From Methanomassiliicoccales archaeon (GTDB taxonomy: Archaea; Thermoplasmatota; Thermoplasmata; Methanomassiliicoccales; UBA472): 64,000 nucleotides of DNA. Under the pieces are notes generated by a model. That model saw only the letters and a program-made list of their open reading frames with translations, made no database searches and was not told the origin of the DNA. The stretch lies in contig CP058896.1 in NCBI GenBank assembly GCA_013415865.1, forward strand, positions 1,159,957-1,223,956, given 5' to 3'. This document shows positions 1 through 64,000 of this stretch, piece after piece (position 1 is the stretch's first letter; each line of letters starts with the position of its first letter). A program made the position numbers and the translations under genes.

Positions 1-79
1 AAACCATCAGAGCCGCGATGAGCATCATGGCGATGAGGCCGATGCTAATTGTCCTGTGTATCGAAACCTTGAATCTCAT
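1..79 (-). CDS. Start of a secreted or membrane protein, partial
   Basis: Only the first 26 codons are in the window; the gene runs off the left edge. The N-terminus (MRFKVSIHRT, then a run of Ile, Leu, Ala and Met) looks like a signal peptide or membrane anchor. A strong Shine-Dalgarno site (AAAGGAGGG, complement of 86-94) sits six bases before the ATG, which makes the start reliable. It follows the 198-residue signal-peptide protein by 74 bp and is probably in the same transcript. Function is not recognisable. Confidence 0.6.
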   Translation of the reverse strand, partial: MRFKVSIHRTISIGLIAMMLIAALMV

Positions 80-153
80 CTCTTTCCCTCCTTTGGGGGA
101 ATGAAAAACCGGAAGGGGTTTCGGGGTCCGGCCCATCTCAGGTCGCCTCCCTT

Positions 154-750
154 TCAGACCTGCCATTTCTCGAACAGCTTGAAGATGACCGAGACCACTG
201 CCAGCGTGACCATCAGGCCCATGATCGCAGGTATCCAGGCGCTGATGACACCGCGCGGGGCGTCCGAGCTTATCGGCAGCTCGTAGGTGTAAGAGTCGAG
301 GACCGTGGTACCTGACTTGAGCTGGACGGTCAGAGTCGCATCGGACTCCGTCAGCGTGGCGATCTGCAGCGACGAGAACGACGCATTTGCGTACTGCTCG
401 GTCAGGACGGTGCGGACGACGCTCAGCGTGGAGACCTTCGAGACGGAGGTGCCATTGCCATCGACGATGGTGATGGTCACCGTGTAGGTCCCCGAGGCCG
501 CCGCGCCGGTGCCGTTGACCAGCAGCGCGTAGACCTCAAAGTTCCATGTCTCGGCGTCCAGCGCCAGGTAGTCTGGCGTGCTGACGTGGAACTTCCAGTC
601 GGTCGCCGAGGTGACCGCGCTGCCCCCGTCGTTCAGGAGCCACACATGGTCTGCCGCCACCACCTCGGCGGAAGCCGGAGCTGCGAGACAGAGGGCCATG
701 GCCACCACTGACATCATCATCGTCATGTAGGCCATGATCTTCTTGTGCAT
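154..750 (-). CDS. Secreted, C-terminally anchored element protein (198 aa)
   Basis: Residues 1-28 form a clear signal peptide ending APASA. About 135 residues rich in Thr, Ser and Val follow, as in an Ig-like or beta-sandwich ectodomain. A membrane span at about 168-190 is followed by a short basic tail (KLFEKWQV). This topology places the body outside the cell, as in virion surface or minor coat proteins. It lies 14 bp after the 82-residue membrane protein and shares its promoter. No family was recognised; a virion surface role is inferred from context. Confidence 0.7.
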   Translation of the reverse strand: MHKKIMAYMTMMMSVVAMALCLAAPASAEVVAADHVWLLNDGGSAVTSATDWKFHVSTPDYLALDAETWNFEVYALLVNGTGAAASGTYTVTITIVDGNGTSVSKVSTLSVVRTVLTEQYANASFSSLQIATLTESDATLTVQLKSGTTVLDSYTYELPISSDAPRGVISAWIPAIMGLMVTLAVVSVIFKLFEKWQV

Positions 751-764
751 CCAGACCGCCCCGC

Positions 765-1013
765 TCAGTCTCCGCCCATCTTCCTGGTCATCTTGAAGAT
801 CAATCCTATGATCACGGTGAACATGGCAAGCTCGATGATCATCGGCAGCCAGCTCTCAAGGCTCGACGCGACGTCCGTCACGAGCGGAGAGAACCCGATA
901 CCGAGAGCAGCAATGCCTGGCGCTATCCCATTTACCTTCTCGATCCCCCGGAGGTCGACAATCTCGACCTCCTTCGCCCTTGCTTCGGCTTTGTGCTTGA
1001 ACAGGTGGAACAT
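765..1013 (-). CDS. Single-span small membrane protein, coat-protein candidate
   Basis: 82 residues. The N-terminal half is charged, then comes one hydrophobic span (about 58-75, LPMIIELAMFTVIIGLIF) and a basic end (KMTRKMGGD). That order resembles major coat proteins of filamentous phages and small membrane proteins of pleomorphic archaeal viruses, but no sequence homology was recognised. It is the first gene after its own TATA box, separate from the upstream operon, which would suit high expression. A coat role is inference. Confidence 0.65.
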   Translation of the reverse strand: MFHLFKHKAEARAKEVEIVDLRGIEKVNGIAPGIAALGIGFSPLVTDVASSLESWLPMIIELAMFTVIIGLIFKMTRKMGGD

Positions 1014-1066
1014 CTATTCACCTGTCACAGGTATCGATGTCATGATTTTTCTGCAGGGACCGTCCT

Positions 1067-1081
1067 CCTTATATACTAGTT
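1067..1081 (-). promoter_or_regulatory. TATA promoter for the small-membrane-protein genes
   Basis: On the minus strand the sequence reads ACTAGTATATAAGGA, a good archaeal TATA box. Transcription would begin near 1043, about 30 bases before the ATG at 1013. It separates the 82-aa, 198-aa and partial genes from the upstream ATPase operon. Confidence 0.6.
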
Positions 1082-1091
1082 CGGGGGGCGG

Positions 1092-1105
1092 GGGCTTCTC
1101 AGCCC
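1092..1105. promoter_or_regulatory. Short GC hairpin with a GAGA tetraloop
   Basis: On the minus strand, GGGCT-GAGA-AGCCC forms a perfect 5-bp stem with a GNRA-type loop. It lies between the ATPase stop codon and the TATA box. It could be the end of the long operon transcript or an operator; a downstream T tract is lacking, so terminator function is unproven. Confidence 0.35.
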
Positions 1106-1157
1106 TTATTGTTCATCCTATCTACTTACTGTCCTTCGGACAAATTTAGAATAAAGC

Positions 1158-2042
1158 TCAAACGTCGCCTCCGGAGGAAGTGCTCAGGCCCGCGCAGACC
1201 TGCCGGGCGAGACCGTCCGTGAGCTGATACTCGTAGGCTATGCGGTCCCTTGACCATGTCCCACGAGAGCTGAGCAGCTTTGCCCGCTCGGCCTCTGGGA
1301 GCTTCAGGATCTTCTCGACGATGGACCTAGGGTCCACGTCCTGATGCTTCGCCCTCTCCTTCTCCACCTGGTCGATGTAGCGCTGCACCCGCTCTATGCC
1401 CCGCTTTGTCTTGATCTTCACATATGCCTCCCTGATCGCGGGTGGTAGTGGCTTGAAGTAATAGATGTGCTGCAGGTCGAAATAGGGCTCCGACTTCTTT
1501 CCGTAGCGTGGGATGACAGGCACGTGCCATAGCGATCGGCCCCTGCGGAAGTTAGGTGCCTCCGATATGACGAGGGTCTTGAAACGGCGGCGGAGAGCCG
1601 AATCGAGCAGCTCGAGGGCCGGTAGGTTAAAGATGACGTGCAGGTTGCGGTCCCTCATCTGCTGGCTCGCCTTGATGATCGCTTTGTTCATCTCCGTGTT
1701 GAAGTCCCTGCTGAACGCGGCCTCGCCCGCCTCGTCCAGCACGATGGAGCCATACCTAGGGGCGTCGTCGATGAGGCGGAGCAGCTCCTCGGGGTCGTAG
1801 ATGACGTGCTCCTGCAGGACAAAGAGCTCCCTCCCCACCTTCATCGCATTGTGTATGCTGAGCGAGGACTTGCCGGTGCCCTCAGCCCCCTCGTTGCAGG
1901 TCCACCAGTCCCAGTCGTCCCGGATGACCTTGCGGACGAAGTTCGAGTGCCGGTCAAGGAAGTCCTCATGCTCGTCCCGGGGAGGCCTTTCGGGGCAGAG
2001 CGCGCGCACGTTCAGCTCATAGAGGTCCGTCGCCATCATCAT
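1158..2042 (-). CDS. Zot/HerA-like P-loop ATPase of the integrated element
   Basis: 294 residues. Walker A is at about 51-60 (EGAEGTGKSS) and Walker B at about 98-104 (GSIVLDE). A QQMRDR segment at about 127-132 resembles the sensor region of Zot, HerA and FtsK-like motor ATPases. The C-terminal 80 residues are basic and helical. Such ATPases drive virion assembly or DNA translocation in filamentous phages and membrane-containing archaeal viruses. It is the last gene of a long overlapping run of membrane-protein genes, as expected for a morphogenesis ATPase. Assignment to a specific family is inference; a maintenance ATPase is the alternative. Confidence 0.7.
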   Translation of the reverse strand: MMMATDLYELNVRALCPERPPRDEHEDFLDRHSNFVRKVIRDDWDWWTCNEGAEGTGKSSLSIHNAMKVGRELFVLQEHVIYDPEELLRLIDDAPRYGSIVLDEAGEAAFSRDFNTEMNKAIIKASQQMRDRNLHVIFNLPALELLDSALRRRFKTLVISEAPNFRRGRSLWHVPVIPRYGKKSEPYFDLQHIYYFKPLPPAIREAYVKIKTKRGIERVQRYIDQVEKERAKHQDVDPRSIVEKILKLPEAERAKLLSSRGTWSRDRIAYEYQLTDGLARQVCAGLSTSSGGDV

Positions 2043-2439
2043 CCTCCTCGGTCATCCTAGACACTGCCGGCTCCTTGTAGAGCAGCTTCATCTTCGACAG
2101 CACGTCCGTCAATATCTGCTTCTTGCGGAGACCGCGCTCCTTGTTCTTCCTGTGGCTCGCCATCTGAGATGGAGGAGTGTCCTTTGGGGGCATGATCTCG
2201 CATGCCTTCCGCCATTCAAGCAGACACGGCTCCTCCTTCGACATGTCTGCTGTCCAGACGCGTATCCTGGCCTTTTTGTCCGTAGGGATGCTGACCCAGA
2301 GGGAGTCGATGACGTCCTCGAACTCGGCCAGGAGGCCCTGGTCGCTCGCCTCCTTGTCCGAGAGCATGAGGCCCTGAATGATCATCTGCTCATAGGACTG
2401 CTGCGCCCTGAGACGCTCCATCGGGACGTCGTCAGCCAT
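2017..2439 (-). CDS. Hypothetical element protein (140 aa)
   Basis: A soluble protein with mixed charge. It has a Lys/Arg-rich stretch at about 96-117 and a very acidic end (EEDDDGDG). The 3' end overlaps the ATPase start by 26 bp and the 5' end overlaps the 98-aa gene by 8 bp, so translation is probably coupled. No family was recognised. Position suggests a cytoplasmic partner of the ATPase. Confidence 0.6.
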   Translation of the reverse strand: MADDVPMERLRAQQSYEQMIIQGLMLSDKEASDQGLLAEFEDVIDSLWVSIPTDKKARIRVWTADMSKEEPCLLEWRKACEIMPPKDTPPSQMASHRKNKERGLRKKQILTDVLSKMKLLYKEPAVSRMTEEDDDGDGPL

Positions 2440-2728
2440 GGTATCCCCTCCCCTTCCTCGCCCTAAGTGTGGTCAGCAGCTCGTCCACCCAGGCCCTGAA
2501 CTGTGGGACATAGATGGTGCCCTGCTGCTCGAGCTGTCGCCAAGGGATGACATCCGGCTTTGGGGCCGGGAGAAGGCGGTCGCCCGCCCTCCTCCTGCTT
2601 ACCCAGATGTCGATGATCTTGTAGGCGTCCTCGTCCTCCTGGCGATCGAGATAGGCCTGGCATCTGCGCTCGAGCACGTCCATGATCGGCTCGGAGACGA
2701 GGATGCGGCCCTGCCCTTCAGCTGCCAT
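2432..2728 (-). CDS. Hypothetical element protein (98 aa)
   Basis: Small soluble protein with no hydrophobic span and several aromatic and Arg residues (RRAGDR, WRQLEQQ). It overlaps both neighbours in the operon. Product unknown; the overlap on both sides and consistent GC-rich codon use support a real gene. Confidence 0.55.
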   Translation of the reverse strand: MAAEGQGRILVSEPIMDVLERRCQAYLDRQEDEDAYKIIDIWVSRRRAGDRLLPAPKPDVIPWRQLEQQGTIYVPQFRAWVDELLTTLRARKGRGYHG

Positions 2729-3839
2729 CCGCCGCTCCCTCCTGGGCCTTTTTTACTTCCTCGATGAAGTTCGGCGGCGCCACCAATGAGGACTTTCTCA
2801 GCTGCTCCTTCCGGATATGCGGGTTGGCGAGCGCCACGGTCTGCGTCTGCGTCAGCAGTTTGGCCTGCCGCCTGTCGAGCTCACCCTGCGTCTCCTCGAG
2901 GGGGATCGGCCCTGACACGTACTGCTCGTCGGTCGTGGCCATCTTGTCGTGATCGATGAGGTATCTCCTCGGCCGCTCATGGACGACCAGCTTGGTCATC
3001 CCGCGCTTGACCGCCTTCTCCTCGGGAGAGAGCTTGAGCAGCACCATGCTCAGCTGTGGGTTGAGCGGGTTTATCCACCATCTCGTATGGAGCCAGAGCT
3101 TCAGCTCCTTCCTCTCGGGGGAGCGGTAGACACGGTCCCACCACCTCATGAAGGCGTTGCCGTCGTACCAATATGCGCGGCCCTCAGGATATTCCTTCAT
3201 ATGCACATGCTTGACATAGTCTGGGAACAGGGACTTCCAGACCATTTCATAGAAGGCGAATATCGCGGCGATGATCAGCACCACCACTGCTATGATGATG
3301 ACATAGTACCGCTCGAACCAATCGACGAGCAGGTCCTGGTCGGTCAGGAGATGGAACATGGACTGCAGCCACCAGGTGCCCCTGTACCAGTCCAGGGCGA
3401 AGTCGTAGTTGGCATGCTGGATGATCTCGACCCATCCCGCGAAGTAGAGCAGGAGGAACAGCGGCACGTAGATGTGCAGGCGCGGGAGGATGGTCGTCAG
3501 GATGCCGTAGATCCTGGGATGGGCCTCGGAGAAGAACTTGTCCCTGCGGGGCCTCTCTCTGTGGCCCTCCTTGCGCTTCATCAGCCCGAGGTCCTCTAGG
3601 GATTCTTCTATCCTGTCCTTGTCCGGGACCATCGTCTCGACCGTCCTGGGTGCAGGTCCCGGCTCAGGCATAGGCGCGGGACCGGGTGATGCAGGAGAGG
3701 TATGAGCGGGAGGTTCTGCGGGCGGGCCAGGGGGCGGTGATGGGTCCACGACGGCCACGGTCTCCACTGGCCGCTCCTGCTCGGGAATTTCTTTCTTTTT
3801 CTTGGTGGATCTCTTGCTCTTTCGCTGCTCGGTCATCAT
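2718..3839 (-). CDS. Two-span membrane protein with Pro-rich N-terminus (373 aa)
   Basis: Order: a Lys-rich start, a Pro/Ala-rich linker at about 33-65, a first membrane span at about 111-137, a second at about 178-200, then a 170-residue polar tail rich in Trp, Arg and Lys. A flexible linker followed by hairpin-like spans and a large cytoplasmic tail suits a scaffold or assembly protein of a membrane complex. It overlaps its neighbours by 4-11 bp. No homologous family was recognised. Confidence 0.65.
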   Translation of the reverse strand: MMTEQRKSKRSTKKKKEIPEQERPVETVAVVDPSPPPGPPAEPPAHTSPASPGPAPMPEPGPAPRTVETMVPDKDRIEESLEDLGLMKRKEGHRERPRRDKFFSEAHPRIYGILTTILPRLHIYVPLFLLLYFAGWVEIIQHANYDFALDWYRGTWWLQSMFHLLTDQDLLVDWFERYYVIIIAVVVLIIAAIFAFYEMVWKSLFPDYVKHVHMKEYPEGRAYWYDGNAFMRWWDRVYRSPERKELKLWLHTRWWINPLNPQLSMVLLKLSPEEKAVKRGMTKLVVHERPRRYLIDHDKMATTDEQYVSGPIPLEETQGELDRRQAKLLTQTQTVALANPHIRKEQLRKSSLVAPPNFIEEVKKAQEGAADGS

Positions 3840-4504
3840 ACCGCCTCCGCTGGTTCCTTGTTGCGCTCGGTGAGCTCCTTCCTTCCGCTCGCCTCCAGGG
3901 TGTCCTCACGTGTGGTCACGCGCTCAGCGGGCCTGTTGCAGCCTATCGCCTCGATCGTGCTGTCCACCGACTGCTCCTTGATCTCCACTATCATCTCGTC
4001 ATCGATGAGGAACTGCTCGTAATCATTGACTATGCGGTCATACCTGGCGGCCTCCTCCTTCGTCAGCTCGCTCACGTAGACGGGCACGTAGAAGTTGCCC
4101 TTGCTGCGGAAGCAGGCGCACCTGACCCTCAGTACCCTGCCGAGGCTGTCGTCGCAGAGCTCCTTGGGGATGATGGCCCATCGATAGCTGCTGAAGCGGG
4201 AGAACTGGAAGAACACCTGCACGCAGTCGCGGCCCCAGATGATGCCGCGGACCCTCGCCCACTTGATGGGCCTCGTGTCCTTGTTCCCCGTGCAATATAG
4301 CCAACGGACGGACGAGCCCCTCAGGTTCGCCTTGGCGACGAGCTTGTTCTTCTTCATGATGTTGCCGTGGAGGTCCTGCTGGCGCCAGATGATGAGCATA
4401 GAGCGCCTGTGCAGGAACTCTACTATCCACTGGATAGGCTTCCAGAGAAGCGCCATGACCATTATCACTACGATGAGCGGAATCATCAGCTCGAGCATGT
4501 CCAT
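3836..4504 (-). CDS. N-terminally anchored element protein (222 aa)
   Basis: One hydrophobic span at about 7-27 is followed by a roughly 190-residue soluble domain with basic and aromatic residues. The topology (anchor first, body after) resembles assembly or pilot proteins of secretion-like systems. It shares a 4-bp ATGA-type overlap with the 373-aa gene. Function not recognised. Confidence 0.6.
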   Translation of the reverse strand: MDMLELMIPLIVVIMVMALLWKPIQWIVEFLHRRSMLIIWRQQDLHGNIMKKNKLVAKANLRGSSVRWLYCTGNKDTRPIKWARVRGIIWGRDCVQVFFQFSRFSSYRWAIIPKELCDDSLGRVLRVRCACFRSKGNFYVPVYVSELTKEEAARYDRIVNDYEQFLIDDEMIVEIKEQSVDSTIEAIGCNRPAERVTTREDTLEASGRKELTERNKEPAEAV

Positions 4505-4508
4505 GCCA

Positions 4509-4679
4509 TCACTTCCTGCCGAAGAAGCCTAATGCCTTGTCCATGAACCGCTCCAATGTGGCCCCGCTCGCCTCGATGATCTTCGGGATGAAGATCACCG
4601 CCATCAGGAGGTTGATGAGCGGGAGCAGCATGATGATCATGAACCCCCACATCCATTGGGCGATCGCTATGAAGTCCAT
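4509..4679 (-). CDS. 56-aa small membrane protein
   Basis: Translating the minus strand from the ATG at 4679 gives 56 residues with one or two hydrophobic segments (about 5-35, including GFMIIMLLPLINLLMAVIFI). A short amphipathic basic tail ends GFFGRK. It fills the space between the 588-aa and 222-aa genes exactly: one base after the upstream stop, four before the next start. That fit argues it is real. Size and layout match small coat or assembly membrane proteins. Confidence 0.6.
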   Translation of the reverse strand: MDFIAIAQWMWGFMIIMLLPLINLLMAVIFIPKIIEASGATLERFMDKALGFFGRK

Positions 4680-4680
4680 G

Positions 4681-6447
4681 TCACTGCACCTTCCCGATGG
4701 CGCCGCTGATCTGCCCCGCCAGCTCCGACCCTTGCTTAGCGGCCCGGTCGAACCTTCCCTGGGCGATGGACAGGCCTATGGACCACAGCCTGAGGGGGAA
4801 CCAGATGCCGAGGAAGAAGATGACCAGGATGATCATGATCGCCAGGACGCCGAGCGCTATGGAACCGTATTCCACGATCGCATCGGCGAGCCAATTGAGC
4901 GCATCCCATAGCCCCTCTCCGATGGATATGAGGAATTCCCCGACCGCCTCGAAGAAGTCCCTGACCTTGTCGAGAGCGTTCTCGAGCCATCCCGGCAGAT
5001 CGCCGTTGTCGATGAGCTTTCCGCCCTTTGCCACATCAGCCACTATCATCGCGGTGCCCATCCCGGCGATCACCGCCCCGACCGGAGCGAGGAAGCCGGT
5101 GGCGATCATCGCGCCACCGACGATGACCATGCACACGCCAATGATGGTGCCATACCAGTTAGCCCTGTCCTCCTGAACCGGCTGCATCGCGGGAGGGAGG
5201 TCCGACGGGTTCATGCTCGGCGTAGTGACCGGGACTATGGACGGCTGGTATGAGTTCCATAACCTGGCATATACGGTATGCTGCACTCCCTCTATGAGAA
5301 TGTCCGTTCTGTCATAGCCATAGTCCATCATCGTCCCGCTCGGGGAATCGGAGAATACCCAGTTGACCCTCTTGTCCTCGTGGACCGTGATCGTGACCAC
5401 CAGGGGCGACCAGTCGCCAGCGGCGATGGTCGAGTTCGAGCAGGCAAGGATGTAGTCGTTCCATACCCTGGTGACAGAGGTCCAGAACGTCACGAGGGAC
5501 GAATAGACGTATCTCTTCACGGTGACGGTGGCGTTGAGGGTCCCGTCGGCCGTCCCAAAGGGGACCATGATCGTATGGTAGGCCTCAGGCACGTGGTCAT
5601 TGGTCACCACGAACGACACGCTGTCCCCTGCATGCATGTAGAAGGAGTTGGCGTAGACGCCGTTGCCCAGCCCGGTCAGGCAGTCGAAGCTTATGCCCGG
5701 ATCCACGGCGAAGGACCTGACGAACTCATTGAACACATCTGGGGACGGTCGGGTGTAATAGGACACCTGGGTCTCCATTATGCCGTCGTTAACGATGTCC
5801 TGTCCTGACACGTAGATGGTGAAGGAGCTGTCGGCAGCATAGACCGCCTGCCAGATGAAGGCATAGCTGATGCCCGAATAGATGGGGCATCTGACAAGCA
5901 CATATGTGCGATCGTCAATGGTCCAGCAATCATCGCCGGTGGTGATCGAGGTATCTGCCATATTGATCTGGATGAATGCGATGTATGTCCCATTGCTGAA
6001 ATCGGTGGCATAGCGGGGCCTGAGCTCGTAGCTCGCGTTTCCATAGAATTGCACGATGGCTAGCGATTGGCTCACGACACCTGTAGCACTGATCGGGGAC
6101 CTCACGATGAACTCGGAGACGCCGTTCATTATCTGCGTGCGGTTGAATCTGACGATCGAGCCGACCTGCAAACGGTTGTCGGTCGTCGCGACAGCGTCGA
6201 ACTTGAACTTGCTCTCCTGCGTGGACGCCCCTATCCAAATGCCTTGTGGCGCGGGGTTCCAGGTATCGGGGTTCTTGATCGACGATTCGTTGGCGACGTT
6301 CACCACCTCGTCGTGCTCGTCCTGATATTTCGACTCGATCTCGAGATTGATGCTGCGCCCCACGTATTCTGCCGCACTAGCGTATTGCGGCAGAATACAT
6401 GCTGCGATCATGAGGACCGCCATAATCTTAATTGCCAGACCTTTCAT
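4681..6447 (-). CDS. Large secreted membrane-anchored protein, spike candidate (588 aa)
   Basis: Residues 1-25 form a signal peptide. About 400 residues of Ser/Thr/Tyr-rich ectodomain with several Asn-X-Ser/Thr sites follow. Hydrophobic segments lie at about 433-470 (rich in Gly and Ala), then an amphipathic stretch, then a strong span at about 530-555, and a short basic tail. It is the largest protein of the element and the obvious candidate for the receptor-binding spike or adhesin of a membrane virus. An S-layer-like or conjugation surface protein is the alternative. The gene overlaps the 87-aa gene at its start. No family recognised. Confidence 0.7.
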   Translation of the reverse strand: MKGLAIKIMAVLMIAACILPQYASAAEYVGRSINLEIESKYQDEHDEVVNVANESSIKNPDTWNPAPQGIWIGASTQESKFKFDAVATTDNRLQVGSIVRFNRTQIMNGVSEFIVRSPISATGVVSQSLAIVQFYGNASYELRPRYATDFSNGTYIAFIQINMADTSITTGDDCWTIDDRTYVLVRCPIYSGISYAFIWQAVYAADSSFTIYVSGQDIVNDGIMETQVSYYTRPSPDVFNEFVRSFAVDPGISFDCLTGLGNGVYANSFYMHAGDSVSFVVTNDHVPEAYHTIMVPFGTADGTLNATVTVKRYVYSSLVTFWTSVTRVWNDYILACSNSTIAAGDWSPLVVTITVHEDKRVNWVFSDSPSGTMMDYGYDRTDILIEGVQHTVYARLWNSYQPSIVPVTTPSMNPSDLPPAMQPVQEDRANWYGTIIGVCMVIVGGAMIATGFLAPVGAVIAGMGTAMIVADVAKGGKLIDNGDLPGWLENALDKVRDFFEAVGEFLISIGEGLWDALNWLADAIVEYGSIALGVLAIMIILVIFFLGIWFPLRLWSIGLSIAQGRFDRAAKQGSELAGQISGAIGKVQ

Positions 6448-6691
6448 TGTGCTCCCTCCAGAACATCACCTTCACGCTGCGCCCCTCCAGCTCTTTCGCC
6501 TGCAGGCCGTACATGGGACGCCTCACCTGGTCCTTCAGCGCCATTGCGGCGCGGAAGATCTCCTCGGGCGGTGGCCTGGGACGGCCGATGATGCCGCAGA
6601 CCTTGCGTGCGAGATTGGGCGCGTCGATGATCAGCGGGACGCCATCGACCGTCCTGAGGATGCGCTCGAGCTCCTCACGGTGCGCTCTCAT
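6428..6691 (-). CDS. Hypothetical soluble element protein (87 aa)
   Basis: Starts at ATG 6691, where GGATGAG lies at Shine-Dalgarno distance; an ATG 15 bases upstream is also possible. The protein is basic, contains a PRPPP stretch and has no membrane span. The gene overlaps the 57-aa membrane protein upstream and the spike candidate downstream. Function unknown. Confidence 0.5.
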   Translation of the reverse strand: MRAHREELERILRTVDGVPLIIDAPNLARKVCGIIGRPRPPPEEIFRAAMALKDQVRRPMYGLQAKELEGRSVKVMFWREHNERSGN

Positions 6692-6848
6692 CGTGCTCAT
6701 CCGCATCCTCCGCGGCCTTCAGCCTGCCCTCCAGGATCCGAAGGACCTTTGCCTCCCTGCCGGTCGCATAACCGAACGTGTATGCGGTCATGGCCACGGC
6801 CACCATCGAGGTGACGATCGCAATCGCGACCAACAGGATGTCAATCAT
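6675..6848 (-). CDS. 57-aa small membrane protein
   Basis: Starts with MIDILLVAIAIVTSMVAVAM, a single N-terminal span, followed by a charged helix ending DEHDESAP. It overlaps the 34-aa gene by eight bases on its 5' side and the 87-aa gene on its 3' side. Too short for routine gene calling but consistent with the other mini membrane proteins here. Role unknown. Confidence 0.5.
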   Translation of the reverse strand: MIDILLVAIAIVTSMVAVAMTAYTFGYATGREAKVLRILEGRLKAAEDADEHDESAP

Positions 6849-6945
6849 GGTCCAGCCCCCTGAGATAGATCAGACGGCCGAACGACAGGACAATGACCGT
6901 GGAGGCCAGGGCTATCGCTGAGTACAGAGCTTCCGACAAGTGCAT
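6841..6945 (-). CDS. 34-aa mini membrane protein, first gene of the long operon
   Basis: A 34-residue ORF starting MHLSEALYSAIALASTVIVL, one hydrophobic span and a short basic/His end. Its stop overlaps the next gene's start region. It is the first ORF after a predicted TATA box near 7023-7030. Size is typical of holin-like or coat-like peptides, but nothing specific can be claimed. Confidence 0.4.
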   Translation of the reverse strand: MHLSEALYSAIALASTVIVLSFGRLIYLRGLDHD

Positions 6946-7022
6946 CCCAATACTTCCCGGCGGGGGCCACCGGTGAGGTGATGGGACCGGGGCCGCACCG
7001 CCTGGATGATAATTACGGAAAC

Positions 7023-7030
7023 GGATATAA
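7023..7030 (-). promoter_or_regulatory. TATA box of the long minus-strand operon
   Basis: On the minus strand GCTTATATCCG forms a TATA-like element. Transcription from about 7000 would give a roughly 55-base leader before the ATG at 6945. No other good promoter is seen before 1081, so it may drive all genes from 6945 to 1158. Confidence 0.45.
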
Positions 7031-7123
7031 GCCGACCACGGAAGTGGCTGTAGCGTAGGGATTTTTATAATAGAACTAACTGGACTCTTTTTAGATAATC
7101 ATTTCAATTTTTACTTCCGATAG

Positions 7124-7133
7124 TTTATTAAAT
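7124..7133 (+). promoter_or_regulatory. TATA box for the 4-TM cargo gene
   Basis: TTTATTAAAT on the plus strand predicts a start near 7150, just ahead of GTG 7169. It lies back to back with the minus-strand operon promoter in a 220-bp AT-rich divergent spacer that holds no other visible gene. Confidence 0.4.
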
Positions 7134-7168
7134 TTAAATTATTGTGTCTTTGGGGGGGGTTGTTGGGA

Positions 7169-7783
7169 GTGATTGATAAGGATGACGTTGAGAATCAACA
7201 ATTTCATGATGCCATGTTGACAATGCTCGATGTAGCAGGTAGGCGAATCGAGGCATTGGATAGGTCAATGATGGTCATACGACAGCTCTTTTTCGTGGTT
7301 CTTGGCATTCTTGGAGCAGGATTCGCGACAATTGCAAAGGAACTAGAATTTGAATCGATAACGATTTTATTGGGAGCGGGTTCATTCATAATATCTGGAA
7401 TTGCATGGGTTCTTTGGAGGCTAGACAATCATTATCACCAGTACCTCATTGAATCTGTTAGGACAAGTATGATTTTGGAGAAGAAGTTGGGATTCAATAA
7501 AAAAAATAAGTTGGGATTAGCAACAAATCTTGAAAGTTATAGAGACCATAACGTTTCAGGTCAATTGATACCAGCAACAATCTATCTCCTGCCCACAATT
7601 TTCGGTATGTGTGCAACATTGATTATGGGTTTAATTCACGGAATCGTCTATGGTCCATCCAACATAATTTATCAAGTTAGCATCTTTTCTACTTTGATTA
7701 TCTTGTTCATCACTATTGGATTTATAAATGAGGTTAAAAAAGAAGCAATTAGGAATACATCTAAAAAATCTACTCCGAATTAA
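7169..7783 (+). CDS. Four-span membrane protein of the AT-rich cargo island (204 aa)
   Basis: Two pairs of membrane spans: about 40-60 and 69-87, then about 143-165 and 175-195. A charged segment between them carries LDNHYHQYLIESV. GTG 7169 is preferred over TTG 7142 because TTGGGA precedes it. Base composition is far more AT-rich than the element core. The 2+2 span plan with a cytosolic middle recalls membrane effectors of defence systems, but no family is certain. Its plus-strand orientation and AbiV-like neighbour suggest a cargo pair. Confidence 0.6.
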   Translation: MIDKDDVENQQFHDAMLTMLDVAGRRIEALDRSMMVIRQLFFVVLGILGAGFATIAKELEFESITILLGAGSFIISGIAWVLWRLDNHYHQYLIESVRTSMILEKKLGFNKKNKLGLATNLESYRDHNVSGQLIPATIYLLPTIFGMCATLIMGLIHGIVYGPSNIIYQVSIFSTLIILFITIGFINEVKKEAIRNTSKKSTPN

Positions 7784-7934
7784 GAAGCTCACTTATTTCC
7801 TTCCTCTGGTTTATATCTTTATCGATATTTTCTTTCCATCTTTTCTTCATGAAATGAACAATAATATATCCAACCGTTAAACCACTTAGAATTGGTGTTG
7901 CATACAAAATTATCTCAATAAAGTTATAAGCCAT
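7770..7934 (-). CDS. 54-aa small membrane protein, convergent with the 4-TM gene
   Basis: The minus strand from ATG 7934 reads MAYNFIEIILYATPILSGLT and ends in a Lys/Glu-rich helix (54 aa). One span at about 5-27. GAGGGG lies at Shine-Dalgarno distance, which supports a real gene. Its 3' end overlaps the end of the 4-TM gene by 14 bp on the opposite strand. Product unknown. Confidence 0.5.
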   Translation of the reverse strand: MAYNFIEIILYATPILSGLTVGYIIVHFMKKRWKENIDKDINQRKEISELLNSE

Positions 7935-8003
7935 TTGAATCCCCCTCAGATTCTTGAATTGTCATCCTGGTATTTGTCATTATTGCAATCATCCCATGTT
8001 TTG

Positions 8004-8010
8004 TATAAAT
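8004..8010 (+). promoter_or_regulatory. TATA box for a leaderless AbiV-like gene
   Basis: TATAAAT begins 27 bases before GTG 8031. Archaeal transcription starts about 25-27 bases after the TATA box, so the mRNA probably begins at or next to the start codon. Confidence 0.6.
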
Positions 8011-8030
8011 GTGGTTTCCAATAAAATTGT

Positions 8031-8657
8031 GTGAGAGAGCAAGTTACCATATTATTCTTGGATGTTCATATAGTATTGAATCTGATGAGGTATAAATTCC
8101 GAAACGAAATTGAAATTAATAATTTTATATCCGATTGTTCAAATCGCAATATCGAGATTTTAAATTCAGTGAAAACCTTATTTGAGAATAATACTGATAA
8201 AAAAAATCTAACTGGTAGTTGGATATTGCTACTGTTCTGCATTGAGGAATCTGGAAAGCTGGTTAAGCTGATAAATGATCTCCACAAATCATCAAATTAT
8301 ACTGGCATGGATTTTGAATACCATCATATTTCAAAGGCCAAAGAATGTAAGAACCTTTTCGAAAAGATGAACAAGCTCATCAAGAAGAACCAAGCATATC
8401 TTCAATCGCTAGAGATTGAAACGGACCCTATTAGGATAAATGACCAGCTATTAAATGAGTTTGAAAATAATTTTATGGAATTTCGTGAATCGATATTGTA
8501 TTGTGACCCAGGGCAAGTCAAGCGTTCAATTCCTGACAAAGATCAATTGTTGCTGGTTTGGACAACGTTATATTTATTCAACACGATTCTAAATAATAGG
8601 GCAAAGAAGGATTTATCTGTTGAGGAAAAGATAAAAATAACGTTCCTAAGAATATAA
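8031..8657 (+). CDS. AbiV-like HEPN-fold abortive-infection protein
   Basis: 208 residues, close to the length of AbiV proteins. Matching landmarks in order: a hydrophobic helix leading into CIEESGK (about 69-75), an HH..K motif about 28 residues later, then RESILYCD at about 153-160 (compare R-x-x-x-LYVD) and a following Pro. AbiV proteins carry a HEPN-type domain and arrest growth on phage infection, by blocking protein synthesis in the lactococcal case. Start GTG 8031 is chosen from TATA spacing; ATG 8085 is an alternative. Strongly AT-rich, so probably acquired separately from the rest of the element. The family call rests on motif recall. Confidence 0.5.
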   Translation: MREQVTILFLDVHIVLNLMRYKFRNEIEINNFISDCSNRNIEILNSVKTLFENNTDKKNLTGSWILLLFCIEESGKLVKLINDLHKSSNYTGMDFEYHHISKAKECKNLFEKMNKLIKKNQAYLQSLEIETDPIRINDQLLNEFENNFMEFRESILYCDPGQVKRSIPDKDQLLLVWTTLYLFNTILNNRAKKDLSVEEKIKITFLRI

Positions 8658-8690
8658 TTAAAATATAGTAAGTACACATCTGGCAAGTAA

Positions 8691-8879
8691 TCATATAAAC
8701 TTCAGTTTGCCCGAGCGGATGAACTCCTCCAGCGCGATAGTGATTATCTCAGACTTGCTCCTCCCCTTGAGGCGCTTCGCCTGCTCGAGGATGTTGTTCT
8801 GCCGTTGAGGGATACGTGTCCTGATCTCAGCGACGTCCTGAGATCCTGATGAACGGCCACGACCGCTCGAACCAGACAT
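8691..8879 (-). CDS. Ribbon-helix-helix DNA-binding protein (62 aa)
   Basis: After a Ser/Gly/Arg-rich start, an extended segment (AEIRTRIPQ) precedes two helices with KSEIITIALEEFIRSG, the CopG/Arc pattern. Start ATG 8879 has a strong Shine-Dalgarno (AAGGAGGTGG) and is preferred to an upstream ATG. Such proteins autoregulate plasmid or provirus operons. The 5' end overlaps the 62-aa membrane protein gene. Confidence 0.7.
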   Translation of the reverse strand: MSGSSGRGRSSGSQDVAEIRTRIPQRQNNILEQAKRLKGRSKSEIITIALEEFIRSGKLKFI

Positions 8880-9015
8880 GGACCACCTCCTTAGTTCTCT
8901 CCCTTGGCTGTCTAGATGCGTACCACAGCGCAACCTGGAGCTCGGCATAGAGCGAAGCTGCGAGCAGGAACAGGCCAGCAATGGTCTCCACGGGGTCGCC
9001 GAGGATGACGCACAT
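8827..9015 (-). CDS. 62-aa small membrane protein
   Basis: Begins MCVILGDPVETIAGLFLLAA: one span at about 10-30, then a basic tail ending SGRR. Its ATG overlaps the preceding stop as TGATG, so translation is probably coupled. The 3' end overlaps the ribbon-helix-helix gene. Function unknown. Confidence 0.45.
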   Translation of the reverse strand: MCVILGDPVETIAGLFLLAASLYAELQVALWYASRQPRERTKEVVHVWFERSWPFIRISGRR

Positions 9016-9149
9016 CAGCGGGTCCCACCTCCCCTCCGGGCATCGCTCTCGATGACGCAGGCGATAATGTAAATCAACAACAGATAGGCCAACCACACCA
9101 CGACCGTGGCGATCGCTATGATCCCGAGGTGATATGCGAGCTCGCTCAT
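9015..9149 (-). CDS. 44-aa small membrane protein
   Basis: Minus-strand ORF starting MSELAYHLGIIAIATVVVWL with a single span to about residue 32 and a Gly/Arg-rich tail. It shares an ATGA overlap with the serine recombinase stop and a TGATG overlap with the next gene. Such tight coupling on both sides supports reality. Role unknown. Confidence 0.5.
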   Translation of the reverse strand: MSELAYHLGIIAIATVVVWLAYLLLIYIIACVIESDARRGGGTR

Positions 9150-9862
9150 CGGTCACCCCCTGAAATCAAACGCTCGTTTTCTGTCGCATCGATCTTGGTA
9201 TCGGAGTATTTAAGCAACGAGGCTTCCGCGGGGATACCCTTTGTTTTCGCTCCCCTTGTCGGCGGTGAGACAAGATGAGCTAGGCCTGCCTGCCTAAGCC
9301 TGTTGTTGAGTGTGGCCCGATTCGTGCCTAGCATCTCCGCCACCTTGCTTTTGGGGATACCTTGTGTTATGAGGTGGACTGCGCGCTCTACATCGACCTT
9401 GACAGCCCTACGGCCGAGGACGACACCCTCGGCCCTACGCCTCTCGAGGCCTTCCTTGGTCCTGGTGGAGATCAGCTCCACCTCGAACTCGGCCACCTGT
9501 AAAAGCACACCCCTTACGAGCTTGCCGATGGGCGTGCCATAATCGAGACCGTCGCTTGTGCAGATGATCCTGACCCCGTAAGATTCGAGCAGGTCGTTCA
9601 GTCCGATGAAGTGCTTGACACTTCTCATCATCCGGTCAATCCTTACGCACAGGACGGCCTCCATCCTCTTCTCCCTGGCCATCCTAACGACCATGTCTAG
9701 GCCCTTCCTTATCGGGGTCCGGCCTGAGCACTCGTCGGAGATCTCTCCGACGACTGTTAAGCCTTGTGCCTCGGCATATCGTCTGAGCATGACAAGCTGA
9801 TTCTCGTTCTCCTGATCTGCCGTTGAGACCCTGGCATACAGGACGACCCTCAGATGCACCAC
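9146..9862 (-). CDS. Small serine recombinase (resolvase/invertase family)
   Basis: 238 residues. The N-terminal catalytic domain has YARVSTADQ with the nucleophilic Ser at about residue 13, then RIDRMMRS, and a helix with EGLERRRAEG. At about 175-200, IPKSKVAEMLGTNRATLNNRL is a Hin-like helix-turn-helix. The last 45 residues are an unusual polar tail. Length fits resolvases and invertases, not large serine integrases, so resolution of dimers or inversion is as likely as integration. It is the only recombinase visible in the element. Confidence 0.85.
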   Translation of the reverse strand: MVHLRVVLYARVSTADQENENQLVMLRRYAEAQGLTVVGEISDECSGRTPIRKGLDMVVRMAREKRMEAVLCVRIDRMMRSVKHFIGLNDLLESYGVRIICTSDGLDYGTPIGKLVRGVLLQVAEFEVELISTRTKEGLERRRAEGVVLGRRAVKVDVERAVHLITQGIPKSKVAEMLGTNRATLNNRLRQAGLAHLVSPPTRGAKTKGIPAEASLLKYSDTKIDATENERLISGGDR

Positions 9863-10041
9863 CTCATGCTACCTGTGCCCGGCCGCCGCCTCACTTTGCT
9901 GCTGGCCCTCACATGGATCCAAGTTGCGGAGCAGTCGAAGCAGTAACCCATCTCCCTGCCGTCCTGCTTGATCGTGTACATTGTCCGGTCGCCGAGGCAG
10001 TCGGGGCACCCGGCGCCAGAATGAGTCTTTACGGTTGCCAT
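9850..10041 (-). CDS. Zinc-ribbon mini protein (63 aa)
   Basis: Two Cys pairs (CPDC near residue 12 and CFDC near 34) form a zinc ribbon of the kind seen at the ends of primases and transcription factors. The C-terminus is basic. ATG 10041 is chosen because AGGAAGG lies just upstream. It overlaps the recombinase start. Confidence 0.55.
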   Translation of the reverse strand: MATVKTHSGAGCPDCLGDRTMYTIKQDGREMGYCFDCSATWIHVRASSKVRRRPGTGSMRWCI

Positions 10042-10042
10042 A

Positions 10043-10543
10043 TCACACCTTCCTGAGGTCCCATTCAATCTCGTATGGGCGTCCTATCGGGCATGGGAAT
10101 GGGATATCAATGCCTAGATAGTGCTTGATGTGCCACTGGAACCAGAATCTCCGCCTTATAGTCCTGTCAACCTGTTCGAAGAGCGGGATGTTTTCGAGGG
10201 TGCGCCTGTCCTCGGCAGAGTAGCGGTCTTTGATAAAGCCGTCCAGTGTGTATGGGTAGAACTGCCTTACATGGCCTGTGTAATAATTTGGTGCATGCGG
10301 GACGATGATCCGGAGCCTCCCTCCCGATTTGAGGACGCGATGGAACTCAGGCATCAGATGCTCCCATTCGGTGATATGCTCGAGGGTATGCGAGATATAG
10401 ATCTCGTCAACAGTCGCATCCTCATATGGGAGTCCCTGAGTTATATCATGGACCAGATCTACTCTTGGGCCTGGCATATGGTCGATGTTCACGTAGCCAT
10501 CGATAGGTGAGGTGCCACATCCGAGGTTCAGTTTGAGACTCAT
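10043..10543 (-). CDS. SAM-dependent methyltransferase (type 11-like)
   Basis: 166 residues starting MSLKLNLGCG. Motif I is LNLGCGTSP (SAM-binding Gly loop), the acidic residue after strand 2 is the D of VNIDH, and HTLEHI plus LKSGGRLRIIVPH are the post-motif regions of class I methyltransferases. The substrate-binding part is short. Start 10543 overlaps the upstream 34-aa gene as TGATG. In proviruses such enzymes may modify DNA, RNA or sugars; the substrate here is unknown. Confidence 0.7.
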   Translation of the reverse strand: MSLKLNLGCGTSPIDGYVNIDHMPGPRVDLVHDITQGLPYEDATVDEIYISHTLEHITEWEHLMPEFHRVLKSGGRLRIIVPHAPNYYTGHVRQFYPYTLDGFIKDRYSAEDRRTLENIPLFEQVDRTIRRRFWFQWHIKHYLGIDIPFPCPIGRPYEIEWDLRKV

Positions 10544-10644
10544 CCCACCACCCCGATGAGCAGGGCGAGGAAGGCCGCCCAGATGAACGCCTGTGTGCAC
10601 AGCAGGACCTTGAGGCCGAGCTCGTAGTCGTCGTCGATCGTCAT
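10540..10644 (-). CDS. 34-aa mini membrane protein
   Basis: ORF starting MTIDDDYELGLKVLLCTQAF with one span to the C-terminus. Its ATG overlaps the stop of the 91-aa gene (ATGA) and its stop overlaps the methyltransferase start (TGATG). The double coupling is the main evidence. Function unknown. Confidence 0.45.
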   Translation of the reverse strand: MTIDDDYELGLKVLLCTQAFIWAAFLALLIGVVG

Positions 10645-10916
10645 GCCACCCCCATCCTCTCGAGGTCCCTCAGGGCGGCGAGCCTGCCCCTCGCGTGGGC
10701 AAGGCCGCGCACCTGCATCGGCTCCCTCGGCAGCCTGTAGATCCTCGACCTCAGTTCGTAGGCGTAACCGGCGAGGAACATCGAGTCATAATCACGCAGC
10801 CATTTCTCCAGGCCGAGCTCGGCGGCCTTGTCCAATGCCAGCCTAACGACGATGTCGGCGTGCTCCCGGAGCATGACCTCGGAGGCACGCTTGGCCCTCA
10901 GAATCCTGTCATTCAT
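10641..10916 (-). CDS. Hypothetical helical element protein (91 aa)
   Basis: Arg-rich, mostly helical protein with no membrane span. Start ATG 10916 gives MNDRILRAKRASE; longer upstream versions read through the neighbouring gene. It overlaps the ASCH-like gene by eight bases. No family recognised. Confidence 0.5.
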   Translation of the reverse strand: MNDRILRAKRASEVMLREHADIVVRLALDKAAELGLEKWLRDYDSMFLAGYAYELRSRIYRLPREPMQVRGLAHARGRLAALRDLERMGVA

Positions 10917-11322
10917 GGAGGACCTCCTCGAACAAAGGGCCTTCATAGGGATGCTCTTGCCCGGGCCAGAACGGCCCGCGCTCCGAGACCTCCTCGGCGA
11001 TCGTCTCAGGGTCTTCTTCGGGCAGCATGCGGAACCTGTGGACCCATACCATCTGATCATGCCGGTATCGCCGCCTTGGATGGAGCATGTTCCAACAGTC
11101 TATGAACGCCTGCGGGGAGTCGAACCCCTCGGCCTCGTAGTAGAGATAGGCAACGGCGACCAGGCACTCCTTCCTGACGGAGATCAATCGGAACCTGCGG
11201 CCTTCGATGCGGAAGGTGTCCCCGGGCCTGCCGTACCTCCTCGTCCTCGATGTCATGGTCTTGCGGCCGGAGAGGGCGGCGGAGGCCATCTCGTCGATGA
11301 ACGGAATGAAGGCCTCAGGCAT
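10909..11322 (-). CDS. ASCH-like domain protein
   Basis: 137 residues. ALSGRKTMTSRTRRYGRPGD near residues 15-35 matches the hallmark of ASCH domains (helix, then G-[KR]-K-T-x-[TS]-x-R), a beta-barrel fold related to PUA that binds RNA or modified nucleosides and is common in phages. ATG 11322 has a GGTGAT site upstream. The rest, with conserved-looking Trp and His residues, extends beyond the core domain. Function in the element is unknown. Confidence 0.55.
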   Translation of the reverse strand: MPEAFIPFIDEMASAALSGRKTMTSRTRRYGRPGDTFRIEGRRFRLISVRKECLVAVAYLYYEAEGFDSPQAFIDCWNMLHPRRRYRHDQMVWVHRFRMLPEEDPETIAEEVSERGPFWPGQEHPYEGPLFEEVLHE

Positions 11323-11647
11323 CAGTATCACCCCGATTTCGAAGCTCGACCCGTCTCCATTCTGCGTCCGGAGCCGCAATCACATGACCGTAAAATCGCC
11401 CGGGAGTAACGTGGTTGACACCATCCTGCAGGGGACACCATTTTGGGAAGGGCCCGCGCTCGACCCTGCGCATATTTCCATTCACTTTTTCACAGATCTT
11501 TGGGTAGTATCCCGCTTTACTTGTGAAGCCCTCAGCAGCTGTCCCCTGCATCATAACTGATGGGTTGGCGCAGTAACACTCGCTCATCCCCTTTTCGGAG
11601 GCGTGAAAGGGGCATTCCTCGCACCGATCAAACGCTAGTGCTCTCAT
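11315..11647 (-). CDS. Cys-rich hypothetical element protein (110 aa)
   Basis: Six Cys residues in the first 72 positions (CEECPFH, CYC, C, C) suggest zinc or Fe-S binding near the N-terminus. The rest is basic. It overlaps both neighbours. No family recognised. Confidence 0.5.
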   Translation of the reverse strand: MRALAFDRCEECPFHASEKGMSECYCANPSVMMQGTAAEGFTSKAGYYPKICEKVNGNMRRVERGPFPKWCPLQDGVNHVTPGRFYGHVIAAPDAEWRRVELRNRGDTDA

Positions 11648-11883
11648 TTTCCGCCACCTACTCTTCCCTTATGCATGGCCTCCCATTGATGCTGGCAATA
11701 GGAGGAGCATATCGGCATCTCCCTGTCGTTCGCGCGCATCTTCGCCCCGCAGACCACGCACCTGGCGATCGGTCTCTTCGGCTCCCCGTAGGACGGGTCG
11801 ATCAGCGGGCGCAGCGTTGCGGGGATCCCCTGAAAATAGCCGGGGTCCACGCATCCATATCCTTGCCTTGCGGCGTTGCTCAT
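11644..11883 (-). CDS. Zinc-finger-like element protein (79 aa)
   Basis: CVVCGAKM followed by CSSYCQHQW forms a treble-clef-like zinc motif at about 42-65. Small, basic C-terminus. It has a 4-bp overlap with the winged-helix gene upstream, so it is probably cotranscribed from the iteron region. Confidence 0.5.
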   Translation of the reverse strand: MSNAARQGYGCVDPGYFQGIPATLRPLIDPSYGEPKRPIARCVVCGAKMRANDREMPICSSYCQHQWEAMHKGRVGGGK

Positions 11884-12938
11884 TGATACATCACCTCGTT
11901 GTCCTTGTCTGCGTCATTGTCAAGACGCGCGACGGCCGAGTCCTTCGGGACCTTCTCCTTCAGGGACTCCACCTCCATCTGCGCGAGCTTGGCCTTGACC
12001 TGGATGAGCTCAGCTGTGAGATCCTCGCTGAGCCTGCGGGATGCGTTCAGCGCCTCGGCCATGGCAACAAGGGCGGCCTGGACGTCGCGCATCTCCATCT
12101 TGACGCGGATGACCTGGCCCGGAAGCTCGACGAGGAGGGCCCCGTACTCGGGGTCGCTCGCCTCTAGCTCGGCGTTGCCCTCGGAGTCCGAGAGCCAGAC
12201 CTTGCCATCCTGCGATTTCGTGAACATCGCGTCCGAGAAATTCTTGAAGACGGGGGAGCGGAAGGCGAAGTGAGGCTTCCAGGACTCCACGATCTCAGGG
12301 AGGCCGAACTGCCAGCCCCCGTGCCTCTGCACATAGGCGGAGATCTCCATGCACACCGTCTTGGCGATCTCGTCCCACCTCCTCGCCCTGACCTCGTCGG
12401 GGGTCATCTCCATCTCCGGCGGGTAGATGTAGAACCATTGGACCTTCGGGGTCCGCTCATACTTGACGGTGACGAACTTGTCGTAATAGGGCACCTGCCC
12501 GTGCCAAAGCTCGCGGTTGTGATGCTTCCTGCCCTCGGGGCGGAGGAAGGGGCGGACCAAGGTCCTGCCGTCCGGGAGCTTCTCGGAGATCTGCGGGATG
12601 TCGCCCTCCTTGACGACGTGCAGGCGGTAGAGGAGGTGGTGCACGAGGACCGTGTTACGCTCGGGATCGAGGGCAACAGGCGTGACGCTCCTAGCGTCAA
12701 TTTGCAACTGCCTGCTGAGAATGAGCTGGTCCAGTATGCTCCCGTTCGGGCCTTTCGTGTAGAACTTAACGCCCTTTGACAACTCCTCGACGAGATACTT
12801 GCCCTCGACGAGCTTTTTCACTATGCGGGAGACCCTGCTCTTGTCGATCTTGAGAGCCTTCGCGATGGATGTCTGGGGCACCTTCTCGAGGAGCAGTCCG
12901 TAGACCTTGAGCTCGGTGTCCGAGAAGGTCGGTTTCAT
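11880..12938 (-). CDS. Winged-helix protein, candidate replication initiator or master regulator (352 aa)
   Basis: The N-terminus (about 5-55) is a winged helix: DTELKVYGLL, SIAKALKIDKSRVSRIVKKL, then a wing. The middle, about 100-270, is an uncharacterised globular region rich in Trp and Tyr. Residues 285-330 are a coiled coil. ATG 12938 is preferred over 12995, because the longer version would be translated from the repeat DNA. The gene begins 21 bp after a cluster of TTGCAA repeats, as for iteron-binding initiators that also repress themselves. No catalytic motif is seen, so initiator versus regulator is unresolved. Confidence 0.6.
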   Translation of the reverse strand: MKPTFSDTELKVYGLLLEKVPQTSIAKALKIDKSRVSRIVKKLVEGKYLVEELSKGVKFYTKGPNGSILDQLILSRQLQIDARSVTPVALDPERNTVLVHHLLYRLHVVKEGDIPQISEKLPDGRTLVRPFLRPEGRKHHNRELWHGQVPYYDKFVTVKYERTPKVQWFYIYPPEMEMTPDEVRARRWDEIAKTVCMEISAYVQRHGGWQFGLPEIVESWKPHFAFRSPVFKNFSDAMFTKSQDGKVWLSDSEGNAELEASDPEYGALLVELPGQVIRVKMEMRDVQAALVAMAEALNASRRLSEDLTAELIQVKAKLAQMEVESLKEKVPKDSAVARLDNDADKDNEVMYQ

Positions 12939-12959
12939 GCGATCGACCTCCGGGGGGAG

Positions 12960-13083
12960 TTGCAACAGGAGTTGCAAATCAGTTGCAAGTTGCAACAGGT
13001 AGCGTCATTTTTTGCAACTCGATTTTTGCTGGCTAGGAGTTGCAAGTTGCAACAGGTAGCGTCAATTCCCGAGGGTGTTGCAA
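12960..13083. repeat. Iteron-like cluster: eight TTGCAA sites and a 27-bp direct repeat
   Basis: TTGCAA, itself palindromic, occurs at 12960, 12972, 12983, 12990, 13012, 13040, 13047 and 13078. Two identical 27-bp copies (12981-13007 and 13038-13064) start AGTTGCAAGTTGCAACAGG and end AGCGTCA, 57 bp apart. Another TTGCAA beside TAGCGTCA lies inside the gene at 12693-12707. The array is directly upstream of the winged-helix gene, typical of a plasmid origin or a self-regulated promoter. Confidence 0.75.
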
Positions 13084-13158
13084 CTGCGCAGCTGCAGCGG
13101 GATTCGCCCCTTATCCGAGGCGTAGCGGGGCACTCGAGCCCGGGCTTTAGGGGGCACA

Positions 13159-13401
13159 TCACGAGCTCGCCCTCCTTGATGCTACGAGGCGCCTCTGCGC
13201 CTCGACGTCCATCCTCTCATAGAGGGTGGAGAAACCCTCTATTGGCTCGAATTTGAAGCACTGCTTACAGGCGTGGCACCTCTCCTCTACATCCTTTACG
13301 TCGGGCCAACAGCGCCTGTAGAAGCCTAGGCATCTGTCAGAGATCCGGCAGAAGTCGCAACAGTCGATGCGGCGGTCCCGTCGGTCAATCGTGCCGACCA
13401 C
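13159..13401 (-). CDS. Cys-rich small protein at the element's right end (80 aa)
   Basis: Seven to eight Cys residues in residues 14-48 (CCDFC, C, C, CHACKQC) suggest a zinc- or Fe-S-binding module. It starts with GTG and has GGCGGGG upstream. It is the last plausible gene before the tRNA. Function unknown. Confidence 0.45.
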   Translation of the reverse strand: MVGTIDRRDRRIDCCDFCRISDRCLGFYRRCWPDVKDVEERCHACKQCFKFEPIEGFSTLYERMDVEAQRRLVASRRASS

Positions 13402-13544
13402 CCCGCCGCCTGCTGTTCATCAGCTTGCGCTGTTCATCGGCCCAATCCGCATAAGAAACGAGGAGCTCGAGGGCCTTATCTGACGGTTTACGATCCTCGG
13501 AAGAAAAGTCCGAACCGGGATCTTTATCAGGCCAGGAATTGGAG

Positions 13545-13618
13545 TGGGCCCGACCGGATTTGAACCGGCGACCATCGGGTTATGAGCCTGACGCTCCACC
13601 AGACTAAGCTACGGACCC
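13545..13618 (-). tRNA. tRNA-Met (CAT), probable attachment site
   Basis: The minus strand folds as a full cloverleaf: acceptor GGGTCCG pairing with CGGGCCC (one G-U), anticodon loop CTCATAA with anticodon CAT, T-arm GCCGG-TTCAAAT-CCGGT, discriminator A, no encoded CCA. G1 and the acceptor pairing argue against an initiator; an Ile2 tRNA with modified C34 cannot be excluded. Its 3' end faces the integrated element, the usual geometry for tRNA-targeted integration. Confidence 0.9.
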
Positions 13619-13743
13619 TATTGGTTGCACCTTATTCCGACGCCTCATATATAATTTTTGAATTCTAACCACAAAGCAGGCCCGCTCGTCCGAACACCTA
13701 GAAATATGGAGATCGGAATCGAGGTGAGGGTCGATGGTATCGC

Positions 13744-14967
13744 ATGAAAAGGCACGATCCGAACCTCAAGGTCCCATCAAAGGTCAAATGGCTCATCATT
13801 CTGACGTCGTTCGTGGCCATAGGTCATGGCTTCTTGATCACCGCGGTGTCGGCCTACCTTCCAGAGATGGGAATAAGCTCTGAACAGGTCGGGGCGATAT
13901 TGGGCGCTTCTGGACTTGCGATGGTAATCTGTGCCATCCCCTTCGGGATATTGTCCGACAGGATAGGTCGGAAGAAGGTGCTCATGGTGGGCCTCGTCAC
14001 CACCCCACCAGTGTTGCTAATCTGCTCCATTTCCCATTCTGCCGAGCTCTTCCTCGTTGCCAACATTCTCATGGGGATCTCCGAGGGTGCATTCCTCTCA
14101 GCTTGGAATGCAATGATAGCAGATCAGACCACTGTCGACAACAGGGACCTTGCCTTCTCCATGTCCTTCATCGTCTATGGTGGATTCACAGGCCTTGGTT
14201 TTGCCCTACCGGTCTCCTTCCCTTTTATCCAGGACATCACAGGGCTTTCGTCGGTCGAGGTCCACTCATATGCCTTTCTGGTCCTTGGCCTTCTTTCCGT
14301 GATCTCCCCCATAACGATCTGGCGTCTTTTAAGGGACTATAAAGAAAGAGCACCATCGGTCAGGGTCAAGAGGGGCCTATTGAAGCCGAACAGCAAGAGG
14401 GCATTGCTGAGGTTCTCAGTGAACAACATGCTGATCGGGCTCGGTGCCGGGCTCATCATACCCCTGGTCCCTACCTGGCTATTTCTTGAGTATGGGGTTC
14501 CAGATACTTACTCAGGCCCTCTTCTGGCATTATCAAGCATCACGATAGGGTTCGCCGCGATCTTCAGCGCAGGCATCGCGCACAAGCTTGGGCCCGTCAA
14601 GGCGATAGTCCTCACCCAGGCCTCATCGACCATCTTCATGTTCGCAATTCCGTTCATGCCAGGGGCGACAGAGGCGGCGGCCGTGTACCTGGTGAGGGCA
14701 GCGCTCATGAACATGGCAGGGCCCATTATGGATGCATACCTGATGGGGATAATCGATAAGGATGACAGAGGCATCGCGAGCGCGATCAATTCGATAATAT
14801 GGAGGCTCCCTAACAGTGCAACCACGATCATCGGAGGGATACTTCTCGCCTCTGGTTATTATGCACTGCCATTCATCTTGGCCTCGACGATATATCTCAT
14901 AGCGATAACCGCCTTCTACATTAATTTCAAGGATGTCAGTCCAAACCGCGACATTCAGGTGGCATGA
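13744..14967 (+). CDS. Major facilitator superfamily transporter
   Basis: 407 residues, 12 predicted membrane spans. The loop between spans 2 and 3 carries GILSDRIGRKKV, the MFS signature. A longer loop near residue 200 separates the halves. Substrate is not predictable; the family includes drug and sugar-phosphate exporters. It is the first chromosomal gene after the tRNA-Met and stands alone. Confidence 0.85.
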   Translation: MKRHDPNLKVPSKVKWLIILTSFVAIGHGFLITAVSAYLPEMGISSEQVGAILGASGLAMVICAIPFGILSDRIGRKKVLMVGLVTTPPVLLICSISHSAELFLVANILMGISEGAFLSAWNAMIADQTTVDNRDLAFSMSFIVYGGFTGLGFALPVSFPFIQDITGLSSVEVHSYAFLVLGLLSVISPITIWRLLRDYKERAPSVRVKRGLLKPNSKRALLRFSVNNMLIGLGAGLIIPLVPTWLFLEYGVPDTYSGPLLALSSITIGFAAIFSAGIAHKLGPVKAIVLTQASSTIFMFAIPFMPGATEAAAVYLVRAALMNMAGPIMDAYLMGIIDKDDRGIASAINSIIWRLPNSATTIIGGILLASGYYALPFILASTIYLIAITAFYINFKDVSPNRDIQVA

Positions 14968-15241
14968 GACATAAGTACATTAACAATACCCCCTGGCCAC
15001 ATCAATTTTGAAGGCAGCCGGTCAGGAGGCTCTGTTCTAATTCCCGCAGCTGTTCTGAAAAAATGAAAATGGCCATTTCATCATGGGTTTGACGAACATG
15101 GTATTGGGCGCCTTCAATGGGACGAGAGGGTCTCGGCCAATAAAATTAGTGATGGCTCTCCGCTTGATTTTCTGGATTTGAAGAATTTACTGGGATGCCC
15201 CATCCTCATAATGTGCCTTGCAATCAAACGGGCAAAGATTG

Positions 15242-15248
15242 TATAAAT
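15242..15248 (+). promoter_or_regulatory. TATA box of the leaderless DUF2284 gene
   Basis: TATAAAT lies 25 bases before ATG 15267, so the transcript should begin at the start codon. In the preceding spacer (14968-15241) the only other structure seen is an imperfect palindrome around AAATGGCCATTT near 15067-15079. Confidence 0.6.
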
Positions 15249-15266
15249 GCCGACCACGATCGTGAA

Positions 15267-15890
15267 ATGGAAATGTCGGCTGATGAACGTGATCTGAGGA
15301 AGCTGGTGGAAAAAGCGCTAAATGACGGGGCTTCAAGAGCGATCGCGGTCCCGGCGTCCGCGGTCACCATCGACCCGAGGGCGAGGATGAAATGCCAGGT
15401 CCCGGTATGTAAAAATTATAATCACAACCTCATGTGCCCGCCCAACGTGATGACACCCACAGAGTTTGAAGGCGTTCTGAGCAGGTTCTCGGACGCCATC
15501 CTAGTTCAGTATGTTTTTCAGCGCGATATAGAGAAACCGGTCCCCTTCAATACCATTAAAGAAAATGACGTTTACGGTCAGGAGGGGAACGATGGTCATG
15601 AAAAAAGCCACCGCCATGCCTTCAAGCAGATTACGGCCAAATTGAACGAGCTCGAGGCCGAGGCCATGCGAATGGGATATAGGTTCGCGACCGCGCTTAC
15701 TGGTGGTCCATGCTCGCTCTGCGATGAGTGCGTTGGCATCGGAGGACGGTGCAGACACCCGTTCCAAGCCAGACCGAGCATGGAGGCCATGGGCATCGAT
15801 GTGATAGCCACGGCCGGGAACGCAGGTCTACCTTTGGAATATCCTGCAAGGAAGAAAGCACTGTTGACAGGGTTGCTTCTGGTGGATTGA
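15267..15890 (+). CDS. DUF2284 predicted metal-binding protein
   Basis: 207 residues from ATG 15267, chosen from TATA spacing; a longer ORF from 15195 would start upstream of the promoter. Cys clusters CQVPVCKNY...LMCPP (about 46-61) and CSLCDECVGIGGRCRHP (about 148-164) are the family signature and probably bind a metal or Fe-S cluster. DUF2284 proteins are common in methanogens and anaerobes, with unknown function. It precedes the PIN-like gene by two bases. Confidence 0.85.
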   Translation: MEMSADERDLRKLVEKALNDGASRAIAVPASAVTIDPRARMKCQVPVCKNYNHNLMCPPNVMTPTEFEGVLSRFSDAILVQYVFQRDIEKPVPFNTIKENDVYGQEGNDGHEKSHRHAFKQITAKLNELEAEAMRMGYRFATALTGGPCSLCDECVGIGGRCRHPFQARPSMEAMGIDVIATAGNAGLPLEYPARKKALLTGLLLVD

Positions 15891-15892
15891 AC

Positions 15893-16360
15893 ATGGACAG
15901 TTTTTTCTTGGACTATTGCGTCCTCAACGACGGAATGAGAGATGCGGCCGTATTGGCCAAGCTTAGACATCTGGTAAGGGGAGGGGCCGAACTCTACACA
16001 GGGACAACGGTCCTTGGTGAGGCGATCGAGGTGCTCATGGAGGGACCAAGGGAGGGACAGTACATGCTGATAGACCTGGTAAGGGACCTGAATATCAAGT
16101 GCGTCCATCCTACTAGAGATTGGATAAAGGTTCAGAACGAGCTCGCAGTAATCTTGGAAAGGGATGGGAAGGGCCTCATACCCGCAAGCGAAATGGCGCA
16201 CTTGTCCCTAGCGATCACAAAAGGGATCAGCGCTTATGTCACGAGCAGGCCAGAGGCCAGAAAGCTATCTGGAATATCTGGCCTAGGTTCTTTGATAGCG
16301 GTGGTTGATATAGATATGGCAGTTGCGAGGATAACAGACCGATTAGCCACGATGTCGTAA
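15893..16360 (+). CDS. PIN-like domain protein (155 aa)
   Basis: A first acidic residue in FFLDYCVLND, a mid-chain Glu in GEAIEVL and acidic residues near the C-terminus (VVDIDMA) are spaced as in PIN nucleases. The match is weak, and the canonical xxDTxxLI start is changed to LDYCVLND. It is two bases after the DUF2284 stop, so cotranscribed. Role unknown; a degenerate ribonuclease is the best guess. Confidence 0.45.
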   Translation: MDSFFLDYCVLNDGMRDAAVLAKLRHLVRGGAELYTGTTVLGEAIEVLMEGPREGQYMLIDLVRDLNIKCVHPTRDWIKVQNELAVILERDGKGLIPASEMAHLSLAITKGISAYVTSRPEARKLSGISGLGSLIAVVDIDMAVARITDRLATMS

Positions 16361-16362
16361 GT

Positions 16363-16390
16363 ATTTAATATATGTTAGTTAGTGCTAACA
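16363..16390 (+). promoter_or_regulatory. Promoter and operator of the TetR operon
   Basis: TTTAATATA (16363-16371) is a TATA box. It is followed by the inverted repeat TGTTAG-TTAGTG-CTAACA (16373-16390), immediately before ATG 16396. A repressor bound there would block initiation, so autoregulation by the TetR protein is likely. Confidence 0.6.
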
Positions 16391-16395
16391 AATAT

Positions 16396-16986
16396 ATGTG
16401 TGAGAGGAAAAGAAAAGGTACACGAGAACGCCAAAAACAGATCATCGACATATCGTTGAAGGTCATCGATAAAGAGGGCATCCAAGGCCTCACATTGAAG
16501 AGGATCGCATCTGAGATTGGGATATCTGACGTCGCGCTCCTTCGCCATTTCAGCAGCAAAGAAGAGATCCTCGAGGCATTGGCACAGAAGGTATTCTTTG
16601 AAAACGTTGTCACTGAAGAGGAAGGGTGGTCCGAGGACGTCCTTTCATCATTGAGGTCATTGACAAAAAGGCAGTTCGAGGCCTTCGAACAATGCCCACA
16701 AGCGACAGCGGTCCTTTTCCAGGAAGAGATTTTCCGCGAGTATCCCAAGATAAGGGAATGGTTCATAAGGAGAAGGTCAGAAAGACACGCCAAGATCGTA
16801 AACATGGTCTTGAAGGGACAGAGCACTGGACGGATATCTCCGTCGGTCGACCCCTCGGCCTTTGCGACCATATACATGGGCGCCATCAGGATGACCGTCA
16901 TGGAATGGAGGGACTCTGGATATGTCTGGAGCCTCGTTGACCGCTCCGGGCCTCTTGTTGATATGCTCCTGAGGGTCCTGAGGTGA
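16396..16986 (+). CDS. TetR/AcrR family transcriptional repressor
   Basis: 196 residues. The helix-turn-helix (about 22-45: LTLKRIASEIGISDVALLRH, then F) is typical of TetR. The C-terminal helical domain would bind a small ligand or homodimerise. ATG 16396 is preferred over 16372, because the latter overlaps the TATA/operator. The stop overlaps the region of the next gene's start, so it heads an operon with a membrane ferredoxin and two cupins, which it probably controls. Confidence 0.85.
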   Translation: MCERKRKGTRERQKQIIDISLKVIDKEGIQGLTLKRIASEIGISDVALLRHFSSKEEILEALAQKVFFENVVTEEEGWSEDVLSSLRSLTKRQFEAFEQCPQATAVLFQEEIFREYPKIREWFIRRRSERHAKIVNMVLKGQSTGRISPSVDPSAFATIYMGAIRMTVMEWRDSGYVWSLVDRSGPLVDMLLRVLR

Positions 16987-16991
16987 TATGG

Positions 16992-17762
16992 ATGTCTGAG
17001 ATCATGACCATGGTAGGGCTTGTTTATGCCATACTGATGATAACGATCTCATTATGGTTATTGAGGTCCGGAAGGATGACTAGGCTCTTGGTCATTACGA
17101 TATCGGTCGCGACGTCAGCCATCGGTTTCATTCTCGTCTCCCCGCTCGTTCCGGTCCAGATGCAGGCATTGGTCCTAGGTCAAAGAGTTAGCGGTCCCAA
17201 TGCGACCATATCCATTGTCATCATACTGATCTTAATTGCTTCTTCTCTTATGTTCGGTAGAGCGTTCTGTGGTTATGCCTGTCCGATCGGTGCGGTACAG
17301 GAGATGGCATTTATGGCCCCCTTTAAAAAGGTCAAGATCGGCGGAGAGAAGGTCAGAACGGTCCACGCTCTTTCTTCGCTCGTCTTTTTCTTGGGAGGGC
17401 TGGTGTCCTTCAGCTTCCTTGGGCCCTTCGGGGTGAAGGAGTTCTTCAACCTGGATATGATCTCTCCTTGGTACTATGTCTTCGTGGGGGTATTGGTTAT
17501 AGGGATGTTTGTCTACAGGCCGTTTTGCAGGACCGTTTGCCCATTTGGGTTTTTCTCCTCCTTGTTTGCAAGGAGGTCCAGGGTTGGCATGGGGAGAAAA
17601 GATGGATGCAGGTCATGTCGCGCATGTGAGAAGATATGTCCTGTAGAAGAGGCCAAATGCCATCAGGATGGGAGCGGATGTTTCCTTTGCCAACGTTGTT
17701 CCGATATTTGCACAAGGAGCGCGATAGGATATGCAAGGAGAGAGGGGATAAAAGATGACTAA
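16992..17762 (+). CDS. NapH/CcoG-like membrane-bound 4Fe-4S ferredoxin
   Basis: 256 residues with about five membrane spans. Two CP motifs (FCGYACPIGAVQ and CRTVCPFGFF) are the NapH/NosR/RdxH pattern. They are followed by Cys-rich ferredoxin motifs CRSCRACEKICPVEEAKC and CFLCQRCSDIC. Such proteins pass electrons between the quinone or membrane pool and soluble partners. ATG 16992 has GAGGTGAT upstream. It overlaps the first cupin. The electron donor and acceptor are unknown. Confidence 0.8.
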   Translation: MSEIMTMVGLVYAILMITISLWLLRSGRMTRLLVITISVATSAIGFILVSPLVPVQMQALVLGQRVSGPNATISIVIILILIASSLMFGRAFCGYACPIGAVQEMAFMAPFKKVKIGGEKVRTVHALSSLVFFLGGLVSFSFLGPFGVKEFFNLDMISPWYYVFVGVLVIGMFVYRPFCRTVCPFGFFSSLFARRSRVGMGRKDGCRSCRACEKICPVEEAKCHQDGSGCFLCQRCSDICTRSAIGYARREGIKDD

Positions 17763-18102
17763 GATGAAGACGGCAGTCTACGATTCCTTTTCGGAGAGGC
17801 CGAACCCGCATGGGGCGAGCGTGAGGACGATCTATGACCACCCTGAGGCCCAGGTCACCCACATCTCATTAAGGCCAGGTTCCTCATTGAAGAGACACGT
17901 CACCCCTGTCGATGTTTTCTTCTACATTCTAGAGGGGGAAGGTGAGGTGGAGATCGGTGATGAATGGGAAAAGGTGACAAAGGATATGATAATCGAAAGC
18001 CCTGCAAAGATCCCTCATCGTATCCTCAACAATGGAGATTCCGATCTGAGGTTCCTTGTGGTCAAGACCCCAAGACCTGAACAGAGATCAGTGCTGATAT
18101 AA
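17755..18102 (+). CDS. Cupin-domain protein (115 aa)
   Basis: Single small cupin. LRPGSSLKRHVTPVDVFFYI followed by EGEGEVEIGDEW is cupin motif 1, and KIPHRILNNG is motif 2. The RHVTPVD segment keeps only one His of the usual two, so metal binding may be altered. It overlaps the ferredoxin gene by eight bases. Possibly a metal-dependent enzyme or sensor linked to that redox protein. Confidence 0.75.
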   Translation: MTKMKTAVYDSFSERPNPHGASVRTIYDHPEAQVTHISLRPGSSLKRHVTPVDVFFYILEGEGEVEIGDEWEKVTKDMIIESPAKIPHRILNNGDSDLRFLVVKTPRPEQRSVLI

Positions 18103-18112
18103 GGTGGTGGAA

Positions 18113-18475
18113 ATGAAAAAGGAGATAACGAACATCGTCGACCTCGAAGGTAGGAAGGCCGACTTAAAGGGCAGGAAGTTGGTCATGAACGAGCTGTTGG
18201 CATACCAAGAAGGGGCCGTAGTATCGAGGACATTGATAGATAAGAAGGTCGGGACGGTCACGGTGTTCTCATTCGATGAAGGACAGGGTCTTAGCGAGCA
18301 CACCGCCCCCTATGACGCCATGGTCATGCTCCTTGATGGGGAGGCCGAGATAACGATCTCCGGAAGGTCCCAGCTGTTGAGGTCCGGAGAGATGATCATA
18401 ATGCCTGCGAACGAACCGCACGCACTCAGGGCGGTCAGACCGTTCAAGATGATGTTGATAATGATCAGGACGTGA
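18113..18475 (+). CDS. Cupin-domain protein (120 aa)
   Basis: Second cupin of the operon. SFDEGQGLSEHTAPYDAMVM and LDGEAEITISG form motif 1; PANEPHALRAV is motif 2. One His is visible in each motif. ATG 18113 has GGTGGTGG upstream. The pair probably arose by duplication and divergence, or forms a hetero-oligomer. Last gene of the TetR operon. Confidence 0.75.
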   Translation: MKKEITNIVDLEGRKADLKGRKLVMNELLAYQEGAVVSRTLIDKKVGTVTVFSFDEGQGLSEHTAPYDAMVMLLDGEAEITISGRSQLLRSGEMIIMPANEPHALRAVRPFKMMLIMIRT

Positions 18476-18496
18476 ACATAACGATGGACCGTATGG

Positions 18497-18569
18497 CGCC
18501 GTCGATCGGGATCGAACCGATGACCTTGTGATTAACAGTCACACGCTCTACCTACTGAGCTACGACGGC
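18497..18569 (-). tRNA. tRNA-Asn (GTT)
   Basis: The minus strand gives acceptor GCCGTCG pairing with CGACGGC, discriminator G, anticodon loop CTGTTAA with anticodon GTT, and a normal T-arm (TTCGATC). 73 nt, no intron, no encoded CCA. Nothing suggests insertion at this tRNA. Confidence 0.92.
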
Positions 18570-18607
18570 ATTGGCTTTTGGCACAATAGTCCACGCTTAT
18601 TTATCAT

Positions 18608-18940
18608 TTATCCTTTGGGCCTTACCGCCTGAGCATCCAAAGACTCCCTGAGCGCATTTACCGTTGTGTCCATCTTCTTCAGGATCTCATTGAGCTCATT
18701 GAAGAATGTCTGGACCTTATCGGTCGTGACGGCCCCCTCTGGCGAAGGGAGGATGAGACCTTCCTGCTCCAGGATCCTTAGGGAATATCTTACCTTGTGC
18801 TGCGGTATACCAAGAAGCTCAGATAGCCTGATTATCCCTATCGGCTCGTTCGCCACGATGGTGTTCAACATCATCACGTGCCTTTCGAGCAGACGTATCT
18901 CAGATTCAATCTTATTTGTAAGGGCGCTCCTGCCTCTCAT
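18608..18940 (-). CDS. Winged-helix transcriptional regulator (110 aa)
   Basis: A helix-turn-helix lies at about 33-60 (IIRLSELLGIPQHKVRYSLR, then ILEQEGL). A C-terminal coiled coil probably dimerises it. ATG 18940 has GAGGCGG upstream and removes an odd His/Gly-rich leader. Similar short regulators are frequent in Thermoplasmatota; target unknown. Confidence 0.7.
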   Translation of the reverse strand: MRGRSALTNKIESEIRLLERHVMMLNTIVANEPIGIIRLSELLGIPQHKVRYSLRILEQEGLILPSPEGAVTTDKVQTFFNELNEILKKMDTTVNALRESLDAQAVRPKG

Positions 18941-19072
18941 CTGACCGCCTCGACCATGATACTGTATACCATGGGGATGGGGCCATGATAACATTTGTAC
19001 GTATTTGAAACCTATCGGCCATCTTCCATCTTCGCTGAACCAGCCCAGAGAGGTTAAATATCTGGCGTATGG

Positions 19073-19810
19073 ATGGGAAATGGCATGGCACCGATCGTGG
19101 TACGGGACGTAAGGAAGAGCTATGGAGGCCTTCTGGCGCTCGACGGCATCAGTTTTGAGGTGCAGGAAGGGTCCTTCTTCGGTTGCTTTGGCCCCAACGG
19201 CGCCGGTAAATCAACGCTCTTGAAGATCATGACAGGTCAGACAAGGGCCACCTCGGGGGATGTGACCATCCTGGGGGTGGATCCCGGCATCTCTCCTTTG
19301 CAGGTAAAGGCGTCGGTCGGGATAGTGCCTGAGGTGGAATCCCCCCCTTCATATCTTACGGCAAAGGAGTTCCTTCAATTCGTTGGCTCGGTCAGGAAGG
19401 TAGATGATCTCGAAAGGAAGGTCGAGAGCTGGCTTTATTTCTTTGACCTCCAGGGCTCTGAGGGCACCCTGTGCAGGGACCTTTCAAAAGGGATGAGACA
19501 GAAGCTCATGCTCTCAGCGGCCCTTATCCACGAGCCGAAGCTGCTGTTCCTTGATGAGCCCTTCATCAACCTCGACCCGATATACCAAAGGAAGCTCAAA
19601 GACCTACTCATTGAGCTGAAGGACAAAGGGAGGACAATATTCCTGAACTCGCACATCCTGGATATAGCACAGAAGCTGTGCGATGAGTTCATTATCTTGA
19701 ACAAAGGGAAAATAGTCCATAAAGGAAACGCGGTGTCGATGAACGAAAAAGGGGAGGATCTCGAGACGGTCTTCTTGGAGATGGTGGCCGGCGATGCGAG
19801 AGATACTTAA
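19073..19810 (+). CDS. ABC transporter ATP-binding protein
   Basis: 245 residues. Walker A GPNGAGKSTLLKI, Walker B LLFLDEPFINLD. The signature is LSKGMRQKL in place of LSGGQ, as often seen in ABC-2 type exporters. A TATA box (GGTTAAATATC, 19052-19062) precedes the gene, so ATG 19085 is a possible alternative start. It is followed with 17-bp overlap by its permease. Substrate unknown. Confidence 0.88.
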   Translation: MGNGMAPIVVRDVRKSYGGLLALDGISFEVQEGSFFGCFGPNGAGKSTLLKIMTGQTRATSGDVTILGVDPGISPLQVKASVGIVPEVESPPSYLTAKEFLQFVGSVRKVDDLERKVESWLYFFDLQGSEGTLCRDLSKGMRQKLMLSAALIHEPKLLFLDEPFINLDPIYQRKLKDLLIELKDKGRTIFLNSHILDIAQKLCDEFIILNKGKIVHKGNAVSMNEKGEDLETVFLEMVAGDARDT

Positions 19811-21251
19811 GTTGATGATGTTGGAAGAGTATCGGCTCCATGTTTCCTACTCTTCGAGGAGGGTTTTCCTCACCCTGCCGTTGTACGTCATAATATTCAC
19901 TGTCTTCTTCGGGTCCACGGTCGGAGTGATAAGAAGCATCTCGATCGAGGAGATGGTCGTCATGGCGCATGGAGGCATGTTCCTTTACGGCATGAGCGTC
20001 GGCGCTTTTGGCTTCCTTGGGAGGACATCCCTAGAAAGGAGGTACGGTAAGAACAGCTACCTGGTCACAACACCGTTCCTTTTGCCGTTGAGCTTCAGAA
20101 GGGCATATTTTGCGATGTTCCTTCGCGACCTTGTTTTTTACTCGGTCCTCATTCTTGTACCCGCCCTCTTCGGACTGACGATCTCGGCCCTGATCGCTGG
20201 TTACCGCCTTACATCGGTCTTTCTTCTCTTTATGGCATTATTCCTCAGCTTCTTGTTGGGCATATCATTCAGCTTCTTTGTCAGTGTTGTGTACACAAGA
20301 AGCATCGCAGCTTTCCTCGCGGTCATCCTGGTCACACTATCTTCGCTCATCGCATACGGTGTTTTTGACATCCTTTCGATCGACATCCTGATACCCAGCA
20401 TCGGCCTTCAAATGAACGTCCAACCGTTCGGAGAGGATGTCGGGATGGCGCTTTTGTTCGGTTCATTGAGCATAACGGCGTCTCTCATCTTCGCCGCAAT
20501 GGCCGTGGTGTTGGTCTCTGTCGAGAGGGAGGGAAGGACCAGTTCTTATGATGATCAGTTCTCCATATATTCGAAGAGGTTGAAGGTTTTCAGGCCATAT
20601 GACGCATTGTTGGCGAAGGAGCTCGTGGACATATTGCGGTCCGGGCTGGCCAGCAAATTGGTGTTCGCATATGGCGTACCCTTGTTGTTCCTCGGTCTTT
20701 CCACATGGTATATCAACACTGGCCTAAGGATACCAGTGGGGTTCAACATCGTCTTCTATGCGGGCATGGTGGGGTTTTTCGGTATAATGGTCTACAATTG
20801 GCTGACGAATACCGACCTGAACGACTATTTTGAGACCATGCCCGTCTCAGTACCGACGGTGATCAAGACCAAACTGATGGCTTTCCTGTTGATCACAACA
20901 GGGACATCGGCGGCGTTCGTCGTGCTGATAGCTATCATCAATGGCGAGACAAGGTTGCTATGGTTGGCGCTGCCCGTGCTGTTCGTTACATCTTTCTACA
21001 TGGTGACCGCGACCGCGTATCTGACAGGTCTGAGGACAAGCTCGTTCCTGTTCGACCCTTCCGTGGTGGCCAAGTTCGCGATGTTGGCCATGGTCCCTGA
21101 CATAGCGATCACGATACTTTCCTTCAGTGTTGACAGCTCACCAACCTTGGCGGCGGCAGGCATTTTGCTGGCGCTCCTGTTGCTGGGCGTTGCGACCAGG
21201 TTCTTCTACACCTCCATCGATAAGAGGTGGTCCTCGGAGCCCTTTGCCTAG
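19794..21251 (+). CDS. ABC-2 type membrane permease (485 aa)
   Basis: About 12 membrane spans in two halves, with a polar break near residues 245-275. No substrate-binding or nucleotide motif. The overlap with the ATPase gene shows a two-component exporter. Fused-half permeases of this size occur in archaea for antibiotic or lipid export; the substrate cannot be read from sequence. Confidence 0.8.
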   Translation: MREILKLMMLEEYRLHVSYSSRRVFLTLPLYVIIFTVFFGSTVGVIRSISIEEMVVMAHGGMFLYGMSVGAFGFLGRTSLERRYGKNSYLVTTPFLLPLSFRRAYFAMFLRDLVFYSVLILVPALFGLTISALIAGYRLTSVFLLFMALFLSFLLGISFSFFVSVVYTRSIAAFLAVILVTLSSLIAYGVFDILSIDILIPSIGLQMNVQPFGEDVGMALLFGSLSITASLIFAAMAVVLVSVEREGRTSSYDDQFSIYSKRLKVFRPYDALLAKELVDILRSGLASKLVFAYGVPLLFLGLSTWYINTGLRIPVGFNIVFYAGMVGFFGIMVYNWLTNTDLNDYFETMPVSVPTVIKTKLMAFLLITTGTSAAFVVLIAIINGETRLLWLALPVLFVTSFYMVTATAYLTGLRTSSFLFDPSVVAKFAMLAMVPDIAITILSFSVDSSPTLAAAGILLALLLLGVATRFFYTSIDKRWSSEPFA

Positions 21252-21289
21252 GGCCAAGGTTATTATGCGTACCGCACAATTCATGGCAG

Positions 21290-21862
21290 ATGTCCATCGG
21301 CCATAAGATCAGAAGGGCGGTCCATGTTGCAACCCCCCTTTTCCTGGTCTATTACTGGATCCCCTCTCCTGTATGGGAGGGTGGGCCAGAGAAGGAGACA
21401 GGGCTCGTTATTTTCTTGGCATCGGTATTGGTCTTCGAGATGGTCAGAAGGTTGACAGGTCTTGATATCGTGGGTCTCAGGAAATATGAAAAATGGAGGA
21501 TGGCCGCTTATGCCTGGGCGGCAATAGGCCTGACCATCGTTTTCCTTACCATGCCTTTCGAGGTGGCCGTCCCTGCGGTCATTGGGATGGCGTGGGTCGA
21601 CCCTTTGATAGGCGAGCTGAGGTCTAGAAGAGAGGACCTCTACCCTCAATTCCCGATGGCCGTCTATTTCTCTCTGACACTGATCTCTCTTACGGTCCTG
21701 GTAGGTCTTGACTTAGCGACCTTTATAGCCGCGGCGATCAGCGCCCCGTTCGCCATCTGGGTAGAGAGGCAGATGTTCTGGAGGTTGGATGACGATCTGA
21801 CGATGATGGTGTTCCCCGCGCTGTTGATATGGGGCATCCTTTCGGTCACTGGCTCGCTCTGA
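21290..21862 (+). CDS. Dolichol kinase / CDP-diglyceride synthase-like membrane protein
   Basis: 190 residues and six or so spans, starting MSIGHKIRRAVHVATPL, typical of the dolichol- and phytol-kinase family (R-K-x-x-H start). GMAWVDPLIGELRSR matches the family region G-D-x-x-A-x-x-x-G-x-x-x-G with changes. It may phosphorylate an isoprenoid alcohol, possibly a glycan lipid carrier. ATG 21290 is chosen because upstream codons read into the permease end. Confidence 0.6.
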   Translation: MSIGHKIRRAVHVATPLFLVYYWIPSPVWEGGPEKETGLVIFLASVLVFEMVRRLTGLDIVGLRKYEKWRMAAYAWAAIGLTIVFLTMPFEVAVPAVIGMAWVDPLIGELRSRREDLYPQFPMAVYFSLTLISLTVLVGLDLATFIAAAISAPFAIWVERQMFWRLDDDLTMMVFPALLIWGILSVTGSL

Positions 21863-21901
21863 TGATGCTGACAGGTTATAAAACGCACAGAGCTGGAGCG
21901 C

Positions 21902-22051
21902 TCAATTGCCAATGAGCCCCTTTCTTTTGCTGAAACGCGTATATCCTTTTTGGAAGGCCTGGATAGGGGCCTCATGGCATTTAAGGGCGGCCTCCTCAGT
22001 GTCGTGGGCCTTCCCACAGTCCAAGCACTGGTAAACGATCTTCATCGACAT
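21902..22051 (-). CDS. Zinc-binding mini protein (49 aa)
   Basis: Minus-strand ORF MSMKIVYQCLDCGKAHDTEE, then AALKCHEAP. CLDC plus C/H make a one-zinc finger. It is too short for most gene callers, but composition and a Cys2-CysHis motif support it. ATG 22045 (MKIVYQ) is an alternative start. It sits in the 370-bp gap between the kinase-like gene and the next regulator. Confidence 0.5.
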   Translation of the reverse strand: MSMKIVYQCLDCGKAHDTEEAALKCHEAPIQAFQKGYTRFSKRKGLIGN

Positions 22052-22171
22052 CCTGAACATATAACGTGAATATAACCTTAATGGAACAGGGGGCTCAAAA
22101 GCCGTTCGTTGAATTCGTCAAAATGACGTTATATGATGACACCGGTATGGGGCCAGCATAATTAAAAAACC

Positions 22172-22206
22172 CACTATCAAATTGGTAGTGACTTAGATAT
22201 TTATAT
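22172..22206 (+). promoter_or_regulatory. Inverted-repeat operator and TATA box
   Basis: CACTATCAAATTGGTAGTG (22172-22190) is a near-perfect inverted repeat with arms CACTA and TAGTG. It sits just upstream of the TATA element TTATATG (22201). The mRNA of the next gene would begin within a few bases of ATG 22230. Upstream placement suits an activator or a repressor blocking TBP/TFB. Confidence 0.55.
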
Positions 22207-22229
22207 GCATCATAACCCTTTACTTAGTA

Positions 22230-22727
22230 ATGAACAAGATAAAGGTGATCAACGAACCTTCAGAGCTCGTTCCTATGCTGAGGGCCGTTGATACCCCCGT
22301 GAAGAGGGACGTTCTCAAAGAGGTCACCATCGAATGGAAGACGCTCAAAGAGATCGAGGAAAAATACGGGGCGGAAGGGAAGGACGCATTGAAGTTCTTC
22401 GAGAAGATGAAGCTTGTAGAGACAAGGTGGCAGCCTTCTGGAGGGGCAAGGCCCGAGAAGGCATACCATACCTACTATAGCCAGTTTCATATCAACGCCT
22501 CATGGCCTGTCTACGAGATAAGCGACGTGCTTTCCGTTGCAATGATGCCCGAAGAGGAGTTCCAGGAGCTTGAACATAAGATCCTGGAGCAGGTCGGAAA
22601 GGAAGGCAAGTTCGCGGGGGACGTCGCGGAGAGCATGGGACTTACGTCGACGATGCTCAAGAGCATTGTCAAGCGCTCAGTGAAGCTTGACTATAGAGGA
22701 CATCGTCTTGAGCGTGTTAAAGAATGA
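22230..22727 (+). CDS. ArsR-like winged-helix protein linked to Trm56
   Basis: 165 residues. An N-terminal winged helix lies at about 18-60 (PVKRDVLKEV, TLKEIEEKYG, ALKFFEKMKLV) and a second helical HTH-like segment at about 110-155 (FAGDVAESMGL, MLKSIVKRSV). Sixteen bases separate it from the tRNA methylase gene, so it may regulate that operon. It could bind the inverted repeat at its own promoter. Target unproven. Confidence 0.7.
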   Translation: MNKIKVINEPSELVPMLRAVDTPVKRDVLKEVTIEWKTLKEIEEKYGAEGKDALKFFEKMKLVETRWQPSGGARPEKAYHTYYSQFHINASWPVYEISDVLSVAMMPEEEFQELEHKILEQVGKEGKFAGDVAESMGLTSTMLKSIVKRSVKLDYRGHRLERVKE

Positions 22728-22742
22728 CCGTCCGGGATCCTG

Positions 22743-23285
22743 ATGGCTGAGATATGGATTCTACGATTGGGGCATAGGCCGGAAAGGGACAAGAGGATCA
22801 CCACGCATGTCGCTCTCACCGCAAGGACCTTCGGTGCAAAGGGGATTTTCATCTCGACAAAGGACCAGGGTCTAGAAGAGAGCGTCTCCGATGTCGTGGA
22901 CCGCTTTGGGGGGGACTTTGAGATAAGGAGCGGAGTGGGCTGGCGAAAAGTACTGGACGAGTTCAAGGAGAAGGGCCGCATAGTTCACCTGACGATGTAT
23001 GGGATGCCGGTCGACGAAGTTACCAAGAGCGTCCCGCTCGACAAGGACCTTTTGATAGTGGTCGGCGCGGAAAAGGTCCCGGCAGAGGTCTATCAGATCG
23101 CCGACTACAACATTTCCGTAGGGAACCAGCCGCACTCTGAGGTCGCCGCTCTGGCGATCCTATTAGATAGGCTGACCCAAGGTTCCTGGGTCAACAAGGA
23201 GTTCCCAGGAGGGTCGATAAAAGTACTTCCAAGTGAGAGGGGGAAGCATGTCGTCAACCCTACCGAACGAGAAGGCATGTCTTGA
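22743..23285 (+). CDS. trm56: tRNA (cytidine-56-2'-O)-methyltransferase, Trm56
   Basis: 180 residues, SPOUT fold. Starts EIWILRLGHRPERDKRITTH, the family hallmark. VVGAEKVP is motif 2, and VGNQPHSEVAALAILLD is motif 3 at the knotted C-terminal SAM site. The enzyme methylates the ribose of C56 in the T-loop of archaeal tRNA, as replacement for the C/D guide RNA system. Its 3' end overlaps the HD gene. Confidence 0.92.
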   Translation: MAEIWILRLGHRPERDKRITTHVALTARTFGAKGIFISTKDQGLEESVSDVVDRFGGDFEIRSGVGWRKVLDEFKEKGRIVHLTMYGMPVDEVTKSVPLDKDLLIVVGAEKVPAEVYQIADYNISVGNQPHSEVAALAILLDRLTQGSWVNKEFPGGSIKVLPSERGKHVVNPTEREGMS

Positions 23286-23832
23286 GATATTAAGGGAAGA
23301 GGGATGCTCGGACAAGGTCGTCCGGCACGTATGCGTAGTGAACACGGTCGCAATGACGATAGCAAAGGCCTGCAATGCCGATCTGGAACTGGTCAACGCA
23401 GGTTCCTGGCTGCATGACATCGGAAGGTCCAGGACGCATGGCGTTAGGCATGTGTCAGAGGGTGTGGCTATCGCGAAGGCCAGAGGTCTGCCGGAAAGGC
23501 TGATCAGGATCATATCGACCCACGTGGCGGCAGGCTTCACCAAAGAAGAGGCAGAGGGGATAGGCCTTCCACCTGGCGATTATATGCCGTCCACGCTAGA
23601 GGAGAAGATAGTCTGCCATTCTGACAACCTTGTAGGGGATAATGAGATAATGACGTTGGCTGAGGCGGTGGAGGACATGGAGGTCAGAGGCTATAGGACC
23701 ACCGCCGAGCGTATGAAGGTCATGCACCGAGAGCTGTCTGAACTATGTGGGATCGATATCGACCTTCTCCTTGAGGATGCGGATGTAAGGCAGAGGGCCA
23801 TCAAAAGATGTGCCGCTTATACATCCCTTTAA
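23248..23832 (+). CDS. HD-domain phosphohydrolase (194 aa)
   Basis: HD motif: HVCVVNTV, then WLHDIGRSRTHGVRH (metal-binding HD pair), ISTHVAAG and SDNLVGDNE. This matches the archaeal TIGR00295-type HD family. ATG 23248 with GAGGGGG upstream is preferred over 23233. Likely hydrolyses a nucleotide or phosphoester; substrate unknown. It converges with the gamma-CA-like gene with 32 bp of 3' overlap. Confidence 0.8.
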   Translation: MSSTLPNEKACLEILREEGCSDKVVRHVCVVNTVAMTIAKACNADLELVNAGSWLHDIGRSRTHGVRHVSEGVAIAKARGLPERLIRIISTHVAAGFTKEEAEGIGLPPGDYMPSTLEEKIVCHSDNLVGDNEIMTLAEAVEDMEVRGYRTTAERMKVMHRELSELCGIDIDLLLEDADVRQRAIKRCAAYTSL

Positions 23833-24298
23833 GGTGCTTGTCCCTCAGGTCGGCATAATCGCGGGCCGAGCGTCTCGCGGTCTCCAATATCGTCTCGTCA
23901 TCGGTGCGGACGATCCTGCCCGGCACACCTAGGACGAGCGATCTTGATGGTATGACGGTCCTTGCAGTCACTATGGCGTTGGCCCCGATGATGCATTCGT
24001 TCCCTATGACCGCACCATCAAGTATGGTGGAGTTGATGCCTATAAGACAATCATCCCCGACCACCGCACCATTGATGACCGCCCCATGACCGACCGTCAC
24101 CCTCTTACCGATCTTCGTAGGGTTGTCATGGCTCGCATGGAGCACTGCCGTGTCCTGAACGTTACTGTCCTCCCCGATCTCGATAGAATTGACGTCGCCA
24201 CGTATCACTGCACATGGCCACACGCTCACGCCATCGCAGAGCACCACTTGGCCGATGACGATGGCCGAGGGGTCGACATAGATGTTGTTCAAAGGCAT
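23801..24298 (-). CDS. Gamma-carbonic-anhydrase-like hexapeptide protein, one zinc ligand changed
   Basis: 165 residues of left-handed beta-helix repeats. Catalytic-type residues are present: RGD (VIRGDVNSI), QD (NVQDTAVLH) and the first zinc His in that segment. VGHGAVINGA keeps the second zinc His, but the third, five residues later, is Asn (AAT). True gamma-carbonic anhydrases need all three. So it may be an inactive homologue, bind metal differently, or act as an acyltransferase-type subunit. Homologues of the YrdA/PaaY type are common. Confidence 0.8.
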   Translation of the reverse strand: MPLNNIYVDPSAIVIGQVVLCDGVSVWPCAVIRGDVNSIEIGEDSNVQDTAVLHASHDNPTKIGKRVTVGHGAVINGAVVGDDCLIGINSTILDGAVIGNECIIGANAIVTARTVIPSRSLVLGVPGRIVRTDDETILETARRSARDYADLRDKHLKGMYKRHIF

Positions 24299-24331
24299 TG
24301 TCCCTTTATGGTACCAGAGTATAAGCCGGTC

Positions 24332-24622
24332 TCACTCTGGCCTGGGGGCCGCTGCCTTTGGTGGTGGGGCCGCCTTCTTTGCTGACGTGACCCTCTTAGG
24401 GAAGTATTTCAATATGACAACGTCCCCGATCGCCTGGATCCAGCGATATGGAACATTGACTGCCTTGGAATCCTCGACCAACAATGGGTTGGTCTCGTCG
24501 ATGAACAGACCATCGATCCTCTTGTTCTCCAAGTCGATCACAAGGTTGTTGACGGTTCCCAGATGTAGACCAGCAGGGGTGTATACTTCAAGACCGATAA
24601 TTTCAGAGGCTTCCTCAAGCAT
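24332..24622 (-). CDS. PRC-barrel protein (96 aa)
   Basis: One PRC-barrel (about 6-75: IIGLEVYTPAGLHLGTVNNL, DGLFIDET, VPYRWIQAIGDVVIL). A Lys/Ala/Pro tail follows. PRC-barrel proteins in archaea include RNA-processing factors and the CdpB cell-division proteins; this single-barrel form is typical of Thermoplasmatota. A perfect inverted repeat overlaps its transcription start. A second PRC-barrel gene lies at 35556-35798. Confidence 0.8.
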   Translation of the reverse strand: MLEEASEIIGLEVYTPAGLHLGTVNNLVIDLENKRIDGLFIDETNPLLVEDSKAVNVPYRWIQAIGDVVILKYFPKRVTSAKKAAPPPKAAAPRPE

Positions 24623-24655
24623 CGCCTTCCCTCTGGGGCTATATGGCCGAACATC

Positions 24656-24700
24656 ATTAAAAAACTTCGTGGTTTTTTAATAATCAGGACCCTATATAAC
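24656..24700 (-). promoter_or_regulatory. TATA box and 10-bp perfect inverted repeat upstream of the PRC-barrel gene
   Basis: ATTAAAAAAC-TTCGTG-GTTTTTTAAT (24656-24681) is a perfect 10-bp inverted repeat. The minus-strand TATA box GTTATATAGG lies at 24691-24700, so transcription would start around 24670, inside the repeat. This is the position of a repressor operator, although a leader hairpin is possible. Confidence 0.6.
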
Positions 24701-24790
24701 AACATCTCAGACCCTCTACGATACGCACACCCTAGGACCTCTGATGGCTGGTCTACGAATCATCCGCACTTTGGAAGATTGAAGGAGAAA

Positions 24791-24800
24791 GTTATATAAG
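24791..24800 (+). promoter_or_regulatory. Strong TATA promoter of the thioredoxin gene
   Basis: GTTATATAAG is a consensus archaeal TATA box. Start near 24820 leaves a 35-base leader with GGTGA at Shine-Dalgarno distance from ATG 24855. Confidence 0.65.
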
Positions 24801-24854
24801 CATGAGGGGACTACGATTTTGTAATCACAGCGCACAACCGAACGGTGACCTCTG

Positions 24855-25265
24855 ATGGCAGAAGATGAAGAGTTGGAGATGATCCGGGCGAAGAAGCTAA
24901 ACGCGTTGATGGAACAAGCGAAAAAGAAAGGAGATGTGAAAATGGCTGGGAAGGTTGAGGTCGTCACTGATGCGGGATTTGACAAGTTCATCAAGCAGGA
25001 CAAGCTGGTCGTCATCGACTGCTGGGCACCATGGTGTGGACCATGCAGGGCTCTGGCCCCGAAGATCGAGGAACTGTCGGTGGAGATGGCAGATAAGGTC
25101 GTCTTCGGAAAGCTGAACACGGATGAGAATGAAGGAGTCCCTATGCGGTTCAACATTTCGGCCATACCGACCCTTCTTATCTTTAAGAACGGCAACTTCG
25201 TCGACAGGATGGTCGGGATGAGACCTAAGGAAGCGATGAAGCAGGCCTTCGAGAAGTATTTATGA
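24855..25265 (+). CDS. trxA: Thioredoxin with a helical N-terminal extension
   Basis: 136 residues. The fold from about 33 onward is complete: WAPWCGPCRALAP active site, cis-Pro in AIPTLLIFK. The first 30 residues (EDEELEMIRAKKLNALMEQA) form an extra charged helix that resembles the start of archaeal PDCD5-type proteins. It may be a separate binding helix. ATG 24930 (MAGKVEV) would give a standard-length thioredoxin. Partner of the flavoprotein that follows 88 bp downstream. Confidence 0.9.
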   Translation: MAEDEELEMIRAKKLNALMEQAKKKGDVKMAGKVEVVTDAGFDKFIKQDKLVVIDCWAPWCGPCRALAPKIEELSVEMADKVVFGKLNTDENEGVPMRFNISAIPTLLIFKNGNFVDRMVGMRPKEAMKQAFEKYL

Positions 25266-25353
25266 AAAACACGGATGCGATGAGCATCCTTTCCCTTTTG
25301 TACCAAGAAAAACCCTTTAAGGTAAGGAGCACCTCTTTTCCTCGGTGGTGAGG

Positions 25354-26244
25354 ATGGACTACGATGTGTTGATCATCGGTTGTGGGGCGTCAGGTATCCA
25401 GGCGGCGGTCCATGCGGCAAGGAAGAAGGTCAAGGTAGGGGTGGTCGGGAAACCTTATGCATCAGCCCTTGTCAAAGCCCACATCGAGAATTATTTTGGC
25501 ATCGAGAAAACCGATGGAACATCCTTGATCAATGTCGGCCTATCTCAGGCCAGGCGTTTTGGGGCCGACATTGTGGAAGAAGAGGTGATATCGCTCGAGA
25601 TGGTGGACGGCGCCTTCAAGGTCAAGACCGATGGGATGAAGGAATTCTCGTCCAAGGCGTTGATCATTGCTTCGGGCATCTCCAGGACCAAGCTCAATGT
25701 AGAGGGAGAAAAGGAGTTCTATGGGCTCGGGGTCAGCTACTGCGCCAATTGCGACTGTCACTTCTTCAAGAAGAAAAAGGTGGCGGTTGTTGGGAATGGG
25801 AGCAATGCCGCGGTCGCGGCGCTGCTTCTGAAAGAATATGCGGAGAAGGTCTATTGGGTGTCCCAAGAAATAACAGCTTCAAAGGAGCTGATCGAAAAGG
25901 TCGATTCAACCTCGATAGAGAAGGTGACCCCAGCATGGCCCTCTAAGATCGTTGGGGAAAAGACCGTCAGTGGTATGCATTTGAAAGATGGCAGATATCT
26001 TGAGGTCGACGGCGTATTCATCGAACTTGGTGCCAAGGGGGCCGCCGACCTTGCCGTTGAGATCGGCATCGTCGCGGATGAGACAGGGTCCATCCCGGTC
26101 GACCGTGATTGTAGGACCGAGGTCGAAGGGGTTTTTGCCTGCGGGGACGTCACTGGACAACCTTGGCAGCTGGCCAAGGCGGTGGGAGAAGGATGCGTGG
26201 CCGGCCTGTCCGCCGCCGCATTCGTCAGGAAGGAGAAGGAATGA
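25354..26244 (+). CDS. trxB: Thioredoxin-reductase-like flavoprotein
   Basis: 296 residues. FAD site GCGASGIQAA at the N-terminus, redox pair CANC in VSYCANCDCHFF, second nucleotide site VVGNGSNAAVA, and C-terminal FAD motif VEGVFACGDVTGQPWQLAKA. The HRRxxxR segment that binds the NADPH phosphate is missing: after the strand comes VYWVSQEITA. Thermoplasma thioredoxin reductase also lacks normal NADPH use. So it may take electrons from NADH, F420H2 or ferredoxin. Function inferred from the thioredoxin next door. Confidence 0.85.
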   Translation: MDYDVLIIGCGASGIQAAVHAARKKVKVGVVGKPYASALVKAHIENYFGIEKTDGTSLINVGLSQARRFGADIVEEEVISLEMVDGAFKVKTDGMKEFSSKALIIASGISRTKLNVEGEKEFYGLGVSYCANCDCHFFKKKKVAVVGNGSNAAVAALLLKEYAEKVYWVSQEITASKELIEKVDSTSIEKVTPAWPSKIVGEKTVSGMHLKDGRYLEVDGVFIELGAKGAADLAVEIGIVADETGSIPVDRDCRTEVEGVFACGDVTGQPWQLAKAVGEGCVAGLSAAAFVRKEKE

Positions 26245-26245
26245 G

Positions 26246-26767
26246 ATGACCTTTGTCGACGAGCTTATAAGCGGGATCCTCAGGAGCGAGGAAGGGTTTG
26301 CAGAGGCCTTAAGGAAGATCCTCGATGAGGACCTGAAGATATCGGTGCCGGAATTCTGCCAGCTAACTGGTCTATCCCAGAGCACGGTCTACAAGATATT
26401 GCAGGACCAGAGAGAGCCGAACCTCAGGACCGTGAGGGCGGTCATAAAGGCGGTAAGGAAGCTCGACAATTATCCGGGAGGCGAGTTCATCGGCATAATC
26501 GCTGCAAAGCCTGTGCTCGTCAAAATTGAAGAGCGCATCGTTCAGGTCGGTGAAAGGCAGGTACGGGTCAAGGAATATCCGGCGGCCACCATGGAGGAGG
26601 CGATCATAGCTGCGGTAAAGGCCGAAAGAGATGGTGCCTTGGCCATCGTCTGCGCTCCGATAATCGCACCTACCATCGAAAAAATATTGAAAATACCGGT
26701 TCAGGTCGTGATCCCCAAGGAGAGCGTCGTGAGGGCGATAGATCAGGCGGCGCAAAAGGTATTCTGA
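26246..26767 (+). CDS. HTH regulator with a C-terminal sensor-like domain (173 aa)
   Basis: XRE-type helix-turn-helix at about 33-60 (ISVPEFCQLTGLSQSTVYKI). Residues 95-173 form an alpha/beta region (VRVKEYPAATMEEAIIAAVK, then IVCAPIIAP) that looks like a small ligand-binding or PrpR-like fold. The ATG overlaps the reductase stop, so it is cotranscribed with trxB and may report redox or metabolite state. Confidence 0.65.
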   Translation: MTFVDELISGILRSEEGFAEALRKILDEDLKISVPEFCQLTGLSQSTVYKILQDQREPNLRTVRAVIKAVRKLDNYPGGEFIGIIAAKPVLVKIEERIVQVGERQVRVKEYPAATMEEAIIAAVKAERDGALAIVCAPIIAPTIEKILKIPVQVVIPKESVVRAIDQAAQKVF

Positions 26768-26769
26768 CC

Positions 26770-27552
26770 TTATGCTCTGCGGGCCTGGACGGATTCCTGC
26801 TCAAGCTCTGCAAGTATCCTCTTCCTCAATGCAAGGAACTCGGGGTCTGCCCTGTCCCTCGGTCTTTCGAGCTTTATTGTGAATATCTCCTTCACCTTGC
26901 TCGGTCTGTTCGTCATGACGACCACCCTATCTGCCAGGAAAACGGCCTCGTCGACCGAGTGGGTGATGAAAACGACGGTCTTCTTTGTCTCTTTCCAGAT
27001 CCTCAGAAGCTCTTTTTGCATCTGGTTTCTTGTCTGCGCATCAAGTGCCCCGAAAGGCTCGTCCATCAAAAGGATCGCGGGGTCATTGGCCAAGGCCCGT
27101 GCGATGCCGACACGCTGCTTCATGCCTCCAGACAGCTCATACGGATGTGAGTTCTCGAACCCCTTGAGCCCAACCAGCTCGATGTACTTGTCGGATATCT
27201 TATGTCGTTCCACCGCGGGGACGTTCCGGATCTCAAGCCCGAACTCGATGTTCCTCCGGACGGTCCTCCATGGGAATAGGGCGAACTCCTGAAATACCAT
27301 CCCCCTGTCCGACCCAGTGCTCTTTATCTCCTGACCTTTAAGTTTTATGACGCCAGATGTGGGCTTGTCTAGCCCCGCTATCATCCTGAGGAGGGTCGTC
27401 TTTCCGCAACCCGAGGGGCCCAGCACACATACGAACTCCCCTTCCGCGACATCCAGGTTGAAATCCTCGATCGCAACGAGGTCCCCCTCTTCTTTGGGGA
27501 ACCGTTTGACAAGGTTTTTTATTTCCAGGAGCATCATCTCGCCCCCATCCAT
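26770..27552 (-). CDS. SsuB/TauB-type ABC transporter ATPase
   Basis: 260 residues: Walker [15 protein letters not shown]-loop [11 protein letters not shown], signature [15 protein letters not shown], Walker [14 protein letters not shown]-switch FITHSVDEA. This subclass imports sulfonates, nitrate, taurine or thiamine precursors. Last gene of a binding protein-permease-ATPase set; overlaps the permease by 19 bp. Substrate not determined by the ATPase. Confidence 0.88.
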
Positions 27553-28349
27553 TTTGACACCTTGTTCTCGATGTAGAAGGCGGCCTCTGTCGTCACGAGA
27601 CCAAGGACAGCGATGACAACCATTCCCGCGAACATGTATTCATAGCGCCCTATGTTCGCCTGATTCAAGATATAGAGGCCGACCCCGCCCCCCTTCGCAC
27701 CTATCATCTCTGCCGCGACAATGCACATCCATCCGATGCCAAGGCCTATCCTGATGCCGGTCATCAGGAAAGGGATGGTATATGGAAAGACCACCTTTGC
27801 AAATATATCGCTCTTGGATGCCCCAAGTGTCTTCCCAGCATCGATTAGCTGTGGATCGACGCTTTTCACTCCGAAGATGACATTGGAAAGGACCGGGAAG
27901 AACACGCCGATGAAGATGGCAATTATCGGTCCCCAGACCATGCCCATCACCACGAACAGAAAAGGCACCCAGGCTATCGGAGGTATGGGACGGAACACCT
28001 CGACGACAGGCTTACCGAGCGCCCCTATCCATTTCGAGAAGCCCATTATCAGGCCAAGAGGGACCGCGATCCCCAACGCCATGCAGAACCCGATGACAAA
28101 ACGTCTCAGGCTCGCTCCGATGTTCTGCCACATGTCGACACCAGAGGCAGGGTCTGGATTTTGGAACGAATCGACCAAGGCATCCCAAACGACCAATGGT
28201 GATGGAAGATATGTGGTGTCCAAAAGGACCGAACCGATTTCCCAGACCACAAGGAAGATCGTGAGCGAGACCACGATGATCGCGAGGTTCTTAGCAAAAC
28301 CTCCTCGTCCTATCCATAGGCCCCTTAAAAGGTCCCGCAACGACTTCAT
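27534..28349 (-). CDS. SsuC/TauC-type ABC transporter permease
   Basis: 271 residues, six or seven spans, with the binding-protein-dependent transport signature (EAA loop near [20 protein letters not shown]). [16 protein letters not shown] is typical of SsuC/NrtB proteins. It follows the binding protein after a hairpin terminator, so it is probably made in lower amounts. Confidence 0.87.
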
Positions 28350-28404
28350 GGCAACCCTTTTCCTGATGACGTCCCATATAGTAATAATTTGTTTCAGAAA
28401 AAAT

Positions 28405-28430
28405 ACAAAAGAGGCCGGACTGCCCGGCCT
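28405..28430 (-). terminator. Hairpin terminator between binding-protein and permease genes
   Basis: On the minus strand AGGCCGG-GCAGT-CCGGCCT is a perfect 7-bp GC stem, followed by CTTTTGTATTTTTT. It sits ten bases after the binding-protein stop. Partial termination here would give more binding protein than membrane components. Confidence 0.65.
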
Positions 28431-28439
28431 TAAACGTCT

Positions 28440-29528
28440 TCAATCGGCGGCGTCCAGGTATTCGGTCTTGACCAATGCCTCAACATATTCGGTGACGTTC
28501 GAGTAGCCTCGGTCGGCCAATTTCTGCTCTGCTATAAGTTCCAGACCGATGTAGGACTGGGTGAAGTCCTTAAGATAATCATCGAAGTTGGCATCGATCC
28601 TATAATCAAGGTCCATGTGCGCCAACGCGCTCAGGACGACGCTCTCGTTCCTTCCGCTGAACTGTGTTGCCAGCTCGATTATCCTATCGTAGGTCGGGCC
28701 GCTGCCCTCGGACATCGCTTCGTCTATCAGCTCGTTCGCCTGGACATGCGCCCTTAAGAACATCTTGACGGTCTCCGGGTTGGTCTCTGCGAACGACCTC
28801 TTCACTGCGATCACGCAACAAGGGTGGTCCGGCCAGACGTCCCCAGACCACATCAGGAGCTTGGCCGCCCCTGATTGCAGGACATCAGAACCATATGGCT
28901 CCCATCCGACGGCTCCCTGGACCTGGTCGGTCTCCAACGCCGCCTTCATATCTTTCGGGGCTATCTGGACGAAATAGACAGTATTCGCATCACCAGGAGT
29001 CCCCGACTGTTTCACATTCATGTTGTTCTCCTCGGCCACCTTCAGGAAAAGAAGATGTTGGATCGATGAGACCCCAGGAGTGGCGACGGTCTTCCCCTTG
29101 AGATCTGTGAAACTGTTTATGCCATCCTTGACCACGATCGACGAACCTTCAGAATTCACCTTGGAGACGATGATGATGTCCGTCCCAACATTCAATGACT
29201 TCAATATGGCTGGAGGAGCTCCAAGGAAACCGATATCGATCTCGCCTGCCGCAAAAGCGTCCATGACCGCTCCCCCATTTAGATAACCCGACGGATTTGG
29301 GGTAGAGATGTTCAGACCGTTCTCTTTATACAAGTTGGTCCCCCCGTTTATCTCGTCGTCGCTAGCGACCACCCTGGCCAATTGATGAAGGTCGCCCTGC
29401 AGATATCCTACCCTTACATCGTAGGTCTTCTTCTCCCCCTCGTCATCAGAGCTGAGCAGAACATATGCTCCTCCAGCTCCAATCAATATGACCGCAATGA
29501 TGATGACCACCAAAACGCTCCTGTTCAT
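28440..29528 (-). CDS. SsuA/TauA/NrtA-type substrate-binding protein
   Basis: 362 residues from ATG 29528 (AGGTG upstream). An N-terminal uncleaved anchor or signal (about 4-24) is followed by an acidic spacer DDEGEKK, then the periplasmic-type fold with VGYLQGDLHQLA, ALETDQVQGAVGWEPYGSDV and SFAETNPETV. It captures an alkylsulfonate, nitrate-like or pyrimidine-like ligand outside the membrane. Methanogens need sulfonates such as coenzyme M, so a sulfonate is a reasonable guess, not shown. Confidence 0.85.
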   Translation of the reverse strand: MNRSVLVVIIIAVILIGAGGAYVLLSSDDEGEKKTYDVRVGYLQGDLHQLARVVASDDEINGGTNLYKENGLNISTPNPSGYLNGGAVMDAFAAGEIDIGFLGAPPAILKSLNVGTDIIIVSKVNSEGSSIVVKDGINSFTDLKGKTVATPGVSSIQHLLFLKVAEENNMNVKQSGTPGDANTVYFVQIAPKDMKAALETDQVQGAVGWEPYGSDVLQSGAAKLLMWSGDVWPDHPCCVIAVKRSFAETNPETVKMFLRAHVQANELIDEAMSEGSGPTYDRIIELATQFSGRNESVVLSALAHMDLDYRIDANFDDYLKDFTQSYIGLELIAEQKLADRGYSNVTEYVEALVKTEYLDAAD

Positions 29529-29779
29529 TGAAACACCTGGGTTTTTAACAGCCATGATGATATTAAATAATTACTCCCTAATGTGTTATTTTAATCCTAA
29601 ATGTACAATTTTCTTAAATAATTGCCCTGTTGTATCCACCATGCGCCGGTCGGACCATCCGTGAGGAGTTGTTTTCATCAATCTTTGATATACTAGACTA
29701 ATAATAAAAAAATGAGTTCCATAAAATATAATAGCTGTCACCTAAGTATTTTAAGATCCTACACCATTAACGTATCCCT

Positions 29780-30226
29780 ATGTTCGAGATAAATATCGTA
29801 AGCAACACACCGCTCACCCCTATAAAAGATGCCGACGAGGTCGCACTACTTTTCTTACAGCAGGTCGGCTACCTTCCCAAAGGATATGACCCAAAGACCG
29901 CGGCCAGGAACGTCGAGGAATCTGTCCCCTACCAGATGTTCATGGACTGTTTCCTCAGGAACATGAAGAGGGTGTGGTTGGTCGAGGAGATGGCCGTCAA
30001 GTTCGACACCACAAAACCCACGATCTACCGCCATTTGAACAAGTTGAAATCGATGGACATACTGGAAGAGGTAGATGTCGAGAGGGACGGGAAGATCAAG
30101 AAAGGATATAGGATACGTTATGGTGACCTGAAAAAGGCCTGGTCCTTCACCGAGGCCAATGTCGAGATGGCCATGCAATCCTACCGTCAAACGGTCGAGC
30201 ATCTTCAATCGCTTGTGGAGGAATGA
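29780..30226 (+). CDS. Winged-helix transcriptional regulator (148 aa)
   Basis: Helix-turn-helix at about 73-110 (LVEEMAVKFDTTKPTIYRHL, wing KKGYRIRYGD). The N-terminal 60 residues are a separate cap. A TATA-like TATTTTAAG lies about 30 bases before the ATG, so it may be leaderless. Divergent from the ABC operon across a 250-bp AT-rich spacer; it may regulate that operon. Overlaps the next gene by four bases. Confidence 0.7.
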   Translation: MFEINIVSNTPLTPIKDADEVALLFLQQVGYLPKGYDPKTAARNVEESVPYQMFMDCFLRNMKRVWLVEEMAVKFDTTKPTIYRHLNKLKSMDILEEVDVERDGKIKKGYRIRYGDLKKAWSFTEANVEMAMQSYRQTVEHLQSLVEE

Positions 30227-30510
30227 GATTGACCGAGGTCAGGACGATAACAAGATTGACAAAAGGTTCGAGGTACAGGGTCGTCAGCAAAGGCGACCTG
30301 AACTCGTCGATAGTCTCGGAAGGAGATTTTCAAGGGTTCGTGCAGTTCGGTCAGGACTCTGGCCTCTGCATGTTGCTGGACCAAAGGACCGGAGAGGAAA
30401 AGATGACAAGGATAATACCTTCTGCGAACGTCCTGTATATAGACGTCATTGATGCGAAGGAAGAGGAGGAGGTCAAAAGGAAGGACGTCCCCCTCGTATC
30501 GTACGGTTGA
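30223..30510 (+). CDS. Small conserved-looking archaeal protein (95 aa)
   Basis: A beta-rich small domain (TKGSRYRVVSK, GFVQFG, IIPSANVLYIDVID) that looks like a small beta-barrel, perhaps nucleic-acid binding. The acidic tail EEEEVKRKD varies. Start overlaps the regulator stop; Elp3 follows 33 bp downstream. Family not identified with certainty. Confidence 0.55.
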   Translation: MRLTEVRTITRLTKGSRYRVVSKGDLNSSIVSEGDFQGFVQFGQDSGLCMLLDQRTGEEKMTRIIPSANVLYIDVIDAKEEEEVKRKDVPLVSYG

Positions 30511-30542
30511 TTCAAGTACTCGGGGCCGATGAGGACCACACG

Positions 30543-32089
30543 ATGCCTGAGGAAGAATATCATAGGCGCCTTGTCGAGATGATGCTGTCCGGCGAGGTGA
30601 GGGACAAGGCAGCGCTGCAGAGGGCGAAGGTCCGCCTATGCAGGGAGCTGGGGCTCGATTCGGTCCCCCCAACTCCGAGACCATAAGGCGATTGGACGAG
30701 GATACCTTTCGTAAGGTCGAGGGGATAATAAAAAGAAAGCCAGTAAGGACAATGAGCGGGGTTGCCGTTGTGGCAGTGATGACCTCCCCCGCGCCATGCC
30801 CTCATGGGAAATGCATCTACTGTCCAGGGGGGGTCGAGAACAATTCGCCGCAATCCTACACTGGGAAGGAGCCTGCGGCGAGGCGCGCGTCGTACAATGA
30901 TTATGACCCCGTCAGGCAGACCATGGCAAGGATAGAGCAGTTGAGCGCCATAGGCCATGACACGGACAAGATCGACCTGATAATCATGGGCGGGACCTTC
31001 ACCTCAAGACCGCTCGATTATCAGGTGGGCTTCGTCAAGGGATGTTTCGATGCCATGAACGGTTCGCGGTCTGAGGACCTGGAGGAGGCACATCGTTTGA
31101 ACGAGACGGCACAGCATCGATGCATCGGCATGACGGTCGAAACAAGACCGGACAGCTTCGACGATGGAATGGCAGAGCATGTAATGTCCCTCGGGACCAC
31201 CAGGGTGGAGTTCGGGGTCCAGCTGCTCGACGATGACGTCCTGAGGGCGGTCAACAGAGGGCATGGCGTCGAGGAGGTGGCCAAGGCGACAAAGGTCGCC
31301 AAGGACAAAGGCCTCAAGGTATGTTATCACATCATGCCAGGTCTTCCCGGCTCCTCGCCAGAAAAAGACCTTGAGAGCTTCAAGAAGATGTTCATTGATG
31401 AGAGGTTCATGCCTGATATGCTGAAAATATATCCAACATTGGTGGTCGCTGGGACAAAGCTCTATGATATGTGGAAGGAAGGCAGGTATAGACCATACTC
31501 AACGTCCGAGGCAAGCGTCCTGGTGGCAGAAATGAAGGCCTCAGTACCGAAATGGACAAGGATACAACGCATCCAAAGGGACATACCCGTGGAGCTGATC
31601 GAGTCGGGCGTCGACAAGAGCCATCTGAGAGAGCTGGCGGGCGAAGAATTACAGAAGACTGGAAGAAAATGTGCCTGCATCAGATGCCGCGAGGTCGGGC
31701 TCAAAGGCATCAGAGCGTTTTCCAAAGATGATGTAAAGATGAACGACATGACCTATAGGGCATCGGGAGGAGAAGAGCATTTTATCTCATTCGACCTGGA
31801 GGAAAGCGATGCCCTGGTCGGATACGTGCGGCTGAGGCTGGGGGACGATAGCGATCATGCCAACATCCGCGAGCTCAAAATATTCGGCCAGATGGCCAGG
31901 ATAGGAGAGACGGGAAGGGATGCCCAGCACAGGGGGTTCGGGAGGGAGCTGATGGCCCGGGCTGAGGAGTTGGCCTTGGGGAAAGGTTATGCTCGCGTAA
32001 GGGTCACGAGCGGGGTGGGGGTGCGCCGTTATTATGCTTCCATGGGATACTGCAGGTCGGGGCATTATATGGAGAAGGCGCTCTTATAA
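30543..32089 (+). CDS. elp3: Elp3 tRNA wobble-uridine modification enzyme, apparent frameshift
   Basis: Radical-SAM and GNAT fusion. The SAM cluster is CPHGKCIYCPGG; the C-terminal acetyltransferase has GFGRELMARAEELA. It makes the carboxymethyl side chain on U34 of tRNA. The true N-terminus, from ATG 30543, reads MPEEEYHRRLVEMMLSGEVR and ends after LGLDSVPP in one frame. It continues as NSETIRR in another. The shift falls at a run of six C (30665-30670); seven would restore one frame. Either a sequencing error or a real lesion. Without it, the 483-residue ORF from 30638 lacks the leading helices. Confidence 0.85.
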
Positions 32090-32163
32090 AATTACAAGGT
32101 AAATTATATAAATGAATGGCAAATGATTTATCCGCTCAGGGAGATACGCACCTGGGATGTACT

Positions 32164-32964
32164 ATGGTATGCTTGGTCTGCGGTTCAACGACGTCGCCCG
32201 GCTCATACATGTGCGGACGATGTTTCAAGCGCGTCAGCAACACCCTGTTGTTAGGAGCGACCGCGATCGACCCCATGGCCGACCAGAGGATGCTGTCCCA
32301 TGGAAGTGTGATGCTCATGATCGGCCCATCGTTCATAGGTGAGGTCAGATTGGGAAAGGGCCCTGACCCCGGTCTCACCTTCGAGAGGATGATGGCGTCC
32401 GAGGACAGGTCGCATGTCCCGTCTTTCATTGACAGGTATCTTGCCGACCTTGGGATCGAGACGGTCCTTCGGGGTGACGAGATGGTGCCTGGAAGAGAAC
32501 TGATCCCAAGGATGGTCAATGCAGCGGCGGTCATGGACACCTCTGATGAAAGATGGGCCAGGCCATGCCTGAGGATGGCCAACCTGATCTCCTTGGCAGT
32601 AAAGGAGGCGGCATCGCTGCCCATCGAGCCATCAGATTCGTTCCAGTTGGTAAACGAACTTGCGACGATGGCGGAAAAGTTCTATTCCAGGGCCATGAAG
32701 GACCCGAAATTGGATAGGACCGCCCGGGGCAACCGTGCCCTGATGTTGCATTGGATAGGACGCTCGGAGGAGGCCCTTGTCGAACTCAAGGACCTTTCAA
32801 GGACCAGTACTGACAAGGCAGAGAGAGCGGAGACCTCGATAAAGATGGCGGTCGTCCAGAGTGCAGTAGGAATGAAAGCAGAGGCGTTGGCATCCCTCTC
32901 GGAGGCCGACCCGGACGACCCTAGGTACATGGCCATCAGGTCTGAGATTGGGGGGTCGGCATGA
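32164..32964 (+). CDS. Zinc-ribbon and TPR-like protein (266 aa)
   Basis: Starts with two CxxC pairs (CLVCGSTTSPGSYMCGRC) forming a zinc ribbon, then about 140 residues of unknown fold, then TPR-like helical hairpins at the C-terminus (EEALVELKDL, AEALASLSEADP). ATG 32164 is preferred over 32116, because a TATA box at 32104-32110 places transcription downstream of the latter. It overlaps the Mrr/TPR gene by four bases, so they probably act together. Confidence 0.6.
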   Translation: MVCLVCGSTTSPGSYMCGRCFKRVSNTLLLGATAIDPMADQRMLSHGSVMLMIGPSFIGEVRLGKGPDPGLTFERMMASEDRSHVPSFIDRYLADLGIETVLRGDEMVPGRELIPRMVNAAAVMDTSDERWARPCLRMANLISLAVKEAASLPIEPSDSFQLVNELATMAEKFYSRAMKDPKLDRTARGNRALMLHWIGRSEEALVELKDLSRTSTDKAERAETSIKMAVVQSAVGMKAEALASLSEADPDDPRYMAIRSEIGGSA

Positions 32965-35510
32965 CGGACCTCGGAAGACTGCTCGACGAAAAATATGACG
33001 AAAGGATAATCTCCGCGATCAATGACCTTGATTTCCAGCAGTTTCAGGACCTAGTGGTGGACCTTTTAAAGAGAATCGGTGTAATCGTCGCCTCCAAGGA
33101 GGAGCTGGGCGATGCGGTCATGTTCCGTGGAGAGGGGGCGGAGGGCCGCTATCTGGTCATGGCCTCAAGGCTTTTCGACCATGCATCCCCGGCGAACATC
33201 CGGAGGGTCAAGGCGCTTGCGGTCTCAGAGGGCAGGAGCCCCGTCCTGATACTCACCAACGACCTTGAACCTGAAGCAAAGGCCTACGCGGAGAAGGAAG
33301 GGGTCTCGTTCGCGGACAAGAAGAAGCTCCTGCTGCTGCTCAGAAAATACAAGCTGGCGGATGCCTTGATACAGGAGATCGACCGCAGGGTCCTGGAGGC
33401 GGAGGGCGAGAGGGTCCTGCCCTCAGCTGGAAGGTTCGATCACCATATGGTCACAGCGATCGAGCACATGGGCAAGGGAAGGTTCAAGGATGCCATCTAT
33501 AGCTTGGACCGGGCATTGGAGCTCAAACCCTCGAGCGACCAGGTCTGGCAGGCAAGGGCCAACGCGCTCTTCAACCTAGGGCGGCTCGAGGAGGCCCTGG
33601 AATCATGCAAAAGGGCGACCGAGCTGCGCCCTACAGACCGCTCTTCATGGTACCTCATGGGCCTCATACTGGGACAGATGGAGGACTTTGAGGGAGAGGT
33701 GAAGGCCTATGACACCGTCCTTAGATTGGACCCAGGGAACAGGTCGGCGTTGCTGAACAAAGGGACCGCCTTTTATCGGATGGGCAAGTTCGAAAAGGCC
33801 CTCAAAGTGTACGAGCAGATGCTCAAGCTGTACCATGATGACGTGATGGCGTACAACAATCTTGGGATAGTGCTCAAGGCCATGGGCAGGACGGACGAGG
33901 CCCTGTCCGCGTTCCAAAGGGCGGCGGCCTTGGACAGGGGCTATATCAACCCGATCATCAACATGGGCCTCGTGCACACAGAGAAGGGTGAACACGAGCT
34001 TGCGATCGAGGCCTGGAAAAGGGCACTGCAGCTGGAAAGGCGGCGCGCTGACATATTGATGTCCATGGGGGCGTCATATCGAGCGTTGGGGGACCTGGAC
34101 TCAGCGTTGAACGCCTACAGGGCAGCGCTCGAGATAGACCCCGGCTCCAAAGAGGCAAAGGCCCAGGAAGAGGAGCTGTTGTCATTGTTGGGGGCTCACG
34201 AGCTATCAGTGGCCGAGAGCAAAGATGTGGTCGCCGTTGAAGGAAATGCCCAATTGCCAAATGTGATGGAGGAGCCCCTCCCCCCAACGAAGGTCGAGCA
34301 CCCCGGTAAGCTTGTCAGCAGGGAGCGGTGTGAGGACATCGCAGTGGTGAATGGTGCCGGTCTGCCCTCGGAGATCAAAGGGGAAAAGGCTTTGGCAGAG
34401 CCGGCGAAAGAACTGCAGATGACCGTAAAGGAAGGCAGGTCAGAGGTGGTGGCCATCGAAACCCCTGGAAAATTGGCGGAGGCAGAAACCTCTCGGCCTC
34501 CAGAGGTCATTGAAGGGCCCTCTTCACCAGCGATGGTGCCCTTGACCATGGGCCCCGTCCGAACACACGAGCTCACGGTCAAGATGCTCATGATGACAGG
34601 TGACCTATCAAAGGCGGTGGCGGAGGCGGACAGGGCGCTTGCTGAGCACCCGGGCGAGAGCAGCATCATGAGGGTGAGAGCGAAGGCCTTGGCCATCTCA
34701 GGAAGACATGATGCCGCCTTGGCACAATTGACCGAGCTATATGCGAAGGAAAAGGACGAGAGCCTGCTGTACGATATAGAGGCGATCTCTTATCTCTTCG
34801 GCCAGAGGAAGGAAGGAGCCCAGATCCTTTCCAGGGTGAGGCCGACCAGGGAGTCAGTGGCCCGAGAGCTCATCGACCTTTTGGAGACTGGACGGCTGGA
34901 GGAGCTCATGGTGAGAGCGTCAAAGGCGGGCCGCAGCGCATCGGGCCTTAGCATGCAGGCACAGGCATTGGGACTTATGAAGAGCGGAAGGTACCGTGAC
35001 GCAGCAAAGATATGGAAGGACATACTCGGGGAGTTCCCTGCGAACGCCGAGGCGCTGAACGGGCTTGGTGCCTGCATGAGGTTCATGGGCGAGTATGGAT
35101 ACGAGGAGCCGATAAAGTTCATGATGCTCGCGACGCTCATAGACCCTATGTATTCGGACGCTTACAACAATGTCGGTTGCGCTTACTTTGCCGCGGGCGC
35201 CTATGATCAGGCCCTCGAGCACTTCAACAAGGCCATCTCGATCGACAGAAGGCCTGAGTACTATCTCAACATGAGCAGCGTTCAGCTGGCCTTAGGGGAC
35301 ATCGAGGGGGCCAAGGCCTCTTTGACCTCTGCATTGAAACTGGAAGAGAGCCCTGAGGTGCTCTTCATGTTGGCCGTGATCGCTGAAAGGGAAGGGGATC
35401 TGAAATGGGCAGCGCGTCTTTATGAGGACGCCATCGCGATAAAGCCAGACTTCAAGGATGCTATGTTCAACCTTCAGAGGATAAAACTTCAGCTGAAGTA
35501 TCAGAAATGA
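32961..35510 (+). CDS. Mrr-nuclease-like domain fused to two TPR arrays (849 aa)
   Basis: Residues 1-130 resemble an Mrr-type restriction endonuclease fold (LDFQQFQDLVVDLLKRIGV, then GD), but the (E/Q)-x-K catalytic motif is replaced by M-A-S in RYLVMASR. The nuclease is probably dead. TPR repeats fill about 155-400, a Glu/Pro/Val-rich low-complexity linker follows (405-545), and more TPRs reach the end (GRYRDAAKIWKDIL, AYDQALEHFNKAI). It may be a large scaffold. It overlaps the zinc-ribbon gene by four bases. Confidence 0.7.
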   Translation: MTDLGRLLDEKYDERIISAINDLDFQQFQDLVVDLLKRIGVIVASKEELGDAVMFRGEGAEGRYLVMASRLFDHASPANIRRVKALAVSEGRSPVLILTNDLEPEAKAYAEKEGVSFADKKKLLLLLRKYKLADALIQEIDRRVLEAEGERVLPSAGRFDHHMVTAIEHMGKGRFKDAIYSLDRALELKPSSDQVWQARANALFNLGRLEEALESCKRATELRPTDRSSWYLMGLILGQMEDFEGEVKAYDTVLRLDPGNRSALLNKGTAFYRMGKFEKALKVYEQMLKLYHDDVMAYNNLGIVLKAMGRTDEALSAFQRAAALDRGYINPIINMGLVHTEKGEHELAIEAWKRALQLERRRADILMSMGASYRALGDLDSALNAYRAALEIDPGSKEAKAQEEELLSLLGAHELSVAESKDVVAVEGNAQLPNVMEEPLPPTKVEHPGKLVSRERCEDIAVVNGAGLPSEIKGEKALAEPAKELQMTVKEGRSEVVAIETPGKLAEAETSRPPEVIEGPSSPAMVPLTMGPVRTHELTVKMLMMTGDLSKAVAEADRALAEHPGESSIMRVRAKALAISGRHDAALAQLTELYAKEKDESLLYDIEAISYLFGQRKEGAQILSRVRPTRESVARELIDLLETGRLEELMVRASKAGRSASGLSMQAQALGLMKSGRYRDAAKIWKDILGEFPANAEALNGLGACMRFMGEYGYEEPIKFMMLATLIDPMYSDAYNNVGCAYFAAGAYDQALEHFNKAISIDRRPEYYLNMSSVQLALGDIEGAKASLTSALKLEESPEVLFMLAVIAEREGDLKWAARLYEDAIAIKPDFKDAMFNLQRIKLQLKYQK

Positions 35511-35555
35511 GGAATTACCTCAGATTGAACAAAATAGAAGGTCTATAGAAGATGT

Positions 35556-35798
35556 TTAGCGAGATATGTTCATGACGACGACGTCACGGACATCACGCAT
35601 CTCGCTGAACGGTAATATGAGACGTCCCTGCGCATCGCTCTTGAACAACCTGGTATCGATCTCCTCGGCAGGTATCACCAGCACATGGTTGATGTCCCCG
35701 GTCGCCGTATTGAGAACGAAATTGTCGATCATCCCGAGGATCTGGCCATCATTTGTCATGACGGTCTTTCCCTTCAGTTCCGTGATAAATTTTCTCAT
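35556..35798 (-). CDS. PRC-barrel protein (80 aa)
   Basis: Nearly the whole protein is one PRC-barrel: GKTVMTNDGQILGMIDNFVL, HVLVIPAEEID, LILPFSEMRDVRDVVVM. ATG 35798 has GGGGTGG upstream, removing a His/Gln-rich leader. Paralogue of the 24332-24622 gene. Archaeal PRC-barrels act in cell division or RNA processing; no partner is seen here. Confidence 0.8.
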   Translation of the reverse strand: MRKFITELKGKTVMTNDGQILGMIDNFVLNTATGDINHVLVIPAEEIDTRLFKSDAQGRLILPFSEMRDVRDVVVMNISR

Positions 35799-35885
35799 TT
35801 GAAGCCACCCCTTCAGATGCCCATCTGATTGATGCCGTTGTATATTGTTGTGCATATATATTGATTTTTAAAGGCCTCCAGGTCA

Positions 35886-36485
35886 TCAGCCTCTATATTC
35901 CCCGAAATATTTACAGCGACAGAAGGGGGAGGCCTTAGGCCCCATCTTCTTTGTGCATCCGGGATGTGGGAGTGGCATGTCGATGAGGGCCTGGTCGATG
36001 CTCACCACCTTGCCATTCTGCTTCCTGCATGCAGGGCAGGCCAGGTCCTTGCACATTATGGAGACCCGCTCGAACCCTATGTCCTTGAATATTTTCAGCT
36101 CCATCTTATGCATCTCGGCAAGCACCGGTCTAGGGTCCCTCCCAAGAGCGCTCAGGTACTCGGCCACCGATTCCATGAGCCTTGCCTTTATCTGAGGGTC
36201 GTCCGCGTTCCTTATCATCTCCGTTAGCAACGCCAGGACCGCCTCCTCATCACCTATCGCCCTTCCTTCCATACGGAGGACCCGCCTTTTCGCCATCTCC
36301 AGGTCCATCTCCCCCATATAGAACCTGGCCAGTATCTGGAGCCCAAGCTCCCGCATCTTGGCATCCTTCTTCATTATTTTAATAGGGGTGGCCCGGTCTA
36401 CCTTCCTTGGAGGGGCCTTTGCCTTCTCGGCCGAGGTCGAACGCACGGCCTTTGGCCTTCCATCTTCAGCCTTCATCAAGTTCAC
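35886..36485 (-). CDS. Hypothetical protein with C-terminal zinc module (199 aa)
   Basis: Lys/Ala-rich first 40 residues, a helical middle, and a C-terminal module CPACRKQNGKVVSI, then PLPHPGC and PFCRC. The CxxC ... HPxC ... CRC order resembles the zinc region at the end of phage MuF-type head proteins, yet nothing phage-like surrounds it. It lies 4 bp after Cdc48 in the opposite direction of reading order and may be unrelated. Function unknown. Confidence 0.5.
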   Translation of the reverse strand: MNLMKAEDGRPKAVRSTSAEKAKAPPRKVDRATPIKIMKKDAKMRELGLQILARFYMGEMDLEMAKRRVLRMEGRAIGDEEAVLALLTEMIRNADDPQIKARLMESVAEYLSALGRDPRPVLAEMHKMELKIFKDIGFERVSIMCKDLACPACRKQNGKVVSIDQALIDMPLPHPGCTKKMGPKASPFCRCKYFGEYRG

Positions 36486-36489
36486 CTTC

Positions 36490-38688
36490 TCATCTATAAA
36501 TGCCTAGGTCGTCCATCCCGAGCCGGACCTTTTCAAGCGCCTTGCTGATGTTCTCATATTGTTTCATGACATCCTTGCTCACTGAGGGCTTAATGACCTT
36601 CAGCGCCTCCTCGAAATGACGCCCTTCGACATGCTTGACATGCCTGTCCTCCCTGAGCGCTATCATCGCCGCCTCCCTACATAGGTTCTCAAGGTCCGCA
36701 CCTACATATCCATCCGTCCTGGCCGCGATGTTCTCTAGGTCCACTCCCTTCAGCGGCATCCTCGACGTGTGCACCTTCAGGATGCTCAACCTGGCCTCGA
36801 TGTCTGGTTGTGGGATCAGTATCAGCCTGTCGAACCTTCCTGCACGAAGGAGCGCAGGGTCAAGGATGTCAGGCCTGTTCGTGGCAGCTATCACGGTCAC
36901 ACCGTTCAACGACTCGGCACCATCAATGGATGTCAGAAGCTGGTTGACCACACGCTCCGTGACGTTGGTATCTGAACCAGAGCCTCTTCTCGGAGCGATG
37001 GCATCTATCTCGTCCAGGAAAACGACGGCCGGCGCGACCTGCTTGGCCTTCTTGAACGCTTGGCGCACCGCCTTCTCGGACTCCCCCACCCATTTGCTCA
37101 TTATCTCAGGCCCTTTTATCGAGATGAAGTTCGCCCTCGACTCCGTGGCGACCGCCTTTGCCAATAGGGTCTTGCCCGTACCAGGAGGCCCATAAAGGAG
37201 CACCCCTTTGGCAGGACGTATACCGAGCCTCCTGAAGGATTCGGGGTTATCAAGCGGCATCTCCACCATCTCCTTAAGCTGTCTTTTCACATCCTCAAGC
37301 CCGCCGACATCCTGCCAGGTCACATGAGGCATCTCGACCAGCACCTCTCTCATCGCGGAAGGCTCCATCTCCTTGAGGGCCTCCTGGAAATCGTCCATCG
37401 TGACCCTCATCTTCTCAAGCACGGACGGTGGTATGGCCTTGTCGAGCTCAAGGTCGGGGGCATATCTCCCGAGGCATTTCATGGCAGCCTCTCTGGCCAG
37501 AGCTGCCAGGTCCGCGCCTACGAAGCCATGGGTCAGGGACGCGAAGTGGTCGATGTCAAAACCATCTTCTAACGGCATCCCCCTCGTGTGGATCTCCAGT
37601 ATCTCTCTTCTTCCTGACCTCGAGGGCACTCCAATCTCGATCTCCCTGTCGAATCGGCCCGGCCTTCTCAAGGCGGGGTCGATGGAATCCTCTCGGTTCG
37701 TTGCTGCGATGACTATCACCTGGCCTCTGCCTGACAGTCCGTCCATCAGCGTCAACAGCTGCGCGACCACCCTCCTCTCCAGCTCGCCTGTTACATCTTC
37801 CCTTTTTGGTGCTATCGAGTCTATTTCATCGATAAATAATATCGATGGCGCGTTCTTTTCGGCCTCCTCGAACCTCTCCCTCAGTTTCTCCTCGCTTTGA
37901 CCATAGTACTTCGAGATGATCTCAGGCCCTTGGATGGAATAAAAGCTAGCTCCCGCCTCATTGGCCACCGCCTTCGCCAGCAGCGTCTTGCCGGTCCCTG
38001 GAGGACCGTATAAGAGGACGCCCTTGGGAGCGTCTATCCCCAGCCTATCGAACAGTTCTGGATGCTTGAGGGGGAGCTCTATCATCTCCCTGACCCTCTT
38101 CAGCTCCTCATCGAGACCTCCGATGTCATCATAGGTTATCGAAGTGATGCTGGCATCCTTGGCCTCAGTAGGTTCGGTCTTGACGATGAACTCTGTGTGG
38201 TCGCCCACTATCACTATCCCCTGAGGGACCGTGTTGAGAACCTTGAAGGGCAACCAACCTCCCATCAGGGCTATGTTCGGAATGATCAGCTCATCTCCCT
38301 TCAGGAGAGGTCTCGATGTTAGACCTTTTTTAATGAGCTCTTCCACCCCTATTCCGAACCTTATCTGCTTCCCTTCGGGGACCTTTGGCGCTATTGTGAT
38401 CTTGATCGCTGGCTGAACATCCGCCTTCTGAACGGTGACCTTTTCTCCCATCGAGACGTTCGCATTTGACCTCAGTATACCGTCGATCCTTATGACCCCT
38501 TTGCCCTCATCCTCCTGGGTGGCCCGAAATACCTTCGCCGCCGTCGAACGCTTTCCGATGATCTCGATTATATCGCCCTGCTCCACTCCCAATGCCTTTC
38601 TTGTCTGGGTATCGATCCTTGCCCTACCAAGCCCTACCTCGGACTGCTGCTGCGCCTTAGCGACACGAAGGACGATGGATTCAGCCAT
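36490..38688 (-). CDS. cdc48: Cdc48/VCP-type AAA+ ATPase (VAT)
   Basis: 732 residues. The N-domain (1-180) has a double-psi barrel start; two AAA modules carry GPPGTGKT (about 228 and 503), Walker B FIDEID/FLDEID, and arginine-finger segments. This is the archaeal VAT/Cdc48 homologue that unfolds proteins for the proteasome. GGAGAGG at Shine-Dalgarno distance supports ATG 38688. No C-terminal deviation was noticed. Confidence 0.95.
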
Positions 38689-38797
38689 AATGCTCGCCTC
38701 TCCGAATCTTTTCCGAGGATAATAATCTTCCTTGATGGAAATCCTGGCCTAGGTCAGGGGGCAAGACTTATCCAAGGGTCCCTTTATACCCTAAAGG

Positions 38798-39688
38798 ATG
38801 CGATTCACTGCAGATTGTGTGCCCTGTCTGCTGAACAGGGTCATCTATCAGACCGATCTTGTCGACCCTTCTAGACGGGAGGCCGCTGTGAAGGAGGCCT
38901 TGAGGTTGATCGCCGAAGGCTACCCTCAGGGCATTAACTCGGCGAAACTGGCGACAAAGGTCCATAAAAAGGCGTATGAGGTGGCCGGGACGAAAGACCC
39001 ATACGCCGACCTGAAGAGAAGGAGCAACGAGGTCGTTAAAAAGATGATGCCACAGGCGAAAAGTTTTGTGGAATCGTCAACCGACAGGCTGGAGGCCGCC
39101 TGTCTGGTTGCCATAGCGGGCAACGTCATGGACTTCGGCATAAAGGTAGGGATAGATGGTCCCGAAGGTTTCGAAGAAAAGTTCAGCAGATTGTTGGGCG
39201 AGGGGTTGCAGGTGAACCAGGTGCCTAGGCTCAGATATCTTCTTGAGCGCTCGAAGAAGGTCCATTACCTTCTCGATAATTGCGGAGAGGTCGTCCTTGA
39301 CAGCTTCCTCATTGAAGAGATTAAGGAGATGGGCGTGAAGGTCGTTGGCGTGGTCAAGGGAGAACCCATCCTGACAGATGTCACTCTCGAGGACCTGAAG
39401 GAGACAGGGTTGGACAAGCTCTTCGATTCCTTGACCACGACCGGTGTCTTCGCAGTAGGGTTGGACCTCGATATGTGCGGTCCGTTGAAGAAGGAGCTCA
39501 GCGCCTCTGACCTGGTGGTCTCCAAGGGAATGGCGAACTTCGAGGCCCTTTCGGATGAGCGATTGCCAAGGGTGGCCTATCTCATGAGGGCCAAGTGCAG
39601 GCCCGTGGCCGAGGCCATCGGGGCAAAAAAGGATGACAATGTGGTGAAGATCGTGGAGCTAAATATGGAGGCTGGTCCATGTCATTGA
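38798..39688 (+). CDS. DUF89 / ARMT1-like metal-dependent phosphatase
   Basis: 296 residues. The N-terminus carries DCVPCLLNR, a Cys pair typical of archaeal DUF89 proteins; central YLLDNCGEVVLDSFL and later SKGMANFEAL are family blocks with metal-binding Asp and Asn. The superfamily cleaves phosphate from damaged or excess sugar and cofactor phosphates (damage control). The 3' end overlaps the sugar-nucleotide gene by 10 bp, which fits a housekeeping link to sugar phosphates. Confidence 0.85.
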   Translation: MRFTADCVPCLLNRVIYQTDLVDPSRREAAVKEALRLIAEGYPQGINSAKLATKVHKKAYEVAGTKDPYADLKRRSNEVVKKMMPQAKSFVESSTDRLEAACLVAIAGNVMDFGIKVGIDGPEGFEEKFSRLLGEGLQVNQVPRLRYLLERSKKVHYLLDNCGEVVLDSFLIEEIKEMGVKVVGVVKGEPILTDVTLEDLKETGLDKLFDSLTTTGVFAVGLDLDMCGPLKKELSASDLVVSKGMANFEALSDERLPRVAYLMRAKCRPVAEAIGAKKDDNVVKIVELNMEAGPCH

Positions 39689-40782
39689 AGGTCAGGCAGG
39701 CGGTCATCATGGCAGGAGGGGAGGGCACCAGGTTGAGACCGCTCACCAACACAAGGCCCAAGCCCCTGCTTCCAGTCCTAGGAAGGCCATGTATCGAGTA
39801 CACCATAAGGTCCATGGTAAATGCGGGCGTAGAGGAGGTGTTCCTTGCCCTTGGTTATAGGGCCAATGATATCGTCGCGGCCCTCGGTGATGGTGAGGAA
39901 CTGGGGGCGAAGATAAGATATAGCTTTGAGGAGGAGCCTATGGGCACGGCCGGGGCGGTCAAGCTGCTTGAGGACAGGCTCGATGATGTATTCATGGTCG
40001 GGAGCGGTGACACTCTGACAGACGCAGACCTCAGCTCTCTGGTGGCCATGCATTTTAATAGATCTGCGATGGCGACAATGGGACTGACCGAGGTCGAAAG
40101 ACCGGAACAGTTCGGAATCGTCGGAATATCGTCAGATGGCAGGGTCCAGAGGTTCAAGGAGAAGCCGAGGCCCGAGGAGGTCTTCTCTAACGTCATCAAC
40201 TCCGGCACCTATGTACTGAGCAAGAAGATCCTTGAGCTTGTGCCAGAAGGCCGAAAGTATGACTTCTCGAAGGACCTGTTCCCCGATGTCCTCGCAAGGG
40301 GCTTGCCCCTATATGCAACGAGGCTTGAAGGATATTGGAAGGATATTGGAAGGCCCCACGACCTCCTCGAGGCGAACCTGAAGATGGCAGAGATGCAGGG
40401 CGAGCCGACCTTCATACCTGGCCTGACAACGGAGGGCCCCATCGTCGCCAGGGACGCCTCGGGCGAAGGGGGCATGGTGGTCGGTCCGTCCTTCTTGGAT
40501 GATGGGTCTTGGATAGGGAAAGGTGCGACGGTCGCCTCTTCTTGTCTTGGCAAAGGCGTCTTGATCGAGGGGGCAGCGGTCGTCAGGTCCTCCCTGTTAT
40601 TGGATGGCTGCATCGTCTCCGAAGCCGCATCAGTGACAGACTGTGTGATAGGAAAGAACTGTGTGATAGGAAAAGGGGTTTCCTTGTCAAACTCGGTCCT
40701 CGGAGATGATGTGGTCATCGAAGGGCCACAGAAGCTCGAAGGGGTGACCAGACAGACCGAGGATCCGCAACGCTCTTGTTAA
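39679..40782 (+). CDS. Sugar-1-phosphate nucleotidyltransferase with left-handed helix domain
   Basis: 367 residues. Nucleotidyltransferase start MAGGEGTRLRPLTNTRPKPL, then GTAGA and SGDTL (metal Asp), KEKP and WKDIGRP. The C-terminal part has hexapeptide repeats (VIGKNCVIGKG), where an 18-bp DNA unit is nearly repeated at 40641 and 40659. Substrate could be mannose, glucose or heptose 1-phosphate. With HddA and GmhA-GmhB nearby, a heptose-1-phosphate guanylyltransferase role is possible, not proven. Confidence 0.85.
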   Translation: MSLKVRQAVIMAGGEGTRLRPLTNTRPKPLLPVLGRPCIEYTIRSMVNAGVEEVFLALGYRANDIVAALGDGEELGAKIRYSFEEEPMGTAGAVKLLEDRLDDVFMVGSGDTLTDADLSSLVAMHFNRSAMATMGLTEVERPEQFGIVGISSDGRVQRFKEKPRPEEVFSNVINSGTYVLSKKILELVPEGRKYDFSKDLFPDVLARGLPLYATRLEGYWKDIGRPHDLLEANLKMAEMQGEPTFIPGLTTEGPIVARDASGEGGMVVGPSFLDDGSWIGKGATVASSCLGKGVLIEGAAVVRSSLLLDGCIVSEAASVTDCVIGKNCVIGKGVSLSNSVLGDDVVIEGPQKLEGVTRQTEDPQRSC

Positions 40783-40789
40783 ATAATGC

Positions 40790-41716
40790 TTGGCCATACG
40801 AGGGGCGTTGAAGCTGAGGGACATAGGCACCGAGGTGCCATTGCTGGCCGCGGGAGTGATCTGGGGCTCGTCATTCGTCAGTGGGAAGATCGGGGTCGAG
40901 CATATGGACCCCGTTCTTTTCTCACTGTTAAGATATCTTTTCGCTTCTCTTTCCGTCTTACCGATCCTTCTGTTGTTCAAGGAATTTGATAGGACGGTGA
41001 TGAGCTCTCCAGCGGTCATTGGGATCAGCATACTGAACGCGATCGCGATCAACATGCAGAACATAGGGATGACAATGACCACGGCCACGAACGCCGTTCT
41101 CCTGATAGACATAAATGTGGTGTTCATCGCCGTCCTTTCGGTCTTCGTCCTCAAGGAGAAGATGAGCAGGAGGTTGGTGATCGGCCTGATGCTCGGGCTC
41201 ATAGGGGTGTTCATCACCTCGACGGATGGGGACATCTCCTCCATCGGGGGAGGGACGTTGCAGGGAAACCTTCTCGCTTTCTTTGCTGGCATAATATGGG
41301 CATTCTATGTGGTGTATCTCGCAAAGACATTGAGGTCCGGGACGGCCCTGGTGTCTGCCACGATGGCCATCATCATTTGGACCACGCTCGTCCAGGCCCC
41401 GCTAACCCTTCTTTACGCCCCTGATATGAACGTGGACAGCACTGGTTGGGCCATGGCGATCTACACGGGGGTCATCTGCACGACGATAGCTTTCACACTG
41501 TACAGCTATGGTCTCCGGGCGCTCGGCGCCACCACATCTTCGGTCATATTGCTCATAGAGATCGTTTTCGGGATGGTGTTCGCGGTATTACTGCTCGATG
41601 AGACGCCCACGGCCGGTACCGCGATCGGTGGTCTGTTCATCCTCCTTGCGGTGATCACGATCTCCTTCAAAAGAAAGAAGGAAAAAGAGGATGCCACGAA
41701 GCGGGATCAGGAGTAG
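40790..41716 (+). CDS. EamA-family drug/metabolite transporter
   Basis: 308 residues, ten membrane spans in two EamA halves (WGSSFVSGKIG and GIIWAFYVVYLAKT). Starts with TTG 40790, as no ATG in frame lies close by. Ends in a Lys-rich cytosolic tail. Likely exporter of small metabolites; its 3' end overlaps the convergent ACT gene by 10 bp. Confidence 0.8.
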   Translation: MAIRGALKLRDIGTEVPLLAAGVIWGSSFVSGKIGVEHMDPVLFSLLRYLFASLSVLPILLLFKEFDRTVMSSPAVIGISILNAIAINMQNIGMTMTTATNAVLLIDINVVFIAVLSVFVLKEKMSRRLVIGLMLGLIGVFITSTDGDISSIGGGTLQGNLLAFFAGIIWAFYVVYLAKTLRSGTALVSATMAIIIWTTLVQAPLTLLYAPDMNVDSTGWAMAIYTGVICTTIAFTLYSYGLRALGATTSSVILLIEIVFGMVFAVLLLDETPTAGTAIGGLFILLAVITISFKRKKEKEDATKRDQE

Positions 41717-42096
41717 TCGAGTATCTCCTTCGCCTGCTCTACCTTGTCAACCGTCATGGCGACCTCTTCAACCGGTAGCCTCGCACCAAGGATGAACATG
41801 GATTCGATGTTTACCCCGCCCCTCTCGAGCTTCTTTGTTATCTTATGGAGCTCACCTGGCTTATCCAGGACCGCCATGACGATGATGTCCTTCTCGATGA
41901 ACTCTATCCCGGCCGCCTTCAGCGCAGACCTGGCGGTCGCATCATCATCGGTGATTATATGGATCACTGGTTTGCCATGGCCAAGGTCCGTTGCTATGCC
42001 TCTTATGTTGACGGCCTTCTTCGCCATGATCTCCGTGATCCTCGCGATCTCCCCTGGCTTGTCCTGTGCAAAAACATCAAACTGCTTTAGGGTCAT
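41707..42096 (-). CDS. Tandem ACT-domain protein (129 aa)
   Basis: Two ACT domains back to back: FDVFAQDKPGEIARITEIMA and IVMAVLDKPGELHKITKKLE. ATG 42096 is preferred to 42108. Such stand-alone ACT pairs bind amino acids and regulate partner enzymes. No enzyme gene is adjacent; the partner is unknown. Confidence 0.75.
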   Translation of the reverse strand: MTLKQFDVFAQDKPGEIARITEIMAKKAVNIRGIATDLGHGKPVIHIITDDDATARSALKAAGIEFIEKDIIVMAVLDKPGELHKITKKLERGGVNIESMFILGARLPVEEVAMTVDKVEQAKEILDYS

Positions 42097-42212
42097 CGGA
42101 TCCTCCAAGCACTGATTATTGTTGGACCTAACACTTATAACTAACCCAAACCTCTAAGGAAATGGACAAGATTGTACGGGAGGGAAATACGGAATCCGCA
42201 TCCGTGAAACGA

Positions 42213-43316
42213 TCATTTCTTAAGAGAGACCACCAAGGAATCCCAAACGAACCCTATTCCAAATCCCAGGAACAAGGAGAACATCTGGACCTGTGAGATG
42301 TCTGAGAATAAGGTATAAAAAACATATAGGCTGGCCAGATAGCCTGTGAAGCCTGAGAAAACCAATTTGGCCCCTCTTACGATCCCATGCCTGCTCCCGC
42401 TCATGAAAAGCAACTTGTTGGCAACGACAAGATACCCTATCGCAAGCAGCATCGCCACCACGATGGAGTATGTTAGCTCGTTCGTAAGGAAAGTACCTGT
42501 CATCTGGAAGACGCCGAACGTGAACACAAGACCTAACAGCAGCGCCGCGATATACCTGCCGAAAACATTCATCAAAAAGAAGGAGGTGGTGATGGCCAAC
42601 GCTTTTCCACCGATACCGCATTGTCGCATTATGGACAGTATGATGGTGGAGCTAAGCTTCGACTGTCCGCTCCTCCTCGAATCGAATTTGAACTCGACCT
42701 CGGCGATCTTTGAGCCCTTAGGTACGAACCTTAGGAGATCGAACAGGCCTTTGAACCCTTTCATCTCGAACTTGTCGCCCTTAGTCTCTATGACACGCTT
42801 GCACAGCTCCGTCCTTCCACCGAAGAAGCCGCTCATGGTGTCCACTGAGGTGGGCTGACCTTTGAACCTTAGGTAGGTCCTTGCCATCGTGTCCGCCCCC
42901 CAGGATGCTAACCTCCTCATCGATGATAGCTTTCCCCGGTCCTCCCTGACACCTATGACCAGGTCATTGCCGTTCTGTAGCTCTTGTACAAGCCTGCCTA
43001 CCGATTCTGGTGGATGCTGGAAGTCAGCGTCCATGACAACGAAGAACTCGGTCTTGGTCGCCATGATGCCATCCATGATGGACGCGGTCAACCCCTTCTT
43101 ATCAGGATCCCGTTCTATGACAATGATATCATGACGCATTCCGAACTCTCGGGCCTTCTGGACAGTACCGTCCTTGGAATTATCATCGACCACGATAATG
43201 GATGCCTTTGGGTAAAGACCCACCAGTGCTTCCAACATAGGAACAATATTGTCCACTTCGTTCAAGGTCGGCAAGATGACCGTGAACGGATTTTCTGAGG
43301 CCCATCCGGTTTCCAT
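42213..43316 (-). CDS. DPM1-type family 2 glycosyltransferase with GtrA-like membrane domain
   Basis: 367 residues. The catalytic half (about 1-230) has PTLNEVDNI, VVDDNSKDG and the DxD-type VMDADFQHPP. The C-terminal part (about 240-365) contains four spans like GtrA. Together this resembles dolichol-phosphate mannose or glucose synthases that load a lipid carrier for surface glycans. It sits divergent to the next glycosyltransferase. Donor sugar not shown. Confidence 0.85.
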   Translation of the reverse strand: METGWASENPFTVILPTLNEVDNIVPMLEALVGLYPKASIIVVDDNSKDGTVQKAREFGMRHDIIVIERDPDKKGLTASIMDGIMATKTEFFVVMDADFQHPPESVGRLVQELQNGNDLVIGVREDRGKLSSMRRLASWGADTMARTYLRFKGQPTSVDTMSGFFGGRTELCKRVIETKGDKFEMKGFKGLFDLLRFVPKGSKIAEVEFKFDSRRSGQSKLSSTIILSIMRQCGIGGKALAITTSFFLMNVFGRYIAALLLGLVFTFGVFQMTGTFLTNELTYSIVVAMLLAIGYLVVANKLLFMSGSRHGIVRGAKLVFSGFTGYLASLYVFYTLFSDISQVQMFSLFLGFGIGFVWDSLVVSLKK

Positions 43317-43341
43317 GTCCCTAGGTCAAGAATTTGCCAAA

Positions 43342-43352
43342 CTATTTATAGC
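43342..43352 (-). promoter_or_regulatory. TATA box of the DPM1-type gene
   Basis: The minus strand reads GCTATAAATAG. A start near 43320 puts ATG 43316 almost at the 5' end of the transcript, so it is close to leaderless. Confidence 0.6.
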
Positions 43353-43439
43353 TTTGTCGAAAGGCTGACCATTCAGGACGCCCTCATCATTTGATCCAAT
43401 TATCTGGTCACATCTGTTCTTGCTTCCGGTCCTGCAAAG

Positions 43440-43446
43440 AATATAA
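43440..43446 (+). promoter_or_regulatory. TATA box of the plus-strand glycosyltransferase
   Basis: AATATAAT, about 38 bases before ATG 43478, in the 160-bp divergent spacer of two glycosyltransferase genes. Confidence 0.5.
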
Positions 43447-43477
43447 TCCCATCGTGTCATTTGCATAAGGTCTGAAC

Positions 43478-44359
43478 ATGAAGGTGTCCGTGGGGATATG
43501 CGCCTATAATGAGGCCAGGAACATTGCCAGGTCCATCAGGTCGGTCCTTGGCCAGAACCTTGAGGGAGCAGAACTCATTGAGGTGTTGGTGATCTCGAGC
43601 GGAAGCACAGACGGCACTGACGAGATCGTACAACAGATCTCGAAAGAAGATGTCCGGGTGAGGTTGATAAGACAGGAAAGGCGAGAGGGAAAGAACTCGG
43701 CCGTCAATGAGTTCATGAGGTCGGCGAAGGGGGATATCTTGGCGCTCGTAAATGCGGATAATATCGTCGAAGAAGGGTCTCTCGATGCGCTGGTCAGACC
43801 ATTCTCAGATCCAAGCGTAGGGGTCGCAGGGGGGCATCCCATTCCAGTGAACCCAAAGAAAAAGGTGGTAGGGTTCGCCGTTCACATGCTGTGGGACATG
43901 CACCATAGGCTCTCCCTGATCTACCCGAAGGTCGGAGAGATGATGGCATTCAGGAATCTGCGTATCCAGATACCAACTGGCATGCAGTCTGATGAAGACC
44001 TTATCAGGATGGAGCTAGAGAAGAGAGGGCTCAGGACGGTATATGTCGCGGAGGCCACGGTGATAAATAAAGGCCCTGAGACGGTCCATGATTACCTCAA
44101 GCAGCGGACCCGCGTCAACATCGGCGAGAGATATATGAAAAAATGGTACGACTATGACATTCCAACGTGGAACAAGAACTTTCTTTTTTCCGCTATCCAG
44201 GGGTTCATCAGGGAGAATCGGAAAGATGTGTGGAAAATGTTCTTTGCAATAGGTCTGGAGCTTTTCGCGAGATATTTTGCGTCCCTCCATGTCGCGCTCG
44301 ACCGTGGGGACAGACCCGTATGGAACATGGTCGAGACGACGAAACAGGTAGAGAGGTAA
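43478..44359 (+). CDS. Family 2 glycosyltransferase (293 aa)
   Basis: GT-A fold: VGICAYNEARNIARSI at the start, SSGSTDGTDEI, then NADNIVEEG in place of the classical DxD. A C-terminal hydrophobic helix (about 245-270) may tie it to the membrane. It converges with the GmhA-GmhB gene with three bases between. Probably builds an S-layer or lipid-linked glycan. Confidence 0.8.
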   Translation: MKVSVGICAYNEARNIARSIRSVLGQNLEGAELIEVLVISSGSTDGTDEIVQQISKEDVRVRLIRQERREGKNSAVNEFMRSAKGDILALVNADNIVEEGSLDALVRPFSDPSVGVAGGHPIPVNPKKKVVGFAVHMLWDMHHRLSLIYPKVGEMMAFRNLRIQIPTGMQSDEDLIRMELEKRGLRTVYVAEATVINKGPETVHDYLKQRTRVNIGERYMKKWYDYDIPTWNKNFLFSAIQGFIRENRKDVWKMFFAIGLELFARYFASLHVALDRGDRPVWNMVETTKQVER

Positions 44360-44362
44360 GCT

Positions 44363-45400
44363 CTAATCCTGACCATCAAGGATCTCATCGACCGCCTTCG
44401 AGAAACCGTCAGGGCCGTCAACTTTCAGACTTCGGATGTTGAACCTCCTTCCCAGCTCCACATCATGCTCACTATCACCAATGATGAATGATCTCGAAAG
44501 ATCGATCTGGAAATCATCGATGGCCCGCTCGATCATCCCCGTGGCCGGTTTGCGACAGCCACATCCCTGGTCCGGATGGTGTGGACAATAGTATATCCCA
44601 TCAAATCTTCCACCGTCCTTGCCCACCTCCTCTACCAGGCGGTCGTGTATCTTATTCAAAGTCTCCTCTGTGAAATATCCTCTTGCGACCCCGGACTGGT
44701 TCGTGACCATGATGACCAGATATCCCGCATCGTTCAGGCGTTTTATCGCCTTTCCCACACCCGGAAATAGAACAAGGTCCTCAGGCCTGCTGCAATAGGG
44801 GACGTCCTTCACGATAGTATCGTCCCTGTCAATGAACACCGCGCCTCTCGCGAACATCCTTTTTTCGACGAGCCCACATATGATGTGACCAGCGACCATA
44901 TATCCCTCTTGTATCCTCGGGGTCCTCTTCGAAGGTATCTTCAATGCGATGTCCACCATGTCTCCTATGGTCCCACCCGATCCAGTGAACGCGATCGTCG
45001 TGGCCCCCAGCTCCTTTGCCTTCTTCAACGCCTTGATGACGTTCTTTGAGCTCCCAGAGGTACTGATGCCGATGACAACATCACCGCCCTGGACCAACCC
45101 TTCAACGTTCCTCACGAACACCTCCTCGAAGTTGTAGTCGTTCCCGATCGCGGTTATAGCTGAAAGGTTGGTGAACGCCATGGCCCTCAGCGGAGGCCGG
45201 TCCATTGAGTACTTGCCAGTGAGCTCGGCCGCTAGGTGTTGGGCATCTGCTGCGCTTCCACCGTTACCAAAGAAGAACACCGTTTTCCCGGACCTCAAGG
45301 AGGCGACGATCGCATCGACTATCTCTAGGACCTTTTGAACTTCTATCGAAGAGATGACCGATGCAGACTCCTCCAGCTCTCTTGATATCTCACGGCTCAT
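44363..45400 (-). CDS. GmhA-GmhB fusion: heptose phosphate isomerase and phosphatase
   Basis: 345 residues. The first 190 are a sedoheptulose-7-phosphate isomerase (FGNGGSAADAQHLAAELTGK, ISTSGSSKNVIKAL). From about 192 comes a HAD phosphatase of GmhB type: FIDRDDT nucleophile, VTNQSGVARGYF, zinc loop CPHHPDQGCGCRKP, and IIGDSEHDVELG. The two catalyse the isomerase and C7 phosphatase steps of glycero-manno-heptose activation. Usually separate proteins; here one chain. Overlaps hddA by four bases. Confidence 0.9.
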   Translation of the reverse strand: MSREISRELEESASVISSIEVQKVLEIVDAIVASLRSGKTVFFFGNGGSAADAQHLAAELTGKYSMDRPPLRAMAFTNLSAITAIGNDYNFEEVFVRNVEGLVQGGDVVIGISTSGSSKNVIKALKKAKELGATTIAFTGSGGTIGDMVDIALKIPSKRTPRIQEGYMVAGHIICGLVEKRMFARGAVFIDRDDTIVKDVPYCSRPEDLVLFPGVGKAIKRLNDAGYLVIMVTNQSGVARGYFTEETLNKIHDRLVEEVGKDGGRFDGIYYCPHHPDQGCGCRKPATGMIERAIDDFQIDLSRSFIIGDSEHDVELGRRFNIRSLKVDGPDGFSKAVDEILDGQD

Positions 45401-46422
45401 CTCATGAACCTCCAGGTCTGAAGCCCATGCTTATCGAAGTTGAAGTGCGTCATCTCGACACCGAGCTTTGCCAGCTCTTTAGCGACGACGTGCTTTCTCT
45501 CATAGTCGCAGATAAAGAACATGAAACCACCGCCGCCCGCCCCTGAGATCTTTCCTCCAAGGGCACCGTTTGCCATGGCGGTCGAGTATATCGCATCTAC
45601 CCTATCGTTGGTGATCTTCTTTGTGAACCTTTTTTTCTGCTCCCAGGACTCGTTAAGAAGCACGCCTATCCTTTTGATGTCCCCCACCATCAGAGCATCC
45701 TTCGTCTCCTTGGCCAGCTTTTTTGCGTTATCGAGGGCCTGGACCACATCCTCTTTTTTATCTATGTAGCCCTTTGTCTGCTCGTCGATGATATTGGCCG
45801 AGTCCCTGGTCTTCCCCGTATAGCACAATAGCAAAAGATAATGAAGCTCGTTCAAAACGTCCCCCTTTATCCTGAGAGGCGTGACTATGGTATCGTTCCC
45901 TTTGAACTCGATATAGTTGAAACCTCCAAAGACCGCCGCATATTGGTCCTGACGACCTCCCTTGAAACCCAGCTCCTCCCGCTCCAATGAATAGGCCAGC
46001 TTGGCCATCTCATACTGCGACATCGGCTCGTTCATCCATTCAGTGATCGCGCCCAATATGGACACTATCACCGTGGAAGAGCCCCCCAGGCCGCTTCCAG
46101 GTGGGGCATCGCAATGTAAAAACATATCGAAACCCTGCTTGACGTCAAAATGGTTCAAGACGGCCTTGATGAGGTCCAGATTCCCGTCATAAGTGAACAG
46201 GCCATTGGCCGTCCATCTCTCCTCTCGCCCATAGTCAAGCGATCTGATGGAGATCTGCCTGTCATTCCTTGGAACGATGCTGCAATATGCATACATGTCA
46301 ATGGTGGCAGATAGCACGGCCCCGCCCCTCTCATCACAATATGGCGAAACATCTGTTCCTCCCCCAGCAAAACTGATCCTGAGCGGTGCCTTGCTCCTTA
46401 TCAGGACTCCTTTATCTGACAT
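45397..46422 (-). CDS. hddA: D-glycero-D-manno-heptose 7-phosphate kinase, HddA-like
   Basis: 341 residues, GHMP kinase. Motif 1 PLRISFAGGGTDVSPYCDE, ATP loop PPGSGLGGSSTVIVS, motif 3 KISGAGGGGFMFF. This closely follows HddA, which phosphorylates C1 of heptose-7-phosphate ahead of GDP activation. Cotranscribed with the GmhA-GmhB fusion, so three of the four steps are in one two-gene unit. The close relative fucokinase/galactokinase classes are less likely given the neighbour. Confidence 0.85.
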   Translation of the reverse strand: MSDKGVLIRSKAPLRISFAGGGTDVSPYCDERGGAVLSATIDMYAYCSIVPRNDRQISIRSLDYGREERWTANGLFTYDGNLDLIKAVLNHFDVKQGFDMFLHCDAPPGSGLGGSSTVIVSILGAITEWMNEPMSQYEMAKLAYSLEREELGFKGGRQDQYAAVFGGFNYIEFKGNDTIVTPLRIKGDVLNELHYLLLLCYTGKTRDSANIIDEQTKGYIDKKEDVVQALDNAKKLAKETKDALMVGDIKRIGVLLNESWEQKKRFTKKITNDRVDAIYSTAMANGALGGKISGAGGGGFMFFICDYERKHVVAKELAKLGVEMTHFNFDKHGLQTWRFMR

Positions 46423-46499
46423 CTAGACCACCCTATCGCCTACGGTGGATTTATGAGATTCCCTGACCAGGTTAAAAAAGGCAAGGTTGGATAGGATCC

Positions 46500-47735
46500 T
46501 TAATGGCGTCTGATCAACACATACCCTGCAAGCGAAAGGACCGCAATGGCCCCGATCAACGCCATCCCCCATTCCAACATCCCATGCTCATCTTCCTTAA
46601 CATATGATGGAACGATCGATATATCATGGGATGAGAAGGAAGGAATGTAGATCAATATCTGGACCACACCATCAGCGTCCGCAAGTGCAGACACGGCATC
46701 GTCCTCGGATGCTATTGCAGAAGGGACCACTCCATCGATCGCGACTACCTCGACGTCACTACCATCAACCTTTACTGAGATGTCACCGGTTCCAGAAACA
46801 ATCTTTTTATCCATATTGACCAGGATGACCCTTCCGCTATGCACGTCCGATGAGACCTCGATCACGACCTTCTCATGCTCGGCCTCTTCGACCTTCACCC
46901 TTATTGACGCGTCATAGTTCAGATCCTCATAATCGACACCATCCTCATCAGAGGATATAGAGAGTTCAGCTCCAAGGACCCCGCCCATCAGTCCTTGGAA
47001 CACAGCATTCTCCATTTCTCCATTCCTCTCCCCTATCATCGGATGGAACCTGATCATCAGGTTGTCGTTGGGGGCGGCGGTCATATTGATATACACACCT
47101 TGATCGGTATCCTCAATGTCCACGCTCCCATTTTGATTGATAATTGACCCTCTTATCCCAATCCCAGTGATCAGTATTATTGTCTGGTTACCTTCGTTAT
47201 CGATTTTGGAAGCGTTTATCCCTTCAGCCAAGAGAATTTTGATCCTCCTCTCTTCTCCTTGGTTTTTTATTTGTACCATCCCAGTGGGGTTATCGTGCAT
47301 CTTGATCGATAACGCAGCTTTTCCTATTTTTAGAATTGAACCGGTAACCTTGACATCGTTCTTATTGAGCTCATAACCTTCAATGGCCAAAAAATCAAAA
47401 AGCTGTATCATCTCAACGTTCGACCTCAACTTAAAATCAGAGATGTTGACATTTTCCTCATCTATCATGAAGGTGACAAACTTCCCTGAAGCAACCCCGT
47501 CGTTCAGGTTGAATTTTCCAAAAAGGCCAAGCGCGATGGCTCTCTCGTTCTCCTCTGGATCATCATCTTGAGAATCAATATCCTTTGTGGTTGGTTCTGC
47601 GGACATAAAACTTGGCAAGCAACACAATATCAAAGAGGCGCACAAAAGCCATGCTATCGATTTTGGACCGATTCTCAAATTCACCACGTCTTTCATATAT
47701 CTGTAAAAGTTTGAAGCAATTTTCGGTTCAATCAT
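46500..47735 (-). CDS. Membrane-anchored extracellular protein (411 aa)
   Basis: An N-terminal signal (about 26-46: IAWLLCASLILCCLPSFMSA) after a 25-residue basic head, a long acidic beta-rich ectodomain, and a C-terminal span (about 390-405) ending RRH. Surface protein of unknown role; several Asn-X-Ser/Thr sites may carry the glycans made next door. ATG 47696 could be the real start. No family recognised. Confidence 0.6.
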   Translation of the reverse strand: MIEPKIASNFYRYMKDVVNLRIGPKSIAWLLCASLILCCLPSFMSAEPTTKDIDSQDDDPEENERAIALGLFGKFNLNDGVASGKFVTFMIDEENVNISDFKLRSNVEMIQLFDFLAIEGYELNKNDVKVTGSILKIGKAALSIKMHDNPTGMVQIKNQGEERRIKILLAEGINASKIDNEGNQTIILITGIGIRGSIINQNGSVDIEDTDQGVYINMTAAPNDNLMIRFHPMIGERNGEMENAVFQGLMGGVLGAELSISSDEDGVDYEDLNYDASIRVKVEEAEHEKVVIEVSSDVHSGRVILVNMDKKIVSGTGDISVKVDGSDVEVVAIDGVVPSAIASEDDAVSALADADGVVQILIYIPSFSSHDISIVPSYVKEDEHGMLEWGMALIGAIAVLSLAGYVLIRRH

Positions 47736-47829
47736 CGAAGTGATCCTACATCGCTAAGGTTAGTTCATCGGATCATTTACCGACGATCATTGCACATCCT
47801 TTAAATGTTCATAGTACAAATTGTTCATC

Positions 47830-48093
47830 ATGTCCCCATTAGAACTGTTCCTGGGAATGGTGTTCGCAGGGATGTCCCTGATGGTCTTATCGATATCGCT
47901 CATGGCATTAAGGAGACATAAGGAAATTAAAATGTATCTTGTGTCGCTCGCCTTCGTCCTCTACTCGCTCATGGCGGTATTGAACCTTTTGGCCGACGTC
48001 ATTGAATGGGGCGTCTGGCATATGAGCATTGAAGTTCTGTCCTTCAATATTGGGATCATATTATCGATCTACATGGCCATCGTCAAAGGTTGA
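47830..48093 (+). CDS. Three-span small membrane protein (87 aa)
   Basis: Three hydrophobic helices with little else. ATG 47830 is about 30 bases after TTTAAATG and so probably leaderless. It is seven bases ahead of the following regulator. In archaea such pairs (membrane protein plus two-wing regulator) often sense membrane state, which is inference here. Confidence 0.55.
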   Translation: MSPLELFLGMVFAGMSLMVLSISLMALRRHKEIKMYLVSLAFVLYSLMAVLNLLADVIEWGVWHMSIEVLSFNIGIILSIYMAIVKG

Positions 48094-48099
48094 TGGGCG

Positions 48100-48621
48100 A
48101 TGAAAGATCCATTAGCACTTGAGAATCGAAGGCGGATCTTCGAGCACATCGGTAAAAAGCCGGGGACGCATATCAGGGAAATGGAGAGGGAGCTCGGGCT
48201 CTCGATAGGGGTCCTTACGTACCATCTTGACCAGCTTGAGATGTCAGGGCTCATAAGGTCAGAGGGCGAAAATCGTAAGAGCTACTTCCGCACCAAGGAC
48301 TTCACCAAAGCGGATAGACAATTGATAGCGAACCTCCGTTCCAAGAGGGCAGAGCAGATTGCCCTTGCCCTATTGGAAAAGGATGGGTTGTCCTTCAGGG
48401 AGATAAGAGAAAAATTGAGGGTATCAAATTCTACCCTGTCTTATCATATGGGTCGCCTTGAAAGGATGGAGATAGTAACAACATCAAAAGTGGAACGGGA
48501 AAAGGTGTACCATCTTAAGGACAGGGAAGCGGTTCATCTTGCCCTCATGACCATCGAAAAGACAGAGGACCCAGTGGCTATCTTTATTCGAATATGGGAC
48601 GCATTAAGCAAGAAAGAATAG
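48100..48621 (+). CDS. Tandem winged-helix transcriptional regulator (173 aa)
   Basis: Two winged-helix modules: about 10-60 (HIREMERELGLSIGVLTYHL) and about 85-140 (SFREIREKLRVSNSTLSYHM). Both carry YH in the recognition helix as in many archaeal ArsR/MarR-like proteins. Follows the 87-aa membrane protein and is probably cotranscribed. Target unknown. Confidence 0.75.
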   Translation: MKDPLALENRRRIFEHIGKKPGTHIREMERELGLSIGVLTYHLDQLEMSGLIRSEGENRKSYFRTKDFTKADRQLIANLRSKRAEQIALALLEKDGLSFREIREKLRVSNSTLSYHMGRLERMEIVTTSKVEREKVYHLKDREAVHLALMTIEKTEDPVAIFIRIWDALSKKE

Positions 48622-48742
48622 GAGCTTACCCGGAGTCGTTCTCATTGATATATTTTTTGTAATGGTAGGTGTTAGAAAAAGTAAATTTTATGATATCATT
48701 TTCTATCTTTCGAATATCGTAAATTTATTGCATATTGCGTAT

Positions 48743-48768
48743 GCATGGCCAGATAGTGGCCAGCATGC
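48743..48768 (+). promoter_or_regulatory. Inverted repeat upstream of the amino-acid ABC operon
   Basis: GCATGGCCA ... TGGCCAGCATGC: arms GGCCA and TGGCC around GATAG, with GCATG and CATGC outside. A TATA-like TTTTAAGATAG follows (about 48776-48787), so transcription begins near 48803. The repeat is upstream of the core promoter. The 230-bp spacer holds no gene. Confidence 0.5.
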
Positions 48769-48853
48769 GAAAATAGTTTTAAGATAGAGTATCACATAAC
48801 GCACGAAATATGTCAGAATCTACGGGCATACGGGCAACAGCCCATCGCCACCT

Positions 48854-49672
48854 TTGAAGAAAAAAGGAATGAAACCTATTATGCTCGTTGCGATCGCCAT
48901 CGTCCTCATTGTGGCGTTGGTGTCCGTCGTTGTTCTAGGAGGGTTCCTGGACAACGATGATGAGAATGCACTCGAGAGGATCCAGAGAAAGGGCAAGATC
49001 GTCGTGGGGACCCAGGTCCCGTATCCGCCGTTCGAGAATCTGAACCTAACCACAAACGAGCTGGAGGGGATCGATATCGAGATCATGTATTACATTGCGG
49101 ACAAACTTGGCGTCCAGATCGAATGGAAGATGATGGACTTCGACCCGTTGTTCGCAGCGGTCCAGACCGGACAGCTCGATTGCGCAATATCCTCGATCAC
49201 AATAACCGAAGAACGTGACGAGGTCAACGACTTCACAATACCCTATTACGTGGCCAACCAAGCGGTTCTGGTCAGGGAGGAGAGCACCATCGCGAGTATC
49301 GAGGACCTATACGGGAAGAAGATCATCACCCAGCTCGGTACCACAGGTCAGTATTGGGTCGATGCCAACCTCGTTGATACGAACAAGATCGATGCGGATG
49401 ACCACACCAAGTTTGCCGATGTACCTGCAGCCGTACTAACGGTCGAGAACAATCAACAGGACGCCTTCGTTGTAGACACCCCAGTAGCTTGGAAGTATGC
49501 CAACGACACCGCCTACAACCTGAAGGTCGGGTTCATCATCTATACCATGGAGCAATATGGGATTCTTATACCTCAAGGTGAGCCTGAGCTGAAGAAGGCC
49601 ATGGACGATGCTATCGCCGAAATGATCGCTGATGGCACGCTCGAAGAGATCATGCTGAGATGGCTGATCTAA
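48854..49672 (+). CDS. Polar amino-acid ABC transporter substrate-binding protein
   Basis: 272 residues, TTG start at 48854 or ATG 48869. A membrane anchor (about 9-28) precedes a spacer and a type 3 solute-binding fold: GTQVPYPPFEN, GIDIEIMYYIADKLG, DFTIPYYVANQAVLV, QLGTTGQYW. The ligand Arg/Asp pattern is that of glutamine/arginine-type proteins; exact amino acid unresolved. Confidence 0.87.
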   Translation: MKKKGMKPIMLVAIAIVLIVALVSVVVLGGFLDNDDENALERIQRKGKIVVGTQVPYPPFENLNLTTNELEGIDIEIMYYIADKLGVQIEWKMMDFDPLFAAVQTGQLDCAISSITITEERDEVNDFTIPYYVANQAVLVREESTIASIEDLYGKKIITQLGTTGQYWVDANLVDTNKIDADDHTKFADVPAAVLTVENNQQDAFVVDTPVAWKYANDTAYNLKVGFIIYTMEQYGILIPQGEPELKKAMDDAIAEMIADGTLEEIMLRWLI

Positions 49673-49732
49673 AAACCCCTTTCACTATAATTTTTTTACA
49701 TATCTTAATAAAGATCGAGCAGAGGTCTCAAT

Positions 49733-50413
49733 ATGGCGGTCGAGATCAGATGGGGAATAATCCCGGAGAACATTGATTCCTTTTTAGATGGCCTAGAGGT
49801 AACGCTCAAGATAGCGGTGATATCCGTCCTTCTGGGCTTCATCGGAGGGATAATAATCGGGATGGGGAGGATATCCCGGAATCCTGTGACATATGGGCTC
49901 TCGACCGTATATGTTGAGGCCTTCAGAGGTACCCCTTTGCTGATACAGATATTTCTTGTCTATCTAGGTCTTCCTCAACTGGGGATCTACATAGATAGTC
50001 CGTTCATCGCCGGACTGATAGCATTGTCATTAAACAGTGCCGCTTATCAAGCCGAGATATTCAGAGGAGGGGTACAATCCATATCAAAAGGTCAGATGGA
50101 GGCTGCACGGTCACTGGGCCTAAGCTATAATCAGGCCATGATGAAGGTCATCATCCCACAGGCCATCCGGAACGCCCTCCCTCCATACACGAACGAGTTC
50201 ATTACCATGATCAAGGACTCATCGCTTGTCATAACAATAGGTGTTATGGAACTTACGATGACCGGAAAACTGATAAGCTCCAGCTCAGGACAGTCGATCC
50301 CCGTTCTGCTGTTCGTCGCATTTCTCTATTTCATTCTGACGTTCAGCACTGCCAGGATAATGAGGTTCGTGGAGAAGCGTTTTGCCATCCCAGGGATGAT
50401 GGGGTGTGAATGA
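49733..50413 (+). CDS. Amino-acid ABC transporter permease (HisM/GlnP type)
   Basis: 226 residues with five spans; the EAA motif ([22 protein letters not shown]) contacts the ATPase. GAGGT precedes ATG 49733. It overlaps the ATPase gene as ATGA. A single permease suggests a homodimer. Confidence 0.88.
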
Positions 50414-51345
50414 ACATGAACGGCCCTATTATCGAGACCGTAGGATTGAGAAAATCGTTCGAGGGCAATGAGGTGCTCAAGGGGATTTCCATGAAGATCA
50501 TGCCTAACGAGGTCGTGGCGATCATTGGTCCTAGCGGGAGTGGCAAGAGCACCCTCCTCCGTTGCTTGAACCTCCTGAACGAACCTACTGCCGGTAAGAT
50601 TTTTTTCGAAGGTTATGACATCACAGACAAGAACGTAGACATCAACATCGTACGCTCACAGATGACCATGGTCTTCCAGAATTTCAACCTCTTCATGCAT
50701 CTGACGGCCAGAAAGAATGTATCGCTGGCGTTGACCAAGGTCAAAAAAATGGATAAAGAAGAGGCTGACAGATTGGCGATGGAGGCCTTACGACAGGTAG
50801 GACTTGCAGACAAGGCAGATTCGTATCCAGGCCAGCTCTCAGGTGGTCAACAGCAGCGTGTGGCGATCGCAAGATGCATAGCGATGCAACCAAAGGTCAT
50901 ATTGTTCGATGAGCCGACCTCGGCCCTTGACCCGGAGCTCATCGGAGAAGTGCTGGATGTGATCAAGAAGCTGGCATTGACCACGGGCATGACGATGGTC
51001 GTTGTGACCCATGAGATGGGCTTTGCAAGGGAGATAGCCGATAGGGTCGTCTTCATGGACAATGGCATTATTGCCGAGGAGGGACCACCAGAGGAGATAT
51101 TTGTCAATCCAAAGAACGAAAGGACCAAAGTATTCCTCAGGCGCGTTCTAAAGGAGATAGACGAGCTAGACCCATTGAAGCCAAAATACGACGCCCCGGT
51201 CATCACGAACGACAATGGAGGCGTCGAGCAGACATCGGACAATGTCCCGGCCCAAAGCGAAGATGAAAGGAAACGGTGGTTCAATTTCGGTAAGGGCCTG
51301 AAAGGGCAGAGGACCAAGGACAAGGACCGAGGTTGGTGGCGTTGA
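50410..51345 (+). CDS. Amino-acid ABC transporter ATPase with C-terminal extension
   Basis: 311 residues. Core: Walker [15 protein letters not shown]-loop [11 protein letters not shown], signature [14 protein letters not shown], Walker [14 protein letters not shown]-switch VVTHEMGFA. This is the GlnQ/HisP class. About 55 extra C-terminal residues (from LDPLKPKY), rich in Lys, Asn and Trp, are not part of that family and could be regulatory. Confidence 0.88.
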
Positions 51346-51418
51346 GCACATCTCACAAAAATAGGTCATCAGGGAAGCCAACGCCTAAAAATCAAAACCA
51401 TGTCAATAAATGACAATC

Positions 51419-51427
51419 ATTAAATAG
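51419..51427 (+). promoter_or_regulatory. TATA box of the branched-chain leader transcript
   Basis: ATTAAATAG. Initiation about 26 bases downstream (near 51446) puts ATG 51453 within roughly seven bases of the 5' end, so ribosomes could load on the leader ORF as soon as RNA appears. Confidence 0.5.
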
Positions 51428-51452
51428 CCACGTCATAATACAATCGGCCACA

Positions 51453-51515
51453 ATGAGCTTCGCTGCCCTTAGGTCCATAATTATTGTCATGGTCAGCGGA
51501 AAGCTTATTGTCTGA
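51453..51515 (+). CDS. Candidate Ile/Val/Leu-rich leader peptide (20 aa)
   Basis: ATG 51453 to TGA 51513-51515 encodes a peptide starting MSFAALR followed by SIIIVMV and ending KLIV. Nine of its 20 residues are Ile, Val or Leu, in three clusters near the end. The stop codon touches the first base of a GC hairpin plus T tract, and the next genes encode an ACT regulatory protein and IlvE. This order (short regulatory-codon ORF, terminator, biosynthetic genes) is that of bacterial ilv leader peptides. Chance cannot be excluded from a single sequence. Confidence 0.45.
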   Translation: MSFAALRSIIIVMVSGKLIV

Positions 51516-51549
51516 AGGAGGAGGTGGCTCGGAGGGCCGTCTCCTTTTT
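51515..51549 (+). terminator. Hairpin and T5 tract, candidate attenuator
   Basis: Outer stem AAGGAG (51515-51520) with CTCCTT (51541-51546); inner stem GGCTC-GGA-GGGCC (51526-51538) with a three-base loop and one G-U pair; T tract 51545-51549. It follows the leader ORF without a gap. CGGCC at 51445-51449 could pair with GGCCG at 51535-51539, giving a possible alternative fold. Confidence 0.55.
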
Positions 51550-51571
51550 GTTCGAGAAAATGAGGTAGTGG

Positions 51572-51817
51572 ATGCTAATGTTGGTCGAATGGTGCATGTC
51601 GATGTGCCTAGTATCGGGCAAGGGGGGAAGAAGACCGAAGAGGGTCATGCAGGACAATGAAGGCTCTTCTCAGTTCCAGTTCGCCTGGAATTCGACCCCC
51701 AAGTATCCTAAACATTTGGACAATGGAAGGGATGATGAAGGCTATTATGCCCCGATCAAGAAGTTGCACACGATGAAGAATTATGAGGAGACCAGCAAAG
51801 GCAGGAAGAAAAAATAG
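51572..51817 (+). CDS. Hypothetical 81-aa protein between the leader and the ACT gene
   Basis: ATG 51572 has GAGGTAG at good Shine-Dalgarno distance. The first 20 residues are hydrophobic with Met and Cys; the rest is polar and basic, ending TSKGRKKK. An internal ATG 51647 would give 56 residues. It lies 21 bp before the ACT gene. No family recognised; may be a lineage-specific small protein. Confidence 0.4.
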   Translation: MLMLVEWCMSMCLVSGKGGRRPKRVMQDNEGSSQFQFAWNSTPKYPKHLDNGRDDEGYYAPIKKLHTMKNYEETSKGRKKK

Positions 51818-51838
51818 GCGATCGTGGAGGTGTAAATC

Positions 51839-52204
51839 ATGGAAGTCGTGTCGATGGTCGTAAACGACGAGTTCGGCGTAATGCAGAGGATCGTAGGGGA
51901 GTTCACCAGAAGGAAGATCAACATCGAGACGATCGTCGTTGGTAAATGCGAGATCCCAGGAAAGGCGAGGGTCGTGCTGAGCGTCAAGGACAGGGCCCAG
52001 GCAGAGTCCGTGGTGAGCGCCCTCAAGCAGAGGGTCCATGATATCATTTCGATAGAGATCGTTGATGCCACAAGACATGAGGCCTATGCGTTGACGAGCA
52101 ACTCGGGCGGTAAGGCAAGACTGATAGGGTCCACGCAGGAAGTGGACTCGATGATCGAGGCGTCCAGGCCAGACAAGTTCGTCAAGGCGATAAACGCCAT
52201 CTGA
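51839..52204 (+). CDS. ACT-domain protein, IlvH-like (121 aa)
   Basis: VVSMVVNDEFGVMQRIVGEF followed by RRKINIETIVVGK is the ACT start of acetolactate synthase small subunits, but those are usually near 160 residues. Here the second domain is reduced. GGAGGTG supports ATG 51839. It may regulate a catalytic subunit coded elsewhere. Nine bases separate it from ilvE. Confidence 0.65.
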   Translation: MEVVSMVVNDEFGVMQRIVGEFTRRKINIETIVVGKCEIPGKARVVLSVKDRAQAESVVSALKQRVHDIISIEIVDATRHEAYALTSNSGGKARLIGSTQEVDSMIEASRPDKFVKAINAI

Positions 52205-52213
52205 GGTGTTCGC

Positions 52214-53137
52214 ATGGCAAACAGCTCGAAGATCTGGATGGACGGCAGGTTGGTAGATTTTGATAAGGCCCAGGTGCATGTTCTGGCACATGGGCTCCAC
52301 TACGGAAGCGGCGTCTTTGAGGGCATAAGGATATATCAGACCGAGAAAGGAAGGGCCATCTTCCGTCTAAGGGACCACATGGTACGGTTCCTCAACTCGG
52401 CCAAGGTGATCTCGTTGAACATACCTTACACCCTGAATGAGCTTTGCCAGGCATGTAGGGAGGTCATGAGGAGCGCCCCCCCGGAAGGTGATTATTTGAG
52501 GCCTTTGGCATTCTATGGGATGAACCCGGCTGGAAACATCGGTCTGAATCCTATGAAGATGCCTACCAACGTCATCATCGCCTGCACGCATATGGGAGCA
52601 TACGTCGGAGCAGAGCAGTTAGAGCATGGGGCCAAGTTGATAACGTCAAGCTGGGAAAAACCCTCCAACAGGGCGGCGATGTTGAACGCCAAGATCACCG
52701 GCAACTATATCAACTCGGTCGTGGCGAGGATCGAGGCCATAAAACGCGGGGCGGACGAGGCGTTGATGCTGAACGCCGATGGGACGGTCGCCGAAGGGAC
52801 CGGGGAGAACATCTTCATGGTCAAGAACGGCCAACTTTACACCCCGCCGCTCGCATCGGGCATCCTGGAAGGCATAACCAGGGACAGCATAATGACGATC
52901 GCAAGGGACCTTGGATACCAAGTGGAGGAGAAGGAGATCACAAGGTCGGAGCTCTATCTTGCGGACGAGGCCTTCATGACCGGGACCGCGGCCGAGGTGA
53001 CCCCTATAGGCAGCATTGATGATGTCCAGATAGGCGAGGGAAAAGCTGGGAAGGTCACAAAGCATATCCAATCGACCTTCGCTCAGGCCGTCAAGGGAAA
53101 GGTCCCCAAGTATACATCCTGGCTCGATATGGCCTGA
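52214..53137 (+). CDS. ilvE: Branched-chain amino-acid aminotransferase
   Basis: 307 residues, fold-type IV PLP enzyme. ALHYGSGVFEGIR-like start, active-site Lys in NAKITGNYINS, and phosphate-binding segments GTGENIF and TAAEVTPIG. Transfers the amino group between glutamate and 2-ketoisovalerate and related acids, the last step of Val, Leu and Ile synthesis. Follows the ACT protein. Confidence 0.92.
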   Translation: MANSSKIWMDGRLVDFDKAQVHVLAHGLHYGSGVFEGIRIYQTEKGRAIFRLRDHMVRFLNSAKVISLNIPYTLNELCQACREVMRSAPPEGDYLRPLAFYGMNPAGNIGLNPMKMPTNVIIACTHMGAYVGAEQLEHGAKLITSSWEKPSNRAAMLNAKITGNYINSVVARIEAIKRGADEALMLNADGTVAEGTGENIFMVKNGQLYTPPLASGILEGITRDSIMTIARDLGYQVEEKEITRSELYLADEAFMTGTAAEVTPIGSIDDVQIGEGKAGKVTKHIQSTFAQAVKGKVPKYTSWLDMA

Positions 53138-53222
53138 ACGGCCCTCTCATGATCTCAAATGACCGTAAGGTTTATGTTGGCAAGGCTCAAATCTTACGAC
53201 AGTTGAGAATGGGGTCAGTATT

Positions 53223-53729
53223 ATGAGCAAGACCGTTGAAGATCTAAAGAGCGCCTTCGCTGGCGAGTCGCAGGCCAATAGGAAATATCTCGCATTCGCC
53301 GTCAAGGCCGAGGAGGAAGGGTTCCCAGAGGTCGCAAAGCTGTTCAGGGCTGCAGCCGAGTCCGAAACGATACATGCAATGTACCACCTGAGAGCGATGG
53401 GCGGCGTGGGCACGACCGCAGATAACCTGAGAGAGGCGATCGGGGGCGAGAACTACGAACATACCACAATGTACCCAGCGATGATACTGCATGCAAAGGC
53501 CGAAGGGAACAAGGTCGCCGAGACCGGATTTACTTGGGCCAATACGGTGGAAAAGACGCATGAGGGTCTATATGAAAAGGCGTTGGGGGCGGTCAAGGAA
53601 AAGAAAGACCTCCCTAAGAGGAAGCTATGGGTCTGCCAGGTATGCGGGCACGTTCATGAAGGAGATGAACCTCCTGAGAAATGTCCTGTCTGTAACAACC
53701 CAAAAAAGAAGTTCAAGGAGGCCGTTTGA
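53223..53729 (+). CDS. rbr: Rubrerythrin
   Basis: 168 residues. The four-helix diiron domain has ESQANRKYLAFA and AAESETIHAMYHL; a rubredoxin domain (WVCQVCGHVHEG then CPVCNNPKKKF) follows. It reduces hydrogen peroxide in anaerobes, using electrons from rubredoxin or an NADH source. It is single and unconnected with neighbours. Confidence 0.93.
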   Translation: MSKTVEDLKSAFAGESQANRKYLAFAVKAEEEGFPEVAKLFRAAAESETIHAMYHLRAMGGVGTTADNLREAIGGENYEHTTMYPAMILHAKAEGNKVAETGFTWANTVEKTHEGLYEKALGAVKEKKDLPKRKLWVCQVCGHVHEGDEPPEKCPVCNNPKKKFKEAV

Positions 53730-53815
53730 AGGCCCCGGTCAAATCATTTCCTGCATATCAGTTCCTACCATCATGATTTTATATTTTCTCCTGGCCTATT
53801 CAGAATGGTGTTAAT

Positions 53816-54718
53816 GTGTACGAGGTACGTTTCCATGGGAGGGGCGGGCAGGGGGCCGTGATGGCCGCGCAGACCCTGGCCGAGGCAGCTATATTATTGG
53901 GCCATCATGCACAGGCCTTCCCTTATTTCGGGGCTGAACGGAGAGGAGCCCCGGTCAGGGCATTTGCCCGCATCGATGATAAGAGGATATCGATCAAATC
54001 ACAGATCTACGAGCCCGATATGGTCGTGATCCTTGACGAGTCTCTTCTGGAGATAGACCCGGTCGTGGACGGTCTCACAGAGGAAGGTATGGCGGTCGTG
54101 AACACCACCAAGTCCCCAGATGAGCTAGACCTTGGTATATCTGTCAGATGCGCGACGGTCGATGCAAGCTCGATAGCAATGGAGGCCATCAAGGCCCCGG
54201 CGGTCAACACCGCGATGTTAGGGGCCGTGGCAAGGATGTCGGACCTGGTCACATTGGAGACGGTCAAGAGGGCGATCGAGGACAGGTTCGGTGAGAAGCT
54301 AGGTCCGAGGGCGGCAGAGGCCAACATATTGGCGGCAGAGCTGGCATTCGAAAAGACAAGGACGGGCATCTGCAAAGCTGATAGAACGATCTTTCAAAAG
54401 AAGGTCTGGCTCCCGACATGGGAGGAGCTGCCGACCGGAACAACGGTCTATCCTGAGCATATAGATGGCGTGGCCGTGGGCCCAGGCGGTTCGATGCAGA
54501 ACCTGACCGGTACATGGAGGAACGCGACGCCAAGGTATCTGAAGGACAAATGTATCAGATGCCTTAGATGCTGGTTCTGCTGTCCTGAGGGGTGCATAAA
54601 AAGGTCAGAGGACGACCATGTGAGCTGGGATTATAGGTATTGCAAAGGGTGCGGCATCTGTTCCAACGTCTGCCCTGTCAACGCGATCGAGATGACAAGG
54701 GGGGTGACAGAGTGGTGA
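53816..54718 (+). CDS. 2-oxoacid:ferredoxin oxidoreductase, fused gamma and delta subunits
   Basis: 300 residues. About 1-180 form the gamma subunit (VRFHGRGGQGAVMAAQTLAE, FPYFGAERRGAPV). From about 190 comes the delta (ferredoxin) part with two 4Fe-4S motifs, CIRCLRCWFCCPEGC and CKGCGICSNVC. The starting GTG is at 53816. It overlaps the alpha subunit as TGATG. With IlvE two genes upstream, a 2-ketoisovalerate enzyme (Vor) is plausible, though pyruvate is possible. Confidence 0.87.
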   Translation: MYEVRFHGRGGQGAVMAAQTLAEAAILLGHHAQAFPYFGAERRGAPVRAFARIDDKRISIKSQIYEPDMVVILDESLLEIDPVVDGLTEEGMAVVNTTKSPDELDLGISVRCATVDASSIAMEAIKAPAVNTAMLGAVARMSDLVTLETVKRAIEDRFGEKLGPRAAEANILAAELAFEKTRTGICKADRTIFQKKVWLPTWEELPTGTTVYPEHIDGVAVGPGGSMQNLTGTWRNATPRYLKDKCIRCLRCWFCCPEGCIKRSEDDHVSWDYRYCKGCGICSNVCPVNAIEMTRGVTEW

Positions 54719-55887
54719 TGAAAGTGCTCAGCGCAGACCATGCGGTCGCCTGGGCCGTCAGAAGGGCGAAAGCTGAGGTGATACCAGCTTTCCCGATCAC
54801 CCCGCAGACCTTGATAATGGAGCTCTTGGCGGAGTTCATCGCTGATGGGGAGATGGATGCCGACCTTATAACCGCGGAGAGCGAGCACAGCGTCATGAGC
54901 ATCGCGGTAGGGGCCTCGGCGGGAGGAGTAAGGACGTTCACGGCCACGGCATCCCAGGGACTGGCATTGATGCATGAGATGCTCTATGCCGCGCCGCAGA
55001 ACAGGTTGCCCGTGGTGATGGTCAATGTCAACAGGAGCCTTGGCGCGGCGGCCGGGATATGGGTCGAGCACAACGACTCGATGCCCGAACGAGAGTCAGG
55101 GTGGTTGCAGGTCTATGTGGAGGATGGGCAGGAGGCCCTAGATATGGTGCTCCAGGCCTACCGCATCGCTGAGGACGAGAGGGTCCTCCTGCCAATAATG
55201 GTCTGTCTTGACGGGTTCATCCTCTCGCACACGGTGGAGAGGGTGGAGGTCCCAGAGCAGGAAGATGTCGACGCATTCCTTCCGAGGTTCAAGCCCGCCT
55301 TCGCGTTGGACCCTGAGGACCCTTCGACGATAAACGCGATAGTCCCGCCCGAATATGCTATGGAAATGCGGTATCAGCTGGACCGCACGGTCGAGAGGTC
55401 CAAGATGGTCATAAAGGAAGTGGATGAGGAGTTCAAGGAGAGGTTCGGTCGAGGTCACGGAGGTCTGATCGACACCTACAAGATGGATGACGCCGACCAC
55501 GCCCTGATCTGTCTGGGCACTGCCACCAGCACGGCACGCGCGATCGTGGACGAGCTCAGGTCACAGGGCAGGAAGGCCGGTCTGATCAAGCTGCGCTTCA
55601 TGAGGCCATTCCCGCATGAAGAGCTTAGGGAGGTGTGCTCGGGATTGAGGGCGGTAGGGGTGTTCGACCGGTCCATCGGCTTCAACAGGTATGGTCCAGT
55701 GTTCACCGAGGTCTCGAGCTCGCTCAGCGGCCAGGGCCTGAAGGTCACTGACCACATAGGGGGCCTTGGAGGGAGGGACATCACGCTCCGGGACATGAGG
55801 GATATCTATGCGATCATCGGATCTGACGCCGAGGGAAAGGAGGTCAAGCGAGTCAACTGGCATGGGCTGAGGGGGGTGCAGACTTGA
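54718..55887 (+). CDS. 2-oxoacid:ferredoxin oxidoreductase, alpha subunit
   Basis: 389 residues beginning MKVLSADHAVAWAVRRAKAE. FPITPQTLIMELLAEF and TAESEHSVMS are alpha-subunit motifs; the C-terminal swivel part has GLGGRDIT. It overlaps the next gene by four bases. Substrate not fixed by sequence; the alpha subunit would select among pyruvate and branched-chain oxoacids. Confidence 0.88.
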   Translation: MKVLSADHAVAWAVRRAKAEVIPAFPITPQTLIMELLAEFIADGEMDADLITAESEHSVMSIAVGASAGGVRTFTATASQGLALMHEMLYAAPQNRLPVVMVNVNRSLGAAAGIWVEHNDSMPERESGWLQVYVEDGQEALDMVLQAYRIAEDERVLLPIMVCLDGFILSHTVERVEVPEQEDVDAFLPRFKPAFALDPEDPSTINAIVPPEYAMEMRYQLDRTVERSKMVIKEVDEEFKERFGRGHGGLIDTYKMDDADHALICLGTATSTARAIVDELRSQGRKAGLIKLRFMRPFPHEELREVCSGLRAVGVFDRSIGFNRYGPVFTEVSSSLSGQGLKVTDHIGGLGGRDITLRDMRDIYAIIGSDAEGKEVKRVNWHGLRGVQT

Positions 55888-56855
55888 GCGAGGATGATAT
55901 ATCGACCATCAAGCAAATGCCCAGGAACGACTACTTCCTGAGCGGGCATGGGGCGTGTCCCGGATGCGGCGTGGCCATCGCCGTGAAGAACATCATGAGG
56001 GTCCTCGGGAGCGAAACTACCGTTTACGTACCTGCGTCCTGTCTCATCGTCTTCAGCGCCCTCTATCCCACCTCTGCTTTCAAGGTCCCGTTCTTCTTCA
56101 CGGCGTTCGAGAACACTGGAGCGGTCATCACGGGCATCAAGGCCGCGCATAGAAGGAGAGGGGTCCAAGGGAACGTGGTAGGGTTTGCCGGTGATGGAGG
56201 TACCTTTGACATAGGGCTCCAGGCCCTCTCAGGGGCGGCGGACAGGGGAGAGGACGTCCTATATGTCTGTGTTGACAATGAGGCCTATATGAACACCGGC
56301 ATCCAAAGGTCCGGGGCCACGCCTTTCGGGGCTTGGACCACCACATCCCCCATTGGAAAAAGGATACAGGGGAACAGACGGATGAAGAAGGACATAATGG
56401 ATGTGGTGATAGCCCACAACCCATCATATGCTGCCACCTTGTCGATCGCACACTTCAATGACTTCATAAAGAAGGTGGACAAGGCAAAGAAGAAGAAAGG
56501 TTTCAGATTTCTTCACGTGCTCACGCCCTGCGTGCCCGGTTGGAAGATCGAATCGTCAAGGACAGTGGAGATAGCGAGATTGGCAGTAGAGACCGGAATG
56601 TGGACGCTCTATGAATACGAGGATGGGGAGGCAAGGTCGACCTATAGGCCGCAGGAGATGAGGCCCGTGACAGAATATCTGCAGCTTCAGGGCAGGTTCC
56701 GACATATGAACAACGAGGACCTAAACAACCTTCAAAGATATCTGTGCAACAAATGGTACTATCATTACGGGCACGACATCGAGCAGCCGGTCTGCAGGAT
56801 CTACAAAGGTGAGAAGGAGCTTCATTTCGATGGGGACCCCCTTCACGGGGTATGA
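55884..56855 (+). CDS. 2-oxoacid:ferredoxin oxidoreductase, beta subunit
   Basis: 323 residues, TTG start. GHGACPGCGVAIAVKN and VGFAGDGGTFDIGLQ (TPP and Mg site) are diagnostic of the beta subunit. CPGC and later Cys bind the proximal Fe-S cluster. Together gamma-delta, alpha and beta make a complete enzyme that oxidises a 2-oxoacid to acyl-CoA with ferredoxin reduction, or reverses this for biosynthesis. Confidence 0.9.
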   Translation: MSEDDISTIKQMPRNDYFLSGHGACPGCGVAIAVKNIMRVLGSETTVYVPASCLIVFSALYPTSAFKVPFFFTAFENTGAVITGIKAAHRRRGVQGNVVGFAGDGGTFDIGLQALSGAADRGEDVLYVCVDNEAYMNTGIQRSGATPFGAWTTTSPIGKRIQGNRRMKKDIMDVVIAHNPSYAATLSIAHFNDFIKKVDKAKKKKGFRFLHVLTPCVPGWKIESSRTVEIARLAVETGMWTLYEYEDGEARSTYRPQEMRPVTEYLQLQGRFRHMNNEDLNNLQRYLCNKWYYHYGHDIEQPVCRIYKGEKELHFDGDPLHGV

Positions 56856-56963
56856 CAGGCCACCGAGGAAAATTAGACGGAGACCGAACCGTGCAGGAGG
56901 TCAATGAGGCAGATGGGCATCTGGACAGACCCTCCGAAGACATCTTGAGAAGCTACAAATCCT

Positions 56964-56970
56964 TTTATAT
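56964..56970 (+). promoter_or_regulatory. TATA box of the ribosomal protein cluster
   Basis: TTTATATG in CCTTTTATATGACC. Transcription starts near 56990; a GGAGGT site lies at the right distance before ATG 57051. Confidence 0.6.
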
Positions 56971-57050
56971 GACCACTCCTTTGTGTCGTCCTGCTCTTTT
57001 GAGCCAATGAATAATGAGGATGTTCAACAACATCGGAAGGAGGTAAAAGA

Positions 57051-57422
57051 ATGGCAAAGCCAATCTTCGTTAAGTTCGAGATGCCGAAGGAACTGCAGGA
57101 CAAGGCCTACGAGGTCGTCGAGCTAGCTCGCGACTCTGGTAAAATAAAGAAAGGGACCAATGAGGTCACCAAGCTCATCGAGCGCGGCGAGGCCGTGCTT
57201 GTCGTCATGGCCGAGGATGTCCAGCCCCCAGAGATCCTGGCCCATATGCCCTTCCTTGCGGACGAGCGGAACGTTCCATATGTCTATGTGCCTAGCAAGG
57301 CGGAGCTGGGGAACGCCTGTGGGCTCGAGAAGCCGACCGCTTCAATAGCGGTCCTGGATGCGGGCAAGGGAAAGCCAGTCCTTGACAATCTGGTCGAGCA
57401 GGTCAAGAAGCTCAAGAAGTAA
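57051..57422 (+). CDS. rpl7ae: Ribosomal protein L7Ae
   Basis: 123 residues. GTNEVTKLIERGEAVLVVMAED and the K-turn-binding start are standard. Binds kink-turns in 23S rRNA, box C/D and H/ACA RNAs. First gene of an L7Ae-S28e-L24e-Ndk-aIF5B order common in archaea. Preceded by a perfect GGAGGT. Confidence 0.97.
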   Translation: MAKPIFVKFEMPKELQDKAYEVVELARDSGKIKKGTNEVTKLIERGEAVLVVMAEDVQPPEILAHMPFLADERNVPYVYVPSKAELGNACGLEKPTASIAVLDAGKGKPVLDNLVEQVKKLKK

Positions 57423-57437
57423 GAAAAGGTGTGAGAA

Positions 57438-57656
57438 ATGGCAGAGGAAGAGGGAACGAGCATCCCTTCAGAGGTCGTGGAGATAATCGGGCGCACAGGT
57501 ATGACCGGCGAGGCGACGCAGGTCAAGGTCCGTGTGCTGGAAGGACGCGACAAGGGCCGTATCATCACCCGCAACATCATGGGTCCAGTCCGCATGGGCG
57601 ACATCCTGATGCTCCGTGAGACTTCCAGGGAAGCAAGGAAGCTCTCCATCCGTTAA
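57438..57656 (+). CDS. rps28e: Ribosomal protein S28e
   Basis: 72 residues. [20 protein letters not shown], then [13 protein letters not shown] and [11 protein letters not shown] are family blocks. A small 30S protein near the P-site region. Fifteen bases after L7Ae. Confidence 0.96.
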
Positions 57657-57674
57657 TAAAATGGAGGAAGAAAG

Positions 57675-57911
57675 ATGGTCGAGCAAAAGCTATGCTCCTT
57701 CTGCGGAGCGAACATCGAGCCCGGGACAGGCAAGATGTACGTCAAGAAGGATGGCACGGTGTACATGTTCTGCACCAACAAGTGCAAGAAGAACATGATA
57801 GAGTTGGGCCGAGTCCCGCGCACCACCGAGTGGACCCGCGCATATGCGCAGACCAAGGCGGCCACGAAGGCCGAGAAGCACCTCGGTACGAAGGCCGAAG
57901 AGAAGGCGTGA
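57675..57911 (+). CDS. rpl24e: Ribosomal protein L24e
   Basis: 78 residues. A C4 zinc finger: [11 protein letters not shown] then [10 protein letters not shown]. The Ala/Lys C-terminal tail varies between species. Part of the same ribosomal operon. Confidence 0.95.
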
Positions 57912-57915
57912 GCGG

Positions 57916-58368
57916 ATGATCGAGCGCACGTTCGTCATGTTAAAGCCAGACGCAGTCCAGCGCGGTCTCATCGGCGAGATCGTCTCCCGGTTCGAGGCCA
58001 AGGGCTACAAACCTGTCGCAATGAAGCTCATGCGCATCCCGCGCGAGCTCGCCGAGAGGCACTATGCCGAGCATAAGGGCAAGGGCTTCTTCAACGGTCT
58101 GATCGACTACATCACTTCAGGACCCGTCCTGGCGATGGTGTGGGAGGGAGAGAACATCGTGGCCGACATGAGGGTCATGATGGGGAAGACCAATCCGAAG
58201 GACGCGGCGCCTGGAACGATACGCGGGGATTTCGCGCAACAGACCGGAAGGAACATAGTGCACGGTTCCGACTCGGTCGAGTCGGCAAAGCGCGAGATAG
58301 ACCTGTTCTTCAACGACTATGAGCTCCAGTCATGGAGCCGCAGCGTTGACAAATGGCTCTATGAGTGA
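57916..58368 (+). CDS. ndk: Nucleoside diphosphate kinase
   Basis: 150 residues beginning [20 protein letters not shown]. The catalytic His lies in [19 protein letters not shown] and [17 protein letters not shown] are family blocks. It balances NTP and dNTP pools from ATP. Only four bases after L24e. Confidence 0.97.
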
Positions 58369-58454
58369 GGGCTACAAACCCTTTTCATTTTCTCGGCCCA
58401 TCCATCCCAGCGTCGGAGACGGGCCTATGTTTCTAAGGAAAATACATATAGAGA

Positions 58455-60227
58455 ATGCCTAATCCGACAATTATGAGCATCAGGCAGCCGATAGTGAGCG
58501 TTCTGGGCCATGTCGACCACGGCAAGACCAGTCTACTTGACTACATCCGTGGCACGACCGTCTCCTCGAGGGAGGCCGGCTTCATCACGCAGCACATCGG
58601 CGCGACCGAGGTGCCATTGGAGCACATAAACAAGGTCTGCGCACAGCTCATGGGGTCCAAGAGGTTCACCGTGCCCGGACTTCTTTTCATCGACACTCCT
58701 GGCCACCAGTCCTTTGTTTCTTTGAGGGCCAGGGGAGGTTCCCTCGCTGACATAGCCGTCCTGGTCATCGATGTGAACGAAGGTCTGAAACCTCAGACGA
58801 TAGAATCTATCAGCATCCTTCGCCGCTTCAAGACCCCGTTCGTCATAGCGATGAACAAGATAGACCTCGTTGATGGATGGATATCGAACCCTAAGATGCC
58901 CTTCATATTGTCCGAGAGGAAGCAGCCTGAGGAGGTCAAGGACCGCCTGAACAACAGGATGTACGAGATCATCGGGAGGCTGAGCATGGAAGGGCTCTCC
59001 TCTGACCGTTATGATAGGATCGAGGATTTTACAAGGAACATCGCGCTCATCCCTGTATCTGCAAAGACGGGGGAAGGGATACCTGACCTCCTTCTGGTGC
59101 TCATCGGTCTGGCCCAAAAGTTCCTCGAGGGGGAGCTGAGGACAGAGGAAGGGCCCGCAAAAGGGACGATCCTTGAGGTCAAGGAAGAGAAAGGACTAGG
59201 CCAGACGCTTGACGTAATAATCTATAGCGGCACGCTCAGGAGAGGGGACACCGTGGCATTGGGGACCAAGAGCGGAAGACCCCTGGTGACCAAGGTGAAG
59301 GCCGTGCTAAAACCGAAACCTCTTGATGAGATAAGGGACCCGAGGGACAGGTTCGATTCCGTCAGGGAGATATCAGCGGCCGCCGGGGTCAAGGTCAGTT
59401 GCCAGACGCTTGAAGGGGTCGTTGCCGGAGCCCCTCTGAGGGTCATAACCGGCACCAACCAGAGAGAGGTGATGGACGAGATCGCCCAAGAGGCCAAGGT
59501 CACCATCAAGACCCAGGAGGCAGGCGTCATGATAAAGGCCGATGCGATAGGGTCGTTGGAGGCGCTTGCCTTTGAGGCCGAGAAGGCATCCATACCCATC
59601 CGTAAGTATGAGGTCGGTGACATCTCGCGCAGGGACATCATAGAGGTGTCGGCGTACACGGAGCCTTTGCACAAGGTCATCCTAGCGTTCAACGTCTCTC
59701 TCCTTCCTGACGCGAAGGACGCCCTGCCCAATTATGATACGAAGGTCTTCATCAACAACGTGGTATATGGCCTGATCGAAGATTATCAGAAATATGTCAT
59801 CGAGGAACAGCGCAGGGCCGAGGAGGCGAAAAGGGCCCTAACATCCTTCCCTGGTAAGTTCAAGATCCTTCCCAACTGTGTCTTCAGGGTCAGCAAACCG
59901 GCCATCGTCGGCGTCAGGGTCCTTGCTGGCCGTATACGTAATGGTCAGAACGTCATCGACAAGGATGGAAAGGAGATCGGTAAGATCAGGTCGATAAGGT
60001 CCGGGGAGGAAACGCTGAAAGAGGCGATCGCAGGTCAGGAGGTCGCTGTAGCGATCGAAGGACCGACCGTCGGACGTCAGATCATGGTCGAGGACATACT
60101 TTACATCGACATCTATGAATCAGACTTCAAGAACCTCTGGGATTATAATCTCAACTCGGACGAGAAGATGGTCCTGGAGGAGGTCGGTCAGATCAAGCGC
60201 AGGCAGGAGCCCTTCTGGGGGATGTGA
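58455..60227 (+). CDS. infB: Translation initiation factor aIF5B
   Basis: 590 residues, GTPase of the IF2/eIF5B class: [20 protein letters not shown] (G1), FIDTPGHQSF (G3), NKIDLV (G4), then domains II to IV. Promotes subunit joining at the start of translation. No unusual insertion was noticed. Follows ndk. Confidence 0.96.
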   Translation: MPNPTIMSIRQPIVSVLGHVDHGKTSLLDYIRGTTVSSREAGFITQHIGATEVPLEHINKVCAQLMGSKRFTVPGLLFIDTPGHQSFVSLRARGGSLADIAVLVIDVNEGLKPQTIESISILRRFKTPFVIAMNKIDLVDGWISNPKMPFILSERKQPEEVKDRLNNRMYEIIGRLSMEGLSSDRYDRIEDFTRNIALIPVSAKTGEGIPDLLLVLIGLAQKFLEGELRTEEGPAKGTILEVKEEKGLGQTLDVIIYSGTLRRGDTVALGTKSGRPLVTKVKAVLKPKPLDEIRDPRDRFDSVREISAAAGVKVSCQTLEGVVAGAPLRVITGTNQREVMDEIAQEAKVTIKTQEAGVMIKADAIGSLEALAFEAEKASIPIRKYEVGDISRRDIIEVSAYTEPLHKVILAFNVSLLPDAKDALPNYDTKVFINNVVYGLIEDYQKYVIEEQRRAEEAKRALTSFPGKFKILPNCVFRVSKPAIVGVRVLAGRIRNGQNVIDKDGKEIGKIRSIRSGEETLKEAIAGQEVAVAIEGPTVGRQIMVEDILYIDIYESDFKNLWDYNLNSDEKMVLEEVGQIKRRQEPFWGM

Positions 60228-60288
60228 CCGCACTCCTCACATAAGCTAGACGACAATCAATAATATCACCTCTACCAATCGGAACATC

Positions 60289-60561
60289 ATGTGGGGAAGA
60301 ACAATCTGTCCCCGTTGCAGGAGATATGTATCGAAGGAGCAGCTCTATTGTCCCCATTGTGGCACCAATCTTCACTCGGCCTATAGGCCCACGCTGCAGA
60401 CGGTGACAGATAAGAGGATGGGGCAGAGCTATGAGGCCAAGGTCTCCCACATCGGCGGGAGCATCGAGGTGCTCGTCAAGTTCATTTTGGCCCTGACGGT
60501 GGTCTTCGGCCTGCTCTTCCTGCTTTTCTTCGCTTACCTTTTATACAGCACATCCCCCTGA
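60289..60561 (+). CDS. Zinc-ribbon membrane mini protein (90 aa)
   Basis: Two Cys pairs near the N-terminus (CPRCRRYV and CPHCGTN) make a zinc ribbon, followed by a linker and a C-terminal span (about 62-85). This zinc ribbon plus tail-anchor plan is widespread in archaea without an assigned function. Start ATG 60289. Confidence 0.65.
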   Translation: MWGRTICPRCRRYVSKEQLYCPHCGTNLHSAYRPTLQTVTDKRMGQSYEAKVSHIGGSIEVLVKFILALTVVFGLLFLLFFAYLLYSTSP

Positions 60562-60764
60562 CCCGACAAGCTCATCATCGAACGTCATGACGCTCAACTT
60601 GTGCTTCCGCTCAACCTGGAACGATAAATAGAGAGCTCTTACTCACAAAACGAGGTCCAGCAAAACCAAGGTTCATATATCGAGACCCTCTTGTCCAGTC
60701 CAACCCCCTAATGAAAAATTATTTAAGGGGAACTACATTAGGGCGGATACTCTTAGGTGATTAT

Positions 60765-61163
60765 ATGGTCGAATTCAGAGCTGTCATCAATGATGGGAAA
60801 TCTGGTAGGTCATACCAGGTCAACGTCACAGGCCACCACGCCAACTCCCTGATCGGAAAGAAGATCGGGGATGTGGTGGATGGCATATTCGTGGGCCTTC
60901 CTGGCTACAAGCTACAGGTCACCGGCGGGAGCGACAAGGATGGTTTCCCGATGCGCAAGGACCTCCCAGGCCCCCGAAGGAAGAAGCTGCTCGTGGCCGC
61001 AGGCCATGGCTTCAACACGTCCGAGGAAGGCCTCAGGAAGAAGAAGTCCTTCCGTGGCAACACCATCGCGCCCGACACTGTACAGTTGAACATGAAGATC
61101 ACGGCGGTCGGCGCAAAGCCCATCGAGGACCTCATCAAGAAGGAAGAGGCCCCGAAGCAGTGA
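60765..61163 (+). CDS. rps6e: Ribosomal protein S6e
   Basis: 132 residues from ATG 60765 (AGGTGA upstream; the longer ORF from 60711 reads through the leader). [11 protein letters not shown]-like start, [20 protein letters not shown] block, and [10 protein letters not shown] near the end. A TATA element lies at about 60716-60727 (AAATTATTTAAG). Cotranscribed with aIF2-gamma. Confidence 0.95.
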
Positions 61164-61173
61164 GGCAAAAGTG

Positions 61174-62397
61174 ATGAGAACAGTCCGCCAGCCCGAAGTG
61201 AATATTGGTATGATCGGTCATGTCGACCATGGAAAGACCACGCTGACCAAGGCGCTCAGCGGCGTCTGGACAGACCGGCACTCAGAGGAGGTCAAGAGAG
61301 GGATCTCCATCAGGCTCGGCTATGCGGACGTGACATTCTACAAATGTCCTGACTGCGGTTCCTATACCTCAAAGTCCACCTGCCTGTGCGGTGGGAAGGC
61401 AGAGGTGCTCCGCTCCGTGTCATTCGTGGACGCGCCAGGACATGAGACGTTGATGGCAACGATGTTATCTGGAGCAGCGATGATGAACGGCGCGCTGCTG
61501 CTTGTCGCGGCCAACGAGAAATGCCCTCAACCTCAGACCAAAGAGCACCTGATGGCGCTCAGCATCATCGGGGTAGAGAAGATAATCATCGTTCAGAACA
61601 AGATCGACATAGTCACCAAGGAAGAGGCCCTTGAGAATTACAACCAGATAAAGGCATTTGTCAAGGGGACCATCGCGGAGAACGCCCCTATCATACCGGT
61701 CTCCGCCCATCATGATGTTAACATCGACAAGCTCATAGAGGCTATCGAGAAATATATCCCTACCCCGAAACACGATGAGAAGAAGCCAGCAAGGATGTAT
61801 GTGGCGAGGAGCTTCGACATCAACACGCCAGGCACCGAGCCTAAGGACCTGAAGGGAGGCGTCCTCGGCGGATCCATCACCCAAGGAAGGCTCGAGGTGG
61901 GGGATGAGATAGAGGTACAGCCGGGCCGGAAGGTCGATCTGCCTGGGGGCAAGACCTCCTGGGAGAAGATAACCACCAAGATCGTCTCATTGCACGTGGG
62001 CGCGACCGAGATACAAAAGGCCAAGCCTGGCGGGCTTATCGCGATCGGCACCCAATTGGACCCTTCATTGACCAAGTCGGACGGCCTCACCGGCCGTGTC
62101 GTCGGTAAGCCTGGAACTCTCCCGCCGGTGGTCCAAAGATTGACAATGACCACAAAGCTTTTGGAACGTGTGGTTGGGACCGCAGAGGACCTCGTCGTCG
62201 AGAACATCAAGACCAACGAACCGCTGATGCTGAGCGTTGGGACCGCGACAACCGTCGGCGTTGTGACGAGCGCAAGGTCCGAGAGCATCGATGTGCAGCT
62301 CAAGCTGCCGGTATGTGCGGAAAAGTCACAGCGCGTTGCGATATCAAGGAAGATATCGAACAAGTGGCGTCTGATCGGATATGGGATCATACAGTGA
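61174..62397 (+). CDS. eif2g: Translation initiation factor aIF2, gamma subunit
   Basis: 407 residues. GTPase motifs [30 protein letters not shown]. The zinc knuckle [17 protein letters not shown] is the gamma-subunit insert. It binds initiator tRNA with GTP. Starts at ATG 61174; GTG 61171 is also possible. Followed by a PIN protein. Confidence 0.96.
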
Positions 62398-62403
62398 GGT
62401 CGC

Positions 62404-62760
62404 ATGCACCGTGTTGTGCTCGACACCAACGCCCTCCTCATGCCTTTCGAGTTCAACTTCAACTTGGATCTGGGGCTTAGGGAACTGCTGGGAGAATGCG
62501 AGGTCTATGTCCCTGGTCCGGTGTTAGGGGAGCTTAAAAGGTCCAAGAACAAGCATGCGAAGGCAGCACTGTCCTTGGCAAGCAAATACAAGGTCTACGA
62601 GATGGGGACGCAAGGGGATGCCGGTGTGCTCCAGGCGGCCAAAGAGCTCGGGGCCTATGTGCTGACGAACGATTTCCCTTTGCAGAAAAAACTTAGGAAG
62701 GAGGGGATCAAGGTCATCTATCTCCGCTCGAAGAACCATCTTACCATTGATGAAATCTAG
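62404..62760 (+). CDS. PIN-domain ribonuclease (Fcf1/FAF1-like)
   Basis: 118 residues. VVLDTNALLMPF holds the first catalytic Asp, VPGPVLGELKR the Glu, and YVLTNDFPLQKKLR the later Asp. Similar short archaeal PIN proteins act in rRNA processing and often neighbour aIF2-gamma, as here (six bases apart). Confidence 0.82.
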   Translation: MHRVVLDTNALLMPFEFNFNLDLGLRELLGECEVYVPGPVLGELKRSKNKHAKAALSLASKYKVYEMGTQGDAGVLQAAKELGAYVLTNDFPLQKKLRKEGIKVIYLRSKNHLTIDEI

Positions 62761-63575
62761 ACGCATGGCCTCGGCGGGTCCTCTGGACCTTCGACCGGCT
62801 GAGCTTTGATCTGTTCCAGCCTCGCCCTCACCAGTTCCTTTCCGATGTCTGTGACAGCATACACAGGGACCTTGTTCCCGACCTTTATCACGTCGTGACG
62901 GGCTGCCTCCTCCCTTACCGCCCTGGATGCGCAAGCAGTGACCACGTCACAATGTTCGAAGAGGGACCTGGCATCCTCTCCGGACATCGACGTCGTGTGG
63001 ACCGCGAAAATGACGGCACTTGGGCCAAGCTCATTTCGTATCCTCTCTGCGTCGAGGGCCGAGGCGACGGTCACCCCTATCCTACGATAGCCCATCGCCT
63101 GGGCCTTGAGGGCGCCCAAGAACATGTCGATCTTTCCATTGAGGGGGTCCAAGACCCTTTCCGCCCCGACAGCATTGACGATCTCGGGGATGATGGACGT
63201 CTCAACGATCCCCGATATCCTGCCCCCTATCCCCTGGATCATCTCAGGGTCATCAATGATCACAGTCCCTGCTCCATCGCAGGCTATGACCGCGCAGTCC
63301 AACATCCCTTGCGATACGGCCATCCCGAGGAGCTCGGAGACCCCGAACGAGAGAAAGTCCCTCATCCTCATCTTGCGATGGGGGGCGCACATCCCAAAGT
63401 CCCTGATCCTGAACTCGATGTTGCTGCGCACGACCTCTGGTGTGATCTCCTTGATGCCCCTATGTTTATGGAAGAGCGGGCAATACTTGATCAAAGGCTC
63501 CCCGACCTCTACGACCTTCCCGTCGACGATGACGACCCTTGTCTTGCCCATGGCCTCTATCACGTGCCTTCCCAT
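62757..63575 (-). CDS. Methanogenesis marker protein 8 (DUF2099)
   Basis: 272 residues. VDGKVVEVGEP, FRIRDFGMCAPHRKMRMRDF and the HTTSMSGEDARSLFEHCDVV block fit mmp8 as recalled. Present in methanogens almost universally, but its exact role is not settled; a metal or cofactor enzyme is suspected. Its end overlaps the PIN gene by four bases, convergently. Confidence 0.82.
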   Translation of the reverse strand: MGRHVIEAMGKTRVVIVDGKVVEVGEPLIKYCPLFHKHRGIKEITPEVVRSNIEFRIRDFGMCAPHRKMRMRDFLSFGVSELLGMAVSQGMLDCAVIACDGAGTVIIDDPEMIQGIGGRISGIVETSIIPEIVNAVGAERVLDPLNGKIDMFLGALKAQAMGYRRIGVTVASALDAERIRNELGPSAVIFAVHTTSMSGEDARSLFEHCDVVTACASRAVREEAARHDVIKVGNKVPVYAVTDIGKELVRARLEQIKAQPVEGPEDPPRPCV

Positions 63576-63653
63576 GATATCAGGCTTTTTAAACGCTCAG
63601 GAGATAGATAAACATTGTAACCAGCCCATCAACCTGAATGAAGCGGATAAACA

Positions 63654-64000
63654 ATGACGTTCAACGAGAGGTCCAGGCTGTTTGCGGTATTGAACGGCCA
63701 CGAGGTCGACAGGCCACCATGTGCATCCCCCCTACAGACGGGCACGGTCGAACTGATGCGGTCGGCAGATGCCTATTGGCCGAGGGCGCACAACGACCCC
63801 AAGGCCATGGCCAGACTGTCAAAGGCAGCCCATGGATGCGCAGGCATCGAGAGCGTCAGGGTACCTTTTGACGTGACGGTGGACGCATCTGCGTTCGGGG
63901 CCGAGATAGGCATGGCGACCGTGGACCGCCAGCCAGCGGTCCTAAATGCTAGATTTCCCATCTTGGAAGGGCTCCTGACCGTTGAGATCCCGTCCCCTAG
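63654..64000 (+). CDS. Methylcobamide:CoM methyltransferase-like (MtaA/MtbA family), partial
   Basis: The frame from ATG 63654 stays open to the window end (115 codons). MTFNERSRLFAVLNGHEVDR is the characteristic start of UroD-fold MtaA/MtbA proteins, then RPPCASPLQTGT. They pass the methyl group from a corrinoid protein to coenzyme M in methylotrophic methanogenesis. The zinc motif lies beyond the window. Methanol versus methylamine use cannot be told apart. Confidence 0.8.
   Translation, partial: MTFNERSRLFAVLNGHEVDRPPCASPLQTGTVELMRSADAYWPRAHNDPKAMARLSKAAHGCAGIESVRVPFDVTVDASAFGAEIGMATVDRQPAVLNARFPILEGLLTVEIPSP

Follow-up and report, generated by a model that had tools for sequence, protein, structure and literature searches.

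A putative Ile/Val/Leu leader-peptide attenuator in front of branched-chain amino acid genes in Methanomassiliicoccales

Could an archaeal ribosome, through its progress along a short leader, control the branched-chain amino acid genes that follow? The question is raised by a locus in a 64,000-nt stretch of DNA from a Methanomassiliicoccales archaeon (the window), where an earlier note had described, in this order, a TATA box, a near-leaderless ATG, a 20-codon ORF rich in Ile, Val and Leu (I/V/L) codons, a hairpin at its stop codon, a T5 run, an ACT gene and ilvE. All of these elements were found in place, and the locus reads as follows.

51420 to 51426, + strand: TATA-like box TTAAATA, the putative leader promoter; from the sequence
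51453 to 51515, + strand: leader ORF of 20 codons, MSFAALRSIIIVMVSGKLIV, then TGA (51513-51515); counterparts in 62 curated loci
51449 to 51469, + strand: 5' arm of helix H1, in the leader start region; from the fold and from co-variation of the ORF halves (R1:R2)
51490 to 51512, + strand: 3' arm of helix H1, in the final leader codons; from the fold and R1:R2 co-variation
51515 to 51549, + strand: hairpin H2 at the stop codon, arms 51515-51530 and 51534-51549; from the fold
51545 to 51549, + strand: T5 run, 3' end of H2; from the sequence, a run of at least five being not conserved (2 of 28 clades)
51572 to 51817, + strand: small gene of 81 aa, conserved, first cistron after the leader; no Pfam match
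51839 to 52204, + strand: ACT-domain gene of the acetolactate synthase small-subunit type; PF22629, E 1.5e-14
52214 to 53137, + strand: ilvE, class IV aminotransferase of the branched-chain type; PF01063, E 1e-51

The gap between the TATA-like box and the ATG at 51453 is 26 nt, and Ile, Val or Leu fill eight of the last 12 codons of the ORF. H2 has a loop of 3 nt and a predicted energy of -20.4 kcal/mol, its outer pairs being formed by the T5 run, and the sequence CGGCC is present at 51445-51449. Taken as a whole, the fold of this region stands out only moderately (z -2.0), so structure alone is insufficient to settle the matter. When both strands of the window were scanned for ORFs with at least seven I/V/L within the last 12 codons and a stop-abutting hairpin of -12 kcal/mol or lower, two passed: the MSFAALRSIIIVMVSGKLIV ORF and one other, which is a fragment of a 104-codon frame. 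Rfam covariance models gave no match to the window region at E<=1, and at a related locus, L051, they gave a sub-threshold fluoride match alone, on the other strand.

The proposed order of leader, ACT gene and ilvE holds insofar as both genes lie downstream, but the 323 nt between the leader stop and the ACT gene are no mere spacer, since they hold the conserved small gene. Homologues of its product, 73-86 aa long, are encoded in genera g1, g2, g4 and g7, where the gene is likewise the first cistron behind the leader; the protein has a hydrophobic start and an RRPK-like stretch, followed by W(L/N)STPKYPxGxDNGRDDEGYYxPIKKxHxVRNY. Directly upstream of the leader are polar amino-acid ABC transporter genes (binding protein, permease and ATPase; 48854-51345), and in f3 the ilvB leader is preceded by ORFs that are alike in size and order, judged on those two features. 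Past an ilvE-rubrerythrin stretch, the window carries at 53816-56855 ORFs that, from their translations, resemble 2-oxoacid:ferredoxin oxidoreductase subunits.

Comparison with relatives, which the earlier note had proposed as a check, finds the I/V/L-rich short ORF and its stop hairpin kept in many of them. A protein search places the ACT protein in 107 of 147 genomes of the order. Within f1, the family of the window, a leader ORF lies upstream of ACT-ilvE in all 20 loci with sufficient sequence; these leaders (for example MCSAAATVVILVLSSGQLVIA, MRSTAACKIIVLLVSERYVVI, MYALGYSTDIVLVQRVLGI, MLSVAQTPVLIVVVEQLVLGI, MSSPAAYQDASGVLSLQVLVI and MSSLAVSPGGNSVLVSLRILVI, each followed by a stop) drift in length and sequence and retain the I/V/L tail and the stop hairpin. 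The ACT gene sits directly 3' of ilvB in f2, f3, f4 and part of f6, and a leader such as MNAALLLVRNSLLVSVQVLVV or MNAPARNVESILMLLSVQVLLV, again followed by a stop, stands in front of ilvB-ACT in f2, f3 and part of f6, the f4 locus being left out of this reading for too short an upstream coverage. A further set precedes ilvB in f1, f2, f3 and f5 (f5, MQGITTPTSIVSSLLGVVVVLIR; f3, MTTRFDISVISRISAVVIIIS; both then a stop), and in the window genome itself a second ilv leader, GTG-SNNSTNAIVVLRLGVVVVI and a stop, heads ilvB-ilvB-ilvC. At G000:C1:1314015-1317446 (L070, L071) the adjacent ilvB pair is followed by ilvC with one leader for all, and a second ilvB copy has its own leader in L140 (G128) and L141 (G001).

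The curated set of 62 loci, drawn from f1, f2, f3, f5 and part of f6, shows an almost leaderless ORF, roughly 19-26 codons long, before ACT-ilvE, ilvB(-ilvB-ilvC) or ilvB-ACT. Every one of the 62 has a hairpin that begins within 0-6 nt of its stop (mean -16.3 kcal/mol), and the next start follows the stop at 42-65 nt where it belongs to ilvB and at 28-56 nt where it belongs to the small gene (set A). Nearly all tabulated leaders have a TTAAATA-type box about 25-40 nt 5' of their start; this is the single TATA box 5' of the leader, and the 42-65 nt before ilvB leave little space for a further promoter. Beyond the order, inspection by eye and a simple scan found similar ilvB leaders elsewhere in the class, in f28, f27, f21 and two f26 genera, and none in f17, f23, f25 and three other f26 genera. 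In gut genera of f6 (g17, g18, g21-25, g27, g28 and g30; L108-L136) the examined ilvB upstream regions have no leader, and a blind scan of 33 such regions returned no candidate. A TATA-like box lies near the ilvB start in these genera; leader control seems to have been lost there, given the missing leader and the position of that box.

Short ORFs are common, 8 kb holding 117 that reach 20 aa, and the earlier note had named chance origin as the main risk. The codon content argues otherwise. Averaged across 28 set-by-clade groups, the final 12 codons contain 7.64 I/V/L when read in frame and 1.0 and 2.46 when read in the other two frames, against a background of 22% I/V/L in neighbouring proteins; four f6 leaders are lower, with 4-6. 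In sets B and C (ilvB) the stop had initially been chosen by I/V/L content, a bias guarded against by the regularity of hairpin and spacing and by a blind scan that fixes ORF length, ilvB distance and hairpin, leaves the amino acids free and counts I/V/L afterwards. That scan found 42 of 42 set B and C leaders, with 4-10 I/V/L each, while 2,520 dinucleotide shuffles gave any candidate 104 times, one with at least seven I/V/L twice and one with at least eight never. A chance ORF beside a hairpin is refuted by these shuffle tests and by conservation across several families, and its probability is negligible.

Which of the helices does comparison between clades bear out? A swap test, in which segments are exchanged between clades and duplex energies compared over the 28 set-by-clade groups, supports, at the level of sequence, both H1, which lies within the ORF, and H2 at its stop codon. 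The first and second ORF halves (R1:R2) pair at -21.4 kcal/mol with their own partner and at -16.7 kcal/mol with a swapped one (z -8.7, p 0.0002), a co-variation that is independent of the method by which the leaders were picked. H1 is a pause-type 1:2 helix inside the leader ORF, as in bacterial transcription attenuators. The arms of H2 (A3:A4) also pair better with their own partner, although the z of -10.6 is inflated because the arms were taken from folds and co-variation is partly built in. Compensatory stem changes, for which the earlier note had suggested looking, are few within single genera, since the sequences are nearly invariant there.

The same test gave no sign of an alternative fold. 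The earlier note had supposed that CGGCC could compete with the inner stem, and pairing of CGGCC with H2 is an idea against which the 28 clades speak: neither the leader start (R1:A3 z -0.3, R1:A4 z +0.1) nor the 2:3-type antiterminator pairing (R2:A3 z +0.9, R2:A4 z -0.4) departs from chance. Any leader or hairpin segment tested against the downstream region stays at chance level over all sets. In ilv leaders, pairing of the start with the sequence behind H2, of the kind seen at leuA, has z -0.5 over all sets and z -1.6 (p 0.06) in set B. A motif AT[TC]GT 20 nt behind H2 occurs in ilv leaders of 13 of the 28 clades, with a null mean of 2.6, and no partner was found for it.

The branched-chain set extends to leuA. 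In the window genome this gene has its own upstream leader, MRHNKMICLLLLLH, mainly of Leu codons, and relatives have MRHTSIISLLLLLH, MNKHILANILLLRH, MSINVLDWNLILRLL and MNDWRPDLLLLLRLVPVSSL, all ending at a stop. At least four Leu in the last 10 codons are found in 15 of 29 leuA leaders, against 10 of 1,740 shuffles; 12 of the 29 reach only two Leu, and those of g7 and f5 are weaker in Leu content. With I/V/L leaders at ilv and Leu leaders at leuA, codon content follows the gene's product. Upstream of trpE and hisG in the window genome no comparable leader was found, so the leader is not a general trait of biosynthetic genes. The leuA leader also folds in its own way: co-variation joins its 5' UTR and start region to sequence 3' of the stop (z -4.7) and links one half of the ORF to the other (z -3.8). 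A motif CAT[TC]G[TC], 22 nt behind the stop, is shared by 22 of the 29 leuA leaders, with a null mean of 1.2, and pairs with the leader start.

Together, these results make it probable that the leader acts as a ribosome-mediated attenuator, one that responds to charged tRNA for Ile, Val and Leu and so regulates the branched-chain operon behind it. Under a shortage of branched-chain amino acids a ribosome would stall on control codons at least four codons before the stop, H1 would be open and H2 would form freely. In plenty, a ribosome at the stop would cover about 10 nt beyond it, by the footprint of bacterial ribosomes, and would block arm 3 of H2 while RNA polymerase proceeds. With a footprint of that size, a stop-positioned ribosome would cover most of arm 3 and one stalled at least four codons earlier would not, so H2 would report stalling; control codons also occur at -1 to -3, and a ribosome held up there would occlude H2 just as a stop-positioned one would. 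Formation of H2 would then be the starvation signal, and as the genes behind it are biosynthetic it would be expected to favour expression, the reverse of what a terminator hairpin does.

This polarity bears on two better-known kinds of attenuation. Were the leader wired like that of a bacterial ilv operon, transcription would end at H2 and its T-run in plenty and an antiterminator would form on stalling. H2 of the window is strong and ends in T5, locus L103 has T5 too, and archaeal transcription does terminate at poly-U stretches (PMC8116511), but a T-run of at least five follows H2 in only 2 of the 28 clades, so that a poly-U terminator does not suit the other 26. No antiterminator co-varies (R1 or R2 against A3 or A4, all |z|<1), and with the stop codon at the base of H2 a stop-positioned ribosome would block the terminator instead of allowing it. 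Such classical intrinsic-terminator attenuation is unlikely. What stood of the likeness to bacterial ilv operons drawn in the earlier note is the I/V/L leader before branched-chain genes; the terminator/antiterminator wiring fell away. Two defining features of that type were tested, of which a 2:3 antiterminator was not found and a U-run terminator is not conserved, and from its sequence the leader is not a textbook terminator/antiterminator attenuator. Could H2 act on translation instead, its arm 4, once freed, hiding the ribosome-binding site of the next gene as in attenuation of the erm or actinobacterial leuA type? Arm 4 often carries an anti-Shine-Dalgarno-like CCUC and the distance to the next start codon is constant, but arm 4 pairs with the ribosome-binding region no better than arms swapped between species do (own -7.15, swapped -8.29 kcal/mol; A4:DN z +1.5), and folding with a ribosome modelled at the stop does not make the Shine-Dalgarno region consistently less accessible. 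Masking of the Shine-Dalgarno by arm 4 was rejected on these two results, which leaves translational attenuation of this type a doubtful reading.

Other readings do without amino acid sensing. A riboswitch-like leader RNA that binds a metabolite or protein, with the ORF incidental, would accord with two co-varying helices and with the recurrence of AT[TC]GT behind H2, but what is conserved is the reading frame, the I/V/L content and the stop position, the pairing sequences vary freely from clade to clade, and no Rfam family matches; this is very improbable. Hardly any weight falls to a functional hydrophobic micropeptide beside a hairpin of ordinary processing or pausing. The I/V/L-rich tails are indeed hydrophobic and the last half of the leader is nearly invariant within some genera; against this, I, V and L interchange and the first half drifts between clades, a separate Leu-rich version precedes leuA, and the ORF ends at a hairpin everywhere.

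If the leader is an attenuator that senses charged tRNA, how would H2 act? The archaeal terminator FttA binds nascent transcripts rich in U, and a proposal holds that where it contacts the transcription complex the ribosome's contacts are excluded (PMC11616081, PMC8116511). Instead of serving as an intrinsic terminator, H2 might act on the next start codon, which lies 28-65 nt past the leader stop, or on the coupling of ribosome and polymerase by way of FttA access; this step is put forward tentatively from geometry, as no ribosome-switched alternative structure was found (2:3, arm 4 with the Shine-Dalgarno and leader with downstream pairings, all without co-variation). A broader model could have some merit, though it is less than even: attenuation would be old and widespread in Thermoplasmata and would use a simpler switch, in which the position of the ribosome at the stop determines whether one hairpin can form, no antiterminator being involved, and through it next-cistron expression or FttA access.

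No report of archaeal leader-peptide attenuation was found in the searchable literature, a scope outside which most subscription journals lie, and to our knowledge none has been shown. A leuA-linked RNA motif has been predicted in Halobacteria; no paper naming it was found in that same literature. The enterobacterial leaders ivbL, ilvL and leuL have codons that match the pathway, mixed I/V/L for ilv and a Leu run for leu, and the archaeal leaders resemble them in this. The enterobacterial ilv and leu leaders are built of segments 1-4 with a 2:3 antiterminator and a U-rich terminator, neither of which was found in the archaeal ones.

The nearest known system is the ilvBNC attenuator of Corynebacterium glutamicum, where the start codon lies 1 nt from the transcription start and a 15-residue I/V/L leader, MTIIRLVVVTARRLP, is encoded; the two have in common a near-leaderless I/V/L leader before acetolactate synthase genes (PMC11857589). 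C. glutamicum ilvBNC forms terminator, antiterminator and anti-antiterminator hairpins (PMC11857589), whereas in the archaeal leader two helices and no antiterminator were found, its T-run is not conserved and its stop codon lies at the base of the second hairpin. Actinobacteria likewise have leader ORFs at both ilvB and leuA, in some of which no antiterminator is evident, and there too the leuA leader lies within a larger RNA fold (PMC1262725). In their LEU element the Leu codons pair with the leuA Shine-Dalgarno (PMC1262725), while at archaeal leuA the 5' UTR and start region pair behind the stop. Among archaea, Haloferax volcanii has uORFs and small genes within long 5' UTRs, which are alike in being short ORFs before genes, and the available portion of that report describes no amino-acid-codon leader or hairpin (PMC4983044). 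Leaders matched to their genes, I/V/L for ilv and Leu for leuA, make archaeal attenuation directly testable and bear on the question of how archaeal ribosomes and RNA polymerase work together. Should it be confirmed, such control would exist in two domains, by descent or by convergence, on transcription machineries that terminate differently.
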